A stretch of DNA of 64,000 bases from Polaromonas sp. (GTDB taxonomy: Bacteria; Pseudomonadota; Gammaproteobacteria; Burkholderiales; Burkholderiaceae_C), in contig JAAFJR010000011.1 in the NCBI GenBank assembly GCA_013298945.1, positions 1 to 64,000 of the forward strand, in the 5' to 3' direction. The notes under the pieces were generated by a model. It was not told the DNA's origin, made no database searches, and was given only the letters and a program-made list of their open reading frames with translations. Below are positions 1 to 64,000 of the stretch, piece by piece (the stretch's first letter is position 1; each line of letters opens with the position of its first letter). The position numbers and the translations under genes are program-made.

Positions 1-1733
1 CTACAGCTAGCGGTCAGTCAAGCTTAGCTTCGGGCCAACAATCCACAGCGACCGGTCAATCAAGCCAAGCGACGGGTAGTTTTGCTACAGCTAGCGGTCA
101 GTCAAGCTTAGCTTCGGGTCAGCAATCCACAGCTACTGGTCAGTCAAGCCAAGCGACGGGCAGCTTTGCTACAGCTAGCGGTCAGTCAAGCTTAGCTTCC
201 GGTCAGCAATCCACAGCGACTGGTCAGTCAAGCCAAGCGACGGGTAGTTTTGCCACAGCCAGCGGCCAGTCAAGCTTAGCTTCGGGTCAGCAATCCACAG
301 CGACTGGTCAGTCAAGCCAAGCGACGGGTAGTTTTGCCACAGCCAGCGGCCAGTCAAGCTTAGCTTCGGGTCAACAATCCACAGCGACTGGTCAATCAAG
401 CCAAGCGACGGGTAGTTTTGCTACAGCTAGCGGTCAAAACGCTCAAGCCACAGGTACCGATTCAAGCGCTTTGGGTCAGAATGCAAAGGCTAGCGGCAAA
501 GACTCAAGCGCCTTAGGTCAAAACAGTGTGGCTAGCAACACCAACACAACCGCCAGTGGCCAAAACGCGCAAGCCACAGGCACTGATTCAAGCGCCTTGG
601 GTCAGAATGCAAAAGCCACGGGGACAGATTCAAGTGCCTTGGGCCAAAACAGTGTGGCCAACAATACGAACACTACAGCCAGCGGTCAAAATGCACAAGC
701 TACTGGTCTGAATGCCAGTAGTTACGGCCAAAACGCGCAGGCCAGTGGTGTGAATGCCAGCACCTATGGACAAAACAGTGTGGCTAACAATACGAACACC
801 ACAGCCAGTGGCCAAAACGCGCAGGCCAGTGGTGTGAATGCCAGCACCTATGGACAAAACAGTGTGGCTAACAATACGAACACCACAGCCAGTGGCCAAA
901 ACGCACAGGCTACTGGTGTGAATGCTAGTACCTACGGCCAAGGCTCGACTGCTAGTGGTAACTATTCAACCAGCACCGGTCAAGGCGCTACAGCTACAGG
1001 TACTAGCTCAACTTCTAATGGCCAAGGTAGCAACGCTGCAGGTACCAACTCTACGGCGACTGGCCAAGGCAGTTATGCTGCAGGAGCCAATAGTACAGCG
1101 ACTGGCCAAAACGCCGTAGCAGGTAATGTGAATTCGAGCGCTTTGGGGCAGTCTAGCCAAGCATTTGGCCTGAACAGCACAGCTGTAGGTACGAGCAGTT
1201 TAGCCAGTGGTTCAAATTCAACGGCACTTGGCACATTGTCAGCGGCGACGGGTACACAAACTTTGGCACTGGGTACGAATGCGCAAGCAACAGCCAATAA
1301 CAGCGTTGCATTGGGCTCAGACTCTGTGGCCACACGCGGTGCACAAACATATCAAATCGATTTTTTAAGTACGCAAACATCAGTGGGCGAGGTGTCGGTG
1401 GGTAGCCCAGGTAAAGAACGCCAAATCACCAATGTGGCGGCGGGTTCCGCACCCACAGATGCTGTGAATATGGCGCAGTTCAATGCATCCGCCAACAGAA
1501 TGCGCCAAGGTATTGCATCTGCCGCAGCGTTGGCTGGTTTGGTGCCTGATTCTCGCTCTGAAGGCGATAACCAATTGGCGGTTTCCTTGGGCGGATTTGA
1601 CGGTGCAACATCGATGGCAATTGGCTATATCCGTCGCACACCAGCTGGTATCACCATAAGAGCAGCGATTGCCATCAACGGTAATGGCGGCAGTCGTGTG
1701 GTGTCAAATGTGTCAGCTTCATGGGGCTGGTAA
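1..1733 (+). CDS. Trimeric autotransporter adhesin (YadA/Hia type), 3' part; start lies before the window
   Basis: Partial gene: the frame (first full codon at base 3) is open from the window edge to the TAA at 1731-1733. Seen: hundreds of residues of seven-residue motifs of the type S-x-A-T/S-G-Q-x, the signature of the YadA-like head beta-roll. These are followed by a neck/stalk motif (ERQITNVAAG, then TDAVNMAQF, about 1414-1480) and a C-terminal membrane anchor of about 70-80 residues ending in a terminal tryptophan. Known for the family: type Vc secretion, a trimer with a 12-strand outer-membrane barrel, adhesion to surfaces or host matrix. Signal peptide and passenger start are not visible. 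The head is extremely repetitive at DNA level, so length is likely to vary between strains and the assembly of this stretch could be collapsed. A bidirectional terminator follows. Confidence 0.93.
   Translation, partial: TASGQSSLASGQQSTATGQSSQATGSFATASGQSSLASGQQSTATGQSSQATGSFATASGQSSLASGQQSTATGQSSQATGSFATASGQSSLASGQQSTATGQSSQATGSFATASGQSSLASGQQSTATGQSSQATGSFATASGQNAQATGTDSSALGQNAKASGKDSSALGQNSVASNTNTTASGQNAQATGTDSSALGQNAKATGTDSSALGQNSVANNTNTTASGQNAQATGLNASSYGQNAQASGVNASTYGQNSVANNTNTTASGQNAQASGVNASTYGQNSVANNTNTTASGQNAQATGVNASTYGQGSTASGNYSTSTGQGATATGTSSTSNGQGSNAAGTNSTATGQGSYAAGANSTATGQNAVAGNVNSSALGQSSQAFGLNSTAVGTSSLASGSNSTALGTLSAATGTQTLALGTNAQATANNSVALGSDSVATRGAQTYQIDFLSTQTSVGEVSVGSPGKERQITNVAAGSAPTDAVNMAQFNASANRMRQGIASAAALAGLVPDSRSEGDNQLAVSLGGFDGATSMAIGYIRRTPAGITIRAAIAINGNGGSRVVSNVSASWGW
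3..422 (+). repeat. Five tandem 84-bp coding repeats in the adhesin head
   Basis: Units start at 3, 87, 171, 255 and 339; a sixth begins at 423 and diverges after about 15 bases. Each encodes 28 residues (four seven-residue turns, two canonical 14-residue YadA head repeats). Units differ at only a few mostly synonymous positions, indicating recent duplication or gene conversion. Confidence 0.95.
753..920 (+). repeat. Second 84-bp tandem repeat pair in the adhesin head
   Basis: Two practically identical 84-bp units at 753-836 and 837-920 encode NASTYGQNSVANNTNTTASG plus QNAQASGV. A related unit precedes them and a diverging one follows from 921. It has the same unit length as the upstream array but a different sequence, so the head contains at least two independently amplified cassettes. 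Confidence 0.9.
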
Positions 1734-1903
1734 TTTATTAAGGCGCGCTGTTTTTTTACAAGTGCATTTTGTCATCAACCCATCTTTCACTTTGAAACCT
1801 GCCTTGGCATTGACCCTGCCACAAATGGTGGTGAAGTTGAGGCAGGATAAAAATGCAGCATTTGGGCTGGAATCAGGTGGTTAATCGCAGCGAATACACG
1901 TAA

Positions 1904-1929
1904 AAAAAGCCCTGCTAGTAGGGCTTTTT
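1904..1929. terminator. Bidirectional rho-independent terminator
   Basis: Stem GCCCT/AGGGC with a six-base loop, flanked by an A-run on the left and a T-run on the right. It therefore works for the plus-strand adhesin and for the convergent minus-strand lipoprotein gene. Confidence 0.85.
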
Positions 1930-1946
1930 GATTCAAGCGAATACGG

Positions 1947-2423
1947 TTACTGCTTGGTGTATGGAGATGCTTTGCCCCAACCATTTGCTGATCCGCCTGC
2001 AGTATAGGTAACAATGTTTAATTTTGTACCATCTGTCGTTGCGAAACCGGGAAAAGCTTCTCCAGTTGGTACGGTAATTAGAGCGATAACGTCAGCTTTT
2101 GCACCCAAAAACGTGGTTTCAGCACCGATATTCATCTTTCTAGTAACTAAATTACCAGAACCTACTTGGTTGGCACACGCCGCATCGGAATGAGCGTCAT
2201 ATGTTGCCGTAATCATAATTTCTCCAGCAGATACCTTGGCGTAGTTAGCTTTGTTAATGTAATAGTAAATGTTTCCGCTGCTTGCTGTATCTTGATAACA
2301 GCTCGATTTCCAGTTCCCAACATATTTATCCGCTGGTTCAGACGAATCTCCGCCTCCACAAGCAGCTAAAGTCGCAGCTGCTAATATCGCCAAACTTAAT
2401 TTCAATACGTTTTTCATGTTCAT
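1947..2423 (-). CDS. Small secreted lipoprotein of unknown function
   Basis: About 158 residues. The N-terminus is a lipoprotein signal peptide: basic start, hydrophobic LSLAILAAATLAA and a lipobox ending in cysteine followed by GGG, so the mature protein should be lipid-anchored, probably in the outer membrane. The rest contains a W-x-S-S-C motif and two further cysteines that could form a disulfide, and no domain I recognise. I chose the ATG at 2423 because AAGGG sits five bases upstream; a GTG two codons earlier and an ATG two codons later are alternatives. It is convergent with the adhesin. It shares its general plan (LAACGGG start, about 140-160 residues) with the lipoprotein at 19202, but I see no convincing sequence match. 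Confidence 0.75.
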   Translation of the reverse strand: MNMKNVLKLSLAILAAATLAACGGGDSSEPADKYVGNWKSSCYQDTASSGNIYYYINKANYAKVSAGEIMITATYDAHSDAACANQVGSGNLVTRKMNIGAETTFLGAKADVIALITVPTGEAFPGFATTDGTKLNIVTYTAGGSANGWGKASPYTKQ

Positions 2424-2514
2424 GTGCACCCTTAATGCTGGTTAATGTGAATAAAAACTTTACAAAGCAGACACAATTTATCATGCTCATTAAGGTTTAT
2501 TCATCTAGTCGGCA

Positions 2515-4167
2515 TCAACTTTTAAGAAACATCCGATAAACGGGATTATTCGTCTCTTCAACGTAGGGGTAGCCGAGTGATTTCAAGAAAGAATCAAATG
2601 CTTTGTGGTCTTTAGTATTCACCTGCATGCCTACCAAAATGCGCCCATAGTCCGCGCCTTGGTTGCGATAGTGAAACAGGCTGATATTCCAATCAGGTCG
2701 CATAGCGCTTAAAAACTTCATCAGCGCACCCGGCCGCTCAGGAAACTCAAAACGCAGCAGGCGCTCGTCTTTGGCGAGCAAAGAATGACCGCCGACCATG
2801 TGGCGAATGTGGTCGCGCGCTAGGTCGTCATGGGTTAAATCCAGCGCTTTGAAGCCGTTTTTTGTCAGCGTTTGGGCGACTTTGACGCTCTCGCCCCTCA
2901 CCGTGGTGGTCAAACCCACAAATACGTGCGCTTTGTTGGCGTCGCTGATGCGATAGGTGAATTCGGTGATATTTCGCTGGGATAGCGGAATTTTAGGCTC
3001 TATTGTGGCTGTAGGCAGCATATTTGTTGCCTGAGCAGCTATATTTTTAGGAGTAAATTTCGATAATTTACCACCTGCTGGCAGCGTACCCAGCAACTCA
3101 CAAAAGCGCTTAAAACTACCGCGCTCTTCAGGAATGGTCACGGCAAACAGCGCCTCGCGCTCTTCGCCCACCTCGGCACGCTCGGCGACGAAGCGCAGGC
3201 GGTCGAAGTTCATGTTCGCACCGCACAAAATCGCCGCAAAGGTTTTGCCTTTGGACTTGTGTTTCGCCACGTATTGCTTGATGGCGGCCACAGCCAGAGC
3301 GCCAGCGGGCTCGACGATGCTACGCGTGTCCGTAAACACGTCTTTGATTGCTGCGCACACAGCGTCGGTGTTGACTTCAATGTAGTCATCGACCAAGCCA
3401 GAATTCACCACGCGGAAAGTTTCTTCCCCCACCAATTTCACCGCCGTACCGTCTGAAAACAGGCCCACATCAGGCAATGTGACGCGTTTCTTAGCTTTGA
3501 CGGACTGGATCATCGCGTTCGAGTCATTCATCTGCACGCCGATGACTTTGATGGCTGGGTTGACGGCTTTGATGTAGTTGGACACGCCCGAAATCAGCCC
3601 GCCGCCGCCAATGGCGACGAAAACGGCGTCTAGCTCGCCCAAATTCTGCGTTTGTAGCTGTTGCAGCATCTCCATCGCCACCGTGCCTTGGCCAGCGATC
3701 ACATCAGCGTCATCAAAAGGGTGTACGAAGGTCAAACCTTGCTTTTTCTCAAGCGCGACGGCGTGGGTGTAGGCATCTGAATAGCTGTCACCAAACAGCA
3801 CGACTTCACCGCCAAAGCCTTTAACGGCGTCAACTTTGAGCTGCGGCGTGGTGGTTGGCATCACAATCACCGCGCGAATGCCCATTTTGCACGCGGATAA
3901 CGCCACACCTTGCGCGTGATTGCCGGCAGAGGCACAAATCACGCCTTTTTTGAGCTGCGCTGGCGTCAAATGCGCCATTTTGTTGTACGCGCCACGCAGC
4001 TTGAAGCTGTGCACTTCTTGCTGGTCCTCCCGCTTAAAAAGCACGGTGTTTCCCAAGCGCTGACTCAGGTTTTTGGCGGTTTGCAGAGGGGACACAATCG
4101 CCACATCGTAGACATGGGCGTTGAGGGTTTTTTGTAGGTAATCTTGGGGTGACAGATGTTTGGGCAT
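2515..4167 (-). CDS. ilvA: Threonine ammonia-lyase, biosynthetic (threonine deaminase)
   Basis: PLP enzyme converting threonine to 2-oxobutanoate, first step of isoleucine synthesis. Seen: the PLP-lysine motif SFKLRGAYNKM (K56), SAGNHAQGVALSA, the glycine-rich phosphate-binding GGGGLISG, then two C-terminal ACT-like regulatory domains (RNITEF..., HMVGGH..., RFEFPERPGAL), which in the family bind isoleucine and valine. At 550 residues it is about 35 longer than usual. The excess is a clean insert at about residues 361-394 between the catalytic domain (FCELLG) and the first regulatory domain (RNITEF), produced by an in-frame copy of the interspersed repeat described elsewhere. The long 5' leader carries a terminator-like hairpin. 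Confidence 0.97.
   Translation of the reverse strand: MPKHLSPQDYLQKTLNAHVYDVAIVSPLQTAKNLSQRLGNTVLFKREDQQEVHSFKLRGAYNKMAHLTPAQLKKGVICASAGNHAQGVALSACKMGIRAVIVMPTTTPQLKVDAVKGFGGEVVLFGDSYSDAYTHAVALEKKQGLTFVHPFDDADVIAGQGTVAMEMLQQLQTQNLGELDAVFVAIGGGGLISGVSNYIKAVNPAIKVIGVQMNDSNAMIQSVKAKKRVTLPDVGLFSDGTAVKLVGEETFRVVNSGLVDDYIEVNTDAVCAAIKDVFTDTRSIVEPAGALAVAAIKQYVAKHKSKGKTFAAILCGANMNFDRLRFVAERAEVGEEREALFAVTIPEERGSFKRFCELLGTLPAGGKLSKFTPKNIAAQATNMLPTATIEPKIPLSQRNITEFTYRISDANKAHVFVGLTTTVRGESVKVAQTLTKNGFKALDLTHDDLARDHIRHMVGGHSLLAKDERLLRFEFPERPGALMKFLSAMRPDWNISLFHYRNQGADYGRILVGMQVNTKDHKAFDSFLKSLGYPYVEETNNPVYRMFLKS
3007..3050 (+). repeat. Interspersed palindromic repeat, copy 1 (inside ilvA)
   Basis: Forward orientation on plus; ilvA reads it from the other strand as NIAAQATNMLPTA. 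Somewhat diverged, with one extra codon in the CGGCTA end. Extra host residues extend from about 2980 to 3090. Confidence 0.75.
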
Positions 4168-4199
4168 GTGTCTATGATAAACCGAGGCAAAATCAGCGC

Positions 4200-4242
4200 A
4201 AAAAAAAGCCCCGAGCTACAAAACTTGTTTGGGGCTTGGGGC
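4200..4242 (-). terminator. Terminator-like hairpin in the ilvA 5' leader (possible attenuator)
   Basis: On the minus strand AAGCCCC pairs with GGGGCTT (4206-4212 with 4231-4237), followed by a run of T residues. That is a complete intrinsic terminator placed about 35 bases before the ilvA start codon. A second GCCCC (complement of 4238-4242) sits just before the first arm and could pair alternatively. Inference: either an attenuator controlling ilvA or the end of a small minus-strand RNA. Confidence 0.6.
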
Positions 4243-4274
4243 TTAATCCATCTTTTCAGAGGATGGAGGAGACA

Positions 4275-4319
4275 ATGAATGCTTTCAATAAAATAACAAA
4301 CTATTTATTGTTGGCTTGA
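4275..4319 (+). CDS. Possible 14-residue peptide, unknown
   Basis: ATG to TGA encoding MNAFNKITNYLLLA, preceded five bases upstream by a strong GGAGGA ribosome-binding site. Too short for homology. It lies on the strand opposite the ilvA leader and upstream of the osmC-like gene, so it could be a leader peptide or chance. No terminator follows. Confidence 0.25.
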   Translation: MNAFNKITNYLLLA

Positions 4320-4478
4320 TGTAAGTTTACATAAAAAAGCGCGTTTTGTACAAAATATCTTAGAGTAAACCCTCAATTTAGTGTGTCTTTTTGAGACAAA
4401 TGATGGATAAATCACATTTGGATGATTTTTGTGCAACGATTTACAAACATACACACAGATTTTTAAAAGGAAAACAGC

Positions 4479-4928
4479 ATGGAATGCACAGTTAGTTGGA
4501 CCGGCAATACCGGCGCGCGCTCAGGGATGGGCTTTGTAGCCGAAACCGGCAGTGGCCACATCCTCAATATGGATGGTGCGCCAGATGCTGCAAAACCTGA
4601 AAATGGCGGTCAAAACTTGGCGGCAAGGCCGATGGAGCTTTTGCTAGCCGGCACGGGCGGCTGCACTGCTTACGATGTGGTGTTGATTTTGAAACGCGGC
4701 AGGCTAGATGTGCGCGGCTGCAGCGTCAAAATCACCTCGCAGCGGGCAGAGACCGACCCCAAAGTGTTCACCACCATCAACATGCATTTCACGGTAACGG
4801 GCAAAGACATCCCCGCCAACGCGATTGAACGCGCTATCAAAATGAGCCACGACAAGTATTGCTCCGCCAGCATCATGCTGGGTAAAACAGCACAGATCAC
4901 AACCAGTTTTGAGTTAAACGAGATTTGA
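4479..4928 (+). CDS. OsmC family protein (YhfA-like)
   Basis: 149 residues, full length for the family. OsmC/Ohr proteins are cytoplasmic thiol peroxidases or redox proteins with two conserved cysteines. Here C62 lies in GGCTAYDVV and C128 in DKYCSAS, matching the YhfA-type subgroup, whose function is less certain than that of OsmC or Ohr. AAGGA eight bases upstream supports the ATG. It is a single gene, divergent from ilvA, followed by a copy of the interspersed repeat and a hairpin that separate it from convergent coq7. Confidence 0.88.
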   Translation: MECTVSWTGNTGARSGMGFVAETGSGHILNMDGAPDAAKPENGGQNLAARPMELLLAGTGGCTAYDVVLILKRGRLDVRGCSVKITSQRAETDPKVFTTINMHFTVTGKDIPANAIERAIKMSHDKYCSASIMLGKTAQITTSFELNEI

Positions 4929-4951
4929 GATCATTTTGGAGTAAAATGGCT

Positions 4952-5003
4952 TGCAGCCGTCGTATTTATTGCCTAAGCAGCTATTAAAATAGTAGCAAAA
5001 AAT
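4952..5003 (+). repeat. Interspersed palindromic repeat, copy 2 (intergenic)
   Basis: Forward orientation: the GCCGTCGTATTTATTGCC core, then CTAAGCAGCTATT and the TATTAAAATAGTA arm. Lies just after the OsmC-like gene. Confidence 0.85.
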
Positions 5004-5010
5004 TATACGC

Positions 5011-5038
5011 TGTCATTCCCGCCTTCGCGGGAATGACG
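5011..5038. terminator. Hairpin of the GTCATTCCCGC type between convergent genes
   Basis: GTCATTCCCGC and GCGGGAATGAC form an 11-bp perfect stem with a CTTC loop. This inverted repeat type is common between genes in proteobacteria. There is no T-run, so it may be a repeat element or a mRNA 3' end rather than a classical terminator. It lies between the OsmC-like gene and the 3' end of coq7. Confidence 0.6.
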
Positions 5039-5061
5039 GAAAAGGAAATTGGTTTTACAGT

Positions 5062-5688
5062 TCAAATCCGATGCGCTACAGTCGTCATCACTTTAGCGGC
5101 AGCTGCCATCAGCGCTTTGACGGGGGGCGGTAAATCTATAGCGCCTAAGTCTCGCGCCTCTTGGCCATGGCGAGCTTCATCAGCTTTCATCTCCGCCACG
5201 ATGGCGCGTGAAGTATGGTCGCCCACTGGTAGCAAGTCCAAATGGCTATGCAGGTGCGCTTCTACTTGCGCCTCTGTTTCAAAGACAAAGCCGTAACTCA
5301 CCGCATCGCCGAGTTTGCCCGCAATCAATCCTAATCCAAACGCACCGGCGTACCACAGCGGGTTCAGCAGGCTAGCGCGAGCGCCTAATTCGTCTAAACG
5401 GGTTTGTGTCCAAGCCAAGTGGTCGGCCTCTTCCTTGGCGGCGGCTAAAAAATGTTCCCGAGTAACGGCATTACTTGTCGCCAAAGCACCCGCTGTGTAG
5501 AGTGCTTGTGCACAGATTTCACCCACATGGTTAACCCGCATCAAAGCGCCAGCCAAGTTTTTATCAGCAGCGCTTAATTCTTTTGGTTGTTCATCCAGTG
5601 TTACTGGCGCAGTAAAAGCGCGCGAAGCACGAGGCTGTGCAAACAAGGTGCGAAGTGCCGCGTCAACGGTAGGTATCAGGCTGTTCAT
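5062..5688 (-). CDS. coq7: Coq7, demethoxyubiquinone hydroxylase
   Basis: Membrane-associated di-iron monooxygenase performing the last hydroxylation of the ubiquinone ring. The iron ligands are visible as glutamates and histidines in the two E...ExxH helical pairs: VGEICAQ, AKEEADHLAW, ETEAQVEAHLHSH and ADEARHGQ. The product is 208 residues from the ATG at 5688 (MNSLIPTVDAALRTLF), which matches the family N-terminus. An upstream TTG at 5736 would add 16 residues that do not resemble the family. It is a single gene, divergent from the porin. Confidence 0.95.
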   Translation of the reverse strand: MNSLIPTVDAALRTLFAQPRASRAFTAPVTLDEQPKELSAADKNLAGALMRVNHVGEICAQALYTAGALATSNAVTREHFLAAAKEEADHLAWTQTRLDELGARASLLNPLWYAGAFGLGLIAGKLGDAVSYGFVFETEAQVEAHLHSHLDLLPVGDHTSRAIVAEMKADEARHGQEARDLGAIDLPPPVKALMAAAAKVMTTVAHRI

Positions 5689-5824
5689 GATGTCGATATT
5701 AACGTGAACTGGTACTTTGTTGCAGCTGAACAACAAATATCAAATAAATAGCCCTATTTCACGCAAAGAGTTTGCGAAGTAACAATAGCTTTGTTCCAAT
5801 AGAGTCAGCTTCCCGAACAGGAGG

Positions 5825-5921
5825 TTGGCCCGGGCTTCTGGAGGCGTGAGTTTAATCACATAAACGTGATGAAATCACACAACGGACCGGAGCCCTTTGT
5901 TTAACCTTGGAGAATTTTTAA
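5825..5921 (+). promoter_or_regulatory. Structured 5' leader of the porin gene
   Basis: The roughly 100 bases before the porin ATG include a GGGCTTCTGG segment (about 5833-5842) that can pair imperfectly with CCGGAGCCC (5887-5895), enclosing a smaller TCAC/GTGA hairpin near 5857-5870. GGAG lies ten bases before the ATG. Inference: an mRNA leader stabilising or regulating an abundant porin transcript. Confidence 0.4.
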
Positions 5922-6866
5922 ATGAAAAAGACACTATTGGCACTCGCAGTTGTTGCAGCTTCTGGCGCAGCATTCGCACAAACCGCAACTTTGAGCGGTA
6001 ACTTCACATACGGCTACCGTGCAGACAAAGTAGCTGGCGTTTCTTCAGCTGGTTTGACTACAGATACAGCAGCAATCGCATTGGTTGCTACTGAAGACCT
6101 CGGCGGCGGCTTGAAAGCTACTGCTAAATTGTCACTCGCTGGCATGATGCGTGACGGCGCTGGTACAGGCGAAGACGCTTTTGTGTCTTTGGCTGGCGGC
6201 TTCGGTACTGTGTCTATGGGCGCAGTTGAGTCTGATGACGGCTTGTCACGTGCACGCCCAGGTCCACAGTGGGGCTTGGACGGTAAAGTTCATGCAGCTA
6301 ACGCCAACATCGACTACGTTTCTTACACTTCACCACAATTGGCTCCTGGCTTGACAGCTGGTGTGTCATACGTCGACCGTGGCACAACTGGTGCAGCGAC
6401 TGGCAATGGCGGTACTACTGGTGCTGCAGCTGCTCAGCCATCAATCACAGGTAACGTGACATACGGCGCTGGCCCTATCTCTGCACGTTTTGATGTGACT
6501 TCATGGACTCGCCAAGGCGCTGCTGACGTGACTTCAAACACAAACAAGAACCGTTTCCGCGTTTCTGGTAACTACAACCTCGGCATGGCTAAACTCGGTT
6601 TGGGCTACTTGCAATTGAAGCGTACAACTGGTACAACAGCTAAAGAAGTGGTTGCTACTGTTGCTGCTTCTTTCGGTGCTACAGACCTGGGCTTGACATA
6701 CGAGACGTTTGACAATGCTGGCGTGAAAACAAAGGGCTTCTCTTTGGGCGCTCAGTACAATTTGAGCAAGCGTACAGCAGTTGTTGCTGGCTTGCGTCAG
6801 TGGAAGAAAGACGGCGCAGCTACAACAGACAGCGCTACTCACTTGATGTTGTCACACAGCTTCTAA
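5922..6866 (+). CDS. Gram-negative porin (Burkholderiales type)
   Basis: 314 residues. Signal peptide MKKTLLALAVVAASGAAFA with cleavage before QTATL, then alternating hydrophobic beta strands (LSGNFTYGYR, GGGLKATAKLSL, FVSLAGGFGTVSMG) and a C-terminal phenylalanine (LMLSHSF), as needed for Bam-dependent insertion. This pattern matches the 16-strand trimeric general porins of the order. The specificity loop cannot be assigned. Codon use is strongly biased, consistent with high expression. It has a structured leader upstream and a strong terminator downstream, so it is probably monocistronic. Confidence 0.93.
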   Translation: MKKTLLALAVVAASGAAFAQTATLSGNFTYGYRADKVAGVSSAGLTTDTAAIALVATEDLGGGLKATAKLSLAGMMRDGAGTGEDAFVSLAGGFGTVSMGAVESDDGLSRARPGPQWGLDGKVHAANANIDYVSYTSPQLAPGLTAGVSYVDRGTTGAATGNGGTTGAAAAQPSITGNVTYGAGPISARFDVTSWTRQGAADVTSNTNKNRFRVSGNYNLGMAKLGLGYLQLKRTTGTTAKEVVATVAASFGATDLGLTYETFDNAGVKTKGFSLGAQYNLSKRTAVVAGLRQWKKDGAATTDSATHLMLSHSF

Positions 6867-6905
6867 ATTCAACGCTAGCGTTTAGCTAGTATAGAATTTA
6901 AAGTT

Positions 6906-6940
6906 AAAAACCCCGCTGCATTTCGGTGCAGCGGGGTTTT
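6906..6940 (+). terminator. Rho-independent terminator of the porin gene
   Basis: A 14-bp perfect stem AAAACCCCGCTGCA / TGCAGCGGGGTTTT with a six-base loop, 40 bases after the porin stop codon. The T-side ends in TTTTG. Confidence 0.93.
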
Positions 6941-7000
6941 GTGTTTTAGAGAAGCTATTGATATGCCTAGCTTAATAATGGTTAAATGACGGAGACAAAA

Positions 7001-7744
7001 ATGTGGATTAAGCATGCTTTGAGGTGGTTAGCCATTTCCTGCGCTGTCGTTGGCGTGATGAGCATGCTTGCCTGTAGTCATGTTGCCAAGCAAGACGTTA
7101 AAGAAACGCGTGCTGTTGAAAGCAGTTTTTTTGCAGAATGGCGACATTTCACACTTCCCGGCAAAACCGCAACGGTTTATGATTTCGCTCGAAAAGACGG
7201 TCGCGATACGTTAACAGCCAAAGCAGGCGTCTCGGCAAGCATGATGCGTCGCGATGTGAATATTGCTGCAACCAAGCTTGATACCGTCAATTTCTCATGG
7301 CAAATCCCTGAATTGATAGCAGGCGCTGACCTCGCAGAGCGTGATCTCGACGATTCCCCTGTTCGCATCGTGTTGACTTTTGAAGGCGACAAATCTAAAT
7401 TTTCTGCAAAAAACGCCATGTTGTCTGAGCTAGCACAAGTGATGACTGGTGAGCCCATGCCCTACGCTACCTTGATGTACGTTTGGTGCAACAAGCGTCA
7501 AGCAGGCAGTGTAGTGATTAACCCGAGAACGGACAGAATCCGCAGCGTGGTGGTGGAGTCGGGGTCTAAAAACCTGCGTCAATGGCTAGACTACCAACGC
7601 GATATTCGCGCAGACTTTGAAAAAGCTTTTGGCGAAGCACCCGGTAATTTGATCAGCGTGGGCATCATGACGGACAGCGATAACACCAAAACACAGGCAG
7701 TAGCGGCATACGGCAAGGTATTTTTTGGTGAGAAACCGCTATAA
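7001..7744 (+). CDS. DUF3047 family lipoprotein
   Basis: 247 residues. Signal sequence with lipobox-like SMLAC near residue 25. The body shows features I associate with DUF3047: SAS after the first strand, a conserved W in FSWQIPEL, DDSPVRIVLTFEGD, LMYVWCNKR, RQWLDYQRDIRADFEKAFGEAP and a TDSDNT segment followed by AAYGKVFF. The family has no known biochemical function; its members are envelope proteins. I prefer the ATG at 7001 because GGAG lies six bases upstream; an ATG at 6986 lies before that site. It stands alone after the porin terminator. Confidence 0.8.
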   Translation: MWIKHALRWLAISCAVVGVMSMLACSHVAKQDVKETRAVESSFFAEWRHFTLPGKTATVYDFARKDGRDTLTAKAGVSASMMRRDVNIAATKLDTVNFSWQIPELIAGADLAERDLDDSPVRIVLTFEGDKSKFSAKNAMLSELAQVMTGEPMPYATLMYVWCNKRQAGSVVINPRTDRIRSVVVESGSKNLRQWLDYQRDIRADFEKAFGEAPGNLISVGIMTDSDNTKTQAVAAYGKVFFGEKPL

Positions 7745-7795
7745 GATTTAGTCTTAAACGAATCTCATGAGAGGCTAAAGAGACTGCGAATAAGT

Positions 7796-8644
7796 TCAAG
7801 CGTAACGCTTGCTGCGTAAGTTGTTTTTCATTCCCTGCAACATGGGTTGTAATTTGCTACCGCCGATGCGTAAAGCCACACAGGTCGCCAAAATATCAAC
7901 AATCATCAAGTGCATCAAACGCGATACCATAGGGCTGTATTTATCAAAACCCTCTGGGTGATCGGCTGCAAGGTGAATGTTGCCTGCTGAAGCAAGGGGC
8001 GAGCCGCTGGTTGTAATCACAATCGTCGTCACACCGTTTTTGCGCGCAATATCACAAGCGTCCATCAAATCACGCGTTCTACCTGAGTTGGAAATAATCA
8101 CCACGCAATCACCCGCGCCTAGCATTGATGCGCTCATAACTTGCATGTGGCCATCGCTGTAGGCAATCGTGTTTAATCCGAGTCTGAAAAATTTATGCTG
8201 TGCGTCTTGCGCCACAATGCCCGAGTTTCCAGCGCCATAAAACTCAATACGCCTACCTGTTGTGTGCGTTTCCGCTAAGGTGATGACAGCTTTTTCAATG
8301 GCACCGGTGATGGCGTCATTGCGATATTTCAAGAACGCGGCAACGGTGTTGTCTATGACTTTCACCATCACGTCACCCGTTTTGTCATCGGCATCCACGC
8401 TGCGATGAATAAAGGGTACGCCTTCGTTCACACTACCCGCGAGTTTGAGTTTGAAATCAGACAAACCGTCATAGCCCATGCTGCGGCAGAACCGCACGAC
8501 CGTAGGCTTGCTCACATGCGCTCGGTCTGCCAACACGCTGATAGGCAAATTGGCAAACGCGCGCGGGTCGCCCAGCACGAGCTTGCCCACGCGCTGTTCA
8601 GCTGGGGCAAGTGAAGGTAGGGAGGCTTTTACGCGTTCTAACAT
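7796..8644 (-). CDS. hexR: HexR-like RpiR family transcriptional regulator
   Basis: 282 residues: N-terminal HTH_6 DNA-binding domain (LADRAHVSKPTVVRFCRSMGY) and C-terminal SIS sugar-phosphate domain (FYGAGNSGIVAQDAQHKF, VVIISNSGRT). HexR proteins bind 2-keto-3-deoxy-6-phosphogluconate and repress glucose catabolic genes including zwf. It lies directly downstream of zwf on the same strand, and two matching operators lie in the zwf/tal gap, which supports the name. The ATG at 8644 follows AAGGAAAT; the longer frame runs through a GC-rich intergenic element and is not coding. Confidence 0.88.
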   Translation of the reverse strand: MLERVKASLPSLAPAEQRVGKLVLGDPRAFANLPISVLADRAHVSKPTVVRFCRSMGYDGLSDFKLKLAGSVNEGVPFIHRSVDADDKTGDVMVKVIDNTVAAFLKYRNDAITGAIEKAVITLAETHTTGRRIEFYGAGNSGIVAQDAQHKFFRLGLNTIAYSDGHMQVMSASMLGAGDCVVIISNSGRTRDLMDACDIARKNGVTTIVITTSGSPLASAGNIHLAADHPEGFDKYSPMVSRLMHLMIVDILATCVALRIGGSKLQPMLQGMKNNLRSKRYA

Positions 8645-8667
8645 GTCAATTTCCTTTGTGGAATATG

Positions 8668-8749
8668 GCCGCTGCGCCGGGCCGCCCCAAGCAAGGCACA
8701 GCCCCCTCGGGGGGCAGCGCAGTACGCGGAGCGACAAGCGTGGGGGTCA
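8668..8749. repeat. GC-rich intergenic hairpin element overlapping the zwf stop
   Basis: Between zwf and hexR lies a GC-rich stretch centred on the palindrome GCCCCCTCGGGGGGC (8701-8715), with arms GCGCAGTACGCGGAGCG and CCGGGCCGCCCCAAGCAAGG. Its base composition differs sharply from the surroundings. Elements with this look recur between genes in Comamonadaceae (recalled, not checked). The zwf stop codon (complement of 8747-8749) lies at its edge. Confidence 0.6.
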
Positions 8750-10216
8750 ATTTTCTTCAGCCCAGCAGAAATTGTCTTTGGCAATCATGGCGCTGGATGC
8801 ACTTGGTCCCCAACTTCCAGCAGCATACGGTCTAGGACCTTGGGTATCGGCTTTCCATGCGTCCAAAATAGGCTCTACCCAACGCCATGCACATTCTTGC
8901 TCATCACTGCGGACAAACAAATTCAAGCGGCCTGCTAGCACGTCAAGTAACAAGCGCTCGTAAGCGCCAACACGTTCAGTGCCAAAACGTTTGTCAAAAT
9001 CCAAATCGAGCTGCACAGGCGCTAGTGATTGTGTGCTTTTGCTGCCCGCGGGAGCGCGCTGGTTGGCACCCTGGGAGTACAAGTGCAACTCCAAACCGTC
9101 TTTAGGCTGTAAATTAATCACCAAACGGTTCGCAGCACCAGCGGGTGACTGGTAAATGGCATGCGGCGCAGGCCTGAAATTAATCACGATAGACGCATCA
9201 CGTGCACCCAAACGCTTGCCAGTGCGAATGTAAAACGGCACACCCGCCCAACGCCAATTGGCAATTTCGCAGCGCAGAGCGACGAAGGTTTCCGTTTGGC
9301 TCTCTGCGCTGACGCCTGTTTCTTGTTTGTACCCAGGCACAGCCTGCCCGTTGATCGTGCCTGCGCTGTACTGCCCACGCACCACGTGGTTTTGCAGCGT
9401 TTCCGCAGTCCATGGCTTCAAAGCACGCAGTACTTTGAGTTTTTCATCACGTATCGCATCAGCATGCGCGTTGATAGGCGGCTCCATACCAATCGCGCAC
9501 AACAGTTGCAGCGCATGGTTTTGCACCATGTCACGCAATGCGCCTGTATTTTCATAAAACGCCCCGCGGGATTCGACACCCAAATCTTCTGCAATGGTGA
9601 TTTGAATGTTGGCAATGTGCTCTCTGCGCCACAACGGCTCAAACAGCGAGTTACCAAAACGCAATGCAAACAAATTTTGCACCGACGGCTTACCCAAATA
9701 GTGGTCAATACGAAACACTTGGTTTTCGGTCAACACACGGCGCACGGTTTCGTTGATGGCACGGTTGGACGCCAAATCGTGCCCCAGCGGCTTCTCAAGT
9801 ACCACACGTGTTTTCGGACCATTCAAGCCCGCAGCGGCGATTTGCTCACAGACGGTGGTGAACAAGCCTGGCGCTGTAGCCACGTACATCACAACCGTGT
9901 CCGCATTACGTGCGTTCAGCATTTCTGCCAAGCTCAAGTAATACTCTGGCTTAGACAAATCCATGCGAAGGTAAAACAGATTGGCTGAAAAGCGGTCAAA
10001 TTCTTCACTGTTCGGGCGCTTTGAAGGCTCGACAGCATCAAAGCGCGCTTTGATGTTGGCGCGGTATTCTTCATCCGTTAACGTGTCTCTTCCAACGCCA
10101 ACAATACGACCACCTACGGGCAAGCTGCCATGTCTGAACGCTTGAAACAAGGCTGGCAACAGTTTGCGCCATGCTAAATCGCCAGTACCACCAAAAATAA
10201 CCAAATCAAAACTCAT
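8747..10216 (-). CDS. zwf: Glucose-6-phosphate 1-dehydrogenase
   Basis: 489 residues, full length. Oxidises glucose 6-phosphate to 6-phosphogluconolactone, feeding the pentose phosphate and Entner-Doudoroff routes. The Rossmann motif is GGTGDLAWRKLLP (usual form GASGDLxxRKL) and the active-site motif RIDHYLGK is intact. It is divergent from tal-pgi with candidate HexR operators between, and followed by hexR on the same strand. The last codons and stop run into a GC-rich repeat element. Confidence 0.96.
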   Translation of the reverse strand: MSFDLVIFGGTGDLAWRKLLPALFQAFRHGSLPVGGRIVGVGRDTLTDEEYRANIKARFDAVEPSKRPNSEEFDRFSANLFYLRMDLSKPEYYLSLAEMLNARNADTVVMYVATAPGLFTTVCEQIAAAGLNGPKTRVVLEKPLGHDLASNRAINETVRRVLTENQVFRIDHYLGKPSVQNLFALRFGNSLFEPLWRREHIANIQITIAEDLGVESRGAFYENTGALRDMVQNHALQLLCAIGMEPPINAHADAIRDEKLKVLRALKPWTAETLQNHVVRGQYSAGTINGQAVPGYKQETGVSAESQTETFVALRCEIANWRWAGVPFYIRTGKRLGARDASIVINFRPAPHAIYQSPAGAANRLVINLQPKDGLELHLYSQGANQRAPAGSKSTQSLAPVQLDLDFDKRFGTERVGAYERLLLDVLAGRLNLFVRSDEQECAWRWVEPILDAWKADTQGPRPYAAGSWGPSASSAMIAKDNFCWAEEN

Positions 10217-10253
10217 GAATCACCTACTGCCAAATGTTATTACCAAATGTTTA

Positions 10254-10267
10254 TGTAACTAAAAACA
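10254..10267. promoter_or_regulatory. Candidate HexR operator 1 (zwf side)
   Basis: TGTAACTAAAAACA, 38 bases upstream of the zwf ATG. It matches the left half and spacer of the proteobacterial HexR box (TGTARTTWWATTACA) but the right half is weak. It lies 33 bases from a better copy. Confidence 0.4.
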
Positions 10268-10286
10268 AAAAAATCAGAGTGTTTAA

Positions 10287-10301
10287 TGTAACTTAGTTTC
10301 A
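10287..10301. promoter_or_regulatory. Candidate HexR operator 2 (tal side)
   Basis: TGTAACTTAGTTTCA, an imperfect 15-base palindrome agreeing with about 12 of 15 positions of the known HexR consensus. It lies between the divergent zwf and tal genes, next to the hexR gene cluster. Repression by HexR is inferred from motif plus context. Confidence 0.6.
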
Positions 10302-10387
10302 TGTTGAATGCAAATTTGCGATAATAAGGACGGAATTTAAATGCGCCATTTAACAACGCTTCCTCAATTTTGGAAAAACCTCAAGCC

Positions 10388-11338
10388 ATGAATCAACTCG
10401 ATCAGCTCAAACAATTCACCACCGTCGTTGCCGATACGGGCGATTTCTTGCAAATCAGCGCTTCCAAGCCACGCGATGCCACGACCAACCCATCTCTGAT
10501 CCTGAAAGCCGTGCAAAAGCCGGAGTACGCGCCGTTGCTGGCAGCGTCGGTCGCAGCGTGCCAAGGCAAGTCGCTGGATGATGTGGTCGACCATTTGCTG
10601 GTCAGCTTTGGTGTGAAGATTTTGGGCATTGTGCCAGGCCGTGTATCCACTGAAATTGATGCTCGTTTGAGCTTTGACGCACCCGCGATGGTCGCCCGCG
10701 CTTTGAAAACAATCGCTTTGTACCGTGACAATGGTATTGACTCTGACCGCGTACTCATCAAAGTTGCTGCCACGTGGGAAGGCATCCAAGCCGCTGCCGA
10801 GCTAGAGCGCGCAGGCATTCACACCAATTTGACGCTGCTGTTCTCCTTCTGCCAAGCGGTGGCTTGCGGGCAGGCGCAAGTACAGCTGATTTCGCCCTTC
10901 GTCGGTCGTATTTATGACTGGTACAAAAAATCAGCTGGCGCAGCTTGGGTAGAAGCCGACAAAGCTGGAGCAAACGACCCAGGCGTGCAGTCCGTCGTGG
11001 CTATTTACAACTATTACAAAAAGCACGGCATCAAAACCGAAGTCATGGGTGCAAGCTTTCGTAATGTCGGGCAAATCACCGCTTTGGCAGGCTGCGATTT
11101 GTTGACCATCAGCCCAGAATTACTCGCGGAATTAGCGGCTACAGAAGCGCCATTGACCCGCGCCATCTCAGCAGAAGCCGCACAAGCATTGGACATTCCC
11201 GCCGTCAGCTACAACGAAGCCAGCTTCCGCTTGGCACTGAACGAAGACGCGATGGCAACCGAAAAGTTGTCCGAGGGTATTCGCGCTTTCTGCGTAGACA
11301 CCGTTAAGTTAGAAAAAATGATTTTGGCCGCACAATAA
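10388..11338 (+). CDS. tal: Transaldolase
   Basis: 316 residues. Transfers the dihydroxyacetone unit in the non-oxidative pentose phosphate pathway. Seen: ADTGDFLQI and [11 protein letters not shown] near the N-terminus, the Schiff-base lysine in [12 protein letters not shown] and the [11 protein letters not shown] segment, all typical of TalA/TalB. I start it at the ATG at 10388 ([19 protein letters not shown]), which aligns with E. coli transaldolase B; the frame also has a TTG at 10370. pgi follows after 20 bases, so the two are very likely one operon under HexR-type control. Confidence 0.96.
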
Positions 11339-11358
11339 TTGCAAAGTTGAGGACAACC

Positions 11359-13017
11359 ATGAGCAGCATTCCCCCACTTCCCAATCGTCGCACCCGTGGC
11401 GACCTAACGGCCGCTTGGGCGGCTTTGCAGCAGCATTTTGACGAACAAGGCAAAAACTTCGATGCCAGAGACGCTTTTGCCACGGATGCCAATCGCTTTG
11501 AAACGCTCAGCCAGCAAGCGCCCTACGTCTTTGCCGATTTGTCCAAAAACCGTTTGGATACAGCCACGCAAGCCCTGCTGATGGATTTGGCACGTCAAAG
11601 CGGCGTTGAAGCGCACCGCGATGCGATGTTTGCAGGTGAAAAGATCAACAACGCCGAAAACCGCGCAGTGATGCACTGGTTGCTCAGGACGGCTGAAAGC
11701 ATTGAAAATAATGACTCAAATACGCCTCTAGCCGGCGTATCTATTGCCTCATCAGCTATAAATAATATAGCAAATATTAAAACTGATCTAGCCTTGGTGC
11801 ACCAAACCCTAACGCCCATGCTGGCTTATGCCGAGCAGATTCGTGCAGATGCGCAGATCACCGACATCGTCAACATTGGCATTGGTGGCTCAGATTTAGG
11901 TCCCTTGATGGCTGTGCTGGCTTTGGATAGCTTCGCCACCACAGGTAAACGTTTGCACTTTGTTTCCAACGTCGACGGCCACGAGTTGGCAGCGGTGTTG
12001 AAAAACCTCAAAGCTGAAAACACGCTGTTCTTGGTGGCCTCAAAAACCTTTACCACCATAGAAACCATGACCAACGCTTTGTCGGCCAAAGCGTGGTTTG
12101 AGGTGAATTATGTGGATAAATCGAATCTTTTAACGAAAGATAAAGGCATTTCAAGGCATTTTGCAGCATTAACCACCAATGTCGCAGCTGCCAACGCGTT
12201 CGGCATCAGCACTACTTTCGGCTTTTGGGACTGGGTGGGTGGACGCTATTCTTTGTGGTCTGCGATTGGTTTGCCGATAGCAGTTGCTATTGGCGCGCAG
12301 GGTTTCAGAGACCTGCTGGCAGGTGCGAGCGCGATGGACGAGCACTTCCGCACCGCACCGCTAGAGAGCAATTTGCCCGTCAAACTCGGCTTGCTCGATG
12401 TTTGGTATCGCAACTTCCACGGCTTCACCAGCCGCTGCGTCGCGCCGTACCACAGTGCTTTGAAGCGTTTGCCAGCGTATTTGCAGCAGCTGGAGATGGA
12501 AAGCAACGGCAAACAGGTCGATGCGAATGGTGAGTTGTTGCCGTTTTCAACCTCTGCCGTCGTTTGGGGCGAGCCAGGCACGAATGGACAGCACGCGTTT
12601 TTCCAAATGCTACACCAAGGCACCGATGTGGTTCCCGTCGAATTCATCGCCGTGAAAAACGCTAGACACAACTTGCCCGGGCATCAGCAGCGTTTGCTGG
12701 CGAATGCGGTAGCTCAAGCACAGGCTTTGATGATGGGTAAAAAAGACGACGGTGGTCACAAAAACTTCCCAGGTAACCGCCCTAGCACGACGATTCTGCT
12801 GGAAAATTTAACGCCAGCTAGTTTCGGCGCGCTGATTGCGCTCTACGAGCACCGCGTCTTCGTCGCAGGCAGCGTGTGGGGCATCAACAGCTTTGACCAA
12901 TGGGGCGTGGAGCTGGGTAAAGTGCTGGCCGTGGACATCGAAAAGCGCATGTCGTCTGGGGATTTGAGCGGCTTGGATGGGTCAACGCGGGGTTTGTTAG
13001 CAAAATTGAAGGCTTGA
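11359..13017 (+). CDS. pgi: Glucose-6-phosphate isomerase
   Basis: 552 residues; interconverts glucose 6-phosphate and fructose 6-phosphate. Signatures seen: NIGIGGSDLGP, FVSNVDGHE, SKTFTTIETM, FWDWVGGRYSLWSAIGLP, GEPGTNGQHAFFQ and FDQWGVELGK. There is an atypical stretch at about residues 111-143, between MHWLLR and the LTPMLAYAEQIR helix, where homologues are shorter. It contains a forward copy of the interspersed repeat, read as LAGVSIASSAINNIANI. A smaller low-GC insert near residues 255-265 is also unlike homologues. Start at the ATG with GAGG nine bases upstream, not the TTG at 11347. Second gene after tal. Confidence 0.96.
   Translation: MSSIPPLPNRRTRGDLTAAWAALQQHFDEQGKNFDARDAFATDANRFETLSQQAPYVFADLSKNRLDTATQALLMDLARQSGVEAHRDAMFAGEKINNAENRAVMHWLLRTAESIENNDSNTPLAGVSIASSAINNIANIKTDLALVHQTLTPMLAYAEQIRADAQITDIVNIGIGGSDLGPLMAVLALDSFATTGKRLHFVSNVDGHELAAVLKNLKAENTLFLVASKTFTTIETMTNALSAKAWFEVNYVDKSNLLTKDKGISRHFAALTTNVAAANAFGISTTFGFWDWVGGRYSLWSAIGLPIAVAIGAQGFRDLLAGASAMDEHFRTAPLESNLPVKLGLLDVWYRNFHGFTSRCVAPYHSALKRLPAYLQQLEMESNGKQVDANGELLPFSTSAVVWGEPGTNGQHAFFQMLHQGTDVVPVEFIAVKNARHNLPGHQQRLLANAVAQAQALMMGKKDDGGHKNFPGNRPSTTILLENLTPASFGALIALYEHRVFVAGSVWGINSFDQWGVELGKVLAVDIEKRMSSGDLSGLDGSTRGLLAKLKA
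11720..11776 (+). repeat. Interspersed palindromic repeat, copy 3 (inside pgi)
   Basis: Forward orientation, in frame; the core reads TAGCCGGCGTATCTATTGCC. The codon that is TAA in most intergenic copies is TCA here, keeping the frame open. Confidence 0.88.
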
Positions 13018-13019
13018 TT

Positions 13020-13090
13020 TTGCTATATAATTTATAGCTGCTTAGGCAATAAATACGCCGGCTATAAGCGAAATACTCCTAAAAATTGGT
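13020..13090 (-). repeat. Interspersed palindromic repeat, copy 4 (intergenic)
   Basis: Reverse orientation, beginning three bases after the pgi stop codon: TTGCTATATAATTTATAGC arm, CTTAGG, then AATAAATACGCCGGCTA. It continues into AAGCGAAATACTCCTAAAAA, which closely matches the tail of the second cca copy and so extends the element to about 70 bp. Confidence 0.9.
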
Positions 13091-13155
13091 TGCATCCCCT
13101 TATAGACATCAGGAATGAGTCACCTCAGCCTCTTAATTGATAACTCACTCATCAA

Positions 13156-13713
13156 ATGAAGCAACTCACTTACAAGCAGCTATTGTGGCTTACCTTTTGG
13201 TTATGGCTGCTTTTCGTCGTTGGCATGTCTGTTATGGTTACACATGAAATAGCTGCAATGCCACAATCGCAAGCCTTTGCTGACTTTATGTCGCAATTCA
13301 TACCCATGCTGAACAATATTCGCAAAATTCCAAATGCTACTGAATGGGTGCGGTTTTACTATGCTGTATTTTGGGCGATTGCACCTGTGTTTATTTTTTT
13401 GACATGGAGAATCAGTATTTTGTATATACAGATCAAAGTAATGCCGCGTATCCGAATAATTAAATGGATCGTTACTGGTATTGGAATACTTGCTTTTTTT
13501 ACAGTTATGTGGGTATGGCCAGTTGCTGATGGCTTGGGGTGGCGTGATCAATCTATGGCAAACAATATATTAGGAGTTGGGCATCATTCACTAATGTTAG
13601 TTATTTTATGGATGCTAGTCGGTGGCTATCTTCGTGGTAGCTATTGTTTCGTAAGATATGGAACTCCGTATTACAGCATTGACTCATCGCCTCTAATTAC
13701 AAACAAGGAATAA
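13156..13713 (+). CDS. Unknown integral membrane protein
   Basis: 185 residues with about four predicted membrane segments (around residues 10-28, 68-85, 103-122 and 142-160). No recognised family. It is AT-rich compared with its neighbours and sits in a 0.9-kb segment that ends in a transposase remnant and is flanked by two same-orientation copies of the interspersed repeat. This suggests acquired DNA. The next short frame starts three bases after its stop. Confidence 0.55.
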   Translation: MKQLTYKQLLWLTFWLWLLFVVGMSVMVTHEIAAMPQSQAFADFMSQFIPMLNNIRKIPNATEWVRFYYAVFWAIAPVFIFLTWRISILYIQIKVMPRIRIIKWIVTGIGILAFFTVMWVWPVADGLGWRDQSMANNILGVGHHSLMLVILWMLVGGYLRGSYCFVRYGTPYYSIDSSPLITNKE

Positions 13714-13716
13714 AGC

Positions 13717-13914
13717 GTGGCCACTTCTAGCAATCAGTCCAACTCGCCTATTCCCAGTTTTCTGATCGATGTCAAAAGCCAATATATTAATCCTGACAAA
13801 ACAACCAATTGGAATACGGTTGTTAAGGATTATCGACCTCGTAAACGCTTAGGATTTAAAACCCTACACGAGGTGTTTCATCAGTCTTTGAACCGTGTTG
13901 CACTTCTTGATTGA
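13717..13914 (+). pseudogene. Remnant of an IS30-family transposase C-terminus
   Basis: A 65-codon frame opening with GTG. Residues from about 36 on (VVKDYRPRKRLGFKTLHEVF) resemble the C-terminal end of IS30-type transposases (RPRKxLGxKTPxEVF), but the DDE catalytic region is absent. The first 35 residues are unrelated. An AAGGA site before the GTG means a short fusion peptide could still be made. No terminal inverted repeats were seen, so this is a scar, not an active element. Confidence 0.6.
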
Positions 13915-13934
13915 ATCCGCCCGTATAAAAATAG

Positions 13935-13980
13935 TTTGCTATATTTTTAATAGCTGCTTAGGCAGTAAATACGACGGCTA
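13935..13980 (-). repeat. Interspersed palindromic repeat, copy 5 (intergenic)
   Basis: Reverse orientation: TTTGCTATATTTTTAATAGC arm, CTTAGGCAG, then TAAATACGACGGCTA. It lies 21 bases after the IS30 remnant stop and in the same orientation as copy 4, so the two bracket the accessory segment. Confidence 0.88.
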
Positions 13981-14031
13981 CAAACAATTTAACGGATAAA
14001 TTTGTGCTATTTAACATGACAATATTGTCGT

Positions 14032-14643
14032 TTATTTATCATCTGTATTGACAAACCCAATGGCGCGCTTTGGCGGCTCGGTTGGCTTGGGGGGAGATGT
14101 AGCTAACTCTCGCAATGCCTCAAAAACTTGCTTCAGCTGATTGCGTGTATTGCGGCTGAATGTGTCTTGCCGCATGTCCATTGACTCGGTCTTTTCTTCT
14201 AATTCAGCCAATCGCTTGGCCAAATCTACATGCAAAGATGCTGCTTCACGCAATCGCACAAAAGCACGAACAACGTAAACCGAGACCTCTACTGCACGCG
14301 GACTCTTCAGCACCATGGCCGCCATGATTGCGCCGTGCTCCGTAAAAACATAGGGTTGATACTTGCGATGCTGACCTCTACTTGTCTTTAAGGTCGCAAT
14401 TTGCGACCTTAAAAGAGCCGCTTCCTCCATTGTTAGCTGAAACATGAAATCTGCTGGGAAACGTGTCACATTTCGCTTAATCTGTTCATTCAGTCGTTTG
14501 GTTTCTACGCCATAAATAGCTGCTAAATCGCTATCTAAAATCACCTTCATATTTCGAATCGAGGCAATACTAAGCGAAATGCTCTCAACAACAGGCGTGT
14601 TTACGGCGATCTCGGACATGGTGTCCAGACTTATTTCTGCCAT
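14032..14643 (-). CDS. ORF6N domain-containing protein
   Basis: 203 residues. Residues about 20-130 match the ORF6N DNA-binding domain typical of phage and mobile-element proteins: IRNMKVILDSDLAAIYGVET, KRLNEQIKRN, RFPADFMFQLT, VFTEHGAIMAAMVLKSPRA. The C-terminal third has a short coiled-coil-like stretch (LAKRLAELEEKTESMD) and a proline-rich tail. Its ATG overlaps the 3' end of the upstream cyclo-ligase gene by 13 bases, so translation is probably coupled; an ATG at 14619 is an alternative. Function unknown. No other phage genes lie nearby, so it is an isolated accessory gene. Confidence 0.85.
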   Translation of the reverse strand: MAEISLDTMSEIAVNTPVVESISLSIASIRNMKVILDSDLAAIYGVETKRLNEQIKRNVTRFPADFMFQLTMEEAALLRSQIATLKTSRGQHRKYQPYVFTEHGAIMAAMVLKSPRAVEVSVYVVRAFVRLREAASLHVDLAKRLAELEEKTESMDMRQDTFSRNTRNQLKQVFEALRELATSPPKPTEPPKRAIGFVNTDDK

Positions 14644-15281
14644 ATAACCCCAGTATCGCTCAATATCGCGTCCAGCGGTAGATCGTGCGATTCTGGGGTG
14701 AAATCTTCTTGCCAGCCGTTGCTGTAGCCTAAGCCCACCGTCGTTGGGCGGGGTTGCAGTGTGGCTAAGGTGCGGTCATAAAAACCACCGCCGTAGCCCA
14801 AACGGTAACCGTTTGGCCCAAAACCTACACAGGGGACGAACAATAAAGTTGGCACGACCACGCCAGTGTCTTTGGGTTTCGGAATCCCATATGCGTCCTC
14901 CTCCATCGGGCAGCCAGGGTACCAGGTGTGAAATGTCAGGGTTTTATGGACTTTGTCGATCACCGGTAAGCCGATTTTGCAAGGCGATCTGTTTGCTACT
15001 GTTTCCGTAGCTACTTGGGAAGCATAATCGACGGCTGCAGGCTCGTTGGCGTGGTGTGCTGCTGGTAATTCAGAGTTTAAGGCCGCATCTTCTTGCCAGC
15101 GGTAGAGAGCGGGCAGCGGGTCAAACTCTCCTTTGATGGGCCAATATGCGCCAATCACGGTGTCTGGGCGGTTAAACAGCCAAATGCGCATCACGCGTTG
15201 TAACAAGTCGGCGCGTTGTAGTCTATCGGGTAAATTCAAGCGTTGTTCTATCAAGGCTTTGCGCACCGCAGCTTTATCCAT
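14631..15281 (-). CDS. 5-formyltetrahydrofolate cyclo-ligase
   Basis: 216 residues. ATP-dependent conversion of 5-formyl-THF to 5,10-methenyl-THF. Seen: the N-terminal KxxxR helix, GAYWPIKGEFD, and the strongly conserved C-terminal GFGPNGYRLGYGGGFYDRTL. An atypical segment at about residues 66-102, just before KIGLPVIDK, is missing from typical homologues. It contains a degenerate in-frame copy of the interspersed repeat (AAVDYASQVATETVAN). Only 14 bases separate its ATG from that of the divergent lytic transglycosylase. Confidence 0.93.
   Translation of the reverse strand: MDKAAVRKALIEQRLNLPDRLQRADLLQRVMRIWLFNRPDTVIGAYWPIKGEFDPLPALYRWQEDAALNSELPAAHHANEPAAVDYASQVATETVANRSPCKIGLPVIDKVHKTLTFHTWYPGCPMEEDAYGIPKPKDTGVVVPTLLFVPCVGFGPNGYRLGYGGGFYDRTLATLQPRPTTVGLGYSNGWQEDFTPESHDLPLDAILSDTGVIWQK
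14992..15038 (-). repeat. Interspersed palindromic repeat, copy 6 (degenerate, inside the cyclo-ligase gene)
   Basis: The plus strand reads TTTGCTACTGTTTCCGTAGC, then CTACTTGGGAAGCATAATCG and ACGGCT, which lines up with the reverse-orientation consensus over its whole length with about 70% identity by eye. One extra codon is present. The oldest-looking of the coding copies. Confidence 0.6.
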
Positions 15282-15295
15282 TATTCTTACCTTCT

Positions 15296-17293
15296 ATGAC
15301 ATTTACGAAATTAGCGACATTTTTACCAAGAGCCTTGATTTTGACATCACTTTTGCCTCTTGCAACACTTACTTGTTGGGGGCAAAGCAGCAGCGAAGCC
15401 AGAGCAGAGGCTAGAGCCGACAGCGTTTTGGTCGAAATGAACGCGGCCTTCAAAAAACTGGACAAAAGACGCCTCGCAGACCTGTTGCCCCAAACCGCAG
15501 GAACCAGCTTAGAGCCGTGGGCGGCCTATTGGGAGTTAAAAGCGCGGTTAGAAGAGGCGTCCGAGGCTGAAGTGCAGCGTTTTTTAGCTAAATATGTGGG
15601 CACTTACCAAGAAGATCGCATGCGCAACGACTGGCTGATGCTGCTGGGTCAACGCCGCGATTGGGGTAATTTTGCGGTGCAATACCCGCAATACCGCATG
15701 CGTGACGACAAAGAAGTGCGCTGTTACGCGATTTTGGTCGATCATTTACAAAATCCCCAAAACGTTGGTGCTTTGACTGGCGTGTTGCCTGCTGAGCGTG
15801 CTTTGGAGGTGCGCAAGCTGTGGTGGTCACTCAAAGACACCGACGATGGCTGCAACTTGGCGGCAGACCGCTTGATCAAAGACCCCAACTCAACGGCTAC
15901 TGGCATGACAGCGCAAGACGCTTTCATCAAAGCGCGTTTGGCAACGGAGGTGAACCGCGCGCGCGCTGCCAAAAACGCCTTGCAGATCGTGATGGGCTCT
16001 AAAAACTCACGCAGCGAAGAGTCATTGTTAGACATCCTACGCACAGCGGCTGGCAATGCAGACAGCGCAGCCGATGAGTTACGACGTAAAGCCGCGCAAT
16101 TCAACACCGAGCAAACCAACTGGGCTTGGGGTGCTATTGGCAAACAAGCGGCTTTGAGCCAAAACAGCAATGCGGTCAGCTATTTCGCCAATGTCAACCG
16201 CGACACTGATTTGAACGATGACACCCTGGGTTGGAAAGTACGTGCCACTCTGCGCGTCAGCAGCAAGCCAAATTGGACGTCTGTTCTGCACGCCATCAAC
16301 GCCATGAGCGAGCCCGCCCAAAAAGACGCGATTTGGACGTATTGGAAAGGCCGCGCCCTGAAGTCTAAAAATCAACTGCCAGAAGCCAATGCCCTGTTCG
16401 AACGCATTGCCAGCGTGCGCGGCTTTTATGAGCAGTTGGCATTAGAAGAGCTGGGCAGAAAAATCACTGTACCAGAGCGCCCTGTTGAATTAGCGCCACT
16501 TGAAAAAGCCGCAGCGCGCCAAAATGCGGGTTTGAACCGCGCTTTGAAAGCTATCAGCATTGGCTTACGTTCTGAAGGCGTGCGCGAGTGGAACTACAGC
16601 ACCAATTTGACCAATTCAGCCGGTCAAGCCGGTGGCATGAACGACCGAGAGTTGCTGGCTGCTGCCCAGTACGCCTGCGAGCGCGAGGTCTGGGATCGCT
16701 GCATCAACACCAGCGAACGCACCAAAACTGTCATCGATTTTGACCAACGCTTCCCCATGCCTTTCCGCAATTCCGTTGTCAAACGCGCTGGTGACATTGG
16801 TTTAGACCCTGCTTACGTTTACGGCTTGATTCGCCAAGAAAGCCGATTCATCATGGACGCCCGCTCTGGCGTGGGCGCATCGGGACTGATGCAAGTCATG
16901 CCCGCCACCGCGCGGTGGACGGCGAAGAAAATCGGTTTGACCAACTTCACGGCAGACCAAATCAACGACCGCGAAACCAATATCGCCATCGGCACGGGTT
17001 ATTTGAAGCTGGTGCTGGACGACTTTGCAGGCTCCATGCCTTTGGCTGCAGCGGCGTACAACGCCGGTCCGAATCGCCCGCGTGCTTGGCGCAATGGCGC
17101 TGTGGTTGAAACAGCGATTTGGGCTGAAAACGTGCCTTTCGCCGAAACGCGTGATTACGTCAAAAAAGTCTTGAGCAACACCACCAACTACGCTGCGATT
17201 TTGACAGGGCAGCCGCAGTCGTTGAAAAATAGACTCGGCATGGTTGGTCCCTTGGGCGTTGATGCACCTGCTGTGAACACAGAGTTGCCGTGA
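15296..17293 (+). CDS. slt: Soluble lytic murein transglycosylase (Slt family)
   Basis: 665 residues. N-terminal signal sequence, a long alpha-helical superhelical region (about 30-480) typical of Slt70, and a C-terminal goose-type lysozyme domain with catalytic glutamate E515 in GLIRQESRF, followed by SGVGASGLMQVMPATA and MPLAAAAYNAGP. Cleaves peptidoglycan glycan strands in the periplasm, giving 1,6-anhydromuramic ends. No strong ribosome-binding site precedes the ATG. The divergent cyclo-ligase starts 14 bases away, so the promoters must overlap the neighbouring coding regions. Confidence 0.95.
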   Translation: MTFTKLATFLPRALILTSLLPLATLTCWGQSSSEARAEARADSVLVEMNAAFKKLDKRRLADLLPQTAGTSLEPWAAYWELKARLEEASEAEVQRFLAKYVGTYQEDRMRNDWLMLLGQRRDWGNFAVQYPQYRMRDDKEVRCYAILVDHLQNPQNVGALTGVLPAERALEVRKLWWSLKDTDDGCNLAADRLIKDPNSTATGMTAQDAFIKARLATEVNRARAAKNALQIVMGSKNSRSEESLLDILRTAAGNADSAADELRRKAAQFNTEQTNWAWGAIGKQAALSQNSNAVSYFANVNRDTDLNDDTLGWKVRATLRVSSKPNWTSVLHAINAMSEPAQKDAIWTYWKGRALKSKNQLPEANALFERIASVRGFYEQLALEELGRKITVPERPVELAPLEKAAARQNAGLNRALKAISIGLRSEGVREWNYSTNLTNSAGQAGGMNDRELLAAAQYACEREVWDRCINTSERTKTVIDFDQRFPMPFRNSVVKRAGDIGLDPAYVYGLIRQESRFIMDARSGVGASGLMQVMPATARWTAKKIGLTNFTADQINDRETNIAIGTGYLKLVLDDFAGSMPLAAAAYNAGPNRPRAWRNGAVVETAIWAENVPFAETRDYVKKVLSNTTNYAAILTGQPQSLKNRLGMVGPLGVDAPAVNTELP

Positions 17294-17306
17294 TATTCTC
17301 ATCCCT

Positions 17307-18278
17307 ATGAAAAAAATACTTGGAAAAGTTCTGGTTTTAGGCGGTACAGGCTTTGTTGGCCGCCACGTTTGTGAAAAACTGACCCGTCAAAACATCCGCA
17401 TCACCGTGCCGACGCGCAGGCGTAGAAATGCCCAGTATGTGCAATCGCTGCCCATGCTGGATGTGTTGGAAGTCAACATTCACGACCCAGTCGCACTCGC
17501 CGCTTTGGTGGCAGGTCACGATGCCGTGGTCAATTTGATTGCGATTTTGCATGGCGATGAAGCTGCGTTTGAGCGCGCCCATGTTGAGTTCCCAAAAAAA
17601 CTCGCTGCCGCCTGCCAGCAAGCGGGTGTGAAGCGCCTCGTTCACGTTAGCGCTTTGGGTGCGAGCTTAGATGCGCCGTCCATGTACCAGCGTAGCAAAG
17701 CGCGTGGTGAGGCGGTTTTGCAAGCTGCCGGGCTTGACCTCACCATTTTTCGCCCCAGCGTTATTTTTGGGGCGGACGACAAGTTTTTGAACCTGTTTGC
17801 CAAGTTGCAAAAAGTGTTTCCCGTCATGCCTTTGGCAGGTGCTGCTACCAAGTTTCAGCCTGTATGGGTGGAAGACGTGGCGCAAGCCGTTGTGTCTAGT
17901 TTGACGACGCAATCAAAATTGGCAAACCCAGTAATCGAAGCTTGTGGCCCTGATGTGTTTACTTTGAAAGAATTGGTGCAACTCTCCGCCATATCTGCCG
18001 GTATCAACCGTGGCCGCGGTCGCCCAGTTTTAGCTTTGCCGCCATTTTTAGGCAAACTGCAAGCTATGGCGATGCGTTTGCTGCCTGGCGAGCCATTGAT
18101 CAGCCAAGACAATTTAGATTCCATGAAAGTGGACAACGTTGGCAGCGGCAAATTACCTAATCTGCAAACCTTGGGCATCACCCCAAGCAGCCTAGCCGCC
18201 ATTGTGCCCTCCTATTTAGGCAACCGCAACGAGTTGCGGCAGCAGCTGGCGTTTCGCAAAACGGCAGGGCGGTTTTAA
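17307..18278 (+). CDS. NDUFA9-like NAD(P)-binding protein (atypical SDR, complex I NDUFA9 family)
   Basis: 323 residues. Rossmann motif GGTGFVGRHV close to the N-terminus, VVNLIAIL, VHVSALGA and a Y-x-x-x-K-like YQRSKARGE. This is the atypical short-chain dehydrogenase group containing the complex I subunit NDUFA9 and bacterial quinone or sugar epimerase-like proteins. The bacterial function is not established. It begins 13 bases after the slt stop, so it is probably cotranscribed. Confidence 0.87.
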   Translation: MKKILGKVLVLGGTGFVGRHVCEKLTRQNIRITVPTRRRRNAQYVQSLPMLDVLEVNIHDPVALAALVAGHDAVVNLIAILHGDEAAFERAHVEFPKKLAAACQQAGVKRLVHVSALGASLDAPSMYQRSKARGEAVLQAAGLDLTIFRPSVIFGADDKFLNLFAKLQKVFPVMPLAGAATKFQPVWVEDVAQAVVSSLTTQSKLANPVIEACGPDVFTLKELVQLSAISAGINRGRGRPVLALPPFLGKLQAMAMRLLPGEPLISQDNLDSMKVDNVGSGKLPNLQTLGITPSSLAAIVPSYLGNRNELRQQLAFRKTAGRF

Positions 18279-18410
18279 GCACACGACCTTTACGTTCATG
18301 CGCGATCGGCATGATTTCTAGGCAAAATCTTCATCAATCGCTGGCTTTACCTGTTGTAAGCTGTAGTTTAGTTATCAACTTTTACTCTACCTACATTTGA
18401 AGGAAAAATC

Positions 18411-19109
18411 GTGCTCAAGCTCTACATCGGTAATAAAAATTACTCCTCTTGGTCTATGCGTCCGTGGGTGCTGTTGACTCAAGCGGGCATTCCGTTTGAA
18501 GAGGTCATGGTGCGGTTTGACTCGTTTGATACCCATTCCAAGTTCAAAAACACCATGGCCAGCGTCAGCCCTACTGGCAAAGTACCTGCCTTGGTTGATG
18601 CGTCTGTTGCAGGTGATTTAAAAATTTGGGACACCCTAGCTATTGCCGAATACGCTGCCGAAAAGTTTCCAGAAAAAAACCTCTGGCCCAAAGAAAATGC
18701 CGCTCGCGCTATTGCCCGCTCTGTTTGTGCTGAAATGCATTCCGGTTTCACCGGTTTACGCGGCAATTGCCCGATGAACATCGAAGCCTTCATGCCAGAC
18801 ATCGGTCAACTCGTTTGGCGCGACAAACCAGCCGTGCAAGCCGATGTGCAGCGCATCGTTGAGCTTTGGAGCGGATTGCTTGATAAACACGGCGGCCCCA
18901 TGCTGTTCGGCGATTTTTCAGCCGCCGACGCCTACTTCGCCCCCGTTTGCATGCGTTTCAACACTTATCAATTGCCACTGCCTGCCAACATCACCGCCTA
19001 CGTAGCTAGAGTGACGGCTTTGCCAAGTGTTCAGAAATGGATTCAAGAGTCTTTGCTGGAAAAAGACTTCGTGGATTTTGATGAACCGTACCGCGTTAAA
19101 TCACAGTAA
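18411..19109 (+). CDS. Glutathione S-transferase family protein
   Basis: 232 residues. N-terminal thioredoxin-like domain starting LKLYIGNKNYSSWSMRPW, where the serines of SSWS are candidates for the catalytic residue, with the cis-proline in GKVPALV and the conserved IWDTLAIAEY. The C-terminal helical domain follows. Resembles the zeta/YfcF-like GSTs. The substrate is unknown. GTG start with AAGGA seven bases upstream. Stands alone between the NDUFA9-like gene and a small lipoprotein. Confidence 0.9.
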   Translation: MLKLYIGNKNYSSWSMRPWVLLTQAGIPFEEVMVRFDSFDTHSKFKNTMASVSPTGKVPALVDASVAGDLKIWDTLAIAEYAAEKFPEKNLWPKENAARAIARSVCAEMHSGFTGLRGNCPMNIEAFMPDIGQLVWRDKPAVQADVQRIVELWSGLLDKHGGPMLFGDFSAADAYFAPVCMRFNTYQLPLPANITAYVARVTALPSVQKWIQESLLEKDFVDFDEPYRVKSQ

Positions 19110-19201
19110 TCGTTGCATAAATACAACAAAAAAAAACAATGCTGAACGATAATTAACCATCGATATGGTGTCGATGAAATTGTCTTAATTTTGGAGTTTT
19201 T

Positions 19202-19621
19202 ATGTTGCAAAAAATGCGCGTTTTGTTGTTGGTTTGTATCACTGCTGTTTTGGCGGCTTGCGGCGGTGGTGGCGGCGATGAAACGCCCAGTTTTGCGGGA
19301 AATTACGCAATTTCAACACTGAATTTAAATTCCAACAACTGCAATGCTGCGGTGCCGGGCACGATTGCAGGCGGAACTGATGTAGTTACGCAAAATGGTC
19401 GCACAATTTCTATTGGCACTGGCAGCTCTGTTATCAACGGGTCTGTCGATACTGACAACGGTGGCTTTACAGTCTCTGTTACGCAAGTATCAAATGGTGT
19501 CCCAGTGTTGAGCACATTTGCCTTCAGAACCATTACGGCAGGTAGCAAATATGAGATCAGATTCACGACTACTGCAGGTACATGTTCTGCCGTATATGTA
19601 GGAACAGCCACAAAAATTTGA
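19202..19621 (+). CDS. Small secreted lipoprotein of unknown function
   Basis: 139 residues. Signal peptide with lipobox VLAAC followed by a glycine run, so lipid-anchored. The mature part is rich in Thr, Asn, Val and Gly with alternating patterns suggesting a small beta-rich domain and contains two more cysteines. No family recognised. TGGAG upstream supports the ATG. It ends 25 bases before cca. Confidence 0.75.
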   Translation: MLQKMRVLLLVCITAVLAACGGGGGDETPSFAGNYAISTLNLNSNNCNAAVPGTIAGGTDVVTQNGRTISIGTGSSVINGSVDTDNGGFTVSVTQVSNGVPVLSTFAFRTITAGSKYEIRFTTTAGTCSAVYVGTATKI

Positions 19622-19646
19622 TGAAATGACCCGCTAAACTACCCCC

Positions 19647-20993
19647 ATGCAAATTTACATGGTGGGTGGTGCGGTGCGGGACGCTTTGCTGGGGCTGCCA
19701 GTGAAGGACAGAGACTGGGTGGCTGTGGGCGCAACGCCGCAGCAACTAGTCGACATGGGCTACTTGCCCGTTGGTAAAGATTTCCCCGTCTTTCTACACC
19801 CCACAACCAAAGACGAAGTGGCCTTAGCCCGCCAAGAGCGTAAAACAGCGCCCGGCTACCACGGCTTTGCCTTCCACGCCGCACCGGATGTGACGCTGGA
19901 ACAAGATTTGTCGAGGCGCGATCTTACTATCAATTCAATAGCTGTTCAGGCAATAAATACGCCGGCTACATGCCAATTTGATGATAAATTTGACGAAAAT
20001 ATCAGTTTTTCACTAGATAGAAACCATCTGGTCGACCCCTACGGTGGTTTGCGCGATTTGGACGCCAAAGTCTTGCGCCATGTCTCCCCCGCCTTTGCAG
20101 AAGACCCGGTGCGTATTCTGCGTTTGGCGCGGTTTGCAGCGCGGTTCAGCGACTTCACCGTTGCGCCAGAGACCTTGACCTTGATGCGCCAGATGGTGCA
20201 AAACGGCGAGGTGGATGCCTTGGTGTCCGAACGCGTTTGGCAAGAAATCGCCACGGGGCTGATGTACGACAAACCCTCCCGCATGTTTGAAGTGCTGCGT
20301 GACTGCGGGGCGTTGCAGCGGTTATTGCCCGAATTAGACCGGCTCTGGGGTGTGCCACAGCGCGCCGAATACCACCCCGAAATTGACACCGGCGTGCACG
20401 CCATGATGGTGTTGGACATGAGCGCACGTTTGGATTGCAATTTGGCGATTCGCTATGCATGCCTATGCCACGACTTTGGCAAAGGCACAACACCCGCTGA
20501 CGTTTTGCCGCGCCATATTGGTCATGAAGACCGCAGCGTAAAACTCTTACGCGAAGTGAGCGCACGCCTACGTGTGCCAACCGAGTGCAAAGAGCTGGCC
20601 GAAGTGGTGGCGCGCGAGCATGGCAACATCCATAGAAGTGGTGAATTCAGCGCTGCAGCTATCGTCAGATTGTTAGAAGGCTGCGACGCTTTCCGCAAAC
20701 CCGCTCGCTTCGCTGAAGTGCTCCTAGCCTGCGAGTGCGACGCCCGTGGTCGCTTGGGTTTTGAAGACGCCGCCTACCCGCAGCGCCAGCGTTTGCAGCA
20801 AAGTTTGCAAGTGGCACAAACGGTAACGGCTGAAAATGCTATTTATAGCATAGCTATTCAGGCAATAAATACGCCGGCTAATAGCGAAAATACCTCTAAA
20901 AATGGTGTTATAGAGGCAAAAACGATCTCTGGTAAGCAGATTGGTGAGCTGATACATGCCTCAAGGGTAAAAGCCGTGGGGAAATCGCTGTAA
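19647..20993 (+). CDS. cca: Multifunctional CCA protein (tRNA nucleotidyltransferase) carrying two repeat-derived inserts
   Basis: 448 residues. Adds or repairs the CCA end of tRNA. Seen: VGGAVRDALLG, the catalytic DRDWV, RRDLTINSIA, DPVRILRLARF, and an HD domain (HAMMVLDMSA, CHDFGKG) as in the long class II enzymes with phosphohydrolase activity. Two inserts are absent from usual homologues. One of about 28 residues (about 100-127) lies immediately after the RRDLTINSIA motif and before LVDPYGG. One of about 34 residues (about 394-428) lies near the C-terminus before SGKQIGE. Both begin with a reverse copy of the interspersed repeat, read as AVQAINTPAT and AIQAINTPANS. The frame is open throughout, so the protein is presumably active. 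Confidence 0.95.
   Translation: MQIYMVGGAVRDALLGLPVKDRDWVAVGATPQQLVDMGYLPVGKDFPVFLHPTTKDEVALARQERKTAPGYHGFAFHAAPDVTLEQDLSRRDLTINSIAVQAINTPATCQFDDKFDENISFSLDRNHLVDPYGGLRDLDAKVLRHVSPAFAEDPVRILRLARFAARFSDFTVAPETLTLMRQMVQNGEVDALVSERVWQEIATGLMYDKPSRMFEVLRDCGALQRLLPELDRLWGVPQRAEYHPEIDTGVHAMMVLDMSARLDCNLAIRYACLCHDFGKGTTPADVLPRHIGHEDRSVKLLREVSARLRVPTECKELAEVVAREHGNIHRSGEFSAAAIVRLLEGCDAFRKPARFAEVLLACECDARGRLGFEDAAYPQRQRLQQSLQVAQTVTAENAIYSIAIQAINTPANSENTSKNGVIEAKTISGKQIGELIHASRVKAVGKSL
19936..19969 (-). repeat. Interspersed palindromic repeat, copy 7 (inside cca, first insert)
   Basis: Reverse orientation in frame: ATAGCTGTTCAGGC, then AATAAATACGCCGGCTA. The TAG of intergenic copies is CAG (glutamine). 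It is followed by about 55 bases of AT-rich sequence that also appear foreign to the gene. Confidence 0.92.
20836..20910 (-). repeat. Interspersed palindromic repeat, copy 8 (inside cca, second insert)
   Basis: Reverse orientation in frame: ATGCTATTTATAGC arm, TATTCAGGC, AATAAATACGCCGGCTA, and the extended tail AATAGCGAAAATACCTC and TAAAAA shared with intergenic copy 4. The most complete coding copy in the window. Confidence 0.93.
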
Positions 20994-21043
20994 GCTTTGA
21001 TGTTTTGAGGCAAAGCACATCATCATCGGCTAACTAACGGAGT

Positions 21044-21976
21044 CTAAGCTGTTGGTTTTCTCACCATGTGTAGATAGCGCTCTGTTTCTTCAGAGATTAA
21101 CTTCGCAGCGATCCGTGCAATACCCGTTAGAGGGCGGGTAGCACTGAATGCCACGCTGATTGTTTGGGGTCGTAAAGAACTGTCGGCAAGCGATATGAAT
21201 CGTACCTTGCCTAGCAAAATTTCGGGTGCGATGTCGAGTTCTGAGGTGAGTGCAATATGGCTACCTGCGCATACCAAATTCTTCAAAAGTTGAAGAGAAT
21301 TGGTCGTTAGCGGTGCTTTCATATCAGTAAAAAGCCAAGGATATTGACGCTCCAAGTAGCGCCGAATGCTCAGCGTACGACTTTGCACTACAAGTGGCCA
21401 TTCGACGACATCTTTGAGCCGGAGTATCGACTTTTCAGCGAGGGCATGCGCATTCGCCACTGCGCAGCCCAAAGGCAACTGGGTTGACCACAAAACATGA
21501 ATCTGTAGTTGGTCACTCAAATTGAATGCAATCGCGAGGTCTGCCTCATCCGAAATGATCATTTGAGATGCTTCATCTGGTGTCGCGAATTTGACCTCCA
21601 GTGCGATATCTGGATGTTCGCGGGCAAGGGCTCCGATCAGGTATGGCAACAACCCATTGGCATGGCTATCCATGGCGACTAACCTTAAATGACCATGATG
21701 CAGTCCTTTGAGCTGCGAGATCTCAGTCTTGGTTCTTTTTAGATCCGTCATCCAGCGTTTGGCTAAGCCCATTAACAACTCACCAGCGGCAGTCGGCCGC
21801 ATACCCCTTGGCTGCCGATCAAAAAGAGATACTCCCATATCTTCCTCCAGCAACAGTATTTGCCTGTCAATGGCCGATGCTGAAATGGCAATTTCACGCG
21901 CTGCAGCTTGTACTGAGCTGTGCTCAACCACTGCCAAAAAATATTTGAGAGACTTGGGAATGAGATAAGTATTCAT
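21044..21976 (-). CDS. LysR family transcriptional regulator
   Basis: 310 residues. N-terminal winged helix (LKYFLAVVEHSSVQAAAREI, SASAIDRQILLLEEDMGVSLF) and a C-terminal periplasmic-binding-type effector domain. Divergent from a Bug-type binding protein gene with a perfect palindrome in between, the standard LysR arrangement, so it probably controls 22097-23682. The effector is unknown; uraD in the target operon hints at a purine-derived ureide. Start at ATG 21976, which aligns with the family; the longer frame adds 16 unlikely residues. Confidence 0.92.
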   Translation of the reverse strand: MNTYLIPKSLKYFLAVVEHSSVQAAAREIAISASAIDRQILLLEEDMGVSLFDRQPRGMRPTAAGELLMGLAKRWMTDLKRTKTEISQLKGLHHGHLRLVAMDSHANGLLPYLIGALAREHPDIALEVKFATPDEASQMIISDEADLAIAFNLSDQLQIHVLWSTQLPLGCAVANAHALAEKSILRLKDVVEWPLVVQSRTLSIRRYLERQYPWLFTDMKAPLTTNSLQLLKNLVCAGSHIALTSELDIAPEILLGKVRFISLADSSLRPQTISVAFSATRPLTGIARIAAKLISEETERYLHMVRKPTA

Positions 21977-21996
21977 TGCTATAGCTAGATTTTGCG

Positions 21997-22011
21997 TTCT
22001 AAATATTAGAA
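21997..22011. promoter_or_regulatory. Candidate LysR-type operator
   Basis: Perfect palindrome TTCTAAATATTAGAA, 20 bases from the LysR gene start and 86 from the divergent transporter gene. It contains the T-N11-A pattern of LysR sites. Assignment is by position only. Confidence 0.5.
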
Positions 22012-22096
22012 TGCACGGTAGCATATTCTGCGATAGACGGCAACAATAAATGACGCGATACTGACTTTTTAAAACTCTCCTAAAGGAAGTAATGCC

Positions 22097-23074
22097 ATGA
22101 TGAACCGTCGCACCTATCTCAGTTCTGCTGCCCTTTTGGGTACTTTACCTTTGGCTGGATCCTTGTTTGCTCAAAGCAAGTACCCCACACAGCCGATTAA
22201 AATCGTCGTCGCATTGCCTGCAGGTGGCGGCGTCGACATGATTGCACGCTCCTTGGCGCAAAAGCTCTCTGTCAATTTAGGTCAGCCGGTAATTGTCGAC
22301 AACAAGGCGGGTGGATCGGGACAAATTGGCATGTCTCAAGTGGCGAAGTCCCCTGCCGATGGGTACACCATCACAATATCGCCGCTCTCATTTTTGGCAA
22401 CAAATAAAAGCATCTTCAAAACGCTTTCTTACGATCCAGAGAAAGACTTTGCACCTGTTACCCGTCTGGTCACGCAACCCATGGTGTTGGTCGTCAAAGA
22501 CAAGCAAAAATACCCCAATGCAGCAGCGTTCATTGCCGCCGCCAAAGCTAACCCAGGCGGACTCACCTATGCCAGCTCCGGAGACGGCAGTCCCCAGCAT
22601 CTGGTCGGACTATTGTTCGAGTCTTACACACGCACGAAAATGTTGCATGTCCCCTACAAGGGCGGCGCGTTGGCTATCAACGATTTGCTGGCCGGCACAG
22701 TGGATAGCGTCTTTGCGGTCATGACAGAAGCCATGCCTTACATCAAAGCGGGCACCTTGCTTCCGTTGGGGGTGATGGGCCAAAGTCGCTCCCCGCTCTT
22801 CCCACAAGTACCAACCATGCAGGAGCAGGGCGTGACCGGCCTCAATGTGGAGTTGTGGATAGCCATGCTAGCTCCTGCAAATACGCCTCGTCCCGTTATT
22901 GATCAGCTCAATCGAGCTGTGCGGGAAGCCTTCGATCCAGAACTCAAGTCAAAGCTGGCAGAAACCGCTATGGACGTGGCGCCAACCAGTCCCGAGGAGT
23001 TGCGCCAATTGATATCCCGAGAAATCAAGGTGCACGGCGATTTGTTAAAAACGGCAGGTTGGGTGCCGCAATAA
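22097..23074 (+). CDS. Tripartite tricarboxylate transporter substrate-binding protein (Bug family)
   Basis: 325 residues. Signal sequence with an arginine pair (MMNRRTYLSSAALLG...) and cleavage near LFAQSKYP; then family motifs PIKIVVALPAGGGVDMIAR, VDNKAGGSGQIG, DGYTI, YKGGALAINDLLAGTVD. Bug proteins deliver carboxylates and related solutes in the periplasm, but many are orphans without TctA/TctB, as here. It is followed by uraD, 65 bases later, and controlled by a divergent LysR gene, so the ligand may be a ureide such as allantoin or a related acid (inference). AAGGA precedes the start. Confidence 0.92.
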   Translation: MMNRRTYLSSAALLGTLPLAGSLFAQSKYPTQPIKIVVALPAGGGVDMIARSLAQKLSVNLGQPVIVDNKAGGSGQIGMSQVAKSPADGYTITISPLSFLATNKSIFKTLSYDPEKDFAPVTRLVTQPMVLVVKDKQKYPNAAAFIAAAKANPGGLTYASSGDGSPQHLVGLLFESYTRTKMLHVPYKGGALAINDLLAGTVDSVFAVMTEAMPYIKAGTLLPLGVMGQSRSPLFPQVPTMQEQGVTGLNVELWIAMLAPANTPRPVIDQLNRAVREAFDPELKSKLAETAMDVAPTSPEELRQLISREIKVHGDLLKTAGWVPQ

Positions 23075-23139
23075 GCGGTGGAGATGGTAAGTGCAATAAG
23101 CGGCAACACGCAAAGAGCCTAAAGCGGCACATTTACTTC

Positions 23140-23682
23140 ATGAATCCATTGATCCATGTCGCGCTGACTCATCTCAATTCGATGGATCAGCGCAAATTCG
23201 AAACCATCTTGGGTGGCATTGTGGAACATTCACCCTGGGTGGTTCGTTGTGCTTGGGATAAGCGACCTTTTCAGAGCTTGGCAGAGCTAGTGGATGCATT
23301 GACTGGCGTAATTTTGGAGGCGGACCCTGAGCAACAGCTTAAACTGCTTAGGGCTCACCCAGAGCTAGCGGGCCAGGAAGCGATCGCAGGAACAATGACT
23401 TCAGAATCGACCAGCGAGCAGGGTCGATTGGGGCTGGATGCGCTAGAACAGGCAGAGCACAAGCGTCTTATAAGCATCAATCTTGCCTATAGAGAACGCT
23501 TTGGCTTTCCACTGATCATTGCTTTGCGCCAGCATGACAGCCTAGAGTCAGTATTTTTGGCTGCAGAGGCCCGACTCTGTCATGATAAAACTACTGAACT
23601 GCGTATAGCCATTGATCAGGTAGGCATCGTTATACGTGGGCGTCTAGAAAACTTACTTGAAAAGTCAGAGATAGAAAGTTAA
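23140..23682 (+). CDS. uraD: OHCU decarboxylase (2-oxo-4-hydroxy-4-carboxy-5-ureidoimidazoline decarboxylase)
   Basis: 180 residues. Converts OHCU to S-allantoin in uric acid breakdown. Seen: the catalytic histidine in RAHPELAG (H73), the SxxEQGRLGLD segment and YRERFGFPLI, all family signatures. I start at the ATG at 23140 (MNPLIHVALTHLN); earlier codons run into the upstream gene. No urate oxidase, HIU hydrolase or allantoinase gene lies in the window, so the rest of the pathway must be elsewhere. Its pairing with a Bug protein is noteworthy. Confidence 0.9.
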   Translation: MNPLIHVALTHLNSMDQRKFETILGGIVEHSPWVVRCAWDKRPFQSLAELVDALTGVILEADPEQQLKLLRAHPELAGQEAIAGTMTSESTSEQGRLGLDALEQAEHKRLISINLAYRERFGFPLIIALRQHDSLESVFLAAEARLCHDKTTELRIAIDQVGIVIRGRLENLLEKSEIES

Positions 23683-23700
23683 ATTGCATGAGAGCATGCG

Positions 23701-23720
23701 ACAGCCCGCGTACGGGCTGT
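23701..23720. terminator. Hairpin between convergent uraD and FAH-family genes
   Basis: ACAGCCCG-CGTA-CGGGCTGT, an eight-bp perfect stem between two convergent genes. No T-run on either strand, so terminator function is uncertain. Confidence 0.5.
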
Positions 23721-23727
23721 GCAAAAA

Positions 23728-24591
23728 TTACAACTTAAATGGCACCACCAACTGACGCTGCTCGCCCAAGCCTTCAATACCTAGCGTCACCACATCACCC
23801 TTTTTCAAGAACACAGGGGCTGGTTTGCCATCTTTTTTGATACCCAAACCCACACCCGGCGGTGTGCCGGTGGTGATGACGTCACCTGGCATCAATGTCA
23901 TGAACTGGCTCAAATAGCTCACAATTTTCGCGCAACTGAAAATCATGGTTTTGGTGTTGCCAGTTTGGAAGCGTTTGCCGTTCACGTCCAGCCACATGCC
24001 CAGTTTTTGCGGGTTGGTGATCTCCTCGGTGGTGACCAGCCACGGGCCAATCGGGCCGAAAGTGTCGCAACCCTTGCCCTTGTCCCACTGCGGGCCGCGC
24101 TCTAGTTGGTATTCGCGTTCGGACACGTCGTTGATGGTGCAGTAGCCCGCTACGAAATTCAAAGCCTCTTTTTGTGACACGTAGCGTGCCTTGGTGCCGA
24201 TGACGATGCCCAGCTCTACTTCCCAGTCGGTTTTGACCGAGCCTTTGGGCAGCATGATGTCGTCGTTTGGACCCACCACGCAGCTGTTGGCTTTCATGAA
24301 AACTACGGGTTCAGCCGGAATCGGCATGCCAGATTCTTCCGCGTGGTCGGTGTAGTTCAGGCCAATGGCGATGAATTTTCCAACATTGGCCACTGGGCTG
24401 CCATAGCGCGGCTTGCCTTTAACCAGCGGCAGTTTGTCAGTTTTGATCTTGCTGATTTTGGCCAATGCGGCGGGGCTGAGTTGCTCAGCGTCAATGTCTT
24501 TGACGACCGCGCTCAAGTCGCGCAGTTTGCCTTCAGCGTCAATCAGGCCAGGTTTTTCTTTGCCGGGTTTGCCATAGCGAACGAGTTTCAT
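23728..24591 (-). CDS. Fumarylacetoacetate hydrolase family protein (2,4-diketo-3-deoxy-sugar-acid hydrolase-like)
   Basis: 287 residues from the ATG at 24591 (MKLVRYGKPGKEKPGLID). The FAH domain is complete: IGLNYTDHAEE, the metal-binding E-x-E in DWEVELGIVIG, GYCTINDVSERE, TGTPPGVGLG. Enzymes of this subgroup cleave 2,4-diketo-3-deoxy-fuconate or -rhamnonate to pyruvate plus a hydroxy acid. The neighbouring dehydratase and dehydrogenases support that role, but the actual sugar acid cannot be read from sequence. It is the last gene of the minus-strand arm of the sugar-acid cluster. Confidence 0.88.
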   Translation of the reverse strand: MKLVRYGKPGKEKPGLIDAEGKLRDLSAVVKDIDAEQLSPAALAKISKIKTDKLPLVKGKPRYGSPVANVGKFIAIGLNYTDHAEESGMPIPAEPVVFMKANSCVVGPNDDIMLPKGSVKTDWEVELGIVIGTKARYVSQKEALNFVAGYCTINDVSEREYQLERGPQWDKGKGCDTFGPIGPWLVTTEEITNPQKLGMWLDVNGKRFQTGNTKTMIFSCAKIVSYLSQFMTLMPGDVITTGTPPGVGLGIKKDGKPAPVFLKKGDVVTLGIEGLGEQRQLVVPFKL

Positions 24592-24622
24592 GGTTTTCCT
24601 TTGGTTAAAAATTATTTTGCGA

Positions 24623-25369
24623 TTAGTAGGTTGACCGACCACCAGAAAGATCAAATACCGCACCGGTCGCGAACGAGCAATCTTCCGTACAAAGCCAACT
24701 CACCATCGCCGCCACTTCGTCTGTTTTTCCAAAACGTCCCATCGGGATTTTGGACAGCATGAAGGCGATGTGTTCAGGCGTCATTTGGTCAAACATGGCG
24801 GTTCTGACGGCGGCGGGGGTCACGCAGTTGACCAGCACGCCGCTGTTCGCCAGCTCTTTGCCAAGGGATTTGGTCAACGCGATCACCGCCGCTTTGCTGG
24901 CGCTGTAGGCGCTGGCGTTGGGGTTGCCCTCTTTGCCAGCGACAGAGGCGATATTGACGATACGCCCGTAGCTGTTGCCTTGCATGTGCGCTGTCAGCTC
25001 GCGGCAGCAGTGGAAGGTACCGTTCAAATTGACATTGATGACTTGCGCCCAGGCATCTGAAGGGTAATCGGCCAGCTTCATATTCGGGCCAGTGATGCCA
25101 GCGGAGTTGACCAAAATATCAACTTTGCCGCGCTTTTGAATCGTTCGCGCTAAGGCTGCAACAACGCTGGTATGCAGGGTGACGTCAACTTTTTCGCAAT
25201 GGACGTCTGAGTTGATCGTTTTGGCGGCATTCGCCATCACCTCCGTGTTCACATCCCACCAAGTGACGATCGCGCCAGAAGCAATCATGCGTTCTGAAAT
25301 CGCGTAACCCAAGCCTGAAGCACCGCCGGTGATGATGGCGTGCCGACCTTTTAAATCAAGTTGGTTCAT
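24623..25369 (-). CDS. SDR family NAD(P)-dependent oxidoreductase
   Basis: 248 residues, classical short-chain dehydrogenase: TGGASGLGYAI cofactor motif, NSAG, catalytic serine in NIASVAG and YSASK (Tyr and Lys of the catalytic tetrad). It resembles 2-keto-3-deoxy-sugar-acid dehydrogenases and 3-oxoacyl-ACP reductase-like proteins; context favours oxidation of a keto-deoxy sugar acid. Second of two SDR genes in the minus-strand arm, 26 bases from the other. Confidence 0.88.
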   Translation of the reverse strand: MNQLDLKGRHAIITGGASGLGYAISERMIASGAIVTWWDVNTEVMANAAKTINSDVHCEKVDVTLHTSVVAALARTIQKRGKVDILVNSAGITGPNMKLADYPSDAWAQVINVNLNGTFHCCRELTAHMQGNSYGRIVNIASVAGKEGNPNASAYSASKAAVIALTKSLGKELANSGVLVNCVTPAAVRTAMFDQMTPEHIAFMLSKIPMGRFGKTDEVAAMVSWLCTEDCSFATGAVFDLSGGRSTY

Positions 25370-25395
25370 GTTGCGTGTTTGCCTTAAATATGCGC

Positions 25396-26127
25396 TTAGA
25401 TGGTCATGCCGCCGTTGACGTGCAAAGCTTCGCCCGAGTAGAAAGACGACTCATCACTTGCCAAAAACACCACGGTTGGAGCGATTTCGTCGGCAGAAGC
25501 CAAGCGCCCCATGGGTTGGCGGTCTATGAAGTTTTTGCGGGCGGCGACCGGGTCTTCAAACGCATTGATGCGGTCGCCCAAAGACGGTGTGTCTACCGTG
25601 CCAGGGCACAGGCAGTTGCAGCGTATGTTTTGCTTGACGTAGTCAATGGCCACGCTTTTGGTCAAACCAATCACCGCCGCTTTAGAAGCGCCATAGATAA
25701 AACGGTTTGGCAGACCGCGCACACTCACGATGCTGGCCATGTTGATGATGGAGCCGCCGCCGTTTTGCAACATCACAGGCAGCGCAGCTTGAATTGCCCA
25801 GAATTGTGAGCGCACGTTCAAGTCAAAAGCGAAATCCCAGTCTTTGTCCTGCGCGACATCAATCGCGCCATGATGGACGAAGCCTGCGCAGTTGAACAAC
25901 ACATTGAGCTTGGGCAAAGAGGCAACGACGGCTTGAATCGCTGCTTTGTCCATCACGTCTAACACTTGCGTGGTGATATTGGGGATGCCTTTGAGCGATT
26001 CCAGCAGCGCAGGATTCAAATCCGTGGCGAGCACTTGCGCGCCTTCGCGTGCCATGGCGATGGCGCTGGCACGGCCAATGCCTTGACCGGCGGCTGTGAC
26101 TAAAGCGGTTTTGTTACTCAAGCGCAT
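25396..26127 (-). CDS. SDR family oxidoreductase (2-keto-3-deoxy-fuconate dehydrogenase-like)
   Basis: 243 residues: TAAGQGIGRASA cofactor motif, NCAG, NMASIVS, YGASK, and RCNCLCPGTVDTPSL. The group that includes human BDH2/DHRS6 and bacterial 2-keto-3-deoxy-L-fuconate dehydrogenases has this style. Start at 26127 with GGGAG upstream; the TTG at 26139 overlaps that site. Divergent from the gntR gene with a palindromic operator in the 89-base gap. Confidence 0.87.
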   Translation of the reverse strand: MRLSNKTALVTAAGQGIGRASAIAMAREGAQVLATDLNPALLESLKGIPNITTQVLDVMDKAAIQAVVASLPKLNVLFNCAGFVHHGAIDVAQDKDWDFAFDLNVRSQFWAIQAALPVMLQNGGGSIINMASIVSVRGLPNRFIYGASKAAVIGLTKSVAIDYVKQNIRCNCLCPGTVDTPSLGDRINAFEDPVAARKNFIDRQPMGRLASADEIAPTVVFLASDESSFYSGEALHVNGGMTI

Positions 26128-26175
26128 GGCATCTCCCAATCATAGAAAAAATGTAATTGTTGAGATTCTAAGCTA

Positions 26176-26200
26176 AATTGGTCTGACCACTTGGCCAATT
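26176..26200. promoter_or_regulatory. Nested palindromic operator of GntR/FadR type
   Basis: TGGTCTGACCA (26179-26189) is a perfect palindrome matching the FadR-subfamily pattern T-GGT-N-ACC-A. It lies within a larger inverted pair AATTGG / CCAATT. It sits between the divergent SDR and gntR genes, so it probably serves both and autoregulation. Confidence 0.65.
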
Positions 26201-26216
26201 CGCGTAAAATCTGCAC

Positions 26217-27035
26217 ATGCCCTTAATCGCCGTCGAACCGCAACGCCTGTATCGCCAAATTGCCGAGCAATTGCGCGCAGGCATGCTTTCGGGCGAATTT
26301 GCCACTGGCAGTCGCCTGCCAGCGGAGCGGGATTTGGCCAAGCTGCTGAGCGTTAGCCGCTCATCGGTGCGCGAAGCCTTGATCGCTTTGGAGGTAGAAG
26401 GCTGGGTCGAGGTGCGCACGGGTTCGGGCATTTACGTGCTGGATAGAAGTCAAATCAATGCCATTAATGTTATAAATTCTACAAATGCTATAAATAAAGT
26501 AGCTATTCAGGCAATAAATATGCCGGCTAATACCATAAATAGCAGTGAAAATGCAGTCTTATCTGATAACAAAGCCGAATGGGGCCCGCTGGAGCTGATA
26601 CGCGCCCGCCGCGTGGTGGAGGGCGAAACAGCCGCCATCGCCGCGTTGCAAGCCAAACGCAAAGACATAGACGCCATGGGCAAAGCCCTGCGCATGATGC
26701 AAGTTGAGGCCGCCGATGGCGTGCTGCCGCTGGACGGCGACCGTGCTTTTCACACCGCCATCGTACAGGCCAGCGGCAACGAGGTGCTGATAGACACCGT
26801 GCAAAGCTTCTGGGATTCGCGCCGTGGCCCGATTTTTGAGCGCTTGGTCGGCTATTTTGAGACCCTGCAATCTTGGCAAGCCGCCATTGCTGAGCACAGC
26901 GCCATCTTGGAAGCCATCCAAAACCACGATGCCGCCGCCGCACGAACAGCGATGCACGCCCACATGGACAAATCCCACGCCCGCTTCAGCGCCAGCTGGA
27001 GTAAAGCCAGAGTAAAAGCCAAAGAGAGTATTTGA
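26217..27035 (+). CDS. GntR family (FadR subgroup) regulator with a repeat insert in the linker
   Basis: 272 residues. N-terminal winged helix (LYRQIAEQLRAGMLSGEF, GSRLPAERDLAKLLSVSRSS, VREALIALEVEGWVEVRTGSG) and C-terminal FCD effector domain starting near PLELIRARRVVEGE. About 43 residues between them (about 78-120) are Asn/Ile-rich and come from an in-frame copy of the interspersed repeat, read as VAIQAINMPANT. Homologues have a short linker here. Likely controls both arms of the sugar-acid cluster through the adjacent palindrome. The next gene starts three bases after its stop. Confidence 0.92.
   Translation: MPLIAVEPQRLYRQIAEQLRAGMLSGEFATGSRLPAERDLAKLLSVSRSSVREALIALEVEGWVEVRTGSGIYVLDRSQINAINVINSTNAINKVAIQAINMPANTINSSENAVLSDNKAEWGPLELIRARRVVEGETAAIAALQAKRKDIDAMGKALRMMQVEAADGVLPLDGDRAFHTAIVQASGNEVLIDTVQSFWDSRRGPIFERLVGYFETLQSWQAAIAEHSAILEAIQNHDAAAARTAMHAHMDKSHARFSASWSKARVKAKESI
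26486..26540 (-). repeat. Interspersed palindromic repeat, copy 9 (inside gntR)
   Basis: Reverse orientation in frame: TGCTATAAATAAAGTAGC arm, TATTCAGGC, AATAAATATGCCGGCTA. CAG replaces the TAG of intergenic copies. AT-rich extra codons lie on both sides. Confidence 0.9.
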
Positions 27036-27038
27036 ACC

Positions 27039-28586
27039 ATGAACACTTCTAGCACCACTAACACCAGCTTTATCCGCCTGCACCCCGCCGACGACGTTTT
27101 GATTTCCCGCGCCCAGCTCATGAGCGGAGCTGTGATCGAGGGTATCGCTGTCAAAGGCCTCATCCCGCCGGGTCACAAGATCGCCACCCACGCCATTGAA
27201 ACGGGCGAGCCGGTGCGCCGTTACAACCAGATCATCGGCTTTGCCAGCAAACCCATCGCGGCGGGCGAACATGTGCATACCCATAACCTCGACATGGGGC
27301 CCAACAAAGGCGATTTTGAGCGTGAATACGCCTATGGCGCTGATGTGAAGCCTGAGCCGATCAAGCGCGAAGCCACTTTCATGGGCATCAAGCGCGCTGA
27401 CGGCAGAGTTGCGACACGCAACTACATCGGCGTGTTGACCAGCGTCAACTGCTCCGCCACAGCAGCGCGGGCGATTTCAGACCACTTTTCACGCCGCACC
27501 AACCCCAGCGCTTTGGCTGATTTTCCGAATGTGGACGGCGTGGTCGCGCTGACCCACGGCACGGGCTGCGGTATGGATGGCGAGGGCTTAGGTATGCAAA
27601 TTTTGCAGCGCACGCTAACTGGTTACGCCACCCACGTTAACTTTTGGGGGGCTTTGGTGGTCGGTTTGGGCTGCGAAGGCAACCAAATCAAAGCCTGGCT
27701 GGGCAGTGGTAATTTGACCGAGGGCGACAACCTCAAGGTGTTCAACATTCAAGATACGGGAGGAACGGCGAAGACGGTTGCCAAAGGCATTGAATTGATC
27801 AACGCCATGCTGCCCCGCGCCAATGCGGTGACGCGTGAGCCCTGCAGCGCAGCGCACATCACCATTGGCCTGCAGTGCGGCGGCTCAGACGGCTACTCCG
27901 GCATCAGCGCCAACCCCGCCTTGGGTGCTGCTGTTGACCTGCTGGTGGCGCACGGTGGCACGGCGATTTTGTCTGAAACGCCTGAAATTTACGGGGCCGA
28001 GCATCTGCTAACGCGCCGTTCCGTCAGTCGCGCTGTGGGTGAAAAGCTGGTCTCGCGCATCAAATGGTGGGAGCATTACACCGAGATCAACAACGGCGAG
28101 ATGAACAACAACCCGTCCCCCGGCAACAAAGCAGGTGGCTTGACCACGATTTTGGAGAAATCACTGGGCGCTGTCGCCAAAGGCGGCACGTCCAACCTGC
28201 AAGCGGTCTACGAATACGCCGAACCCGTGACTGCGCACGGCTTTGTCTATATGGACACACCGGGTTACGACCCTGTCAGTGCCACCGGCCAAGTAGCAGG
28301 CGGTGCGAACGTCATTTGCTTCACGACAGGGCGCGGCTCGGCTTACGGCTGTGCACCTTCGCCATCGCTCAAGCTGGCAACCAACTCCGCCTTGTGGAAG
28401 CGGCAAGAAGAAGACATGGACATCAATTGCGGTGAAATCATCGACGGCACCGCTTCGATTGCCGAGATGGGGCATCGGATTTTTGAGATGGTCTTGGCGA
28501 CCGCCTCGGGCGAGCCGAGCAAAAGTGAGCGCCATGGTTATGGGCAGAATGAGTTTGTGCCGTGGCAAGTCGGCGCGGTGATGTGA
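27039..28586 (+). CDS. Altronate/galactarate dehydratase family protein (UxaA family)
   Basis: 515 residues, full length: an N-terminal SAF-like domain (about 1-95, ending near EHVHTHNLDMG) and the C-terminal iron-dependent dehydratase domain with THGTGCGMDGEG, GLGCEGNQI, LQCGGSDGYSG and FTTGRGSAYGC. It should dehydrate a sugar acid to a 2-keto-3-deoxy acid. The flanking SDR and FAH-family genes fit a non-phosphorylating route ending in pyruvate. First enzyme gene after gntR, likely translationally coupled to it. Confidence 0.93.
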   Translation: MNTSSTTNTSFIRLHPADDVLISRAQLMSGAVIEGIAVKGLIPPGHKIATHAIETGEPVRRYNQIIGFASKPIAAGEHVHTHNLDMGPNKGDFEREYAYGADVKPEPIKREATFMGIKRADGRVATRNYIGVLTSVNCSATAARAISDHFSRRTNPSALADFPNVDGVVALTHGTGCGMDGEGLGMQILQRTLTGYATHVNFWGALVVGLGCEGNQIKAWLGSGNLTEGDNLKVFNIQDTGGTAKTVAKGIELINAMLPRANAVTREPCSAAHITIGLQCGGSDGYSGISANPALGAAVDLLVAHGGTAILSETPEIYGAEHLLTRRSVSRAVGEKLVSRIKWWEHYTEINNGEMNNNPSPGNKAGGLTTILEKSLGAVAKGGTSNLQAVYEYAEPVTAHGFVYMDTPGYDPVSATGQVAGGANVICFTTGRGSAYGCAPSPSLKLATNSALWKRQEEDMDINCGEIIDGTASIAEMGHRIFEMVLATASGEPSKSERHGYGQNEFVPWQVGAVM

Positions 28587-28600
28587 AAGGATAAGAAAAA

Positions 28601-29671
28601 ATGTCAAAAACGATTTTATCCGTCGAATTAATTGCCTCAACAGCTACTATTTTAATAGCGTGCGGCAGTTCTGGAAAAGAAGCCCAAACCGTCGCCAGCA
28701 ACCTCGTCATGGCGAATCTGAGCGGCCACGACTCGCACGGTGTCGGTATGCTGCCGCGCTACGTCGCGGCGGTGTTGGAAGGCGGCTTGAAACCCAATAC
28801 TTCCGTCAAAACTTTGCTAGATTTGGGCCACATGCTAACGCTGGATGGCCAGCGCGGTTACGGCCAGGTGATCGGCGAGCAGGCGATGCACATGGGTATT
28901 GAACGCGCCAAGCAGCACGGTAGCTGCATCATGACGGTAGCGAACTCGCACCACTTGGGCCGCATTGGCCACTGGGCAGAAATGGCCACGGCAGCGGGGC
29001 TGGTTTCTATGCATTTCGTCAATGTCATGGCGCGGCCCTCAGTCGCACCTTGGGGCGGGGCGGACGGGCGGTTTGGGACAAATCCGTGTTGTATCGGTAT
29101 CCCTTTGGCTGGCAGAGAGCCGTTTTTGCTCGATTTTGCCACCAGCCGCGTCGCCCAAGGCAAGATGCGCGTTGCCTACAACGAAGGCCACAGAGTCGCG
29201 CCGGGGTTGTTGATCGACGAAACTGGCGCTCCGACGACGAATCCGGGCGTGGTCGTCGTACCCCAAAGCAATGGACTTTTCGGAGCGCTAATGACCTTTG
29301 GTGAACACAAAGGCTACGGCATGGCCGTGGCGTGCGAGCTGATGGGCGGCGCGTTGACGGGCGGCGGCAGCTGGCATGAGCCCGCCAATTCCCAGCGCGG
29401 CCAAGCGCAAGCCGTGCTCAACGGTATGTTGACTGTGTTGATCGACCCAGCCAAACTGGGCACGCAAACTAGCTTTGAGACAGAAGCGCAGGCGTTTGTC
29501 GATTGGGTTAAAAAATCTCCCGCTGGGCAGGGGTTTGATGATGTTCAAATCGCTGGCGACCCCGAACGTCGTGCTCGCATACAGCGCGGTAAAGACGGCA
29601 TTGTGATTGACACCCAGACGTGGGCAGATATTGTTGCGTCTGGTGCCAAAGTTGGTGTTGCGCTTAATTAG
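28601..29671 (+). CDS. Ldh family oxidoreductase (malate/L-lactate dehydrogenase type)
   Basis: 356 residues. This family uses NAD(P) to oxidise 2-hydroxy acids such as lactate, malate or ureidoglycolate. Seen: [50 protein letters not shown] and [12 protein letters not shown]. The N-terminal residues about 8-20 ([13 protein letters not shown]) are encoded by a copy of the interspersed repeat, replacing or displacing the usual first helix. In context it may oxidise the hydroxy acid released by the FAH-family hydrolase. Its TAG stop overlaps the TAA of convergent ahpF at 29668-29671. Confidence 0.92.
28622..28660 (+). repeat. Interspersed palindromic repeat, copy 10 (inside the Ldh-family gene)
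   Basis: Forward orientation, in frame: TTAATTGCCTCAACAGC, then TACTATTTTAATAGC. The CCGGCG end is eroded. TCA stands where most intergenic copies have TAA. Confidence 0.75.
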
Positions 29672-31278
29672 ACTGTTGCAGTCTCTGTCGCTGCTTGTGG
29701 CGCAGGGGTACGAATCAAGTGGTCAAAGGCTGACAAAGCCGCTTTAGCACCCTCGCTCGCTGCAATCACGATTTGTTTGTAAGGCACTGTCGTGCAATCG
29801 CCCGCACCGAAAATACCGGCCACACTGGTGTGGTTTTTCGCATCGATGATGATTTCACCAAACTTGGTGCGATCGATCGTAGTTCCCAAAAACTCAGTAT
29901 TGGGAACCAAGCCGATTTGCACAAAAACGCCTTCTAAAGCTAGCGTTTGTTCGGCGTTGGTGGCGCGGTCTTTGAAGCGTAAGCCGTTGACGCGATCACC
30001 ATTACCCGTTACTTCGAGAGTTTGAGCGTTCAAGTGAATCGTCACGTTCGGCAAGCTTTTGAGTTTGTTGACCAACACCGCATCTGCCTTCATCTCAGGC
30101 ATGAATTCAAACACCGTGACGTGCTTGACCAAGCCCGCCAAATCAATCGCGGCTTCCACGCCCGAATTGCCACCGCCGATGACGGCAACGTCTTTACCTT
30201 TGAACAGCGGGCCATCGCAATGCGGGCAATAAGCCACGCCTTTATTTTTGTATTCTTGCTCGCCAGGCACATTCATATTGCGCCAGCGCGCGCCGGTGGC
30301 AATAATCAGGTTGCGAGTTTTAAGCTCGCCACCGCTTTCGGTCTTTAGCGTGATGTAGCCGCCTTCTGTACCAGCTGGGGTGACGCTAGCCGCACGATGA
30401 CCATTCATGAAATCAACATCGTAAGTTTTAACGTGTTGCTCCAAAGCAGCCGCGTACTTAGGGCCATCCGTTTCTGGCACGCCGATGTAGTTTTCAATCG
30501 CCATAGTGTCGTTCACTTGGCCGCCAAAACGTTCTGCGAGTAATCCTGTACGGATGCCTTTGCGCGCAGCATAAATAGCCGCTGCTGCGCCTGCGGGGCC
30601 ACCGCCCAAAATGAGCACGTCGTACGGGGCTTTGGCGCTAAGTTTTGTAGCTTCACGCTTGGCAGCGCCAGTATCAAGCTTGGCAATCAGCTCTTCCAAG
30701 CTGGCGCGACCTGAATGGAACATTTGTCCATCCAAGTGCAGCGCAGGTACGGCCATGATGCCTTTGTCTTCGACTTCTTTTTGGTTCAAGCCACCATCAA
30801 TGATAGTCACGTCAAACGCTGAGTTGTTAATGGCCATTAGCGACAGCGCTTGCACAACATCCGGGCAGTTGTGGCAAGACAGGCTCATGAACACATCAAA
30901 TTTTTGTGGCGCATCAAATTGCAACGCGCGAATTTGCGCCAAAGTTTCTTCTTCAACTTTAGGTGGGTGTCCGCCCGTCCACAACAAAGCCAACACCAAG
31001 GATGTAAATTCATGCCCCAGTGGAATAGCCGCAAAACGCAGTTTCATCGGTGCGCCGGTTTTACGCTGCAATGCAAAAGAAGGTACGCGCACATCAGTGC
31101 CATCCGATACTTCTTCCGTATGTACGGTGATTTTGTCACTCAACGATGCAATTTGCTCTAAAAGAATACGCATCTCTTGTGAAGAAGCGTCAGTTCCAAG
31201 CGTGGCCACAATTTCAAACGGTTCACGAACGCGTTCTAAATAGGCTGCTAATTGGTCTTTCAGGTTTTGATCGAGCAT
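29668..31278 (-). CDS. ahpF: Alkyl hydroperoxide reductase subunit F
   Basis: 536 residues. NADH-dependent flavoprotein that reduces AhpC. N-terminal double thioredoxin-like domain with redox pair C135/C138 (SCHNC), then a thioredoxin-reductase-like core with FAD motif [19 protein letters not shown], redox CPHCDG, NAD motif [14 protein letters not shown] and C-terminal [15 protein letters not shown]. It follows ahpC on the same strand after a hairpin, so expression is probably lower than that of ahpC. Confidence 0.97.
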
Positions 31279-31343
31279 GGTATTCCCCTACCCACCGCTT
31301 TTGGCGATGGGAATGTGTAGCAAATAGATTGTTGAGAGACTTA

Positions 31344-31375
31344 AAACGCCAAAACGCTAAGTGGTTTTGGCGTTT
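31344..31375 (-). terminator. Hairpin between ahpC and ahpF
   Basis: AAACGCCAAAAC and GTTTTGGCGTTT form a 12-bp perfect stem 11 bases after the ahpC stop, followed on the minus strand by a short T-rich run. Likely a partial terminator or 3' stabiliser that sets the AhpC to AhpF ratio. Confidence 0.75.
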
Positions 31376-31386
31376 AATTTTCGAAC

Positions 31387-31950
31387 TTAGATTTTTCCGA
31401 CCAAATCCAAAGATGGCGTCAAAGTCTTCGCGCCTTCGTTCCACTTGGCTGGACAAACTTGACCTGGATGAGCTGCAGTGTATTGCGCAGCTTTGAGCTT
31501 ACGCACAGTTTCTTTCACGTCACGAGCGATTTCGTTAGAGTGAACTTCCATGGTCTTGATCATCAACTCAGGGTTGATGATGAATGTACCGCGCAAAGCC
31601 AAACCTTCTTCTGGGATGTGCACGCCAAAAGCGTTGGTCAACGCATGCGTTGGGTCGCCTACCAATGGGAACTTCGCTTTACCAACTGCCGGTGAAGTCT
31701 CGTGCCACACTTTGTGTGAGAAATGCGTGTCAGTCGTCACAATATAGACTTCTGCGCCAGCTTTTTGGAACTCGCCGTAGTTTTCAGCCGCATCCTCAAT
31801 CTCGGTTGGGCAGTTGAACGTGAAAGCTGCTGGCATAAATATCAGCACAGACCACTTGCCTTGTAGGCTTTTTTCTGTAACTTCAATGAACTTGCCATTG
31901 TGGAAAGCTTGGGCTTTGAACGGGGCGACGACGGTATTGATCAGTGACAT
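31387..31950 (-). CDS. ahpC: Alkyl hydroperoxide reductase subunit C (peroxiredoxin)
   Basis: 187 residues, typical 2-Cys peroxiredoxin: peroxidatic C47 in FTFNCPTEIED and resolving C166 in GQVCPAKW. Reduces H2O2 and organic peroxides with electrons from AhpF. The residue before the peroxidatic cysteine is Asn where E. coli has Val. A putative OxyR site lies about 115-150 bases upstream. Confidence 0.97.
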   Translation of the reverse strand: MSLINTVVAPFKAQAFHNGKFIEVTEKSLQGKWSVLIFMPAAFTFNCPTEIEDAAENYGEFQKAGAEVYIVTTDTHFSHKVWHETSPAVGKAKFPLVGDPTHALTNAFGVHIPEEGLALRGTFIINPELMIKTMEVHSNEIARDVKETVRKLKAAQYTAAHPGQVCPAKWNEGAKTLTPSLDLVGKI

Positions 31951-32063
31951 GGTGAAATCCTCAAAATAGGTGGTGTTACAAATATAAGCAGAGCGATTAA
32001 AAAACCAACTCCATTAGCCTTATTCAACATACAAACATGCTGATTATTGCCAATGCCTAAATC

Positions 32064-32100
32064 ATAGCCAATATCTATTGAATTTAACGCCTCGATTGAT
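32064..32100. promoter_or_regulatory. Candidate OxyR binding site upstream of ahpC
   Basis: ATAG-N7-CTAT-N7-AACG-N7-TGAT: the first two elements fit the OxyR pattern exactly and the last two are degenerate, with all spacings correct. OxyR control of ahpC is known in many proteobacteria. Confidence 0.5.
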
Positions 32101-32161
32101 TGTGATTTCTGAAGACTGCCATAGCCAAAACCAATGACCAAGGCAGAAAAGCTAAGAAGCC

Positions 32162-32800
32162 TTACAGCAACTGCGCAAAACTTGCTTCCAAATACTCGCT
32201 CGGCAAGCGTTTAAAGCCCGAACGGGTGAAGCGTTGTAGTCGGCCGACGACGAAAGCGGTTAGGACTGACGCTTTGACTTGGGCGTCCACCGTTGGTGTG
32301 GCTGAGTTTTGCGCTTCAGCGGCAGCGCGCAGGCTTTGTTTCAGACTTGACTCAAACTTATCAAAAAACTGGTTCATGCGCTGCTGCAGGCGGTCGTTTT
32401 CAAACACCAAGGCATCTCCCACCATCACACGCGCCATGCCGGGGTTTTTCTCGGCAAACTGCAGGGTCAAAGCAAGAATTCTGACCACTTGCGCTTGTGG
32501 ATTCGGTTCGCGTTCGGTGACTTGGTTGATCAGGCTGAACACGGTTTGCTCGATGAACTCGATCAGCGCCTCAAACATTTGCGCTTTACTTGCGAAATGG
32601 CGGTACAAAGCGGCCTCAGACACATCTAAACGGGTGGCTAGCGATGCGGTGGTGATGCGCTCTGTGCCGGTGCCTTCTAGCATGGTTGCTAATGCTTCTA
32701 AGATTTGGACGCGACGCTCGCCGGGTTTAGGGCGTTTACGGACAGGTTCAGTAGTTTGCGCGTCAACATTGTTCTCTGTGGCTTGCATGTTGTCAGTCAT
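32162..32800 (-). CDS. slmA: SlmA-like nucleoid occlusion factor (TetR family)
   Basis: 212 residues. N-terminal TetR helix-turn-helix (RVQILEALATMLEG, ITTASLATRLDVSEAALYRHFASK) and a C-terminal helical region with FALVIG-like VMVGDALVFENDRLQQRMNQF, characteristic of SlmA/Ttk. SlmA binds chromosomal sites and blocks FtsZ assembly over the nucleoid. Start at the ATG at 32800 (MTDNMQATENN); the longer frame adds 18 residues without support. Confidence 0.88.
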   Translation of the reverse strand: MTDNMQATENNVDAQTTEPVRKRPKPGERRVQILEALATMLEGTGTERITTASLATRLDVSEAALYRHFASKAQMFEALIEFIEQTVFSLINQVTEREPNPQAQVVRILALTLQFAEKNPGMARVMVGDALVFENDRLQQRMNQFFDKFESSLKQSLRAAAEAQNSATPTVDAQVKASVLTAFVVGRLQRFTRSGFKRLPSEYLEASFAQLL

Positions 32801-32960
32801 GATATTTCTTAGGTAGTTATTGTTTTGATTCTCGCACAGCCTTTGGGGCCTCAAAGGAAGGTGTCATTGCTCGATTTTTTCATGTTTTTAGTCAATTATT
32901 TTAAAAATAAAATTCTGTAGGCGTTCGCAGGTATTCCAAATCGATTTCATCTGCGTTATG

Positions 32961-32983
32961 GTGACACAAGTGACTGTCGTCAC
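32961..32983 (+). promoter_or_regulatory. Inverted repeat just before the AAA+ ATPase gene
   Basis: GTGAC and GTCAC arms around a 13-base centre, ending two bases before the GGAGGA ribosome-binding site. Could be an operator or an mRNA hairpin controlling initiation; no regulator is suggested. Confidence 0.35.
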
Positions 32984-32998
32984 GGGAGGATATTTTCC

Positions 32999-35374
32999 AT
33001 GCGTACTGTTAATAAGCGTTTAGTGGGTGAAAAGTCTTTGGGTGATACTTCAAGCGTAGCTTCAAGTGTTGCTTTAGATGGCGTTTTGGACCAAATGTTA
33101 CTCTCCCCCGGTCTGAAAGACGCACCGGTGATGGACTTGATGTGTTCGCACTTCGTACTGACTTTGGCCACTAAGCAAGGCCCCAAATTCAATGTGCGCC
33201 GCGATTTAAACAGCTTGCTGGCGTTGACTGGCCGTCACATGGTTTGGCCAACCCATGTGTTTAATAAAATACGTGCTTTTTTGAACATCCGCTGCAAAGA
33301 CAACGAGATTTGGCGCGGCCATGAGGCGCTGAGTAACCCTGAGTTTTTAGAGCGCCATGGCATTTGGCGTGGCCCATACGAAGAGGGCACCATGTATTTT
33401 TACCTCGACGAGTTTGCCAAAGACCAACCCAAAGAGCTGCTTTCTGTCCTTGCTATTACTGGCGAATGGTTAACCCATGCCCTTAAAAAGCAAAGCACCC
33501 TGATCGAGAAAAACATCTCCGCTTTGAGCAACTTGCTGCAACTCAACAAAGCCGAACGCGCCTTGTTGCTGTATGGCACGATGGCGCGCTACCAGCGTGA
33601 TTTGCGCAGTATTTTGGTGGAATTCAAAGTGGCAAATGCGCCAGAAGCCTTCGCTGCGATAGCCGAAGTCGCTGGCGTTACCCCCAATGAAATTGGTGAA
33701 GCCTTACGCGCAGGCTCGCGCTTGGAGCGCATCGGCTTGGTGGAAAACTTGATTTCCGAGCACAGCATCACCGACTTGTCTGATTTGATGAAAGTCAGCG
33801 AAAAGCTGCCACCCGTGTTGATGCGCGAATACCGCGATCAAAACGAACTGATGGCGGTGTTTACCAAGCCAGCCAGTAAATCTGCGCTGAATCTGAACGA
33901 TTTTTCTTTTGTACAAGAAGATACCCAAGTGCTGTGCGCCTTGATTAAAAACGCCGTTGAGCGCAAAGAGCTGGGCGTGAACGTGCTACTCTACGGCCCA
34001 CCGGGTACGGGTAAAACCGAGCTAGCTAAGGTCGTGGCGCAGTCGTCAGGGTTGGATTTGTACGAGGTGGAATACGCGGATCGCGACGGTAATTCTCTGA
34101 GTGGTCGCGACCGCTACCGCTCGCTGCAAATTGCACAAAGCTTCCTCAAAGGTAGCCCACAAGTCGCGCTGATGTTTGACGAAGTGGAAGACGTTTTCCC
34201 CGCCGTCAGCATGGACGCCGCCAATTTAATGGCGCGGCAAGAGCAAATGGCGTATCCAAGTTCGTCTAACCAAAGCATCAACGGCAAAGCCTGGGTGAAC
34301 CAAATTTTGGAAACCAACCCTGTGCCGACGATTTGGGTGACCAACCGCATCGAGCAAATCGACCCGGCTTTTCGCCGCCGTTTTGCCTACCATTTAGAGC
34401 TGAAGTCGCCACCGCCGGGCGCGCGAGAACAGTTGGTACGCAAAACGCTGGAGGGTGTAGATATCAGCGCCGAATTTGTAGCGAAGTTGACCGAGCGCAA
34501 AGGACTAACGCCCGCGCAAATCCGCACGGCCGTGCGTTTTGCCGGCTTGGCCACGTCTGAACACATGGGTTTAGAAACCTTGATTGAGCGCCAGCTCAAA
34601 AATGCCGATGCCGCATTGGGCACAAAAATCGATGGCGACAAGAGCCGCCCCACTGTCACCAGTTACAACTTAGACATGCTGAACGTGGAAACACGCTTTG
34701 AAATCCCCCGCATCGTCAAAGCCCTGAAAGACCGTGGACACGGCACACTGTGCTTTTACGGCGCACCCGGTACGGGTAAAACCGCTTTGGGTGAGCACAT
34801 CGCCAAAGCGCTGGAAAAACCGCTCATCATCAAACAAGCCAGCGATTTGATGAGCAAGTTCGTCGGTGAGACCGAGCAAAACATGGCAGCCATGTTCAAA
34901 GAAGCTGAGGCTGAAGGTGCCGTGTTGCTGTTGGACGAGGCCGACAGCTACTTGCAAGACCGCCGTGGCGCACAGCGCAGCTACGAGGTGACGGAAGTCA
35001 ACGAAATGCTGCAAAACATGGAGCGTTTCAAAGGCATCTTCATCTGCACCACCAATTTGCTAGACCGCATCGACCAAGCCGCGCTGCGCCGCTTCACGTT
35101 CAAAATCAAGTTCAAACCGCTCACCGCTGAACAGCGCGAAACCATGTTTGTGACGGAAGCTTTGGCAGGTGAAGCTGCTCGAATGGACGATCAGCTCAAA
35201 GCACGTTTGGCAAAACTAGAAGTACTCTGCCCAGGTGATTTTGCAGCGGTAAAACGGCAAATCGACATCTTGGGCGAAGGCTTCACCGCCGACGAGTTCA
35301 TGAGCCAGCTAGAAGCCGAGCACCGCATCAAGCCTGAAGTACGTGAATCGCGTGGGATGGGTTTTTTGCAGTAA
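32999..35374 (+). CDS. Tandem-AAA+ ATPase of unknown function
   Basis: 791 residues. The first 300 or so are helical with no recognised domain. Two AAA+ modules follow: module 1 with Walker A GPPGTGKT at about 333 and Walker B VALMFDEVED, module 2 with GAPGTGKT at about 588 and VLLLDEADS, each with a downstream arginine cluster (AFRRRF, ALRRF). Module 2 resembles CDC48/FtsH-type AAA domains (SDLMSKFVGETEQNM). No protease, transposase or membrane segment is attached. Strong GGAGGA site; monocistronic. It probably remodels a protein substrate, but no partner gene is adjacent. Confidence 0.85.
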   Translation: MRTVNKRLVGEKSLGDTSSVASSVALDGVLDQMLLSPGLKDAPVMDLMCSHFVLTLATKQGPKFNVRRDLNSLLALTGRHMVWPTHVFNKIRAFLNIRCKDNEIWRGHEALSNPEFLERHGIWRGPYEEGTMYFYLDEFAKDQPKELLSVLAITGEWLTHALKKQSTLIEKNISALSNLLQLNKAERALLLYGTMARYQRDLRSILVEFKVANAPEAFAAIAEVAGVTPNEIGEALRAGSRLERIGLVENLISEHSITDLSDLMKVSEKLPPVLMREYRDQNELMAVFTKPASKSALNLNDFSFVQEDTQVLCALIKNAVERKELGVNVLLYGPPGTGKTELAKVVAQSSGLDLYEVEYADRDGNSLSGRDRYRSLQIAQSFLKGSPQVALMFDEVEDVFPAVSMDAANLMARQEQMAYPSSSNQSINGKAWVNQILETNPVPTIWVTNRIEQIDPAFRRRFAYHLELKSPPPGAREQLVRKTLEGVDISAEFVAKLTERKGLTPAQIRTAVRFAGLATSEHMGLETLIERQLKNADAALGTKIDGDKSRPTVTSYNLDMLNVETRFEIPRIVKALKDRGHGTLCFYGAPGTGKTALGEHIAKALEKPLIIKQASDLMSKFVGETEQNMAAMFKEAEAEGAVLLLDEADSYLQDRRGAQRSYEVTEVNEMLQNMERFKGIFICTTNLLDRIDQAALRRFTFKIKFKPLTAEQRETMFVTEALAGEAARMDDQLKARLAKLEVLCPGDFAAVKRQIDILGEGFTADEFMSQLEAEHRIKPEVRESRGMGFLQ

Positions 35375-35404
35375 TAGTGGTTAAAATTGCAGCAAATATG
35401 CCTG

Positions 35405-35447
35405 TAGCCGGCGTATTTGTTGACTAAACAGCTATAAATAATATAGC
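35405..35447 (+). repeat. Interspersed palindromic repeat, copy 11 (intergenic, first of an inverted pair)
   Basis: Forward orientation: TAGCCGGCGTATTTGTTG, ACTAAACAGC, then TATAAATAATATAGC. It runs directly into a second copy in the opposite orientation, sharing the arm. Confidence 0.88.
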
Positions 35448-35473
35448 TGTTCAGGCATGTAATTCGTTAGCTA
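35434..35473 (-). repeat. Interspersed palindromic repeat, copy 12 (opposite orientation, overlaps the recQ stop)
   Basis: AATATAGCTGTTCAGGCA, then TGTAATTCGTTAGCTA; the CGGCTA end is degenerate and contains the recQ stop codon (complement of 35467-35469). Pairing of copies 11 and 12 gives a long palindromic structure between convergent genes. Confidence 0.7.
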
Positions 35474-37338
35474 CGCACAGCCCTAAGCACCTCATCACCA
35501 TAAGCTGTGAGCTTTTTCGCACCCATGCCGCTGATGCCGTCTAAATCACTCAATTGCTGTGGGTCGCGCTGGGCGATGGCTATCAAGGTGGCGTCGTGGA
35601 AGATGACGTAGGCGGGTAGATTGTGTTCGCGGGCGACTTCAGCACGCCAAGCTTTGAGGGCTGCAAAGCGGCGTTCGCCTGCGGCGTCTAGTGAAGCATT
35701 GGCAGTTTTAATTGCTGAAGTTGTGCTGCGTTTGGCTTTACTGCCCCTGGCGCTTGCAACTTCAGTTTCACGCAACATCACTTGGGTTTCGCCTTTGAGC
35801 ACTTCGCGAGACGCGGCGTTGAGTTGTAAGGTGTTGAATGCAGCGGCGTTGATGCTCAAAGCGCCATTGGCAATCAGTTGACGCAAGACGCTTCGCAGCT
35901 GCGTTTCATTCAACGTTGCGCCTATGCCAAAGGTGCTGATGGATTCGTGGCCAAATTGCGTTACTTTTTCCGTCTTTTTTCCCCGCAAAATGTCCATGAT
36001 GTGACCCGCACCAAAGCTGATACCACTGTGCTGTTGCACTCGGTAAATGGTGCTGAGGAGCTTGCGTGCCGCGTCGGTGCCGTCCCACAAATTTGGCGGA
36101 TTCAAGCAGTTGTCGCAATTGCTACACACATATTTGCCTTGTGCGTTGAGGGCAAGTTCTTCACCAAAGTAGGTCAGCAAACGGCCGCGTCGGCAGTCGG
36201 TGTTTTCTGCCAACGCCAGCAATGCGTCCAACTTACTTCTCATGACGTTTTTGAAGTCTTCCCCCGCTGGGCTTTCGTCGATCATGCGGCGCTGGTTCAC
36301 CACGTCTTGCAGGCCGTAGCTCATCCACGCGTTGGCGGGTGCGCCGTCGCGGCCTGCACGACCCGTTTCTTGGTAGTAGGCTTCGATGTTTTTGGGCATG
36401 TCGATGTGCGCTACAAAGCGCACATCAGGTTTGTCAATGCCCATGCCAAAAGCGATGGTGGCAACCATGACCAAACCGTCTTCACGTAGAAACCGGTCTT
36501 GGTTGGCTTGCCGCACGCCTGCGTCTAGGCCAGCGTGGTATGGCAAAGCGGGTATGCCTTCGTCGCACAAGGTTTGCGTAATATCTTCGACTTTTTTGCG
36601 CGATTGGCAGTAAACAATTCCGGCGTCGCCTTCGTGCTCGTTGCGAATAAAGCGCAGCAGTTGTTGGGTCGGGTCTTTCTTTTCAACCAAGCGGTAGCGG
36701 ATGTTAGGGCGGTCAAAGCTGCTGACGAATTGGGCTGCATCTTGCAGTTGCAAGCGCTCTATCATGTCGTCGCGTGTCAAATCGTCGGCGGTTGCGGTCA
36801 AGGCGACGCGCGGGACAGATGCAAAGCGCTCGTGCAAGACGGTCAAGGCGCGATATTCTGGCCTGAAATCATGCCCCCACTGGCTCACGCAGTGGGCTTC
36901 ATCGATGGCAAATAAGCTCAACAAACCGCGCTCGTATAACGAATCTAGTTGCGCTAAAAACCGTGGATTGGTCACGCGCTCAGGCGCTGCGTACAGCATG
37001 GTGATGCTGCCGTTCAGTAGGCGTTTCTCTAGCGCGTAACTGGCCTCAGAAGATAGGCTGGAGTTCAGGTAAGCGGCATCGACACCGGCTTCTAAAAGTG
37101 CGCCGACTTGGTCGTGCATGAGCGCAATCAAAGGTGAAATCACAATCGTCACGCCATGCCCAGCTTGTTGCCGTGCTAGGGCTGGAATTTGATAGCAAAG
37201 TGATTTTCCGCCGCCCGTAGGCATCAACACCAGTGCATCGCCGCCGCCGCTCACGTGGTTGATGATGGCTTCTTGGGGGCCTCTGAACTCGGTGTAGCCA
37301 AAGATGTCGTTTAACAGTTGTCTGGGCAAAGTGGGCAT
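35467..37338 (-). CDS. recQ: ATP-dependent DNA helicase RecQ
   Basis: 623 residues, complete RecQ architecture: Walker A PTGGGKSLCYQIPA, DEAH box in FAIDEAHCVSQWGHDFR, helicase C domain (QETGRAGRDG), zinc-binding RQC cysteines (CSNCDNC) and a C-terminal HRDC domain (LSDLDGISGMGAKKL). 3'-5' helicase in recombination and repair. A linker of about 40 residues rich in Ser/Lys/Arg precedes HRDC. Convergent with the AAA+ ATPase gene; its stop codon lies in a repeat copy. Confidence 0.97.
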   Translation of the reverse strand: MPTLPRQLLNDIFGYTEFRGPQEAIINHVSGGGDALVLMPTGGGKSLCYQIPALARQQAGHGVTIVISPLIALMHDQVGALLEAGVDAAYLNSSLSSEASYALEKRLLNGSITMLYAAPERVTNPRFLAQLDSLYERGLLSLFAIDEAHCVSQWGHDFRPEYRALTVLHERFASVPRVALTATADDLTRDDMIERLQLQDAAQFVSSFDRPNIRYRLVEKKDPTQQLLRFIRNEHEGDAGIVYCQSRKKVEDITQTLCDEGIPALPYHAGLDAGVRQANQDRFLREDGLVMVATIAFGMGIDKPDVRFVAHIDMPKNIEAYYQETGRAGRDGAPANAWMSYGLQDVVNQRRMIDESPAGEDFKNVMRSKLDALLALAENTDCRRGRLLTYFGEELALNAQGKYVCSNCDNCLNPPNLWDGTDAARKLLSTIYRVQQHSGISFGAGHIMDILRGKKTEKVTQFGHESISTFGIGATLNETQLRSVLRQLIANGALSINAAAFNTLQLNAASREVLKGETQVMLRETEVASARGSKAKRSTTSAIKTANASLDAAGERRFAALKAWRAEVAREHNLPAYVIFHDATLIAIAQRDPQQLSDLDGISGMGAKKLTAYGDEVLRAVRS

Positions 37339-37486
37339 TCAGGGTGCTAAAAGAGTCGATTTAGCGAAAATTGGGAGGAAAAATTGAAAGTATGTAAGAA
37401 AATACAGTCCTTATTGTCGCAAGTTTTTAGTCCTTTTGAAGTTCAGCTAGAAGTCTTTCTACAATGGATAGTTATACGGATATTTT

Positions 37487-38524
37487 ATGAAACCAATTAT
37501 TTACACCCGTGGCCAGCAGTTGCCCGACATATTAGCCAAAAGCATTGCTATTTTGGATGGTGCCATGGGCACCATGATTCAACGATTTAAGCTGAATGAA
37601 GCGCAGTATCGCGGTGAACGCTTTGCCGATTTTCACAAAGACATCAAGGGTAACAACGAGTTATTGTCCTTGACGCGTCCGGATGTCATCAGCGATATTC
37701 ACGAAAAATACCTCGCTGCTGGGGCAGATTTGATCGAAACGAACACCTTTGGCGCTACAACAATAGCACAAGAAGACTACGATATGGCGCATTTGGCACG
37801 TGAAATGAACCTTGAATCCGCCAAGCTAGCGCGTGTTGCTTGCGACAAATATTCAACGGTTGATAAACCCCGTTTTGTAGCGGGCGCACTGGGTCCTACG
37901 CCTAAAACCGCAAGTATCAGCCCAGATGTGAACGATCCGGGTGCTAGAAATGTCACTTTTGAAGCCCTGCGCGCCGCTTACTACGAGCAAGTCGAGGCAT
38001 TGGTTGAGGGCGGCAGCGATGTGCTGCTGGTGGAAACTATTTTCGATACGTTGAACGCAAAAGCGGCCTTATTTGCTATTGACGAGTATTTTGAGAATTC
38101 GGGCGAACGCTTGCCACTCATCATCAGTGGCACGGTAACGGATGCTTCTGGGCGTATTTTGAGCGGTCAAACGGTAACAGCTTTTTGGCACAGCGTTCGG
38201 CATGCTAGGCCGTTGGCTGTGGGGCTGAACTGTGCGCTGGGTGCTGCTTTGATGCGGCCTTATGTGCAGGAATTGCATCGTACGGCGACGGACACGTACA
38301 TTAGCTGCTATCCCAATGCGGGTTTGCCTAATCCCATGAGCGATACTGGTTTTGATGAGACGCCTGATGTGACGTCACGCTTGGTACGAGAGTTTGCTGA
38401 GGAAGGCTTGGTGAATATCGTGGGTGGTTGCTGTGGCACGACGCCAGAGCATATTCACGCGATTCAGCAGGCGGTTCAAAGCTCGCCTATTCGCAAATTG
38501 AACACAGCCAACTTTCATGCGTAG
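37487..38524 (+). CDS. metH: Homocysteine S-methyltransferase part of a split MetH
   Basis: 345 residues. Corresponds to the N-terminal module of cobalamin-dependent methionine synthase only: [36 protein letters not shown] and [11 protein letters not shown], which carry the zinc-binding cysteines. The pterin-binding, B12-binding and reactivation modules are absent and the frame stops cleanly. Split metH genes are usual in Burkholderiales, but the partner gene normally lies next door; here maeB follows. No cobalamin riboswitch was recognised upstream. Confidence 0.92.
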
Positions 38525-38642
38525 AGAAAATGCCTAGGGTTTGCAATGAGCTTATGCCTGTAAGCTTGGCGTTAGAATAAGCTCTCTATTTTTTTATCTT
38601 CTACTCGCTGAGTCATACGAAGAGCTTTATCGGAGTCAGTAA

Positions 38643-40985
38643 ATGCAGTCTAAAGAACCCATGAACAGCGACCAAAAACGTGACGAAATGCGCCGCGCAG
38701 CGCTTGAATATCACCAGCACCCTATCCCTGGCAAAATCTCCATCGCTGCGACCAAGCAAATGGTCAACCAGCATGATTTGGCGCTGGCTTACTCGCCAGG
38801 CGTGGCGTTTCCTTGTGAGGAAATTGTCAAAGACCCCAACAATGCTTTCAAATACACGGCGCGTGGTAATTTGGTAGCTGTTATTACCAACGGTACTGCG
38901 GTGCTGGGCTTGGGTGATATTGGTCCATTGGCGTCCAAACCCGTGATGGAAGGCAAAGGCGTTTTGTTTAAAAAGTTCGCTGGCATTGATGTTTTTGACA
39001 TCGAAATCGACGAAAAAAAGGATTTAGACAAGCTGGTTGACATCATTGCGTCTCTTGAGCCGACATTTGGCGGCATCAATTTAGAAGACATCAAAGCGCC
39101 AGATTGCTTTTATGTCGAGCGCAAATTACGCGAACGCATGAAAATTCCAGTCTTTCACGACGACCAGCATGGCACAGCGATTTGCGTGGGCGCTGCGATT
39201 TTGAACGGCTTGAAAGTTGTTGGCAAAGACCCTAAAACAGTCAAACTAGTAACTTCCGGCGCGGGCGCGGCTGCTTTGGCTTGCTTGGGCTTGCTGGTTA
39301 AATTGGGCATTCCAAAAGAGAATATTTTTGTCACCGACTTGGCCGGCGTGGTTTATGAAGGACGCACTGAGTTGATGGACGAAGACAAAATTGGCTACGC
39401 CCAAAAAACGCCGCATCGCACTTTGGCAGAAGTTATTGCGGGGGCAGACGTTTTCTTGGGTTTGTCCGCAGGCGGCGTTTTGAAGCAAGACATGGTGAAA
39501 AGCATGGCTGCAAAACCGGTCATTTTTGCATTGGCGAATCCTAATCCTGAAATCACACCTGAAGATGTCAGAGCCGTTCGCGACGATGCCGTCATCGCAA
39601 CAGGCCGCAGCGATTACCCCAACCAAGTTAACAACGTTTTGTGCTTCCCATACATTTTCCGTGGTGCATTAGACGCGGGTGCGTCGACCATCACCATCGA
39701 GATGGAAATCGCAGCTGTGCATGCGATTGCAGAATTGGCGCAAGCCGAGCAAAGCGAAGTGGTGGCTGCCGCATATGTAGGCGAGCAATTGGCATTTGGT
39801 CCTGAATATTTGATTCCCAAGCCTTTTGATCCACGTTTGATGATGAAAATTGCGCCAGCAGTTGCTAAGGCTGCGGCAGATTCTGGCGTTGCATTGCGTC
39901 CAATCAAAGACATGGCTGCTTACATAGAGAAGCTACAAGCCTTTGTTTATGCGTCTGGCACGACCATGAAGCCGATTTTTATGGCAGCAAAAGCGGCTAA
40001 AAATAAGCGTGTCGCTTACGCTGAAGGCGAAGAAGAGCGCGTCTTACGTGCTTGCCAAATTGTGGTGGACGAAGGTTTGGCACGCCCAACCTTGATTGGC
40101 CGCCCAGCCATCATTGCCCAGCGTATCGAAAAATTCGGCTTGCGGCTCAAAGAAGAGCTTGATTACGATATCGTTAACGTCGAGCAAGATGGCCGATATC
40201 GCGATTTTTGGCAAACTTACCATCGCATGACCGAGCGTCAAGGCGTCACGGTTCAATTGGCGAAAATTGAAATGCGCCGTCGTCTGACCTTGATTGGTGC
40301 GATGTTGCTACATAAAGGTGATGTAGATGGTTTGATTTGCGGCACATGGGGAACCACAGCTACGCACTTGCAGTACATTGATCAAGTTATCGGTAAACGT
40401 GCAGGTGGTAGCCCAAGTACAGAGCAAGATGTTCAAATCTATGCTTGTATGAATGGCTTGATGTTGCCAAATCGACAGTTGTTTTTGGTCGATACCCACG
40501 TTAATTACGACCCAACTCCCGAAGAGTTGTGCGAAATTACCGTCATGGCGGCGGAAGAAATGATGCGTTTTGGTATCAAACCAAATGTCGCTTTGCTTAG
40601 TCACTCCAATTTTGGCAGCAGTAACCAGCCAACAGCTGTAAAAATGCGTAAAACTTTGGAGTTGTTGAAAATTCAAGCACCTTGGCTTAAAGTTGACGGA
40701 GAAATGCACGGCGATGTGGCGCTTGATGAGCAAATGCGTGCTGCTGTGATGCCAAACAGCGCATTGGTTGGTGAAGCTAATTTGCTGGTCTTCCCAAACA
40801 TTGATTCAGCAAATATCGCATATAACCTGCTCAAAACTGCCGCTGGCGGTAATATAGCGATTGGACCAGTGTTGCTAGGTGCTAACAAGCCAGTGCATAT
40901 TTTGACGGCAAGCACCACTGTGCGTCGGATTGTGAATATGACAGCTTTAACCGTGGCTGATGCTAATGCTGCGAGAGCGAACTAG
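38643..40985 (+). CDS. maeB: NADP-dependent malic enzyme
   Basis: 780 residues: N-terminal malic enzyme domains ([53 protein letters not shown]) fused to a C-terminal phosphotransacetylase-like domain (about 440-780), the standard long MaeB. Decarboxylates malate to pyruvate with NADPH formation; the C-terminal part is regulatory rather than catalytic in characterised members. GGAG eight bases before the ATG. Probably monocistronic. Confidence 0.96.
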
Positions 40986-41020
40986 GCTAGTAAACGGTAA
41001 CTGGTAGAGAGTTCGAGGTC

Positions 41021-41052
41021 GCTTTTTTGTAGGAACTAATCCACAAAAAAGC
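41021..41052. other. Inverted repeat downstream of maeB
   Basis: GCTTTTTTGT and ACAAAAAAGC around AGGAACTAATCC, 35 bases after the maeB stop. The A/T-rich stem is not a classical terminator but is the only structure in this gap and may end the maeB mRNA. Confidence 0.4.
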
Positions 41053-41158
41053 GGCACAATGTCCTATTTGTCTTCGCAATGCCCTTTTCAAGCACGTTAA
41101 TAGAATTACAACACTTGCGTTTTTAGTTGATTTCAACGACACTATCTGACTTGGATGT

Positions 41159-41174
41159 TTTCGGGTAAACCCGA
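41159..41174. promoter_or_regulatory. Palindrome upstream of the RNase gene
   Basis: TTCGGGTAAACCCGAA, a perfect 6-bp inverted repeat with a TAAA centre, 40 bases before the ATG of the secreted RNase. Position suits an operator; no regulator is suggested. Confidence 0.4.
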
Positions 41175-41213
41175 ATGAATAACAAGATGATTTTTAGTGA
41201 GCGGATGTGAACG

Positions 41214-41666
41214 ATGCTGAGAATGCTGTCAAATTGGGCTAAAAACCACGTTTCTGGTGCAAAAAATAGCCTCAAGCGCAGCGTGAGACTTACTTTATCG
41301 CTGTTAGTAGCTGTGATCACTTTTACTGGTGGCTTCAGTTCTGTGCAGGCTAAGGGTTTCTTGCCTGACGATACGATGGCAACAGTTTCGGTAACTCAGT
41401 TACCAAAGCAAGGTCAACAGGTCTACGCATTGATTGGTCAAGGTGGCCCATTTGATTACGAAAAAGATGGTGTGGTTTTTGGAAATCGAGAACAACAGTT
41501 GCCTAAGCACAAACGTGGTTATTACCGTGAATACACAGTAAAAACTTCAGGAGTCCGCAACCGTGGCGCAAAACGCATTGTTTGCGGTGGCCTACAAGTT
41601 CAGTCTCCCGATGTCTGTTACTACACAGAAGATCACTATTCGAGTTTTCGAAAAATTGTTAATTAA
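41214..41666 (+). CDS. Secreted guanyl-specific ribonuclease (barnase/RNase Sa type)
   Basis: 150 residues. N-terminal signal sequence (LTLSLLVAVITFTGG, cleavage near VQA-KGF), then a small RNase domain: ALIGQGGPFDYEKDGVVFGN, REQQLP, GYYREYTV, GAKRIVCGG and the terminal YYTEDHYSSFRKI, with catalytic Glu (REYTV), Arg and His (EDHY) as in RNase Sa and T1-family enzymes. A signal sequence argues for export, for nutrition, competition or toxin delivery. It is followed by its likely inhibitor. Confidence 0.92.
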   Translation: MLRMLSNWAKNHVSGAKNSLKRSVRLTLSLLVAVITFTGGFSSVQAKGFLPDDTMATVSVTQLPKQGQQVYALIGQGGPFDYEKDGVVFGNREQQLPKHKRGYYREYTVKTSGVRNRGAKRIVCGGLQVQSPDVCYYTEDHYSSFRKIVN

Positions 41667-41750
41667 TCCAACGATTAAGACAATTTAGTTCGTTTTTTGG
41701 CCAGACTGTAAGGTTTGGAATTTTTTTTGACTTTTGAAAGAGGAGCGAGG

Positions 41751-42152
41751 ATGGATATGCCACTTCGTACCGTGAGGACCAATATTGTTCAGTCTATTCG
41801 CGCATTTACCGTGAATGACTTGCAGTTGGCCGCACAACAATTGAACCAGCATTTTTTGTATGCTAATTTGTCCAGCGCCCAATCCAAGCAAGACGTGCTT
41901 GATTTGATAGCAGGTCAGTTCACGCTGCCGTCTCATTTTGGCAAGAATTTCGACGCTTTATACGATTGCATCACTGACCCATTGCACAAGTCTGGTCCTC
42001 AACCAGGTTTTATCGTTGTGTTGGAGCACATTCCCGCAAACGTGAAGTTTGACAAAGAAGCCCGCGAGCAATTACTTGATATTTTCCGCGATGCTGCAGA
42101 TTATTGGGGGGACCGGAAGATACCTTTCCGATGCTTCTATTCTTTTCTGTAG
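41751..42152 (+). CDS. Barstar family ribonuclease inhibitor
   Basis: 133 residues from the ATG at 41751, which has GAGG right upstream. Seen: the barstar core SKQDVLDLIAGQFTLPSHFG, KNFDALYDCITD and the terminal IPFRCFYSFL. Cytoplasmic inhibitor that would neutralise the preceding RNase before export; 84 bases separate the genes. Homologues may continue past this point: a second frame (42131-42343) overlaps the end, so a frameshift at the 3' end is possible. Confidence 0.92.
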   Translation: MDMPLRTVRTNIVQSIRAFTVNDLQLAAQQLNQHFLYANLSSAQSKQDVLDLIAGQFTLPSHFGKNFDALYDCITDPLHKSGPQPGFIVVLEHIPANVKFDKEAREQLLDIFRDAADYWGDRKIPFRCFYSFL

Positions 42153-42343
42153 CCCGTTCTGCGCAAAATAGCCAAGCAGAACGGGCGAATGAGGCCTTGG
42201 GACTGACATCAGAAGTGAAGGTGTTGGATGAAATGGTTGAAGAAGGTGAAAAAATGCCAACCGATAAATTGGTTGATGTATCACCTTTAGCGCTGCGCAT
42301 GAGCAGCCCATTCAATGCAGGATACTGGTTAGCTGCTGCTTAG
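42131..42343 (+). CDS. Possible small protein or frame-shifted tail overlapping barstar
   Basis: 70 codons overlapping the last 22 bases of the barstar gene in another frame. The peptide (VARSAQNSQAERANEALGLT, then EVKVLDEMVEEGEKMPTDKL) has ordinary codon use and a regular hydrophobic pattern, unlike a random frame. It contains an 11-bp hairpin near its start (42152-42162 with 42176-42186) and ends just before a terminator. It could be an independent coupled protein or a tail of barstar displaced by a frameshift. No family recognised. Confidence 0.4.
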   Translation: MLLFFSVARSAQNSQAERANEALGLTSEVKVLDEMVEEGEKMPTDKLVDVSPLALRMSSPFNAGYWLAAA

Positions 42344-42360
42344 TACGACTAACTTGCATA

Positions 42361-42394
42361 GCAAAAATAGCCCATTTCTATGGGCTATTTTTGC
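42361..42394. terminator. Bidirectional rho-independent terminator
   Basis: GCAAAAATAGCCCA and TGGGCTATTTTTGC form a 14-bp perfect stem with a short loop, between the barstar end and convergent rsmA. A repeat copy begins four bases later. Confidence 0.9.
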
Positions 42395-42397
42395 TTC

Positions 42398-42443
42398 TAG
42401 CCGGCGTTTTTATTGCCTATTTAGCTATTAAATATATAGCAAA
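42398..42443 (+). repeat. Interspersed palindromic repeat, copy 13 (intergenic)
   Basis: Forward orientation: TAGCCGGCGTTTTTATTGCC, TATTTAGC, then TATTAAATATATAGC. Lies between the terminator and the 3' end of rsmA. Confidence 0.9.
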
Positions 42444-42466
42444 ATTAAATTTTATGAGATCACGGC

Positions 42467-43231
42467 TTAAACCGCTAAAGCAAGGTTAATGTACTCTTGC
42501 ACCGGCACTTCTTGAGCACGGCGCTGCAAGTCAAAGTTTCCAGAATATTTTTTTTCTTCTAGCCACTTACCCAAAGTGTGTCGCATGAGTTTTCGGCGCT
42601 GACTAAAAGCGACTTGTACCAATTCACTGAGTTGGTTCACATCAATAGTTGGCGGGTTAGCGCGTGGCAGCATGCTCACAATCGCGCTGTCAACACGCGG
42701 CGGTGGGTCAAACGATGTAGGCGGCACGAAGAGAATATTCGCCATTTCGTAACGCCATTGCAGCATCACACTCAAGCGGCTGTAGTCGCTACTGTCGGCA
42801 GGAGCGACCATGCGGTCAATTACCTCTTTTTGCAGCATGAAGTACTGGTCTTCGATGTGATCTACGTAATCTAGCAGATGAAACAAAATTGGCGTGGAGA
42901 TGTTGTACGGTAAATTTCCAACAACACGAATTTTTTGAGAATTTGGTGTTGCGGTTGAAATTTTGCTGAAATCAACTCTCAGAACATCGGATTCAATCAC
43001 TGTCAGGTGTTGATGCTGTCGCAATCGAACAGCCAAATCTCTGTCAAGCTCAATGACGGTTAAGTGTCCGAGTCGTTCTACCAAAGGCTGCGTCAGCGCC
43101 GCAAGTCCAGGCCCAATCTCCACCACGACCTGCCCTACCTGTGGATTAATGGCATCCACGATGTCGGTGATGATGGATTTGTCAGTCAAAAAATGCTGAC
43201 CAAACCGCTTTCTCGCAATATGTTTACTCAA
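42467..43231 (-). CDS. rsmA: 16S rRNA dimethyladenosine transferase RsmA (KsgA)
   Basis: 254 residues. Dimethylates the two adjacent adenines in 16S helix 45. Seen: [13 protein letters not shown]-binding [11 protein letters not shown], catalytic NLPYNIS, and the C-terminal [13 protein letters not shown]. Last gene of the lptD-surA-rsmA block on the minus strand, 25 bases after surA; the pdxA gene often found between surA and rsmA is absent. Confidence 0.96.
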
Positions 43232-43256
43232 AGTCGCCGTTCAATTATTGTGAATG

Positions 43257-44321
43257 TCATTGCTGTGGTTCGCGGTATTCAACATAAGCATTGCTGCGCA
43301 AATCTCGAATCCAGTTGGCATAAGCTTCATCAAATTTGTTCTCTCGCAAAGTATTTTTAGCGGTTTCACGCTGTTCGCTGGAGGTTAATGGTGCTTGTTT
43401 TGCTAAAAGCTGCAAAACATGAAATCCGGCACCCGATTTGATGGGGCCGACAACATCCGCAACTTTTTTGTCTTTGACGGCTTCTGCAAAAAGTGTGGGG
43501 TAACGGTCTATGGATCTCAATCCCATTTGCCCACCAATACGTGCATCATTTGCATCAGAGTTTTCTTGGGCAAGTTTGTAGAAATCTGCGCCATTGATGG
43601 CGCGGTTGTAAATGCGCGTGGCACGCTCACGCAAAGTTTGCACCTGCGCTTCAGTTGCATTTTCAGGAACTGCTACTAAAATTTGAGCAATGTCTATCAC
43701 TAATTCGCCAGATAGACCGGAGCCTGCTGGAGATTTGAAAAAAGCTTCAATTTCAGCATCGCTGATGTTGATGTTACTTAAAACATCCCTTTCCCGAAGT
43801 TTTTGAACCAACAATTGGTTTTGAATATCGCTGCGAATTTGTGCGTAACCAATGCCATCTGCGCTGGATCGTGCACGCAATTCGGCAACAGATAGTTTGT
43901 TTTGATTCGCGAAATTTTGAACTGCTGCATCGACGGTTCTGTCGTCAACGCGCACATTAGACTCGCGCGCACGTTGAAGCTGAAGCTTTTCGTTGATGAT
44001 GTCTTCTAGAACCTCACGCGACAAATCAGCTCGCGACGGCATGGACGCCCCCATAGCTGCTAAACGTTGCTCATACCTGATCAAACGCGCACGAACTTCG
44101 GTGTTGGTCACGGGCTCAGAGTTGACGATAGCGACAATATAGTTAGCTTGAACAGCCGCAGCAGTCCCGCTAACGCTTTCAACGGGTGCTCGCATAACGA
44201 CAGATGGCGATGGCGTTAAGCGTATGCCTTGTGCGTAAGTTGCATCTAAACTGCACAAGCAAAGTACGCAAGCGATGGCGCGATAAACAGTTGTTAAAGT
44301 CGTCACAGTTTTAAAAGTCAT
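43257..44321 (-). CDS. surA: Periplasmic chaperone/peptidylprolyl isomerase SurA, single parvulin domain
   Basis: 354 residues. Signal peptide (TTVYRAIACVLCLCSLDATYA), N-terminal SurA chaperone domain (NYIVAIVNSEPVTNTEVRAR, VLEDIINEKLQLQRA) and one parvulin domain (IAQILVAVP...AGFHVLQLLAK), then the C-terminal helix-strand (FDEAYANWIRDLRSNAYVEYR). Typical SurA has two parvulin domains and about 430-470 residues; here the second is missing with a clean junction. Escorts outer-membrane proteins such as LptD, the gene just upstream. ATG at 44321 preferred over a TTG two codons earlier. Confidence 0.93.
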   Translation of the reverse strand: MTFKTVTTLTTVYRAIACVLCLCSLDATYAQGIRLTPSPSVVMRAPVESVSGTAAAVQANYIVAIVNSEPVTNTEVRARLIRYEQRLAAMGASMPSRADLSREVLEDIINEKLQLQRARESNVRVDDRTVDAAVQNFANQNKLSVAELRARSSADGIGYAQIRSDIQNQLLVQKLRERDVLSNINISDAEIEAFFKSPAGSGLSGELVIDIAQILVAVPENATEAQVQTLRERATRIYNRAINGADFYKLAQENSDANDARIGGQMGLRSIDRYPTLFAEAVKDKKVADVVGPIKSGAGFHVLQLLAKQAPLTSSEQRETAKNTLRENKFDEAYANWIRDLRSNAYVEYREPQQ

Positions 44322-44335
44322 TTGCAATCAACCGC

Positions 44336-46654
44336 TTAATCGTAGGAGCTAAATCGGCTAGGTGTGGTGACTTGCTCACGCAAGTATTGGTACCTAGGAA
44401 TGTTGTTTTTCAAGGTATTCAAGGTGCCAGCAGCGCCTAATCTTGAAAAACCAATCAATTCAAGTTGAAACAGTGCGCGCTTGTTGCTGGTGGCATCGCT
44501 TCGCGCTAAGTTTTCAATGACTACACGACCTAGCCAGCAGCCGGCATCGTATTCGAATCCGACAACAGAATCGACAAGTTTTTTGTCGGTCAAGCTGAAA
44601 TTCATGCGACCCACGCTATACCAGCGGCCTTCACCTAGACCGCGACCTGCACCCAAGTCTTGTCCTTTGTCACCCCACAAATCGTTGAGCGGCCATTGCC
44701 AGCCCAAATCAATCTGCTCGCTGCTGCCTTTTTGTAAACGGTAAGCGAGACTCACTACGCGGTAGTTGCTTGGGGAGTAACGTGCGCCAATGGTAGAGCG
44801 TGCAATGCGTGCCGTGTCTGAGTTGTATTGCTGCGTGGTGTCAAAAGACCAAGATGGTGAGGTATTTACAGAGGCGCCTACCAAAACGTCGCTATAGCGA
44901 TCAGTCGCAGGCGTGCCACCAGGTAGGGTTACCAATTGGTCCTTGAAACGCACACGCTGTGCAATGGCTAAGCGGGCTAATTCTGCACCGTTTGATGGGT
45001 CAAGAAACCGCGAGGTTAAACCCATGGTTAGCAGGCTGTTGTCTGCAATGCGGTCACTACCACTGAAAGGGTTTTCAGTAAAAGCGCTCGCAAAGTTAAA
45101 GTCATTTGCGCTGGTGTCATAGATTGGCAAAGCGCTTTGGTTGCGGTAGGGCGTGTTCACGTAGAAAGCGCGGGGCTCCAGCGTTTGCGTGAAAGCGCGG
45201 CCAAAAAGATTGGTGTCGCGCTCAAAATGTAAGCCACTATCGATGCTAAAAGTGGGTAGCGTGCGGCTGAAGTTTCGTGAACCCGCAGTCAAGGGTGTAT
45301 CGAACTGGTATTGAGTTGTATGCAGTTGTAGTTTTGGTGTGAAATACCAACCAGGTGCAACCCAAGGGCGGCTAAGTTGCGCTACCAGCATCGCACGACT
45401 CGCATTGGGTTGTTGGGTTAAAAGTGGGTCTGACGAAAACTTGGTGTAATCACCCGAAATCGAAAAATCAAAACCCGCCACATTGTTTTTGCCGTAGCGA
45501 GCCGTTAATTGCGGCAAACGGTCATACGGTGGCACGATTGGTGCTATCGCGTCTTGTAAGGTTTGCCACTTTGAAATGCGTAGACCCAAAGAAAAATCAT
45601 CTCTATCTAAGGTCAATGCGGCATCTGAAGACAGCAAGCGCTGCGTGAGCGAGGTCGTCGCACGCGGGAAGTCGCGCCAATAGTTGTCATCACTCACGCG
45701 GTTCACGTTTAGATTCAGCCCGACCGAGCCTAAGCTTGTGTCGTAACGCATCACTTGTTGGCCAGCTACGCCCCAGCGGGTTTTGTCACGCAGTGGGTCA
45801 GACGGCATGACATCGGCACGAATCTGACCGTTGTAGTTGTCCTCTAAATAGCGAAATTCTCCGCCCAAATTCAAGCCGCGTTTGTAGCTGTAGGAAGGGT
45901 AAAGCGTTGCATCGCGGTTAGGCGCGATGTTGAAATAGTAAGGCGCTGAGAGTTCAACACCGTTGATGTTGTCGGTGGCATAAGTAGGTGCTAACCAGCC
46001 AGATTTGCGCTTGTTGCTTAGTGGAAAGCTAATAGATGGCAGCGGTACAGACAAGCCTTTGAAGCTCAACGTCGCATCTTGCGCTTGACCGACATCGTCT
46101 TCGGTGTTGATGCTCATGCTCGCAGCTTTTAAAAGCCAATCTGGCATCCACTCTGGGCCAGGATAGCGTTTGCAAGTGCTATAGCTAGCGTTTTTGATGA
46201 TGGAACGCTTATCGTCGATAAAGTCAATCCGTTCGCCTTCACCATGACCTTCGCTTTTGATCAAATCGATACTCGGCTGCAGGAAAAAGCCAGAGAAAGA
46301 ATCTACTTTCAGGTCAAGCAATGTGCCTTGGTAAACATCGCCAAATCGGTTCATTTTGACTTTGCCCGTCGCAACCGCTTTGTCCGTCAAGCTGTTGTAT
46401 TCAATTTTGTCTGCTTTGATAACGGTGCCTGCTCTGCGTAGCTCTGCATCGCCTTCAATCTTGGTGTCAACATCAGGCCGCCCGGTGATGCTGTTGCCAA
46501 ACACAAACGTGGTCGGATTGTTCAGCACTTCCGCCGGTACGACTTCTTGCAAACTCATTGAAGGCTTCAGTATTTGCGCACTCACGAACCCGCTCAAAGT
46601 CAGCGTGGTTGACAGTGCGATGAAGGAGCGAAGGTTAAATGGTAGGTAGCGCAA
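44336..46654 (-). CDS. lptD: LPS-assembly protein LptD
   Basis: Outer-membrane component that inserts lipopolysaccharide into the outer leaflet. Seen: the periplasmic OstA/LptA-like jellyroll (residues about 40-190: ITGRPDVDTKIEGDAELRRA, IKADKIEYN...), the conserved ASYSTCKRYPG cysteine, and a large beta-barrel with DAGCWLGRVV near the end. The start is uncertain: the frame is open to 46744, but that would overlap the divergent amgK start. A TTG at 46654 gives a good signal peptide (RSFIALSTTLTLSGFVSA-Q). First gene of the lptD-surA-rsmA operon. Confidence 0.92.
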   Translation of the reverse strand: MRYLPFNLRSFIALSTTLTLSGFVSAQILKPSMSLQEVVPAEVLNNPTTFVFGNSITGRPDVDTKIEGDAELRRAGTVIKADKIEYNSLTDKAVATGKVKMNRFGDVYQGTLLDLKVDSFSGFFLQPSIDLIKSEGHGEGERIDFIDDKRSIIKNASYSTCKRYPGPEWMPDWLLKAASMSINTEDDVGQAQDATLSFKGLSVPLPSISFPLSNKRKSGWLAPTYATDNINGVELSAPYYFNIAPNRDATLYPSYSYKRGLNLGGEFRYLEDNYNGQIRADVMPSDPLRDKTRWGVAGQQVMRYDTSLGSVGLNLNVNRVSDDNYWRDFPRATTSLTQRLLSSDAALTLDRDDFSLGLRISKWQTLQDAIAPIVPPYDRLPQLTARYGKNNVAGFDFSISGDYTKFSSDPLLTQQPNASRAMLVAQLSRPWVAPGWYFTPKLQLHTTQYQFDTPLTAGSRNFSRTLPTFSIDSGLHFERDTNLFGRAFTQTLEPRAFYVNTPYRNQSALPIYDTSANDFNFASAFTENPFSGSDRIADNSLLTMGLTSRFLDPSNGAELARLAIAQRVRFKDQLVTLPGGTPATDRYSDVLVGASVNTSPSWSFDTTQQYNSDTARIARSTIGARYSPSNYRVVSLAYRLQKGSSEQIDLGWQWPLNDLWGDKGQDLGAGRGLGEGRWYSVGRMNFSLTDKKLVDSVVGFEYDAGCWLGRVVIENLARSDATSNKRALFQLELIGFSRLGAAGTLNTLKNNIPRYQYLREQVTTPSRFSSYD

Positions 46655-46701
46655 AATATAAAGCCAAAAGACGGCTAGGTTGTTTGTAGAATAGATTATC
46701 C

Positions 46702-47856
46702 ATGAATCCAAGCCCCCAACCAGAAGCTTCACCTTTGCATACACATTCCCCCATCAATGCCGCTATAGTTTGGCCAGACGCGCAGCGTGAGCAAGCCTTT
46801 CAAACTTGGCTGCAAGGCATTGCTCTGCAGCACCAGCTGGCCGCTGAAACTTTGCGCCCAGCCTCGGCAGATGCCAGTTTTAGACGTTATTTCAGAATCG
46901 ACGCCTTGAATGGGTCAAGTCTGATCATCATGGACGCCCCGCCCGCCCAAGAAAACTGCAAGCCTTTTGTCGATATTGCCCGTTTGATGGCGCAAGCCGG
47001 CTTAAAAGTGCCCGATATTTTGGCGTGGGACGAAGCCCAGGGCTTCATGCTCTTGACCGATTTGGGCGCAAAAACCATGATGGAAGTCATCAACCCCCAG
47101 CTTAACGACGAGCTAGCAGAGCCCAATTTCAACCTCTACATCCAAGCGGTTGATGCCTTGATTGACTGGCAACTCGCTTCAAAACCCGACGTTTTGCCGT
47201 CCTATGACGAAGCCCTACTGCGCCGCGAGCTGGCGTTGTTCCCTGACTGGTATTTGGCTAAACACAAAGGCGTTACCCTAGATAAAACGCAGCAAGCCAC
47301 TTTAGACAACGCCTTCACGCTGATTGTGCAGCGCAACCTAGCTGTGCCCAGCGTTTACGTCCACCGCGACTACATGCCACGCAATTTGATGGTGATTGAG
47401 CCTAAAACAGCGGATGGCAAGTGTAGCTTGGGCGTTTTAGACTTCCAAGACGCAGTGTATGGCCCGATCACTTACGACATCGCCAGCCTGATGCGCGACG
47501 CGTTTTTGACTTGGGAAGAGCCATTTGTCTTAGATATCACCATCCGCTATTGGCAAAAAGCCGTCAAAGTGGGGCTCTTGGGTGAAAATAGTCCAAGCGG
47601 CTGGGGCGCAGATTTCGGCGAGTTTTACCGTGCCATCGAATGGCAAGCTATGCAGCGCCACCTCAAAATTTTGGGCATCTTCGCAAGATTAACCCTACGT
47701 GACGGCAAACCCAAGTACTTGGCAGATACCCCACGCTTCATAAACTACGTCCGTAAAACCGCAGACCGTTACCGCGAATTAGGGCCATTTTTGAAGCTGA
47801 TCGACCAAATTGAAGGCATTGAAACGGCGATGGGCTTTGCTTACGGGCGGATGTAG
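46702..47856 (+). CDS. amgK: Aminoglycoside phosphotransferase family sugar kinase, AmgK-like
   Basis: 384 residues. APH-fold kinase: SFRRYFRID, the Brenner motif VYVHRDYMPRNLM, LGVLDFQDAVYGP with the metal-binding DFQD, and FMLLTDLGAKT. AmgK phosphorylates N-acetylmuramate/N-acetylglucosamine at C1 in the peptidoglycan recycling shunt of proteobacteria lacking the MurQ route. Its position divergent from lptD is the same as in pseudomonads. The partner murU (uridylyltransferase) that normally follows is not next to it here; a repeat copy and rsmE follow. Confidence 0.88.
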   Translation: MNPSPQPEASPLHTHSPINAAIVWPDAQREQAFQTWLQGIALQHQLAAETLRPASADASFRRYFRIDALNGSSLIIMDAPPAQENCKPFVDIARLMAQAGLKVPDILAWDEAQGFMLLTDLGAKTMMEVINPQLNDELAEPNFNLYIQAVDALIDWQLASKPDVLPSYDEALLRRELALFPDWYLAKHKGVTLDKTQQATLDNAFTLIVQRNLAVPSVYVHRDYMPRNLMVIEPKTADGKCSLGVLDFQDAVYGPITYDIASLMRDAFLTWEEPFVLDITIRYWQKAVKVGLLGENSPSGWGADFGEFYRAIEWQAMQRHLKILGIFARLTLRDGKPKYLADTPRFINYVRKTADRYRELGPFLKLIDQIEGIETAMGFAYGRM

Positions 47857-47891
47857 TATTAGAAGGTAAAAAATAAGGCTATTTATGGATG

Positions 47892-47936
47892 TAGCCGGCG
47901 TATTTATTGCCTAAGCAGCTATTAAAATAATAGCAA
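47892..47936 (+). repeat. Interspersed palindromic repeat, copy 14 (intergenic)
   Basis: Forward orientation and close to the consensus of the window: TAGCCGGCGTATTTATTGCC, TAAGCAGC, then TATTAAAATAATAGCAA with a perfect 7-bp palindromic arm. Between amgK and rsmE. Confidence 0.95.
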
Positions 47937-47961
47937 TAATGAATATAATTTAAATCTAAAC

Positions 47962-48687
47962 ATGCCACGATTCCACTGCCCCACACCGCTTCAAACTGGC
48001 GAAGTAGTCGCGCTTCCAGCGGGTGCCGCACGCCATGTGCAGGTGCTGCGTATGCAGCCGGGTGGGGGGATAACGCTGTTCAATGGCGGGGCGAATCAAG
48101 GCGAGTTTGAAGCGACGATTGAGCACATGGGACGCAGCGATGTGCAGGTGTTAGTGGGCGCTCACTCTGCCTTTGAGCGAGAGCCTGAAGCGCAAGTGAA
48201 TTTGGTCGTCGGCGTCCCAGCGAACGACCGCATGGACTGGTTGGTTGAAAAAGCAACCGAACTGGGCGTTACCAGCATCCAGCCTGTGATGACGGAGCGC
48301 AGCGTGCTGCGGCTCAGCGGCGAGCGAGCCGACAAAAAACGCGCCCATTGGCAAGCTGTGGCCGTGGCGGCTTGCGAGCAATGCGGTCGTAACCAAGTGC
48401 CTGTTGTGCATGAGGTGATGACTTTGAACGCTTGGCTAGCTACACAAAATAGAGATTCAGAGCCGAATCGCTATTTGTTATCTTTGCGTCCTGAAACGAA
48501 GGCTTTGAACACGCTTGTCGGCAAAAGCGTTGTTGCAGCGACTTTTTTATCAGGTCCTGAAGGTGGTCTTAGCGTGGCTGAGGAAGATGCAGTCATGGCA
48601 AAAGGCTTTCAACCCGTCAGTTTGGGTAACCGTGTCTTACGGGCTGAAACAGCGGGTTTGGCGGCGTTGGCGCTTTTTACGGTTTGA
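47962..48687 (+). CDS. rsmE: 16S rRNA (uracil1498-N3)-methyltransferase RsmE
   Basis: 241 residues, SPOUT-class methyltransferase. Seen: N-terminal PUA-like region (RHVQVLRM), DRMDWLVEKATELGV, the knot motifs FLSGPEGGLS and LGNRVLRAETAGLAAL. A stretch around residues 155-165 (TQNRDSEPN) is slightly longer than usual, but I could not show it derives from the repeat. It starts 26 bases after repeat copy 14. Confidence 0.95.
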   Translation: MPRFHCPTPLQTGEVVALPAGAARHVQVLRMQPGGGITLFNGGANQGEFEATIEHMGRSDVQVLVGAHSAFEREPEAQVNLVVGVPANDRMDWLVEKATELGVTSIQPVMTERSVLRLSGERADKKRAHWQAVAVAACEQCGRNQVPVVHEVMTLNAWLATQNRDSEPNRYLLSLRPETKALNTLVGKSVVAATFLSGPEGGLSVAEEDAVMAKGFQPVSLGNRVLRAETAGLAALALFTV

Positions 48688-48750
48688 ATATCAGTTTAGT
48701 TTGCTGCCTAAATTTGCAGCATGAGTATCTTTTAAAGTTAGGAATCACCC

Positions 48751-49938
48751 TTGAAACGCAATCTCTGGCTCTTAGCCATCGCCCAAGGGCTGTTTTTAAC
48801 CAACAACGTCACCTTCATCGCCATCAACGGCTTGGTGGGGCTGAGCTTAGCGCCTTTAGGATGGATGGCGACTTTGCCTGTTATGGGCTATGTGGTGGGC
48901 GGGGCGCTCAGTACGGGTTTGGTCGCCAAGTCGCAAAGTCTTTTTGGTCGCAAAAAATCATTTCAGCTGGGTTTGCTCGTCGGCTTGCTTTCAGCCGCCG
49001 TGTGCGCCTATGCGGCGTACAGCCGGCAGTTTTGGCTACTGGTCGCGGCTACGGTAGTGGCGGGTTTTTACAACGCCAATGCCCAGTTGTACCGGTTTGC
49101 GGCAGCAGAATTGGCTAATTCGGCTTTTAAAGAAAAAGCAGTGTCTTTGGTGCTGGCGGGCGGACTAATTGGGGCTGTTTTGGGGCCTAATTTGGCGCTG
49201 TGGACCAAGTCACTGCTTGCTACTCCTTTTGCTGGTGCGTATTTGGCTTTGGTTTTCGTAGCATTGTTGTCGATGCTCGTATTGTCGTTCATTGACTTCC
49301 CCGCCCATGTCGTGAAAAGCAAGGCGGACAGCGCCAAAAACGCCGGCCGCCCTCTGTCAGAGATCATGTGTCAACCCGTATTTATAGTCTCCACCATGGC
49401 CGCTGCGCTGGGTTATGGGGTGATGAATTTGCTCATGGCCGCCACGCCCATCGCTATGCAGCAGTGCGGTTTGCAGTTTTCAGATGTCGCTTTTGTGCTG
49501 GAATGGCACGTCATTGGCATGTTTGCGCCTGGCTTTTTCACGGGGCATTTGATCAAGCGTTTTGGTGTGCTACAAATCATGGGCGTAGGTGTGGTGCTGA
49601 ACTTGGTGTGCATCTTGATTGCGTTGTCTGGGCAAGATTTGCACCAGTTTTTAATAGCTTTATTTCTACTGGGTTTGGGCTGGAATTTCTTGTTCACAGG
49701 CAGTACCACTTTGGCATTAGACACTTACTCTCCAGAGGAGAAAGATCGCGCGCAGGGGGCAATTAACTTCTTCACGTTTGCGGTTTTAGCGTTGAGTTCT
49801 TTTGCATCAGGAGCCTTGGTGACTACCCGTGGTTGGACGCTGCTGAACTTGGGTTCGCTGTTGCCGGTTGTTGTGACTGGGGCTGCTTTGATCTGGCTTG
49901 CATTCCAACGTCGTGGCAGTCACAATGCGGGCTCATAA
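48751..49938 (+). CDS. MFS transporter
   Basis: 395 residues with about 12 hydrophobic segments. The first helix has NNVTFIAINGLVG, followed by the loop motif KSQSLFGRKKSFQLG that resembles the conserved MFS loop 2-3 signature. Substrate unknown. TTG start with AGGA eight bases upstream. Located between rsmE and a YidB-like gene with 60-90-base gaps. Confidence 0.88.
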   Translation: MKRNLWLLAIAQGLFLTNNVTFIAINGLVGLSLAPLGWMATLPVMGYVVGGALSTGLVAKSQSLFGRKKSFQLGLLVGLLSAAVCAYAAYSRQFWLLVAATVVAGFYNANAQLYRFAAAELANSAFKEKAVSLVLAGGLIGAVLGPNLALWTKSLLATPFAGAYLALVFVALLSMLVLSFIDFPAHVVKSKADSAKNAGRPLSEIMCQPVFIVSTMAAALGYGVMNLLMAATPIAMQQCGLQFSDVAFVLEWHVIGMFAPGFFTGHLIKRFGVLQIMGVGVVLNLVCILIALSGQDLHQFLIALFLLGLGWNFLFTGSTTLALDTYSPEEKDRAQGAINFFTFAVLALSSFASGALVTTRGWTLLNLGSLLPVVVTGAALIWLAFQRRGSHNAGS

Positions 49939-50025
49939 TGCATACTCTTAGCGATTTTTCAGGTAGATTTTCTGGATTATTTGGAGTTGGTTTTTTACTT
50001 TTATTTTTTTATATTGGAGAACGTC

Positions 50026-50493
50026 ATGGGTTTACTCGATTCAGTTTTGGGCGCAGTTTTAAACGGCGGACAACAAGCGCCGGCACAAGCAGGCGGTTTG
50101 GGAAGCATCATCAGTATGGTGGCCAATAACCCACAAATTTTGTCAACAATCACAGGCATGCTTAGCAACGACGGTGGTCAAGGCGGCTTAGGTGGTTTGG
50201 TGAACACCATGACCAAGGCGGGCATGGGCGATGTGGTGGGCTCTTGGATTGGCAATGGCGCTAATGCACCAGTGTCTGGCGATCAATTGGGGGGCGCTTT
50301 GGGTGCAGACGTATTGGCTGGTTTGGCAAAGCAGATGGGCGTGAACTCAGGCGATGCAGGTGGTATTTTGGCGCAAGTCTTGCCCGAGCTCATCAACAAA
50401 ATGACCCCCACTGGTCAAGCGCCAGCGGGTGGTTTGGGTAATATGGGCGATTTAGCCGGTATGTTGGGCGGTTTGCTCAATCAAAAAGCGTAA
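50026..50493 (+). CDS. YidB family protein (DUF937)
   Basis: 155 residues, rich in Gly, Leu and Met: starts MGLLDSVLGAVLNGG and has repeated GGLG stretches, then VSGDQLGGALGADVLAGLAKQ, MGVNSGDAGGILAQVLPELINKM, the DUF937 core. Function unknown. ATG at 50026 has GGAG upstream; the longer frame adds 15 hydrophobic residues. It ends 15 bases before the convergent hydrolase. Confidence 0.88.
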   Translation: MGLLDSVLGAVLNGGQQAPAQAGGLGSIISMVANNPQILSTITGMLSNDGGQGGLGGLVNTMTKAGMGDVVGSWIGNGANAPVSGDQLGGALGADVLAGLAKQMGVNSGDAGGILAQVLPELINKMTPTGQAPAGGLGNMGDLAGMLGGLLNQKA

Positions 50494-50508
50494 TTAAAGC
50501 GCAAATAA

Positions 50509-51363
50509 TTAAAGCGTTTTGAAAGTTTGATCTAGCCAAGTTTTTAGTACGCTAAAAACTTGCGCTTGGTCAGGCGCATTGAAAATCTCGTGAAACATGT
50601 GCTCAAAAGCTTGTGTTTTCACGCAAGCGGGGGCTGCGGCAGCAAAAGCGCGGTATCCTGCGGGATTTACCAATTTATCTTCCCCTGCAAACATCAGCAA
50701 AGTCGGCGCTGCCCATTGAGGTGCGACTTGAATCGTGGCTGCGCCAAAATCGGCAATCGCACGCGCTAAGCGGGCTGAAATGCGGTCATGCACCAGCGGG
50801 TCTGCAACGTAAGCCTTAACGACTGCGGGGTCGCGAGAGATGAACTTAGCATTCAAGCCGTTCCCAATCCGTAAATTCGGCGCTACGGTAGGCAAAACGG
50901 CTAACAAAGCCTTTTGAATGACGTTCAACCCTGGGTCAAGCGCGGGGGAAGACATAACCAAAGCGTCCACAGGTGCGATATTGAGCGACACGAAGCGTCC
51001 CACTATGCCGCCGCCCATGCTGTGGCCAATCAAAATCAACGGCTCGCCTGTGGGCATATGGCGGCGGGTATTGGCAATGACTTTGGCCAAATCGTCCAGC
51101 ATGCGGTTTGCAGACGGCAAACCACCGCGAGCACCGGTTGATAAACCGTGGCCAAAATGGTCGTAGCCACGCACAGAAAATCCCCAGTCGTTGAGGTGTT
51201 GCGCCACATGCGCATAGCGCCCCATGTGCTCACCCAAGCCGTGTACAAGCAAAGCTGTGCCGCGAGATGCTTGCTGCGCCTGCATCGGCCAGTCGTAGAT
51301 AGCTAGCTTGTCGGCAGTGCTGGATTCAAGCGTAGACATGATGGCAGTCGTAGAATCTTGCAT
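50509..51363 (-). CDS. Alpha/beta hydrolase (monoacylglycerol lipase/lysophospholipase-like)
   Basis: 284 residues. Serine hydrolase with HGLGEHMGRYAHVA, YDHFGHGLSTG, nucleophile elbow IGHSMGGGI, acid region FAGEDKLVNP and catalytic histidine in FEHMFHEIFN, as in Hydrolase_4/monoglyceride lipases. Substrate likely lipid monoesters. ATG at 51363 follows AAAGGA; the frame upstream runs into chrA. Last in a close-packed minus-strand series metX-metW-chrA-hydrolase. Confidence 0.9.
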   Translation of the reverse strand: MQDSTTAIMSTLESSTADKLAIYDWPMQAQQASRGTALLVHGLGEHMGRYAHVAQHLNDWGFSVRGYDHFGHGLSTGARGGLPSANRMLDDLAKVIANTRRHMPTGEPLILIGHSMGGGIVGRFVSLNIAPVDALVMSSPALDPGLNVIQKALLAVLPTVAPNLRIGNGLNAKFISRDPAVVKAYVADPLVHDRISARLARAIADFGAATIQVAPQWAAPTLLMFAGEDKLVNPAGYRAFAAAAPACVKTQAFEHMFHEIFNAPDQAQVFSVLKTWLDQTFKTL

Positions 51364-51401
51364 GCGTTGTCCTTTCGATGAACCAGCAATAAAAAAGCGC
51401 G

Positions 51402-52766
51402 TTAAGTCAAACTGCGCCAAACCAAACCGCCCAATGCAGAGGCAATGAGCACAGGAATCACGCCAACTTTATAGCGAATCAGTGCCACCGCAGCGACGAC
51501 GGCGGCAACGATGGCGAAATAATCAAATCGTTCAAAAAGAGTGCCAGTGGTTCCCGATTTAACAGCAATATGAGATATAAAAAACAGAGCTAATGAGGCA
51601 ATAACACCCACAACTGCAGCGGTAATAGCAGTCAAAGGTGCTGTAAATTTCAAGTTATTGTGCGTTGTCTCCACCAGCGGACCACCTGCCAAAATGAAAA
51701 TGAACGATGGCAAAAAGGTGAACCACGTCACCATAGTCGCCGCCAACGCTGCCCCTAAAAACAAACTTTCAAGCCCCAGCACCTGCTTTGCCCAACCGCC
51801 AACAAAAGCCACAAAAGCAACCACCATGATCAGTGGGCCCGGTGTGGTTTCACCCAAGGCCAAGCCATCAATCATTTGTGTGCCAGAAAGCCAGCCAAAT
51901 TGCTCAACCGCGCCTTGGTACACATAGGGCAGCACAGCATAAGCACCGCCAAATGTCAGCAAAGCCGCTTTGGTGAAAAACCATGCCATTTGAGTCAATG
52001 CACCTTGCCAGCCTTGATATAGCATCAATATCGCCATCGGAATCAGCCAAAGCACAGCGCCCACAACGATAACTGTCGCTAAACGTGATTTTTTGAACAA
52101 CGCATGCTCAGGCGTGGGTGTGTTGTCATCAATGACAGCCGGAAAAGCAGTGTCAGTGTTTGATTTTTTAACGCCATGACCCGCAGATGAAGCAAACTGC
52201 GAGGGAGAAAACCTTGCTCCCAAAATACCGACCATCGCCGCAGCAATCACGATCACGGGAAAAAGCAAATGGAAAAAGTAAAGCGCTAAGAAACTCGACA
52301 CGGCCACTGCCCACAGAATAGGTGCAGTCGTTGGTGTTTTCAGCGTTTTAGAGCCAATACGATGCACTGCTTGCACCACCAGCGCAGCCACAGCGGGTTT
52401 GATGCCATACAACAAAGCAGCCACCCATGCAACATTGCCAAAGGCCACATAAACATAACTCAAACCTATCAAAATAAAGAGGGAAGGCAAGACGAAAAGA
52501 ACACCTGCCACCACGCCACCCCAAGTGCGGTGCAACAGCCAGCCAATGTAAATCGCCAGTTGTTGTGCCTCTGGCCCCGGCAGCACCATGCAATAGTTCA
52601 AAGCATGCAAAAACCGCTTTTCAGAAATCCAACGCTTCTCTTCCACCAGCTCTTTGTGCATGATGGCAATCTGCCCAGCGGGGCCGCCGAAGCTGATGAA
52701 GCCGAGTTTTAACCAAAATTTCAAGGCTTCATAAAAGGGAATCGAAGGATGAAATTTTGAATCCAT
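51402..52766 (-). CDS. chrA: Chromate transporter, long-chain ChrA
   Basis: 454 residues. Two homologous CHR domains: the first with FISFGGPAGQIAIMH and LNYCMVLPGPEAQQLAIYIGW, the second with LLTFGGAYAVLPYVYQGAV and LALGETTPGPLIMVVAFVAF. About ten membrane segments. Expels chromate across the inner membrane in characterised members; other anions are possible. It lies between metW and the hydrolase with gaps of 33-38 bases; no chrB regulator is seen. Confidence 0.94.
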   Translation of the reverse strand: MDSKFHPSIPFYEALKFWLKLGFISFGGPAGQIAIMHKELVEEKRWISEKRFLHALNYCMVLPGPEAQQLAIYIGWLLHRTWGGVVAGVLFVLPSLFILIGLSYVYVAFGNVAWVAALLYGIKPAVAALVVQAVHRIGSKTLKTPTTAPILWAVAVSSFLALYFFHLLFPVIVIAAAMVGILGARFSPSQFASSAGHGVKKSNTDTAFPAVIDDNTPTPEHALFKKSRLATVIVVGAVLWLIPMAILMLYQGWQGALTQMAWFFTKAALLTFGGAYAVLPYVYQGAVEQFGWLSGTQMIDGLALGETTPGPLIMVVAFVAFVGGWAKQVLGLESLFLGAALAATMVTWFTFLPSFIFILAGGPLVETTHNNLKFTAPLTAITAAVVGVIASLALFFISHIAVKSGTTGTLFERFDYFAIVAAVVAAVALIRYKVGVIPVLIASALGGLVWRSLT

Positions 52767-52799
52767 CGCTCTTACTAGGTGAAAGTAAACAAGTTATGT

Positions 52800-53381
52800 T
52801 TATGTGGAAAAAAGAAATACCGATGTACCTGCTAATAAATTAGGCGCAAATCGAACAATACGCCCTTCTTGTATCCCAAAGCTATCTTTTACTTTTAACC
52901 CGTTATGCAAAGCAAGTTCGCGTAAATCTGAATGCGTACCTACGCGAATATTGGGTGTGTCGTACCACTGGTATGGCAAACGCCGAGTCACTGGCATGCG
53001 GCCTTGCAAAATACTTAATCTATTTGGCCAATGCGCAAAATTGGGGAAGGCAACAATACCCAAACGACCGACTCTAGCGGTCTCACGCAGCATCACTTCA
53101 GCATTGCGCAAGTGCTGCAAGGTGTCGATTTGTAGCACCACGTCAAACGAAGCATCATCAAACAACGCCAAGCCTTCGTCCAAGTTGAGCTGAACAACGT
53201 TTACACCGCGTTTGACGCAAGCCAAGACATTGGCATCGTCAATTTCAATGCCATAACCGGTGCAATGACGTGTCGCTTGCAGGTGCGCCAGCAGTGCGCC
53301 GTCACCGCAGCCTAAATCCAGCACACGGGAGCCCACAGGCACTAGCTGTGCAATGGCTTGCATGGTGGCCAAGTCGCTCAT
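52800..53381 (-). CDS. metW: Methionine biosynthesis protein MetW
   Basis: 193 residues, SAM-methyltransferase fold: VLDLGCGDGALLAHL, YGIEID, VVLQIDTLQHLRN, then the MetW-specific FPNFAHWPNRLSILQGRMPV and LPYQWYDTPNIR. Always paired with metX in the order; it enhances MetX activity or complex formation in reported cases. Starts 10 bases after metX. Confidence 0.95.
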   Translation of the reverse strand: MSDLATMQAIAQLVPVGSRVLDLGCGDGALLAHLQATRHCTGYGIEIDDANVLACVKRGVNVVQLNLDEGLALFDDASFDVVLQIDTLQHLRNAEVMLRETARVGRLGIVAFPNFAHWPNRLSILQGRMPVTRRLPYQWYDTPNIRVGTHSDLRELALHNGLKVKDSFGIQEGRIVRFAPNLLAGTSVFLFST

Positions 53382-53391
53382 ACGCTTACTT

Positions 53392-54630
53392 TCATGACGC
53401 TACTTTCAAAGTAATTTCTTTCAAAATACTACCAAAATAAGAGCGAACTATGCTTGTATAACGCCGGTCATCCAGCAAAAATGCATCATGTCCGTGCGGT
53501 GCATCAATCTCAGCGTAGCACACGTCGCGGTTGTTATCGAGCAAGGCTTTGACCATTTCACGGCTGCGGCTTGGTGAGAATCTCCAGTCGGTCGTGAAGC
53601 TAACCAGTAAAAACTTAGCTTTTGCAATTTTCAAAGCTTGTGTCAAATTGCCGCCAAATTTTCGCGCAGGGTCAAAATAATCAAGCGCACGGGTGATGAG
53701 TAAGTAGGTATTAGCGTCGAAATATTCGGCAAATTTATCACCTTGGTGGCGTAAATAGCTTTCGATTTGAAATTCAACGTCTTGTGTGGTGTAGCTGTAC
53801 GAGTCAGCCTGTGAAGCGGCTTCTGGATTCGCTGAGGAAAGTCCAAGCGATTGCACTAGTGAGAGTTTTAACTGGCGACCAAATTTAGCGTTCATCACAT
53901 CATCACTCAAATACGTGATGTGGCCAATCATGCGTGCAATGCGCAGTCCGCGTTTGGGTATCACGCCGTGCGTGTAAAAGTTACCCGCATGAAAGTCTGG
54001 GTCTGTAACGATTGCTCGTCTAGCTACTTCGTTGAAAGCAATATTTTCAGCCGTTAAATTCGGCGCACTGGCGATGACAACGGCATGCCGCACGCGCTCA
54101 GGATATTGCAGCGTCCAGCTCAGCGCCTGCATGCCGCCTAAGCTGCCACCCATGAGCGCGGCCAGTGTTGTGATGCCTAATTTATCCATCAGCAAAGCTT
54201 GTGCGTTGACCCAGTCTTCAACTGTCACCACAGGAAAATCAGCGCCATACACTTGCTGTGTATTTGTGTCTGGGTGCGTATTTGGGTTTGCATCAGGATT
54301 CACGTGCATAGGCCCCGTAGAGCCAAAGCATGAACCTAAGTTATTCACGCCAATCACAAAAAAGTGGTCGGTATCCACTGGTTTACCAGGCCCAATCATG
54401 TTGTCCCACCAACCAACAGACTTTTCTTGTACCTCAGGATCTGCGTTTTCATACACACCTGCCACATGATGCGAAGCATTCAGTGCATGGCAAACCAACA
54501 CCGCATTTGACTTATCGGCATTCAACGTGCCATAGGTCTCATAGGTCAGATCGTAGGCGCGAATGCTTTTGCCACTTTGCAGTAAAAGCGGCTCAGCAAA
54601 ATGTTGGGTTTGTGGGTGAGCGATGAGCAT
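53392..54630 (-). CDS. metX: Homoserine O-succinyltransferase/acetyltransferase MetX
   Basis: 412 residues, alpha/beta hydrolase fold: [13 protein letters not shown], nucleophile in [11 protein letters not shown], and the C-terminal [12 protein letters not shown] with the catalytic histidine. Acylates homoserine for methionine synthesis; in many betaproteobacteria the donor is succinyl-CoA. A short insert [15 protein letters not shown] near residue 125 precedes [14 protein letters not shown] and is made of an imperfect codon repeat. A GT2 gene of the polysaccharide locus lies 26 bases upstream on the same strand. Confidence 0.95.
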
Positions 54631-54656
54631 TGTGTGGGATTCGTTCGGCCGCCATC

Positions 54657-55658
54657 TCAGAGCTTTGGAAACTCAGTTTCATTCTTCGTTGTGAAGCGAA
54701 ACAGATACTGTGGTTTGTTATTGAGTCGCAAATGGATACGACCTAAATACTCACCCAAAACCCCGATGAACAAAGTTTGAAAACCGCTAACCAAAAGAAT
54801 CGTGACGATGATGGAGGCCCAGCCCTTGGATTGGCTTGGATACAGTATGCTGCTTACAACAACAAAGACGGCACCTAAAAAGCCTATCAACGACAGCAAG
54901 GCACCCATCAGTGTGACCATACGTAAAGGCACGATTGATGTGCCGGTGACCATGCGTAACCACAGCGAAATTGATTTTTTCAAGCTGTAATTGCCCTCGC
55001 CATACGCACGCGAGCCATGTTGAATTTCAACCGTAGCAATGCGTCTGGTGATGTCCAATATCAAACCATCCAAATAAGCAAATGGCCCTTCGTGACTGCG
55101 GATTTGATCCACCATGCCGCGTTTGAGTGCTTTGAAGGACGATAAATACAGCCCTTTTGGTTTGGACAGTAGCCAAGAGGCCATCAAATCATTGAACTTG
55201 CTGCCTGCAATCTTCCAAGCGGCATGTTGCCGGTTGGCATAGCGTGTGTAGCAAACGTCAGCGCCCGCCACCAATTCGGCAACCATGCTAGGAATAGCCT
55301 CAGGCGGATGTTGTAAATCGTCATCCATAAGAACTACATATTGCCCAGAAACCAGATTGAGGCCTGCCATGATGGCATTATGTTGACCAAAATTTCTTGA
55401 TAAAGTAGCGCCTTGAATAAATGGGTAAATCTGGGAAAGTTGCTGAATAACCGTCCAGCTATTGTCAGGGCTGCAATCGTCTACCAATACCAATTCAAAG
55501 CTGTTGGCATAAGCAGAACTGGCCATACTCGCGCCAATACGCTTAACCAGCTCTTCTAAACCGCCTTCGTTTTTATAGACAGGAATAAGGATGGAGACGC
55601 TGACGCCAGCGCTTGTAACGGACAAAGATGCAGGGTTCTGAGCGACTAGATTAGACAT
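54657..55658 (-). CDS. Glycosyltransferase family 2 (polyprenyl-phosphate sugar transferase, GtrB/DPM type)
   Basis: 333 residues: [49 protein letters not shown] and the ribbon region, then two C-terminal membrane segments (about 225-250 and 260-285) as in ArnC/GtrB. Such enzymes transfer a sugar to undecaprenyl phosphate. It opens the polysaccharide region and is divergent from manC. Confidence 0.9.
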
Positions 55659-55757
55659 ATCAACTATTGTAGCTTTGCCTAAGCAAAGCGACTCTAGGCA
55701 TCAAGCTACGGGAGGTACAATCTGTTGTTAAGGTCTTACTTTTAAAGTTAAAACATC

Positions 55758-57176
55758 ATGAAACTCATATCGGTTGTACTTTCAGGCGGCGCAGGCACGC
55801 GTTTATGGCCAACTTCGCGCCAAGCCTATCCCAAACCATTTATCAGCCTAGGCGGTTGCCCGTTGCTACAGCAAGCCGTTGAGCGCGGTCAAGCTTGTGG
55901 TGCTGATGAAACCATGATTGTGACGAACCAAGATTACCTGTTTCTAACCCGTGAAGTGATTAACAGCCTGCAAGACCCACCGAAAACCAGCTATTTGCTT
56001 GAGCCTAAGGGTAGAAATACAGCCCCTGCAATCGCCTTAGCCGCGCTGGCGTGCAGCCAAGCGCATGGCGCAGATGCTGTGATGATTGTGTTACCAGCTG
56101 ACCATTTGATTCCAGATTCAGAAGCGTTTGTGACTAATGCGCTTGAAGCGGCGCGGCACGCTTTGTTAGGGCAATTGGTAGTTTTTGGTATTTCGCCCAC
56201 GGCACCTGAGACCGGATTTGGCTACATCGAAGTGGCACAGATTGAGCGAACACCGCAAAAAGCGCTGCGATTTGTGGAAAAGCCAGACGCTGCAACAGCC
56301 GCGCAATACCTCAGCACAGGCCGCTACTACTGGAACAGTGGCATGTTTTGTTTCACAGCTGGCACGATATTGCAAGCGTTCAAAGACCATTCGCCCGAAG
56401 TCTTGGCAGCGGCTGAGCAAGTGCTGGCAAGCGCACAGGCGCAGCAGGGCGTGACGCGTTTTGACTCCAAAGCGTTTGCGCATCAACCTGATATTTCTAT
56501 TGATTACGCCATCATGGAGCGTGCTTCCAACGTGACCTTGGTACCCGCCAAATTTGGCTGGAGCGATGTGGGCGCTTGGCCCGCCGTTGCCTTGGCGCAT
56601 ACAGCGGACGCCAGCGGCAACACATTTGAAGCCGATGTCGTCAATGTCGACACAACGGGTACCCACGTTCAGGTTGATAGCTACATCCCTAAAGTAGTCG
56701 CAACCGTAGGCGTGCATGACCTCATCATCGTCGATACCCCTGACGCGCTGTTGGTAGCTCACAAAAGCCAAGCGCAAAAGGTTAAAGCTGTTGTCGATCA
56801 GCTCAAAGAGCGCAAGCACGACAGCACCCACTTGCCCACCACTGTGCACAGGCCGTGGGGTACGTACGCCACTTTGAAAGAAGAATCAGGCTACAAAGTC
56901 AAACGCATCACCGTCAAACCTGGTGAATCACTCAGTTTGCAATACCACCACCAGCGCGCCGAGCACTGGGTGGTTGTGCAAGGCATTGCTATCGTACAAA
57001 TTGGCGAAGTGGAGCATCGAACGGAAGTTGGGCAGCACCACTATATCCCGCTTAAAGAAACGCATCGCCTCACCAATATTGGAAAAAATGAATTGGTCTT
57101 AATCGAGGTGCAATGCGGTGCGTACTTGGGCGAAGACGATATCGTGCGATTGGCCGATATGTATGGTAGAGCGTAA
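55758..57176 (+). CDS. manC: Mannose-1-phosphate guanylyltransferase/mannose-6-phosphate isomerase
   Basis: 472 residues, bifunctional type. N-terminal pyrophosphorylase: LSGGAGTRLWPTSRQAYPKP, FVEKPDAATA, and the C-terminal cupin isomerase: HRPWGTY, KRITVKPGESLSLQYHHQRAEHW, KETHRLTNIG. Makes GDP-mannose, the donor for mannosyl-containing polysaccharides; the adjacent double GT4 enzyme is a plausible user. Followed after 18 bases by the large membrane protein. Confidence 0.96.
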   Translation: MKLISVVLSGGAGTRLWPTSRQAYPKPFISLGGCPLLQQAVERGQACGADETMIVTNQDYLFLTREVINSLQDPPKTSYLLEPKGRNTAPAIALAALACSQAHGADAVMIVLPADHLIPDSEAFVTNALEAARHALLGQLVVFGISPTAPETGFGYIEVAQIERTPQKALRFVEKPDAATAAQYLSTGRYYWNSGMFCFTAGTILQAFKDHSPEVLAAAEQVLASAQAQQGVTRFDSKAFAHQPDISIDYAIMERASNVTLVPAKFGWSDVGAWPAVALAHTADASGNTFEADVVNVDTTGTHVQVDSYIPKVVATVGVHDLIIVDTPDALLVAHKSQAQKVKAVVDQLKERKHDSTHLPTTVHRPWGTYATLKEESGYKVKRITVKPGESLSLQYHHQRAEHWVVVQGIAIVQIGEVEHRTEVGQHHYIPLKETHRLTNIGKNELVLIEVQCGAYLGEDDIVRLADMYGRA

Positions 57177-57194
57177 GCTATAAAAGCTTTGCCC

Positions 57195-59675
57195 ATGGAG
57201 CAGACAGATTCGCCTAGCTTTTTTTCCTTTTTGGAGCAGTCATTTTCAAGTGTTGCTATAAAAGAGTGGGCAATTTGGTTACCAGGCGCGGTTTTATGTT
57301 TTGTAGCCGCTAGTTTGTTCATGAGTGGTTGGCCTAGTGGGTTGACCCCAGACGTCACCAAGCCATATACCTATGCGGGCGATGGCATCGCCTATATGTG
57401 GAATATCAAACGTGTCATTGAAGAGGCATGGTTTTTCACAAACACGAACACAGGTTATCCATTTGGTTCTAACCACCTTGACTACCCAACTTCAGATACA
57501 GGTAATTATTTAATACTCAAATTATTGGGCACTGCATTTCAATCGCCTGTTGCGGCTTTGAATTTGTATTTTTTGCTCGGGTTTTCTGCTGTTTTTGTTG
57601 CCTCTTATGTTGTTCTTAGAACGATGGGAGTATCGCGAACCTTTTCTGTCACCGGCAGTATTCTTTATACATTTACATCATTTCATTTTGGCAGAATAGT
57701 ACATTTGTTTTTCACTTGGTACTTCGTTGCCCCCATGTTTTTTTACTTTGGGTTCAAACTGTTTTCTAAAGAGTTGATTTTCTTTAATCAAAAGCAAAAG
57801 TTAAAACATAAAATCAGCAATACTGCGGCTTTATTAATACTAGCTTCTTTCGGCATTTATTATGCTTTGTTCGGCATGATGGTGCTTTTTGTAAGCACCC
57901 TATTAGCTGCGATACTTTATAAATCTTGGATGCATTTGCGCGTAGGTTTCATGGTTTGTGGAGCCGTATTTTTGGGTGTACTCTTAAACGTTGCTCCAAG
58001 CTTGATGCATTTATCTGCGCAGGGGCCTAATCTGGAAGGCGTTCAGCGCGCACCGGCAGAATCTGAGCTGTATGGTTTAAAACTAACTCAAATGTTTTTA
58101 CCTCGTGGCGATCACAGATTAGACAGCTTCTATGATGTAGCCAGTCGATACAACAATAACTTTCCAATGGTTACAGAGAATATCAGTTCTAGTCTTGGAG
58201 CAGCAAATTCAGTTGGATTATTGCTATTGATTTTGAGCATATTTGTTGCGCCTATGGTGTTAAATTCAGGTGATACAAACACACAAAATAAGCGATTTTC
58301 AACTCAAATGTTGATTATGGGCTTGCTAGTCTGTAGCTTGTTTTTTGTCGCCACTATCGGTGGCTTTTCCAGTTTGTTTGCCATGCTTGTGTCTGCTTCA
58401 ATTCGTAGCTGGAATCGAATCAGTATTTTTATTGAATTTATATCTGCTGCTGCTTTGATGTTGTGTTTGGATAGGCTGCTCAAGTTCTACGCAGAACGTA
58501 TAAATATTATATTGAAGATAGTTTTGCAAACTTTGGTTGCTGGTTTGTTAGTGTTTTATGGCGTCGCTGACCAAACAGTTAAACCTTGTTCAGCGTGTTT
58601 AAATTCAAACCAAACGCTGTTCGATCATGATAAAAACTTCATACAAAGTATAGAAAAATCAATACCTGCCGGGTCGGCTATTTACCAATTGCCCTATATG
58701 GGATATCCAGAATATAGCGCGGTGAATAACCTAGGTTCATACGACCAAGCCAGAGGCCATTTGCATTCAAACACGCTCAAATGGAGCTTTGGCGCTATTC
58801 GTGGGCGCGAGGGTGATTGGTTTTATCGAAAACTCTCACATTTGCCTATTGAGCAACAACTAACTGTCGCGCAAGCCCTCGGATTTGCTGGTGTGTATAT
58901 TGACCGAAGAGGCTATTTAAACACCAAGACCGATAAACGCTGTACTGCTTTTGAGGGCGACAAAACTGCGAGCTTGAAGAACGACTGCTTCACGGTCAAC
59001 GAGATTGAGCAAGACATAGCCGCCGTGCTTGGCATAGATGGTGTAGATGCCGACTCCAAACTAGTCAGCCAAGACAAACAGCTTTCGTTCTTTCCTCTTC
59101 AAGATGGTACTAACTTGTCGTTATCTAAATTACCGATATCCAAAAATGCTGCAGTCGTCTTGGCGAACCAGTACTTGCTGCCTATTGGTTTTGAAATTGT
59201 CAACGGCGTGCCTGTGGTGGCGGGTGGTTTTGAGACGCCCGTCGATTTCAGAAAAACTGAATTTCCGCCATTTGTGGTCGGTGTGACGGGTTTGTCGGAA
59301 ATCACTGAGGACGGAAGTGCACCCTTGGGTTCAGCCGCCAGAATTTCAGGGCGATGGTCGGACGCCTATGTCGCGCCACGCGTCAAACTTTGGCTAGCAA
59401 AGCCGTTGCCACCCGAGTTTAAATTGACCATCACTGCCAGAGGTGGTGGTCCAAATGCGGATCAGCCTTTACAGATCAAAATCGGAAAGCAAGTCAAAGA
59501 ACTCAGCTTTGGGGCTGATATGCAAACTAAAACTGTTAAATTTGAACTAGATGGCAAATTTCAAACGATTGAATTCAAACCGTATCAGCCCTTTGTCCCT
59601 GCACGTAGGTGGGGAACCAGTGATATTCGAAAACTTGGCGTTGAATTCGAGCAGCTAGTGATTACTACCAAGTAA
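57195..59675 (+). CDS. Large polytopic membrane protein of a polysaccharide locus, unknown
   Basis: About 826 residues. The N-terminal 460 or so have roughly ten to twelve membrane segments and resemble in layout the GT-C fold glycosyltransferases: a first loop with YAGDGIAYMW and NTGYPFGSNHLDYPTSD, where an acidic pair follows helix 1. Residues after 470 form a soluble domain with a cysteine pair (CSACL) and a beta-rich end. No family named with confidence. AT-rich relative to flanks, suggesting transfer. ATG at 57195 chosen; a TTG lies two codons before. Probable operon with manC. Confidence 0.7.
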   Translation: MEQTDSPSFFSFLEQSFSSVAIKEWAIWLPGAVLCFVAASLFMSGWPSGLTPDVTKPYTYAGDGIAYMWNIKRVIEEAWFFTNTNTGYPFGSNHLDYPTSDTGNYLILKLLGTAFQSPVAALNLYFLLGFSAVFVASYVVLRTMGVSRTFSVTGSILYTFTSFHFGRIVHLFFTWYFVAPMFFYFGFKLFSKELIFFNQKQKLKHKISNTAALLILASFGIYYALFGMMVLFVSTLLAAILYKSWMHLRVGFMVCGAVFLGVLLNVAPSLMHLSAQGPNLEGVQRAPAESELYGLKLTQMFLPRGDHRLDSFYDVASRYNNNFPMVTENISSSLGAANSVGLLLLILSIFVAPMVLNSGDTNTQNKRFSTQMLIMGLLVCSLFFVATIGGFSSLFAMLVSASIRSWNRISIFIEFISAAALMLCLDRLLKFYAERINIILKIVLQTLVAGLLVFYGVADQTVKPCSACLNSNQTLFDHDKNFIQSIEKSIPAGSAIYQLPYMGYPEYSAVNNLGSYDQARGHLHSNTLKWSFGAIRGREGDWFYRKLSHLPIEQQLTVAQALGFAGVYIDRRGYLNTKTDKRCTAFEGDKTASLKNDCFTVNEIEQDIAAVLGIDGVDADSKLVSQDKQLSFFPLQDGTNLSLSKLPISKNAAVVLANQYLLPIGFEIVNGVPVVAGGFETPVDFRKTEFPPFVVGVTGLSEITEDGSAPLGSAARISGRWSDAYVAPRVKLWLAKPLPPEFKLTITARGGGPNADQPLQIKIGKQVKELSFGADMQTKTVKFELDGKFQTIEFKPYQPFVPARRWGTSDIRKLGVEFEQLVITTK

Positions 59676-59700
59676 AAGCAAAGCGTAATTTTTTCGCCAA

Positions 59701-59745
59701 TTGCTATTAAAATAATAGCTTTTAAGGTAATAAATACGCTGGCTA
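59701..59745 (-). repeat. Interspersed palindromic repeat, copy 15 (intergenic)
   Basis: Reverse orientation: TTGCTATTAAAATAATAGC arm, TTTTAAGG, then TAATAAATACGCTGGCTA. Between the convergent membrane-protein and glycosyltransferase genes. Confidence 0.88.
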
Positions 59746-59774
59746 GATGCTGTTTATGATATGTTTTAAGGCTT

Positions 59775-62300
59775 TTATTTTAAAGACAGCTGTTGCTTTA
59801 AAAGTGCAGCACTCTGCGACCAGTTCAAAATTGGAATGTGTTTTGAATCAGGAGCCTTGGCGTTTTGATGCAAAGCTAGCCATTGCAAAACGCTGTCCGC
59901 CAAGTCTTGCGGCGCTAAGCCTTGGAAGTAAAAAGCGTGGTCACCAGCTACTTCTCGGAAAACTGGTAAATCTCGCGCTAGGACGGGAATATGCTGTTTT
60001 GCGGCTTCAATCAGCGGTAATCCAAACCCTTCGCCTTCAGATGCAGATAACAAGCAGGTCGAAGCTGAATAGATATGCCCAAGATACTCATCACTTATGC
60101 CATCAAGCCAAAACAAGCGCTTTCCGAGTTCAACATGGTTATTGATCAGCACAGCCAAGTCATCAACCATCCATCCATTTTTGCCGACGAAAACCAAATT
60201 AACATCGATTTGCTGAGCCCACAATAACCCAAACGCAGCCAATGTTTGTCTATGCCCCTTGCGCGGCTCCAAAGTCCCCACGGTTAAAAAACTGGGTCTG
60301 TTTTTTAATGTTTTGAGCACTGAGGCAGCTTCAGGCGGCAGGCCTTGGCTAGGCGCGCTGCTCTCGACATCTGCACCCAAATGGAAGCTGCTGATGCTAG
60401 GCAAGCGATGCCGTATTGGTGGATTTTGATTTAACCAAGTACGTACTTCGCTGGCGACAGATTCAGAAATACAGACTAGACCAGTTGAGACCTGCGAAAC
60501 AACTTTCAACCAAGCTTTCAAACCCGTAGCCGCCTCTTCAGGCGCCCAATCTGGCCGTTCGATCAGCAAAATATCATAAACAACAAAATAAACCTGTAAT
60601 CCCAGCGCTCGCCAATGTCCATACATACCCTGCAGCTTCACTGTCAATCCAGGATTCAAATCTAAGCCTAAGTAAATATCGTCTTGGTTGAAATCGGCAA
60701 CTTCATCAAAACTGGCTCTCTGTACTTTTTTGGGTTGTTGCGTCAACGTAGCCATAAAACTTTTGGCATGCAGGTACCTAAACCCGTCGTGATAGATCGG
60801 GCAAAGCTCGTATCCGGGCGGTGTGTCGCGATGTAATGCCAGCAAAATACTGCGAACGACACGCTGGATACCGGACTTGGCATCAAATCTCACCAATTCA
60901 GTGACGTCAACGAGCAACTTTTTGGGCGTTTCTAGACCCGTATTAAACGCAATAGCATTGGCAGTGTGCGCCAAGTCTTTTTCAGTTGCCGAGGGCGTTG
61001 ATTGAATCTGGGCAATCGACGCAAGCAAGGTTGATATTGGGTATGTCAGCAGCGACTTTGATGCATTCAGAGCATGTAAGCTTTCCAATGCGGCAATAGC
61101 TTTGATGGCACTGGCATCCCAAGAAAACTTTTTGACTTGCTCCGATGCATGTGCCCTCAGTTTGTTGCGAAATCCGTCATCCAGCAGGGCTTGCGAGATT
61201 TTCGCAGCCATATCAGCAGGGCTATTCGGGTCAAACAAAGCCTCACGCCAGCCTATGACTTCGGGTAAGCTTGACGCATTTGCACCTAAAGTAGGCGCGC
61301 CGCAAGCCATCGCTTCTAGGGGGGGCAAGCCAAACCCCTCATGTTTTGACGGGAAAACGAACAAATCTGCCATGTTGTACAAGGCAACCAAGTCGTCTTC
61401 GGGCATAAAGTCGGTCAACACCAGCTCGTCTTCTGCCAAGCCTGCGTTGGTGCGGCAAGCGTTCATTTTTGCGCGTGAATCATCGTGCGGGCTTTTGCTC
61501 AGGCGGCTGGCTAAAACCAATTGGTAGTCGCGTCGAATGTCTGGCGATAGCAAAGCATAAGCTTGCATCAAACCATCGAAATTTTTGCGCGGATCAAAGC
61601 CACCAGGCGCATACATCACAACCTTGCGGGTGATGCCGTAACGGGCGCGAACCTGCTGTTTGCGCTCTTCAGTCAGTTCAACCACCTTGAAATGCGTATC
61701 TGCCCCTTCTGAGGTGTTGATGATGCGCTCTGGCGACCAGCCCAAGTGCTCAATCGCTTCTAAACGCGATGACTCAGAAATCGCCAGTAGTAAACCTGCT
61801 CGCTTGAGCGATTCAATCTTGCGGAAATAAAAATCCCGAATTTCAGGATTCGGCAAGTAGTTGGCTTGATCCATGAGCGGAATCAAGTCATGGATAGTCA
61901 CCGCCGTTTTGTGTCCCGGCACATAGCTGCCAACAGAGGTAACCGCATCATCGCCATAGCCCTCAAACAAGGTGGGAATGTGGATAACGTCGGGCTGCAG
62001 TTGCTCTAAAAAGTGCTCTCGCATACGCTCAGATGCGCGAACACGCCACGCGTTGTCTGGTACTACCTCGGCCGTATGCCCTGCGTTGCTGAAGACGCGA
62101 ATCTGCGCAGGGTCAACCAAACCTGCAAAGGTTTGCCGCAGATCTAGGATACTTTGCGGAAACGCACTGTTCAAAGCCAGCCAAATATCATGCTTGCTCG
62201 CATTTCTTGCCATTGCCAGCGCTAAAGATAAAGTGTATCTACCTATTCCTCGTGTACGGCTGTCACATTGCGCACCTTGAAGGTCAATAACGATACGCAT
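59775..62300 (-). CDS. Double-domain glycosyltransferase family 4 protein
   Basis: 841 residues with two GT4 modules in tandem. Module 1 (about 1-400): RGIGRYTLSLALAMAR, APGGFDPRKNFDGLM, PSKHEGFGLPPLEAMACGAP. Module 2 (about 460-840): VGTLEPRKGHRQTLAAFGLL, SEGEGFGLPLIEAAKQHIPV. Both have the E-x7-E nucleotide-sugar motif. Such fused GT4 enzymes build repeat units of O-antigen or capsule, often mannans, which fits the adjacent manC. Its ATG shares one base with the TGA of the upstream small gene, so translation is coupled. Confidence 0.92.
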   Translation of the reverse strand: MRIVIDLQGAQCDSRTRGIGRYTLSLALAMARNASKHDIWLALNSAFPQSILDLRQTFAGLVDPAQIRVFSNAGHTAEVVPDNAWRVRASERMREHFLEQLQPDVIHIPTLFEGYGDDAVTSVGSYVPGHKTAVTIHDLIPLMDQANYLPNPEIRDFYFRKIESLKRAGLLLAISESSRLEAIEHLGWSPERIINTSEGADTHFKVVELTEERKQQVRARYGITRKVVMYAPGGFDPRKNFDGLMQAYALLSPDIRRDYQLVLASRLSKSPHDDSRAKMNACRTNAGLAEDELVLTDFMPEDDLVALYNMADLFVFPSKHEGFGLPPLEAMACGAPTLGANASSLPEVIGWREALFDPNSPADMAAKISQALLDDGFRNKLRAHASEQVKKFSWDASAIKAIAALESLHALNASKSLLTYPISTLLASIAQIQSTPSATEKDLAHTANAIAFNTGLETPKKLLVDVTELVRFDAKSGIQRVVRSILLALHRDTPPGYELCPIYHDGFRYLHAKSFMATLTQQPKKVQRASFDEVADFNQDDIYLGLDLNPGLTVKLQGMYGHWRALGLQVYFVVYDILLIERPDWAPEEAATGLKAWLKVVSQVSTGLVCISESVASEVRTWLNQNPPIRHRLPSISSFHLGADVESSAPSQGLPPEAASVLKTLKNRPSFLTVGTLEPRKGHRQTLAAFGLLWAQQIDVNLVFVGKNGWMVDDLAVLINNHVELGKRLFWLDGISDEYLGHIYSASTCLLSASEGEGFGLPLIEAAKQHIPVLARDLPVFREVAGDHAFYFQGLAPQDLADSVLQWLALHQNAKAPDSKHIPILNWSQSAALLKQQLSLK

Positions 62301-62623
62301 CACTCACCGCCTTTGCTTTGGGTTGTACTGTGGGTAGTGCGGTGTGTTGGAATGGCGGTACTCAGCGCGGTATAAATGCGCATGGCGCGAGGTGCAAGGG
62401 CAACGTCTTTCCACATAAGTCGATACAAACGGTTTTTGACCTCTGGGGAGTAATTTAATATTGCCAAAACCGAATGCTTGATCCATGTCTGCCGCAACAT
62501 GGCTTTTCCTATAGAAATCATTAAGAACTTTATGCGACGTATTGCGCCAGAAAATATGCGCCTTTCTGCTATTGCGTTTTTAGCCCGTAGTAAAAATATC
62601 AAATATTTTGCAGGTTGATCCAT
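62300..62623 (-). CDS. Small basic protein upstream of the glycosyltransferase, unknown
   Basis: About 107 residues from the ATG at 62623 (a TTG start at 62647 is possible). Highly basic with amphipathic helices (IRRIKFLMISIGKAMLRQTW, NRLYRLMWKDV) and a Thr/His-rich tail. The helical part resembles C-terminal tails of some polysaccharide glycosyltransferases, so it may be the remnant of a larger gene or a membrane-associated partner. It is fused translationally to the next gene through a TGATG overlap, which suggests it is expressed. Confidence 0.55.
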   Translation of the reverse strand: MDQPAKYLIFLLRAKNAIAERRIFSGAIRRIKFLMISIGKAMLRQTWIKHSVLAILNYSPEVKNRLYRLMWKDVALAPRAMRIYTALSTAIPTHRTTHSTTQSKGGE

Positions 62624-62863
62624 ATTTTGCAAGTCGTTGAGATACAAAAGAAATACACCATTCTAGGGGTGTCCATCGGCAGCATTTTTTACAAGTTATA
62701 ATGAAAAATGTGACAAGCACAAATGCATCACATGAACCCAAGTATAAAGCGCATGCATGTATCCATGCATAGATATAATTCTAATCTCATACGAAAAACT
62801 CGCACTCAAACGAAGCTGTGGTTTCAGTTTAGTAAAAGCAACTAAGCAATTAAGGATTTAAGA

Positions 62864-63661
62864 TTGAAAGCCTTTTTCTTTCAAATTTGGAATTATCGAA
62901 GTTTTATTCTAGGCAGTGTAAAAAGAGAGTTTCAAGCCAAGTATCGCAACTCAATATTAGGAGCGGCATGGACGGTTTTAAATCCGTTAGCGATGATAGT
63001 TGTTTACACTGTAATTTTTGCACAAGTCATGAAGACGAAATTACCCGGGGTTGATAGCACATTCGCTTACAGTATTTACCTTTGTTCTGGCGTGCTTACT
63101 TGGGGATTGTTTGCAGAAATTGTTGGTCGTGGTCAGATTGTTTTCTTGGAAAATGCTAACCTTTTAAAAAAACTCAGTTTTCCACGCATATGCTTGCCAA
63201 TCATTACAGTATTGAATGCAGGTGTTAACTTTGGAATTGTGGCATCTCTCTTCATGGCTTTTTTACTTTTTAGCGGTAACTTTCCAGGCTGGGTTATTTT
63301 TGCTGCAATACCGGTGATTATTCTGCAAGTAACATTTGCCATAGGGTTAGGCGTACTATTAGGTGTGTTAAATGTATTCTTTAGAGATGTAGGTCAATTC
63401 TTTGGTATTTTTATACAGTTTTGGTTTTGGTTCACACCTGTTGTCTATTCCGTGAATATTTTGCCAGAGAATATTAGTAAATATATTTCCTATTGGAATC
63501 CCATGGCACCTATTGTTGGTGCTTATCAAGCTATTTTTGTGAGTAGCCAATTGCCGCAATGGGGTACATTGCTAATTCCTTTACTTTTAAGTATTGTATT
63601 TTGCGTGCTGGCAGCGCGGATTTTCCGTAAGCGTGCAGGAGAAATGGTGGATGAACTTTAA
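62864..63661 (+). CDS. wzm: ABC-2 type polysaccharide export permease (Wzm-like)
   Basis: 265 residues with six membrane segments and an N-terminal amphipathic region (VKREFQAKYRNSILGAAWTVLNP) typical of O-antigen/capsule exporters (TagG, Wzm, KpsM family), plus the C-terminal WNPMAPIVGAYQ motif. TTG start with TAAGGA upstream. Overlaps the ATPase gene by one base (TAATG). Exports lipid-linked polysaccharide across the inner membrane. Confidence 0.93.
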   Translation: MKAFFFQIWNYRSFILGSVKREFQAKYRNSILGAAWTVLNPLAMIVVYTVIFAQVMKTKLPGVDSTFAYSIYLCSGVLTWGLFAEIVGRGQIVFLENANLLKKLSFPRICLPIITVLNAGVNFGIVASLFMAFLLFSGNFPGWVIFAAIPVIILQVTFAIGLGVLLGVLNVFFRDVGQFFGIFIQFWFWFTPVVYSVNILPENISKYISYWNPMAPIVGAYQAIFVSSQLPQWGTLLIPLLLSIVFCVLAARIFRKRAGEMVDEL

Positions 63662-64000
63662 TGGGTGCAATTACTGTCACTAAACTAGGCAAAGCCTACA
63701 AGCAATATCCTAATCGGTGGTCGCGGCTGCTGGAGTGGTTTTTGCCAGCTTTAAAACCTCGCCATAATTTGCATTGGGTATTGGAAGGTATCAATTTCAC
63801 AGTTGTGGCTGGTGAAGCTGTGGGCATTATTGGTATGAATGGCGCTGGTAAAAGCACGTTACTTAAAATGATTGTCGGTACGACGCAGCCAACCACTGGC
63901 GGGGTTCATATTTCAGGTCGCGTGGCCGCTTTACTAGAGCTGGGTATGGGGTTTCACCCAGACTTTACAGGTCGACAAAATGCTTTTATGGCTGGCCAGC
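63661..64000 (+). CDS. wzt: ABC transporter ATP-binding protein for polysaccharide export (Wzt-like), 5' part
   Basis: The frame is open to the window end (113 codons visible). Walker A GMNGAGKST at about residue 60, followed by LLKMIVGTTQPTTG, then GRVAALLELGMGFHPDFTGRQN, the typical Wzt/TagH/KpsT signature. Continues beyond the window; whether it has the C-terminal carbohydrate-binding domain cannot be seen. One-base overlap with the permease implies coupled translation. Confidence 0.93.
   Translation, partial: MGAITVTKLGKAYKQYPNRWSRLLEWFLPALKPRHNLHWVLEGINFTVVAGEAVGIIGMNGAGKSTLLKMIVGTTQPTTGGVHISGRVAALLELGMGFHPDFTGRQNAFMAGQ

Follow-up and report, generated by a model that had tools for sequence, protein, structure and literature searches.

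A trimeric autotransporter adhesin gene of Polaromonas, broken in the assembly within an array of head repeats that are identical as protein

The stretch of DNA analysed here, which we call the window, comprises 64,000 nucleotides from Polaromonas sp. and starts at base 1 of contig C3 (64,622 bases) in a genome of 17 contigs. At its very beginning, on the forward strand, lies the 3' part of a trimeric autotransporter adhesin gene: an open reading frame at 3-1733 of 576 codons and a stop, open at the 5' end because the window starts with the contig itself. An earlier note on this DNA had named the family, and at the level of sequence the assignment is borne out by matches to YadA_head, YadA_stalk and YadA_anchor above the Pfam cut-offs; the protein would be expected to form a trimer. 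The head part at 33-1334 is a predicted beta-roll of 31 layers of 14 residues, each with glycine at position 8 (PF05658, YadA_head, 205 bits). It is followed by a neck and short stalk at 1422-1526 (PF05662, YadA_stalk, 39.5 bits; cut-off 28.4) and by a YadA-like membrane anchor domain at 1545-1730 (PF03895, YadA_anchor), whose 27.3 bits in the genome search and 25.4 bits in hmmscan exceed the cut-off of 22.7 by merely 3 to 5 bits. YadA_stalk matches the protein once, over 35 residues; there is almost no coiled-coil stalk. The NCBIfam full-length models Ata, EmaA, YadA and BimA gave partial matches far under their cut-offs.

A terminator scan found one terminator-like site, at 1711-1732, overlapping the end of the gene, which does not exceed the yield of shuffled sequences (mean 1.2). 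Neither of the two regions scanned for promoters held a promoter-like site. Adjoining the adhesin gene, at 1947-2429 on the reverse strand, is a small open reading frame that looks lipoprotein-like by eye and has no NCBIfam match over the cut-off.

At the DNA level the head of the adhesin is made of 42-, 84- and 126-bp periods, and both sets of repeats lie in frame in its coding sequence. The five 84-bp units at 3-422 and two at 753-920 described in the earlier note are confirmed to the base, both by Tandem Repeats Finder and by cutting the sequence in register. The program reports the first array as an 84-bp period over 1-436 (5.2 copies, 94% matches, no indels, score 760) and the second as an 84-bp period over 725-941 (2.6 copies, 93%). 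On the forward strand, the full units of the first array run at 3-86, 87-170, 171-254, 255-338 and 339-422, and each encodes the same 28 residues. Next come two 126-bp, three-layer units at 423-674, in which 19 of the 22 variable codons differ silently. The second array (753-836 and 837-920) is unlike the first in sequence; its two units differ at 3 of 84 bases, and two of their three variable codons are silent.

How many units does the first array contain? The five are just the share that lies on contig C3, because the array resumes at the end of contig C11 (472,360 bases), whose last 302 bases are the one other place in the genome where a genome search found the array DNA. There, three full units and 47 bases of a fourth close a reading frame of 610 codons that runs off the contig end (L024:4530-6361, outside the window). 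This frame has what the window part lacks at its 5' end: a start, an N-terminus that is hydrophobic by eye and may be a signal peptide, and a long run of head layers (PF05658, 175 bits) ahead of the units. The arrays on the two contigs share an exact match of 107 bases (window 93-199, L024 6237-6343). Most simply, the two pieces would be the halves of one gene, broken within the array.

Over 49 bases, the end of C11 and the start of C3 agree with one mismatch. The contigs could therefore abut, which would give eight full units; the junction may also conceal more. Since the break falls within the array, the true number of units is not fixed by this assembly. The earlier note had called such arrays prone to collapse in assemblies; the assembly did break inside this one, and units may also have been collapsed. 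End overlaps of 217 or 133 bases were rejected: they carry 10 and 11 mismatches respectively, too many for one sequence. These mismatches also speak against reading both the break and the silent differences between units as faults of assembly or sequencing in a gene with one short array. Short-read assemblies do fail in such arrays, and the 49-base end match would suit that account. The variants, however, sit on third codon positions at 12 of 12 variable columns, which is not expected of sequencing errors and makes them an unlikely source. We regard this explanation as very improbable.

The C11 part also holds the N-terminal domain (L024:4545-5290), about 210 residues before the first layers, alanine-rich and with two cysteines by eye. 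It appears helical in a low-confidence model. Pfam gives nothing for this domain at E up to 1 and the PDB nothing convincing (best E 0.17), and apart from its own genome no relatives turned up in samples of 299 family and 399 order genomes, which share some genomes. ESPR, present in three of eight other adhesins scanned, likewise has no match at E up to 1 anywhere in this one. Going by the general plan of the adhesin family, the N-terminal domain is likely the binding tip. Since hardly any coiled coil separates the head from the anchor, it must be the roll that holds this domain outward.

By the layer table, C11 carries 25 layers of the head and the window 31, which makes 56 unless the contigs overlap by more than 49 bases. 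A cruder layer pattern finds longest runs of 32 (window) and 27 (C11), against at most 20 elsewhere among 116 sequences, chosen as in the array scan below and many of them shortened at their ends. Fourteen PDB chains match at E up to 0.01, led by the head of BpaC (7o23, E 3.5e-45), which aligns with residues 172-501 of the window part, past the array; 3s6l (E 9.5e-16, residues 59-185) overlaps it. AlphaFold2 run on the single sequence gave models too poor to use, with mean pLDDT 44 for the window part (576 residues) and 39 for the N-terminal part (311 residues). The window-part model suggests strands at intervals of 28 residues along the array and a C-terminal helix with four strands, which fits and proves nothing; we give no weight to its 26 listed Foldseek matches, the best at E 3.2. 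Judged by its sequence, the head probably folds as a left-handed beta-roll with some 56 layers or more, the core being threonine/serine in the array. At 0.48 nm per layer, 56 layers amount to an estimated 27 nm or so, of which each unit would contribute about 1 nm.

The paper on BpaC of Burkholderia pseudomallei (PMC9543794) describes a polar core formed by threonine or serine at position 5 and asparagine, serine or threonine at position 7, hydrophilic in 15 of 20 solved layers. It gives 0.48 nm per layer, expansion of the head through a three-layer motif, and solvent-facing charges that are all negative. The C-terminal head of BpaC (7o23) and the head described here share uninterrupted 14-residue left-handed beta-roll layers (here by sequence), expanded three-layer blocks (here the 126-bp period) and hydrophobic layers toward the membrane end. 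Position 5 is threonine and position 7 threonine or serine in each layer of the array, again as described for BpaC. The two differ in that BpaC has 42 layers and not 56 or more, its block is of three layers whereas the most uniform block here is an uncharged unit of two, and its position 3 is asparagine where our array has glutamine or phenylalanine.

Over all 56 layers, position 5 is threonine or serine in 53. Position 7 is serine, threonine or asparagine in 26 and otherwise leucine, valine, isoleucine, tyrosine or alanine, making it hydrophobic in about half of the layers, a further difference from BpaC. Outside the array it is polar in just part of the layers, which argues against a full BpaC-like core. 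Negative-only surface charge, a trait of the BpaC subtype, is not what we find: the 28-residue unit contains no aspartate, glutamate, lysine or arginine, and the head on both contigs has 12 acidic (D/E) and 7 basic (K/R) residues in 799. Because the unit is uncharged where the surface of BpaC is negative, we do not file the adhesin under that subtype, though it may work like the BpaC roll.

One further Pfam match falls on the array. PF21300, a grass antifreeze beta-roll family, scores 38.4 bits on residues 7-77 of the window part (window 21-233; cut-off 30), probably by way of the threonine/serine-rich 14-residue period. An ice-binding role suggested by this match was put low, the C11 part (15.3 bits) being under the cut-off and the other adhesins weak or without a match: in eight others there was one weak hit (16.8 bits) and seven had none at E up to 0.1. 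The match could also be taken to favour a broader proposal, namely that the unit is the binding surface itself, offering many identical sites for one ligand, and that its protein sequence is conserved for avidity and not for spacing. Exact protein identity in all eight full units, while other repeats of the head vary, would fit such a role. Against it stand not only the weak or missing PF21300 matches in the C11 part and the other adhesins but also the placement of the unit's Thr-Ala-Thr on positions 5-7, which by BpaC numbering is core. In addition, near-identical arrays of other adhesins, considered below, are likewise mostly silent in their differences. We therefore judge a binding-surface role improbable, and take the array most likely to be a spacer that sets the reach of the tip.

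What has kept the units alike? The eight full units (five on C3, three on C11) encode identical 28 residues in every case, and they differ on average at 5.5 of 84 bases. Random synonymous codings of the same residues differ at a mean of 26.1 of 84 (minimum 13 in 2000 pairs), and from this gap we conclude that the units descend from one another. All 12 variable columns of the array are third codon positions and all 12 are silent. Among possible single-base changes in the unit, 63 of 252 are silent (29 of 84 transitions). The chance of 12 silent columns in 12 is thus 6e-8 if all changes are equal, 5e-7 with transitions weighted four-fold and 3e-6 with transitions only, figures that treat the columns as independent, which is only roughly true given exchange between units. 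Selection on the protein, besides recent copying, must have shaped the first array to produce such a pattern. Between units dN is 0, and dS averages 0.34 with a maximum of 0.64. The units are duplicates kept identical as protein, beyond merely fresh copies. Other repeats of the same head lean to silent change too, though not wholly: the 126-bp period occurs in three units on C11, where 18 of the 25 codons that vary do so silently.

The variants lie in blocks common to several units, a pattern expected from unit-to-unit copying. The farther apart two variable columns lie, the lower their r-squared tends to be (correlation -0.49, a value as extreme arising in 32 of 20,000 permutations), and all four combinations occur in 21 of the 45 informative column pairs. 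Neighbouring units differ at 4.5 bases (6 pairs), and units that share a contig without being neighbours at 6.4 (7 pairs). Recurrent silent mutation alone seems insufficient, because no decay with distance is expected from it; with eight units, a small sample, the two processes are hard to tell apart. Copying or unequal exchange between units appears the best account of the blocks, and past exchange is in this indirect way supported.

Has the array since come to rest? It could be an old stretch of the head that is now fixed in copy number, its likeness kept by selection on roll geometry. The purely silent differences agree with this, and unit dS values that are not small imply that most units are not fresh copies. 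Yet 5.5 and not 26 of 84 bases differ, with the variants in blocks, so the units must have been copied or converted since their origin, and the 107-base exact match joining the C3 and C11 arrays points the same way. A static array thus strikes us as unlikely. The account we prefer has the units copying and exchanging sequence among themselves while selection purges changes to the protein; their DNA similarity would be high enough for gain or loss of units, and for the break in the assembly.

To place these patterns we scanned 116 sequences, including both parts of this gene (some loci overlap and many are cut by their flanks), for arrays whose period is a multiple of three, with 2.8 copies or more and no fewer than three head motifs in the frame. 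Among arrays of head layers only, the one described here is the most alike, with a mean identity of 0.94; next outside this gene is L128 at 0.795, where silent changes account for 2 of 9 variable codons. In L049 a module of head plus neck has a mean identity of 0.886, and 19 of its 41 variable codons are silent. Near-identical, in-frame arrays in adhesins of Burkholderia metallica (L075), B. lata (L070) and B. catarinensis (L073) resemble ours in that 10 of 12, 8 of 8 and 20 of 22 variable codons are silent, but consist of SLST-type repeats and not of 14-residue head layers. Most high-identity arrays are mostly silent, the exceptions being L049, L090 (7 of 15) and one array of L073 (3 of 7); in less alike arrays, such as L128 and L076 (3 of 10), the rule fails. 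Since other adhesin arrays are also mostly silent, we regard the silent bias as a property of the kind and not of this gene.

In the family sample, 1 of 299 genomes contains the array DNA, and that one is its own. As protein, three units find head-repeat matches in 15 other genomes of 369 in a class sample (best 48% identity, E 1.5e-11); 58 named loci matched, all distant, the first listed with 71% identity over 50 residues. Of the 299 family genomes, 24 have YadA_anchor, which occurs once in the genome studied here, and the neck-anchor part has matches in three of four genomes searched in the genus. In one of these congeners, G001, both adhesin fragments stop at the ends of small contigs, one fragment having the start and the other the anchor; L119 and L120 (contigs C76 and C77) may be halves of one gene, as here. 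In another, G002, the adhesin on C29 ends at a contig end and the one on C39 is whole. The former (L121:3-1076), cut at its contig start, has a passenger of near-identical short repeats of the NTTTTNLTA / NGTITNLTA type.

Of 29 anchor genes across the family, 6 have frames that reach a contig end, including those on G001 C76 and G002 C29; the 29 are those with loci among 53 matches other than the window's own. The number expected is 0.89 for the frames as seen or 1.35 if each is given at least 1000 codons, and the chance of six or more 5.5e-5 or 0.0012, values that rest on rounded genome sizes and contig numbers and on cut frames shorter than the real genes. Arrays of this sort can by themselves split a gene over two contigs, and adhesin lengths taken from draft genomes are for that reason lower bounds.

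Does the number of units go on changing, and with it the length of the fibre, as the earlier note chiefly proposed? The array data come from the genome of one isolate; by analogy, a change in copy number is plausible, in view of what is published on two other systems. One is BadA of Bartonella henselae, whose length, according to one study (PMC8859334), differs between isolates, a difference ascribed there to recombination; long reads are said to be needed. BadA is, like our protein, a repetitive trimeric adhesin, but the varying parts in that account are neck and stalk domains of 68-147 residues and not head layers. The other is the Periscope Proteins (PMC8201768, PMC9704523), in which highly identical tandem repeats form a rod and the number of repeats determines how high a tip domain stands. 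Our array resembles theirs in the high identity of its repeats. It differs in kind, since the definition given covers monomeric chains with individually folding repeats and excludes trimeric autotransporters by name, while allowing that their function may be similar; the accompanying screen sought repeats of more than 50 residues.

Taken together, we consider it quite probable that the part of the gene in the window encodes the membrane-side end of a trimeric autotransporter adhesin, and that the protein's long beta-roll head has grown as blocks of two layers (84 bp, 28 residues) and of three (126 bp) were duplicated. The 84-bp array would serve as a spacer, each unit adding two 14-residue layers, about 1 nm, with a threonine/serine core as in BpaC. 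The roll, nearly without a coiled-coil stalk, would lift the N-terminal tip domain off the membrane, and the units would exchange sequence under selection at the protein level. Copy number may also go on changing. Haemophilus Cha (Sheets and St Geme 2011) is also to be counted among the closest known systems. Our literature search, in which direct queries by gene or strain name were outside the scope, found no paper on this adhesin gene.

A bolder version of this account is possible, and we hold it tentatively, as somewhat short of an even prospect. In a nearly stalkless adhesin, the uncharged threonine/serine-cored array would stand in for the coiled-coil stalk and act as a length dial. Its two-layer units would recombine in and out within a clonal population, each worth about 1 nm of reach for the orphan tip, while selection holds the protein sequence of the unit identical.

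In kind the gene is ordinary, a long-headed member of a well-known adhesin family. What the analysis adds is that the assembly breaks within the array, that the copies in it are kept identical as protein, and that the head is probably a long roll with a threonine/serine-cored stretch and an orphan tip. Looking for silent-only variation is a cheap test that can be applied to any such array to tell mere copying from copying with selection. The orphan tip on its threonine/serine-cored roll is a fair subject for work on roll length and adhesion. If the length dial proves true, the periscope idea would come to cover trimeric autotransporters, and head layers as well.
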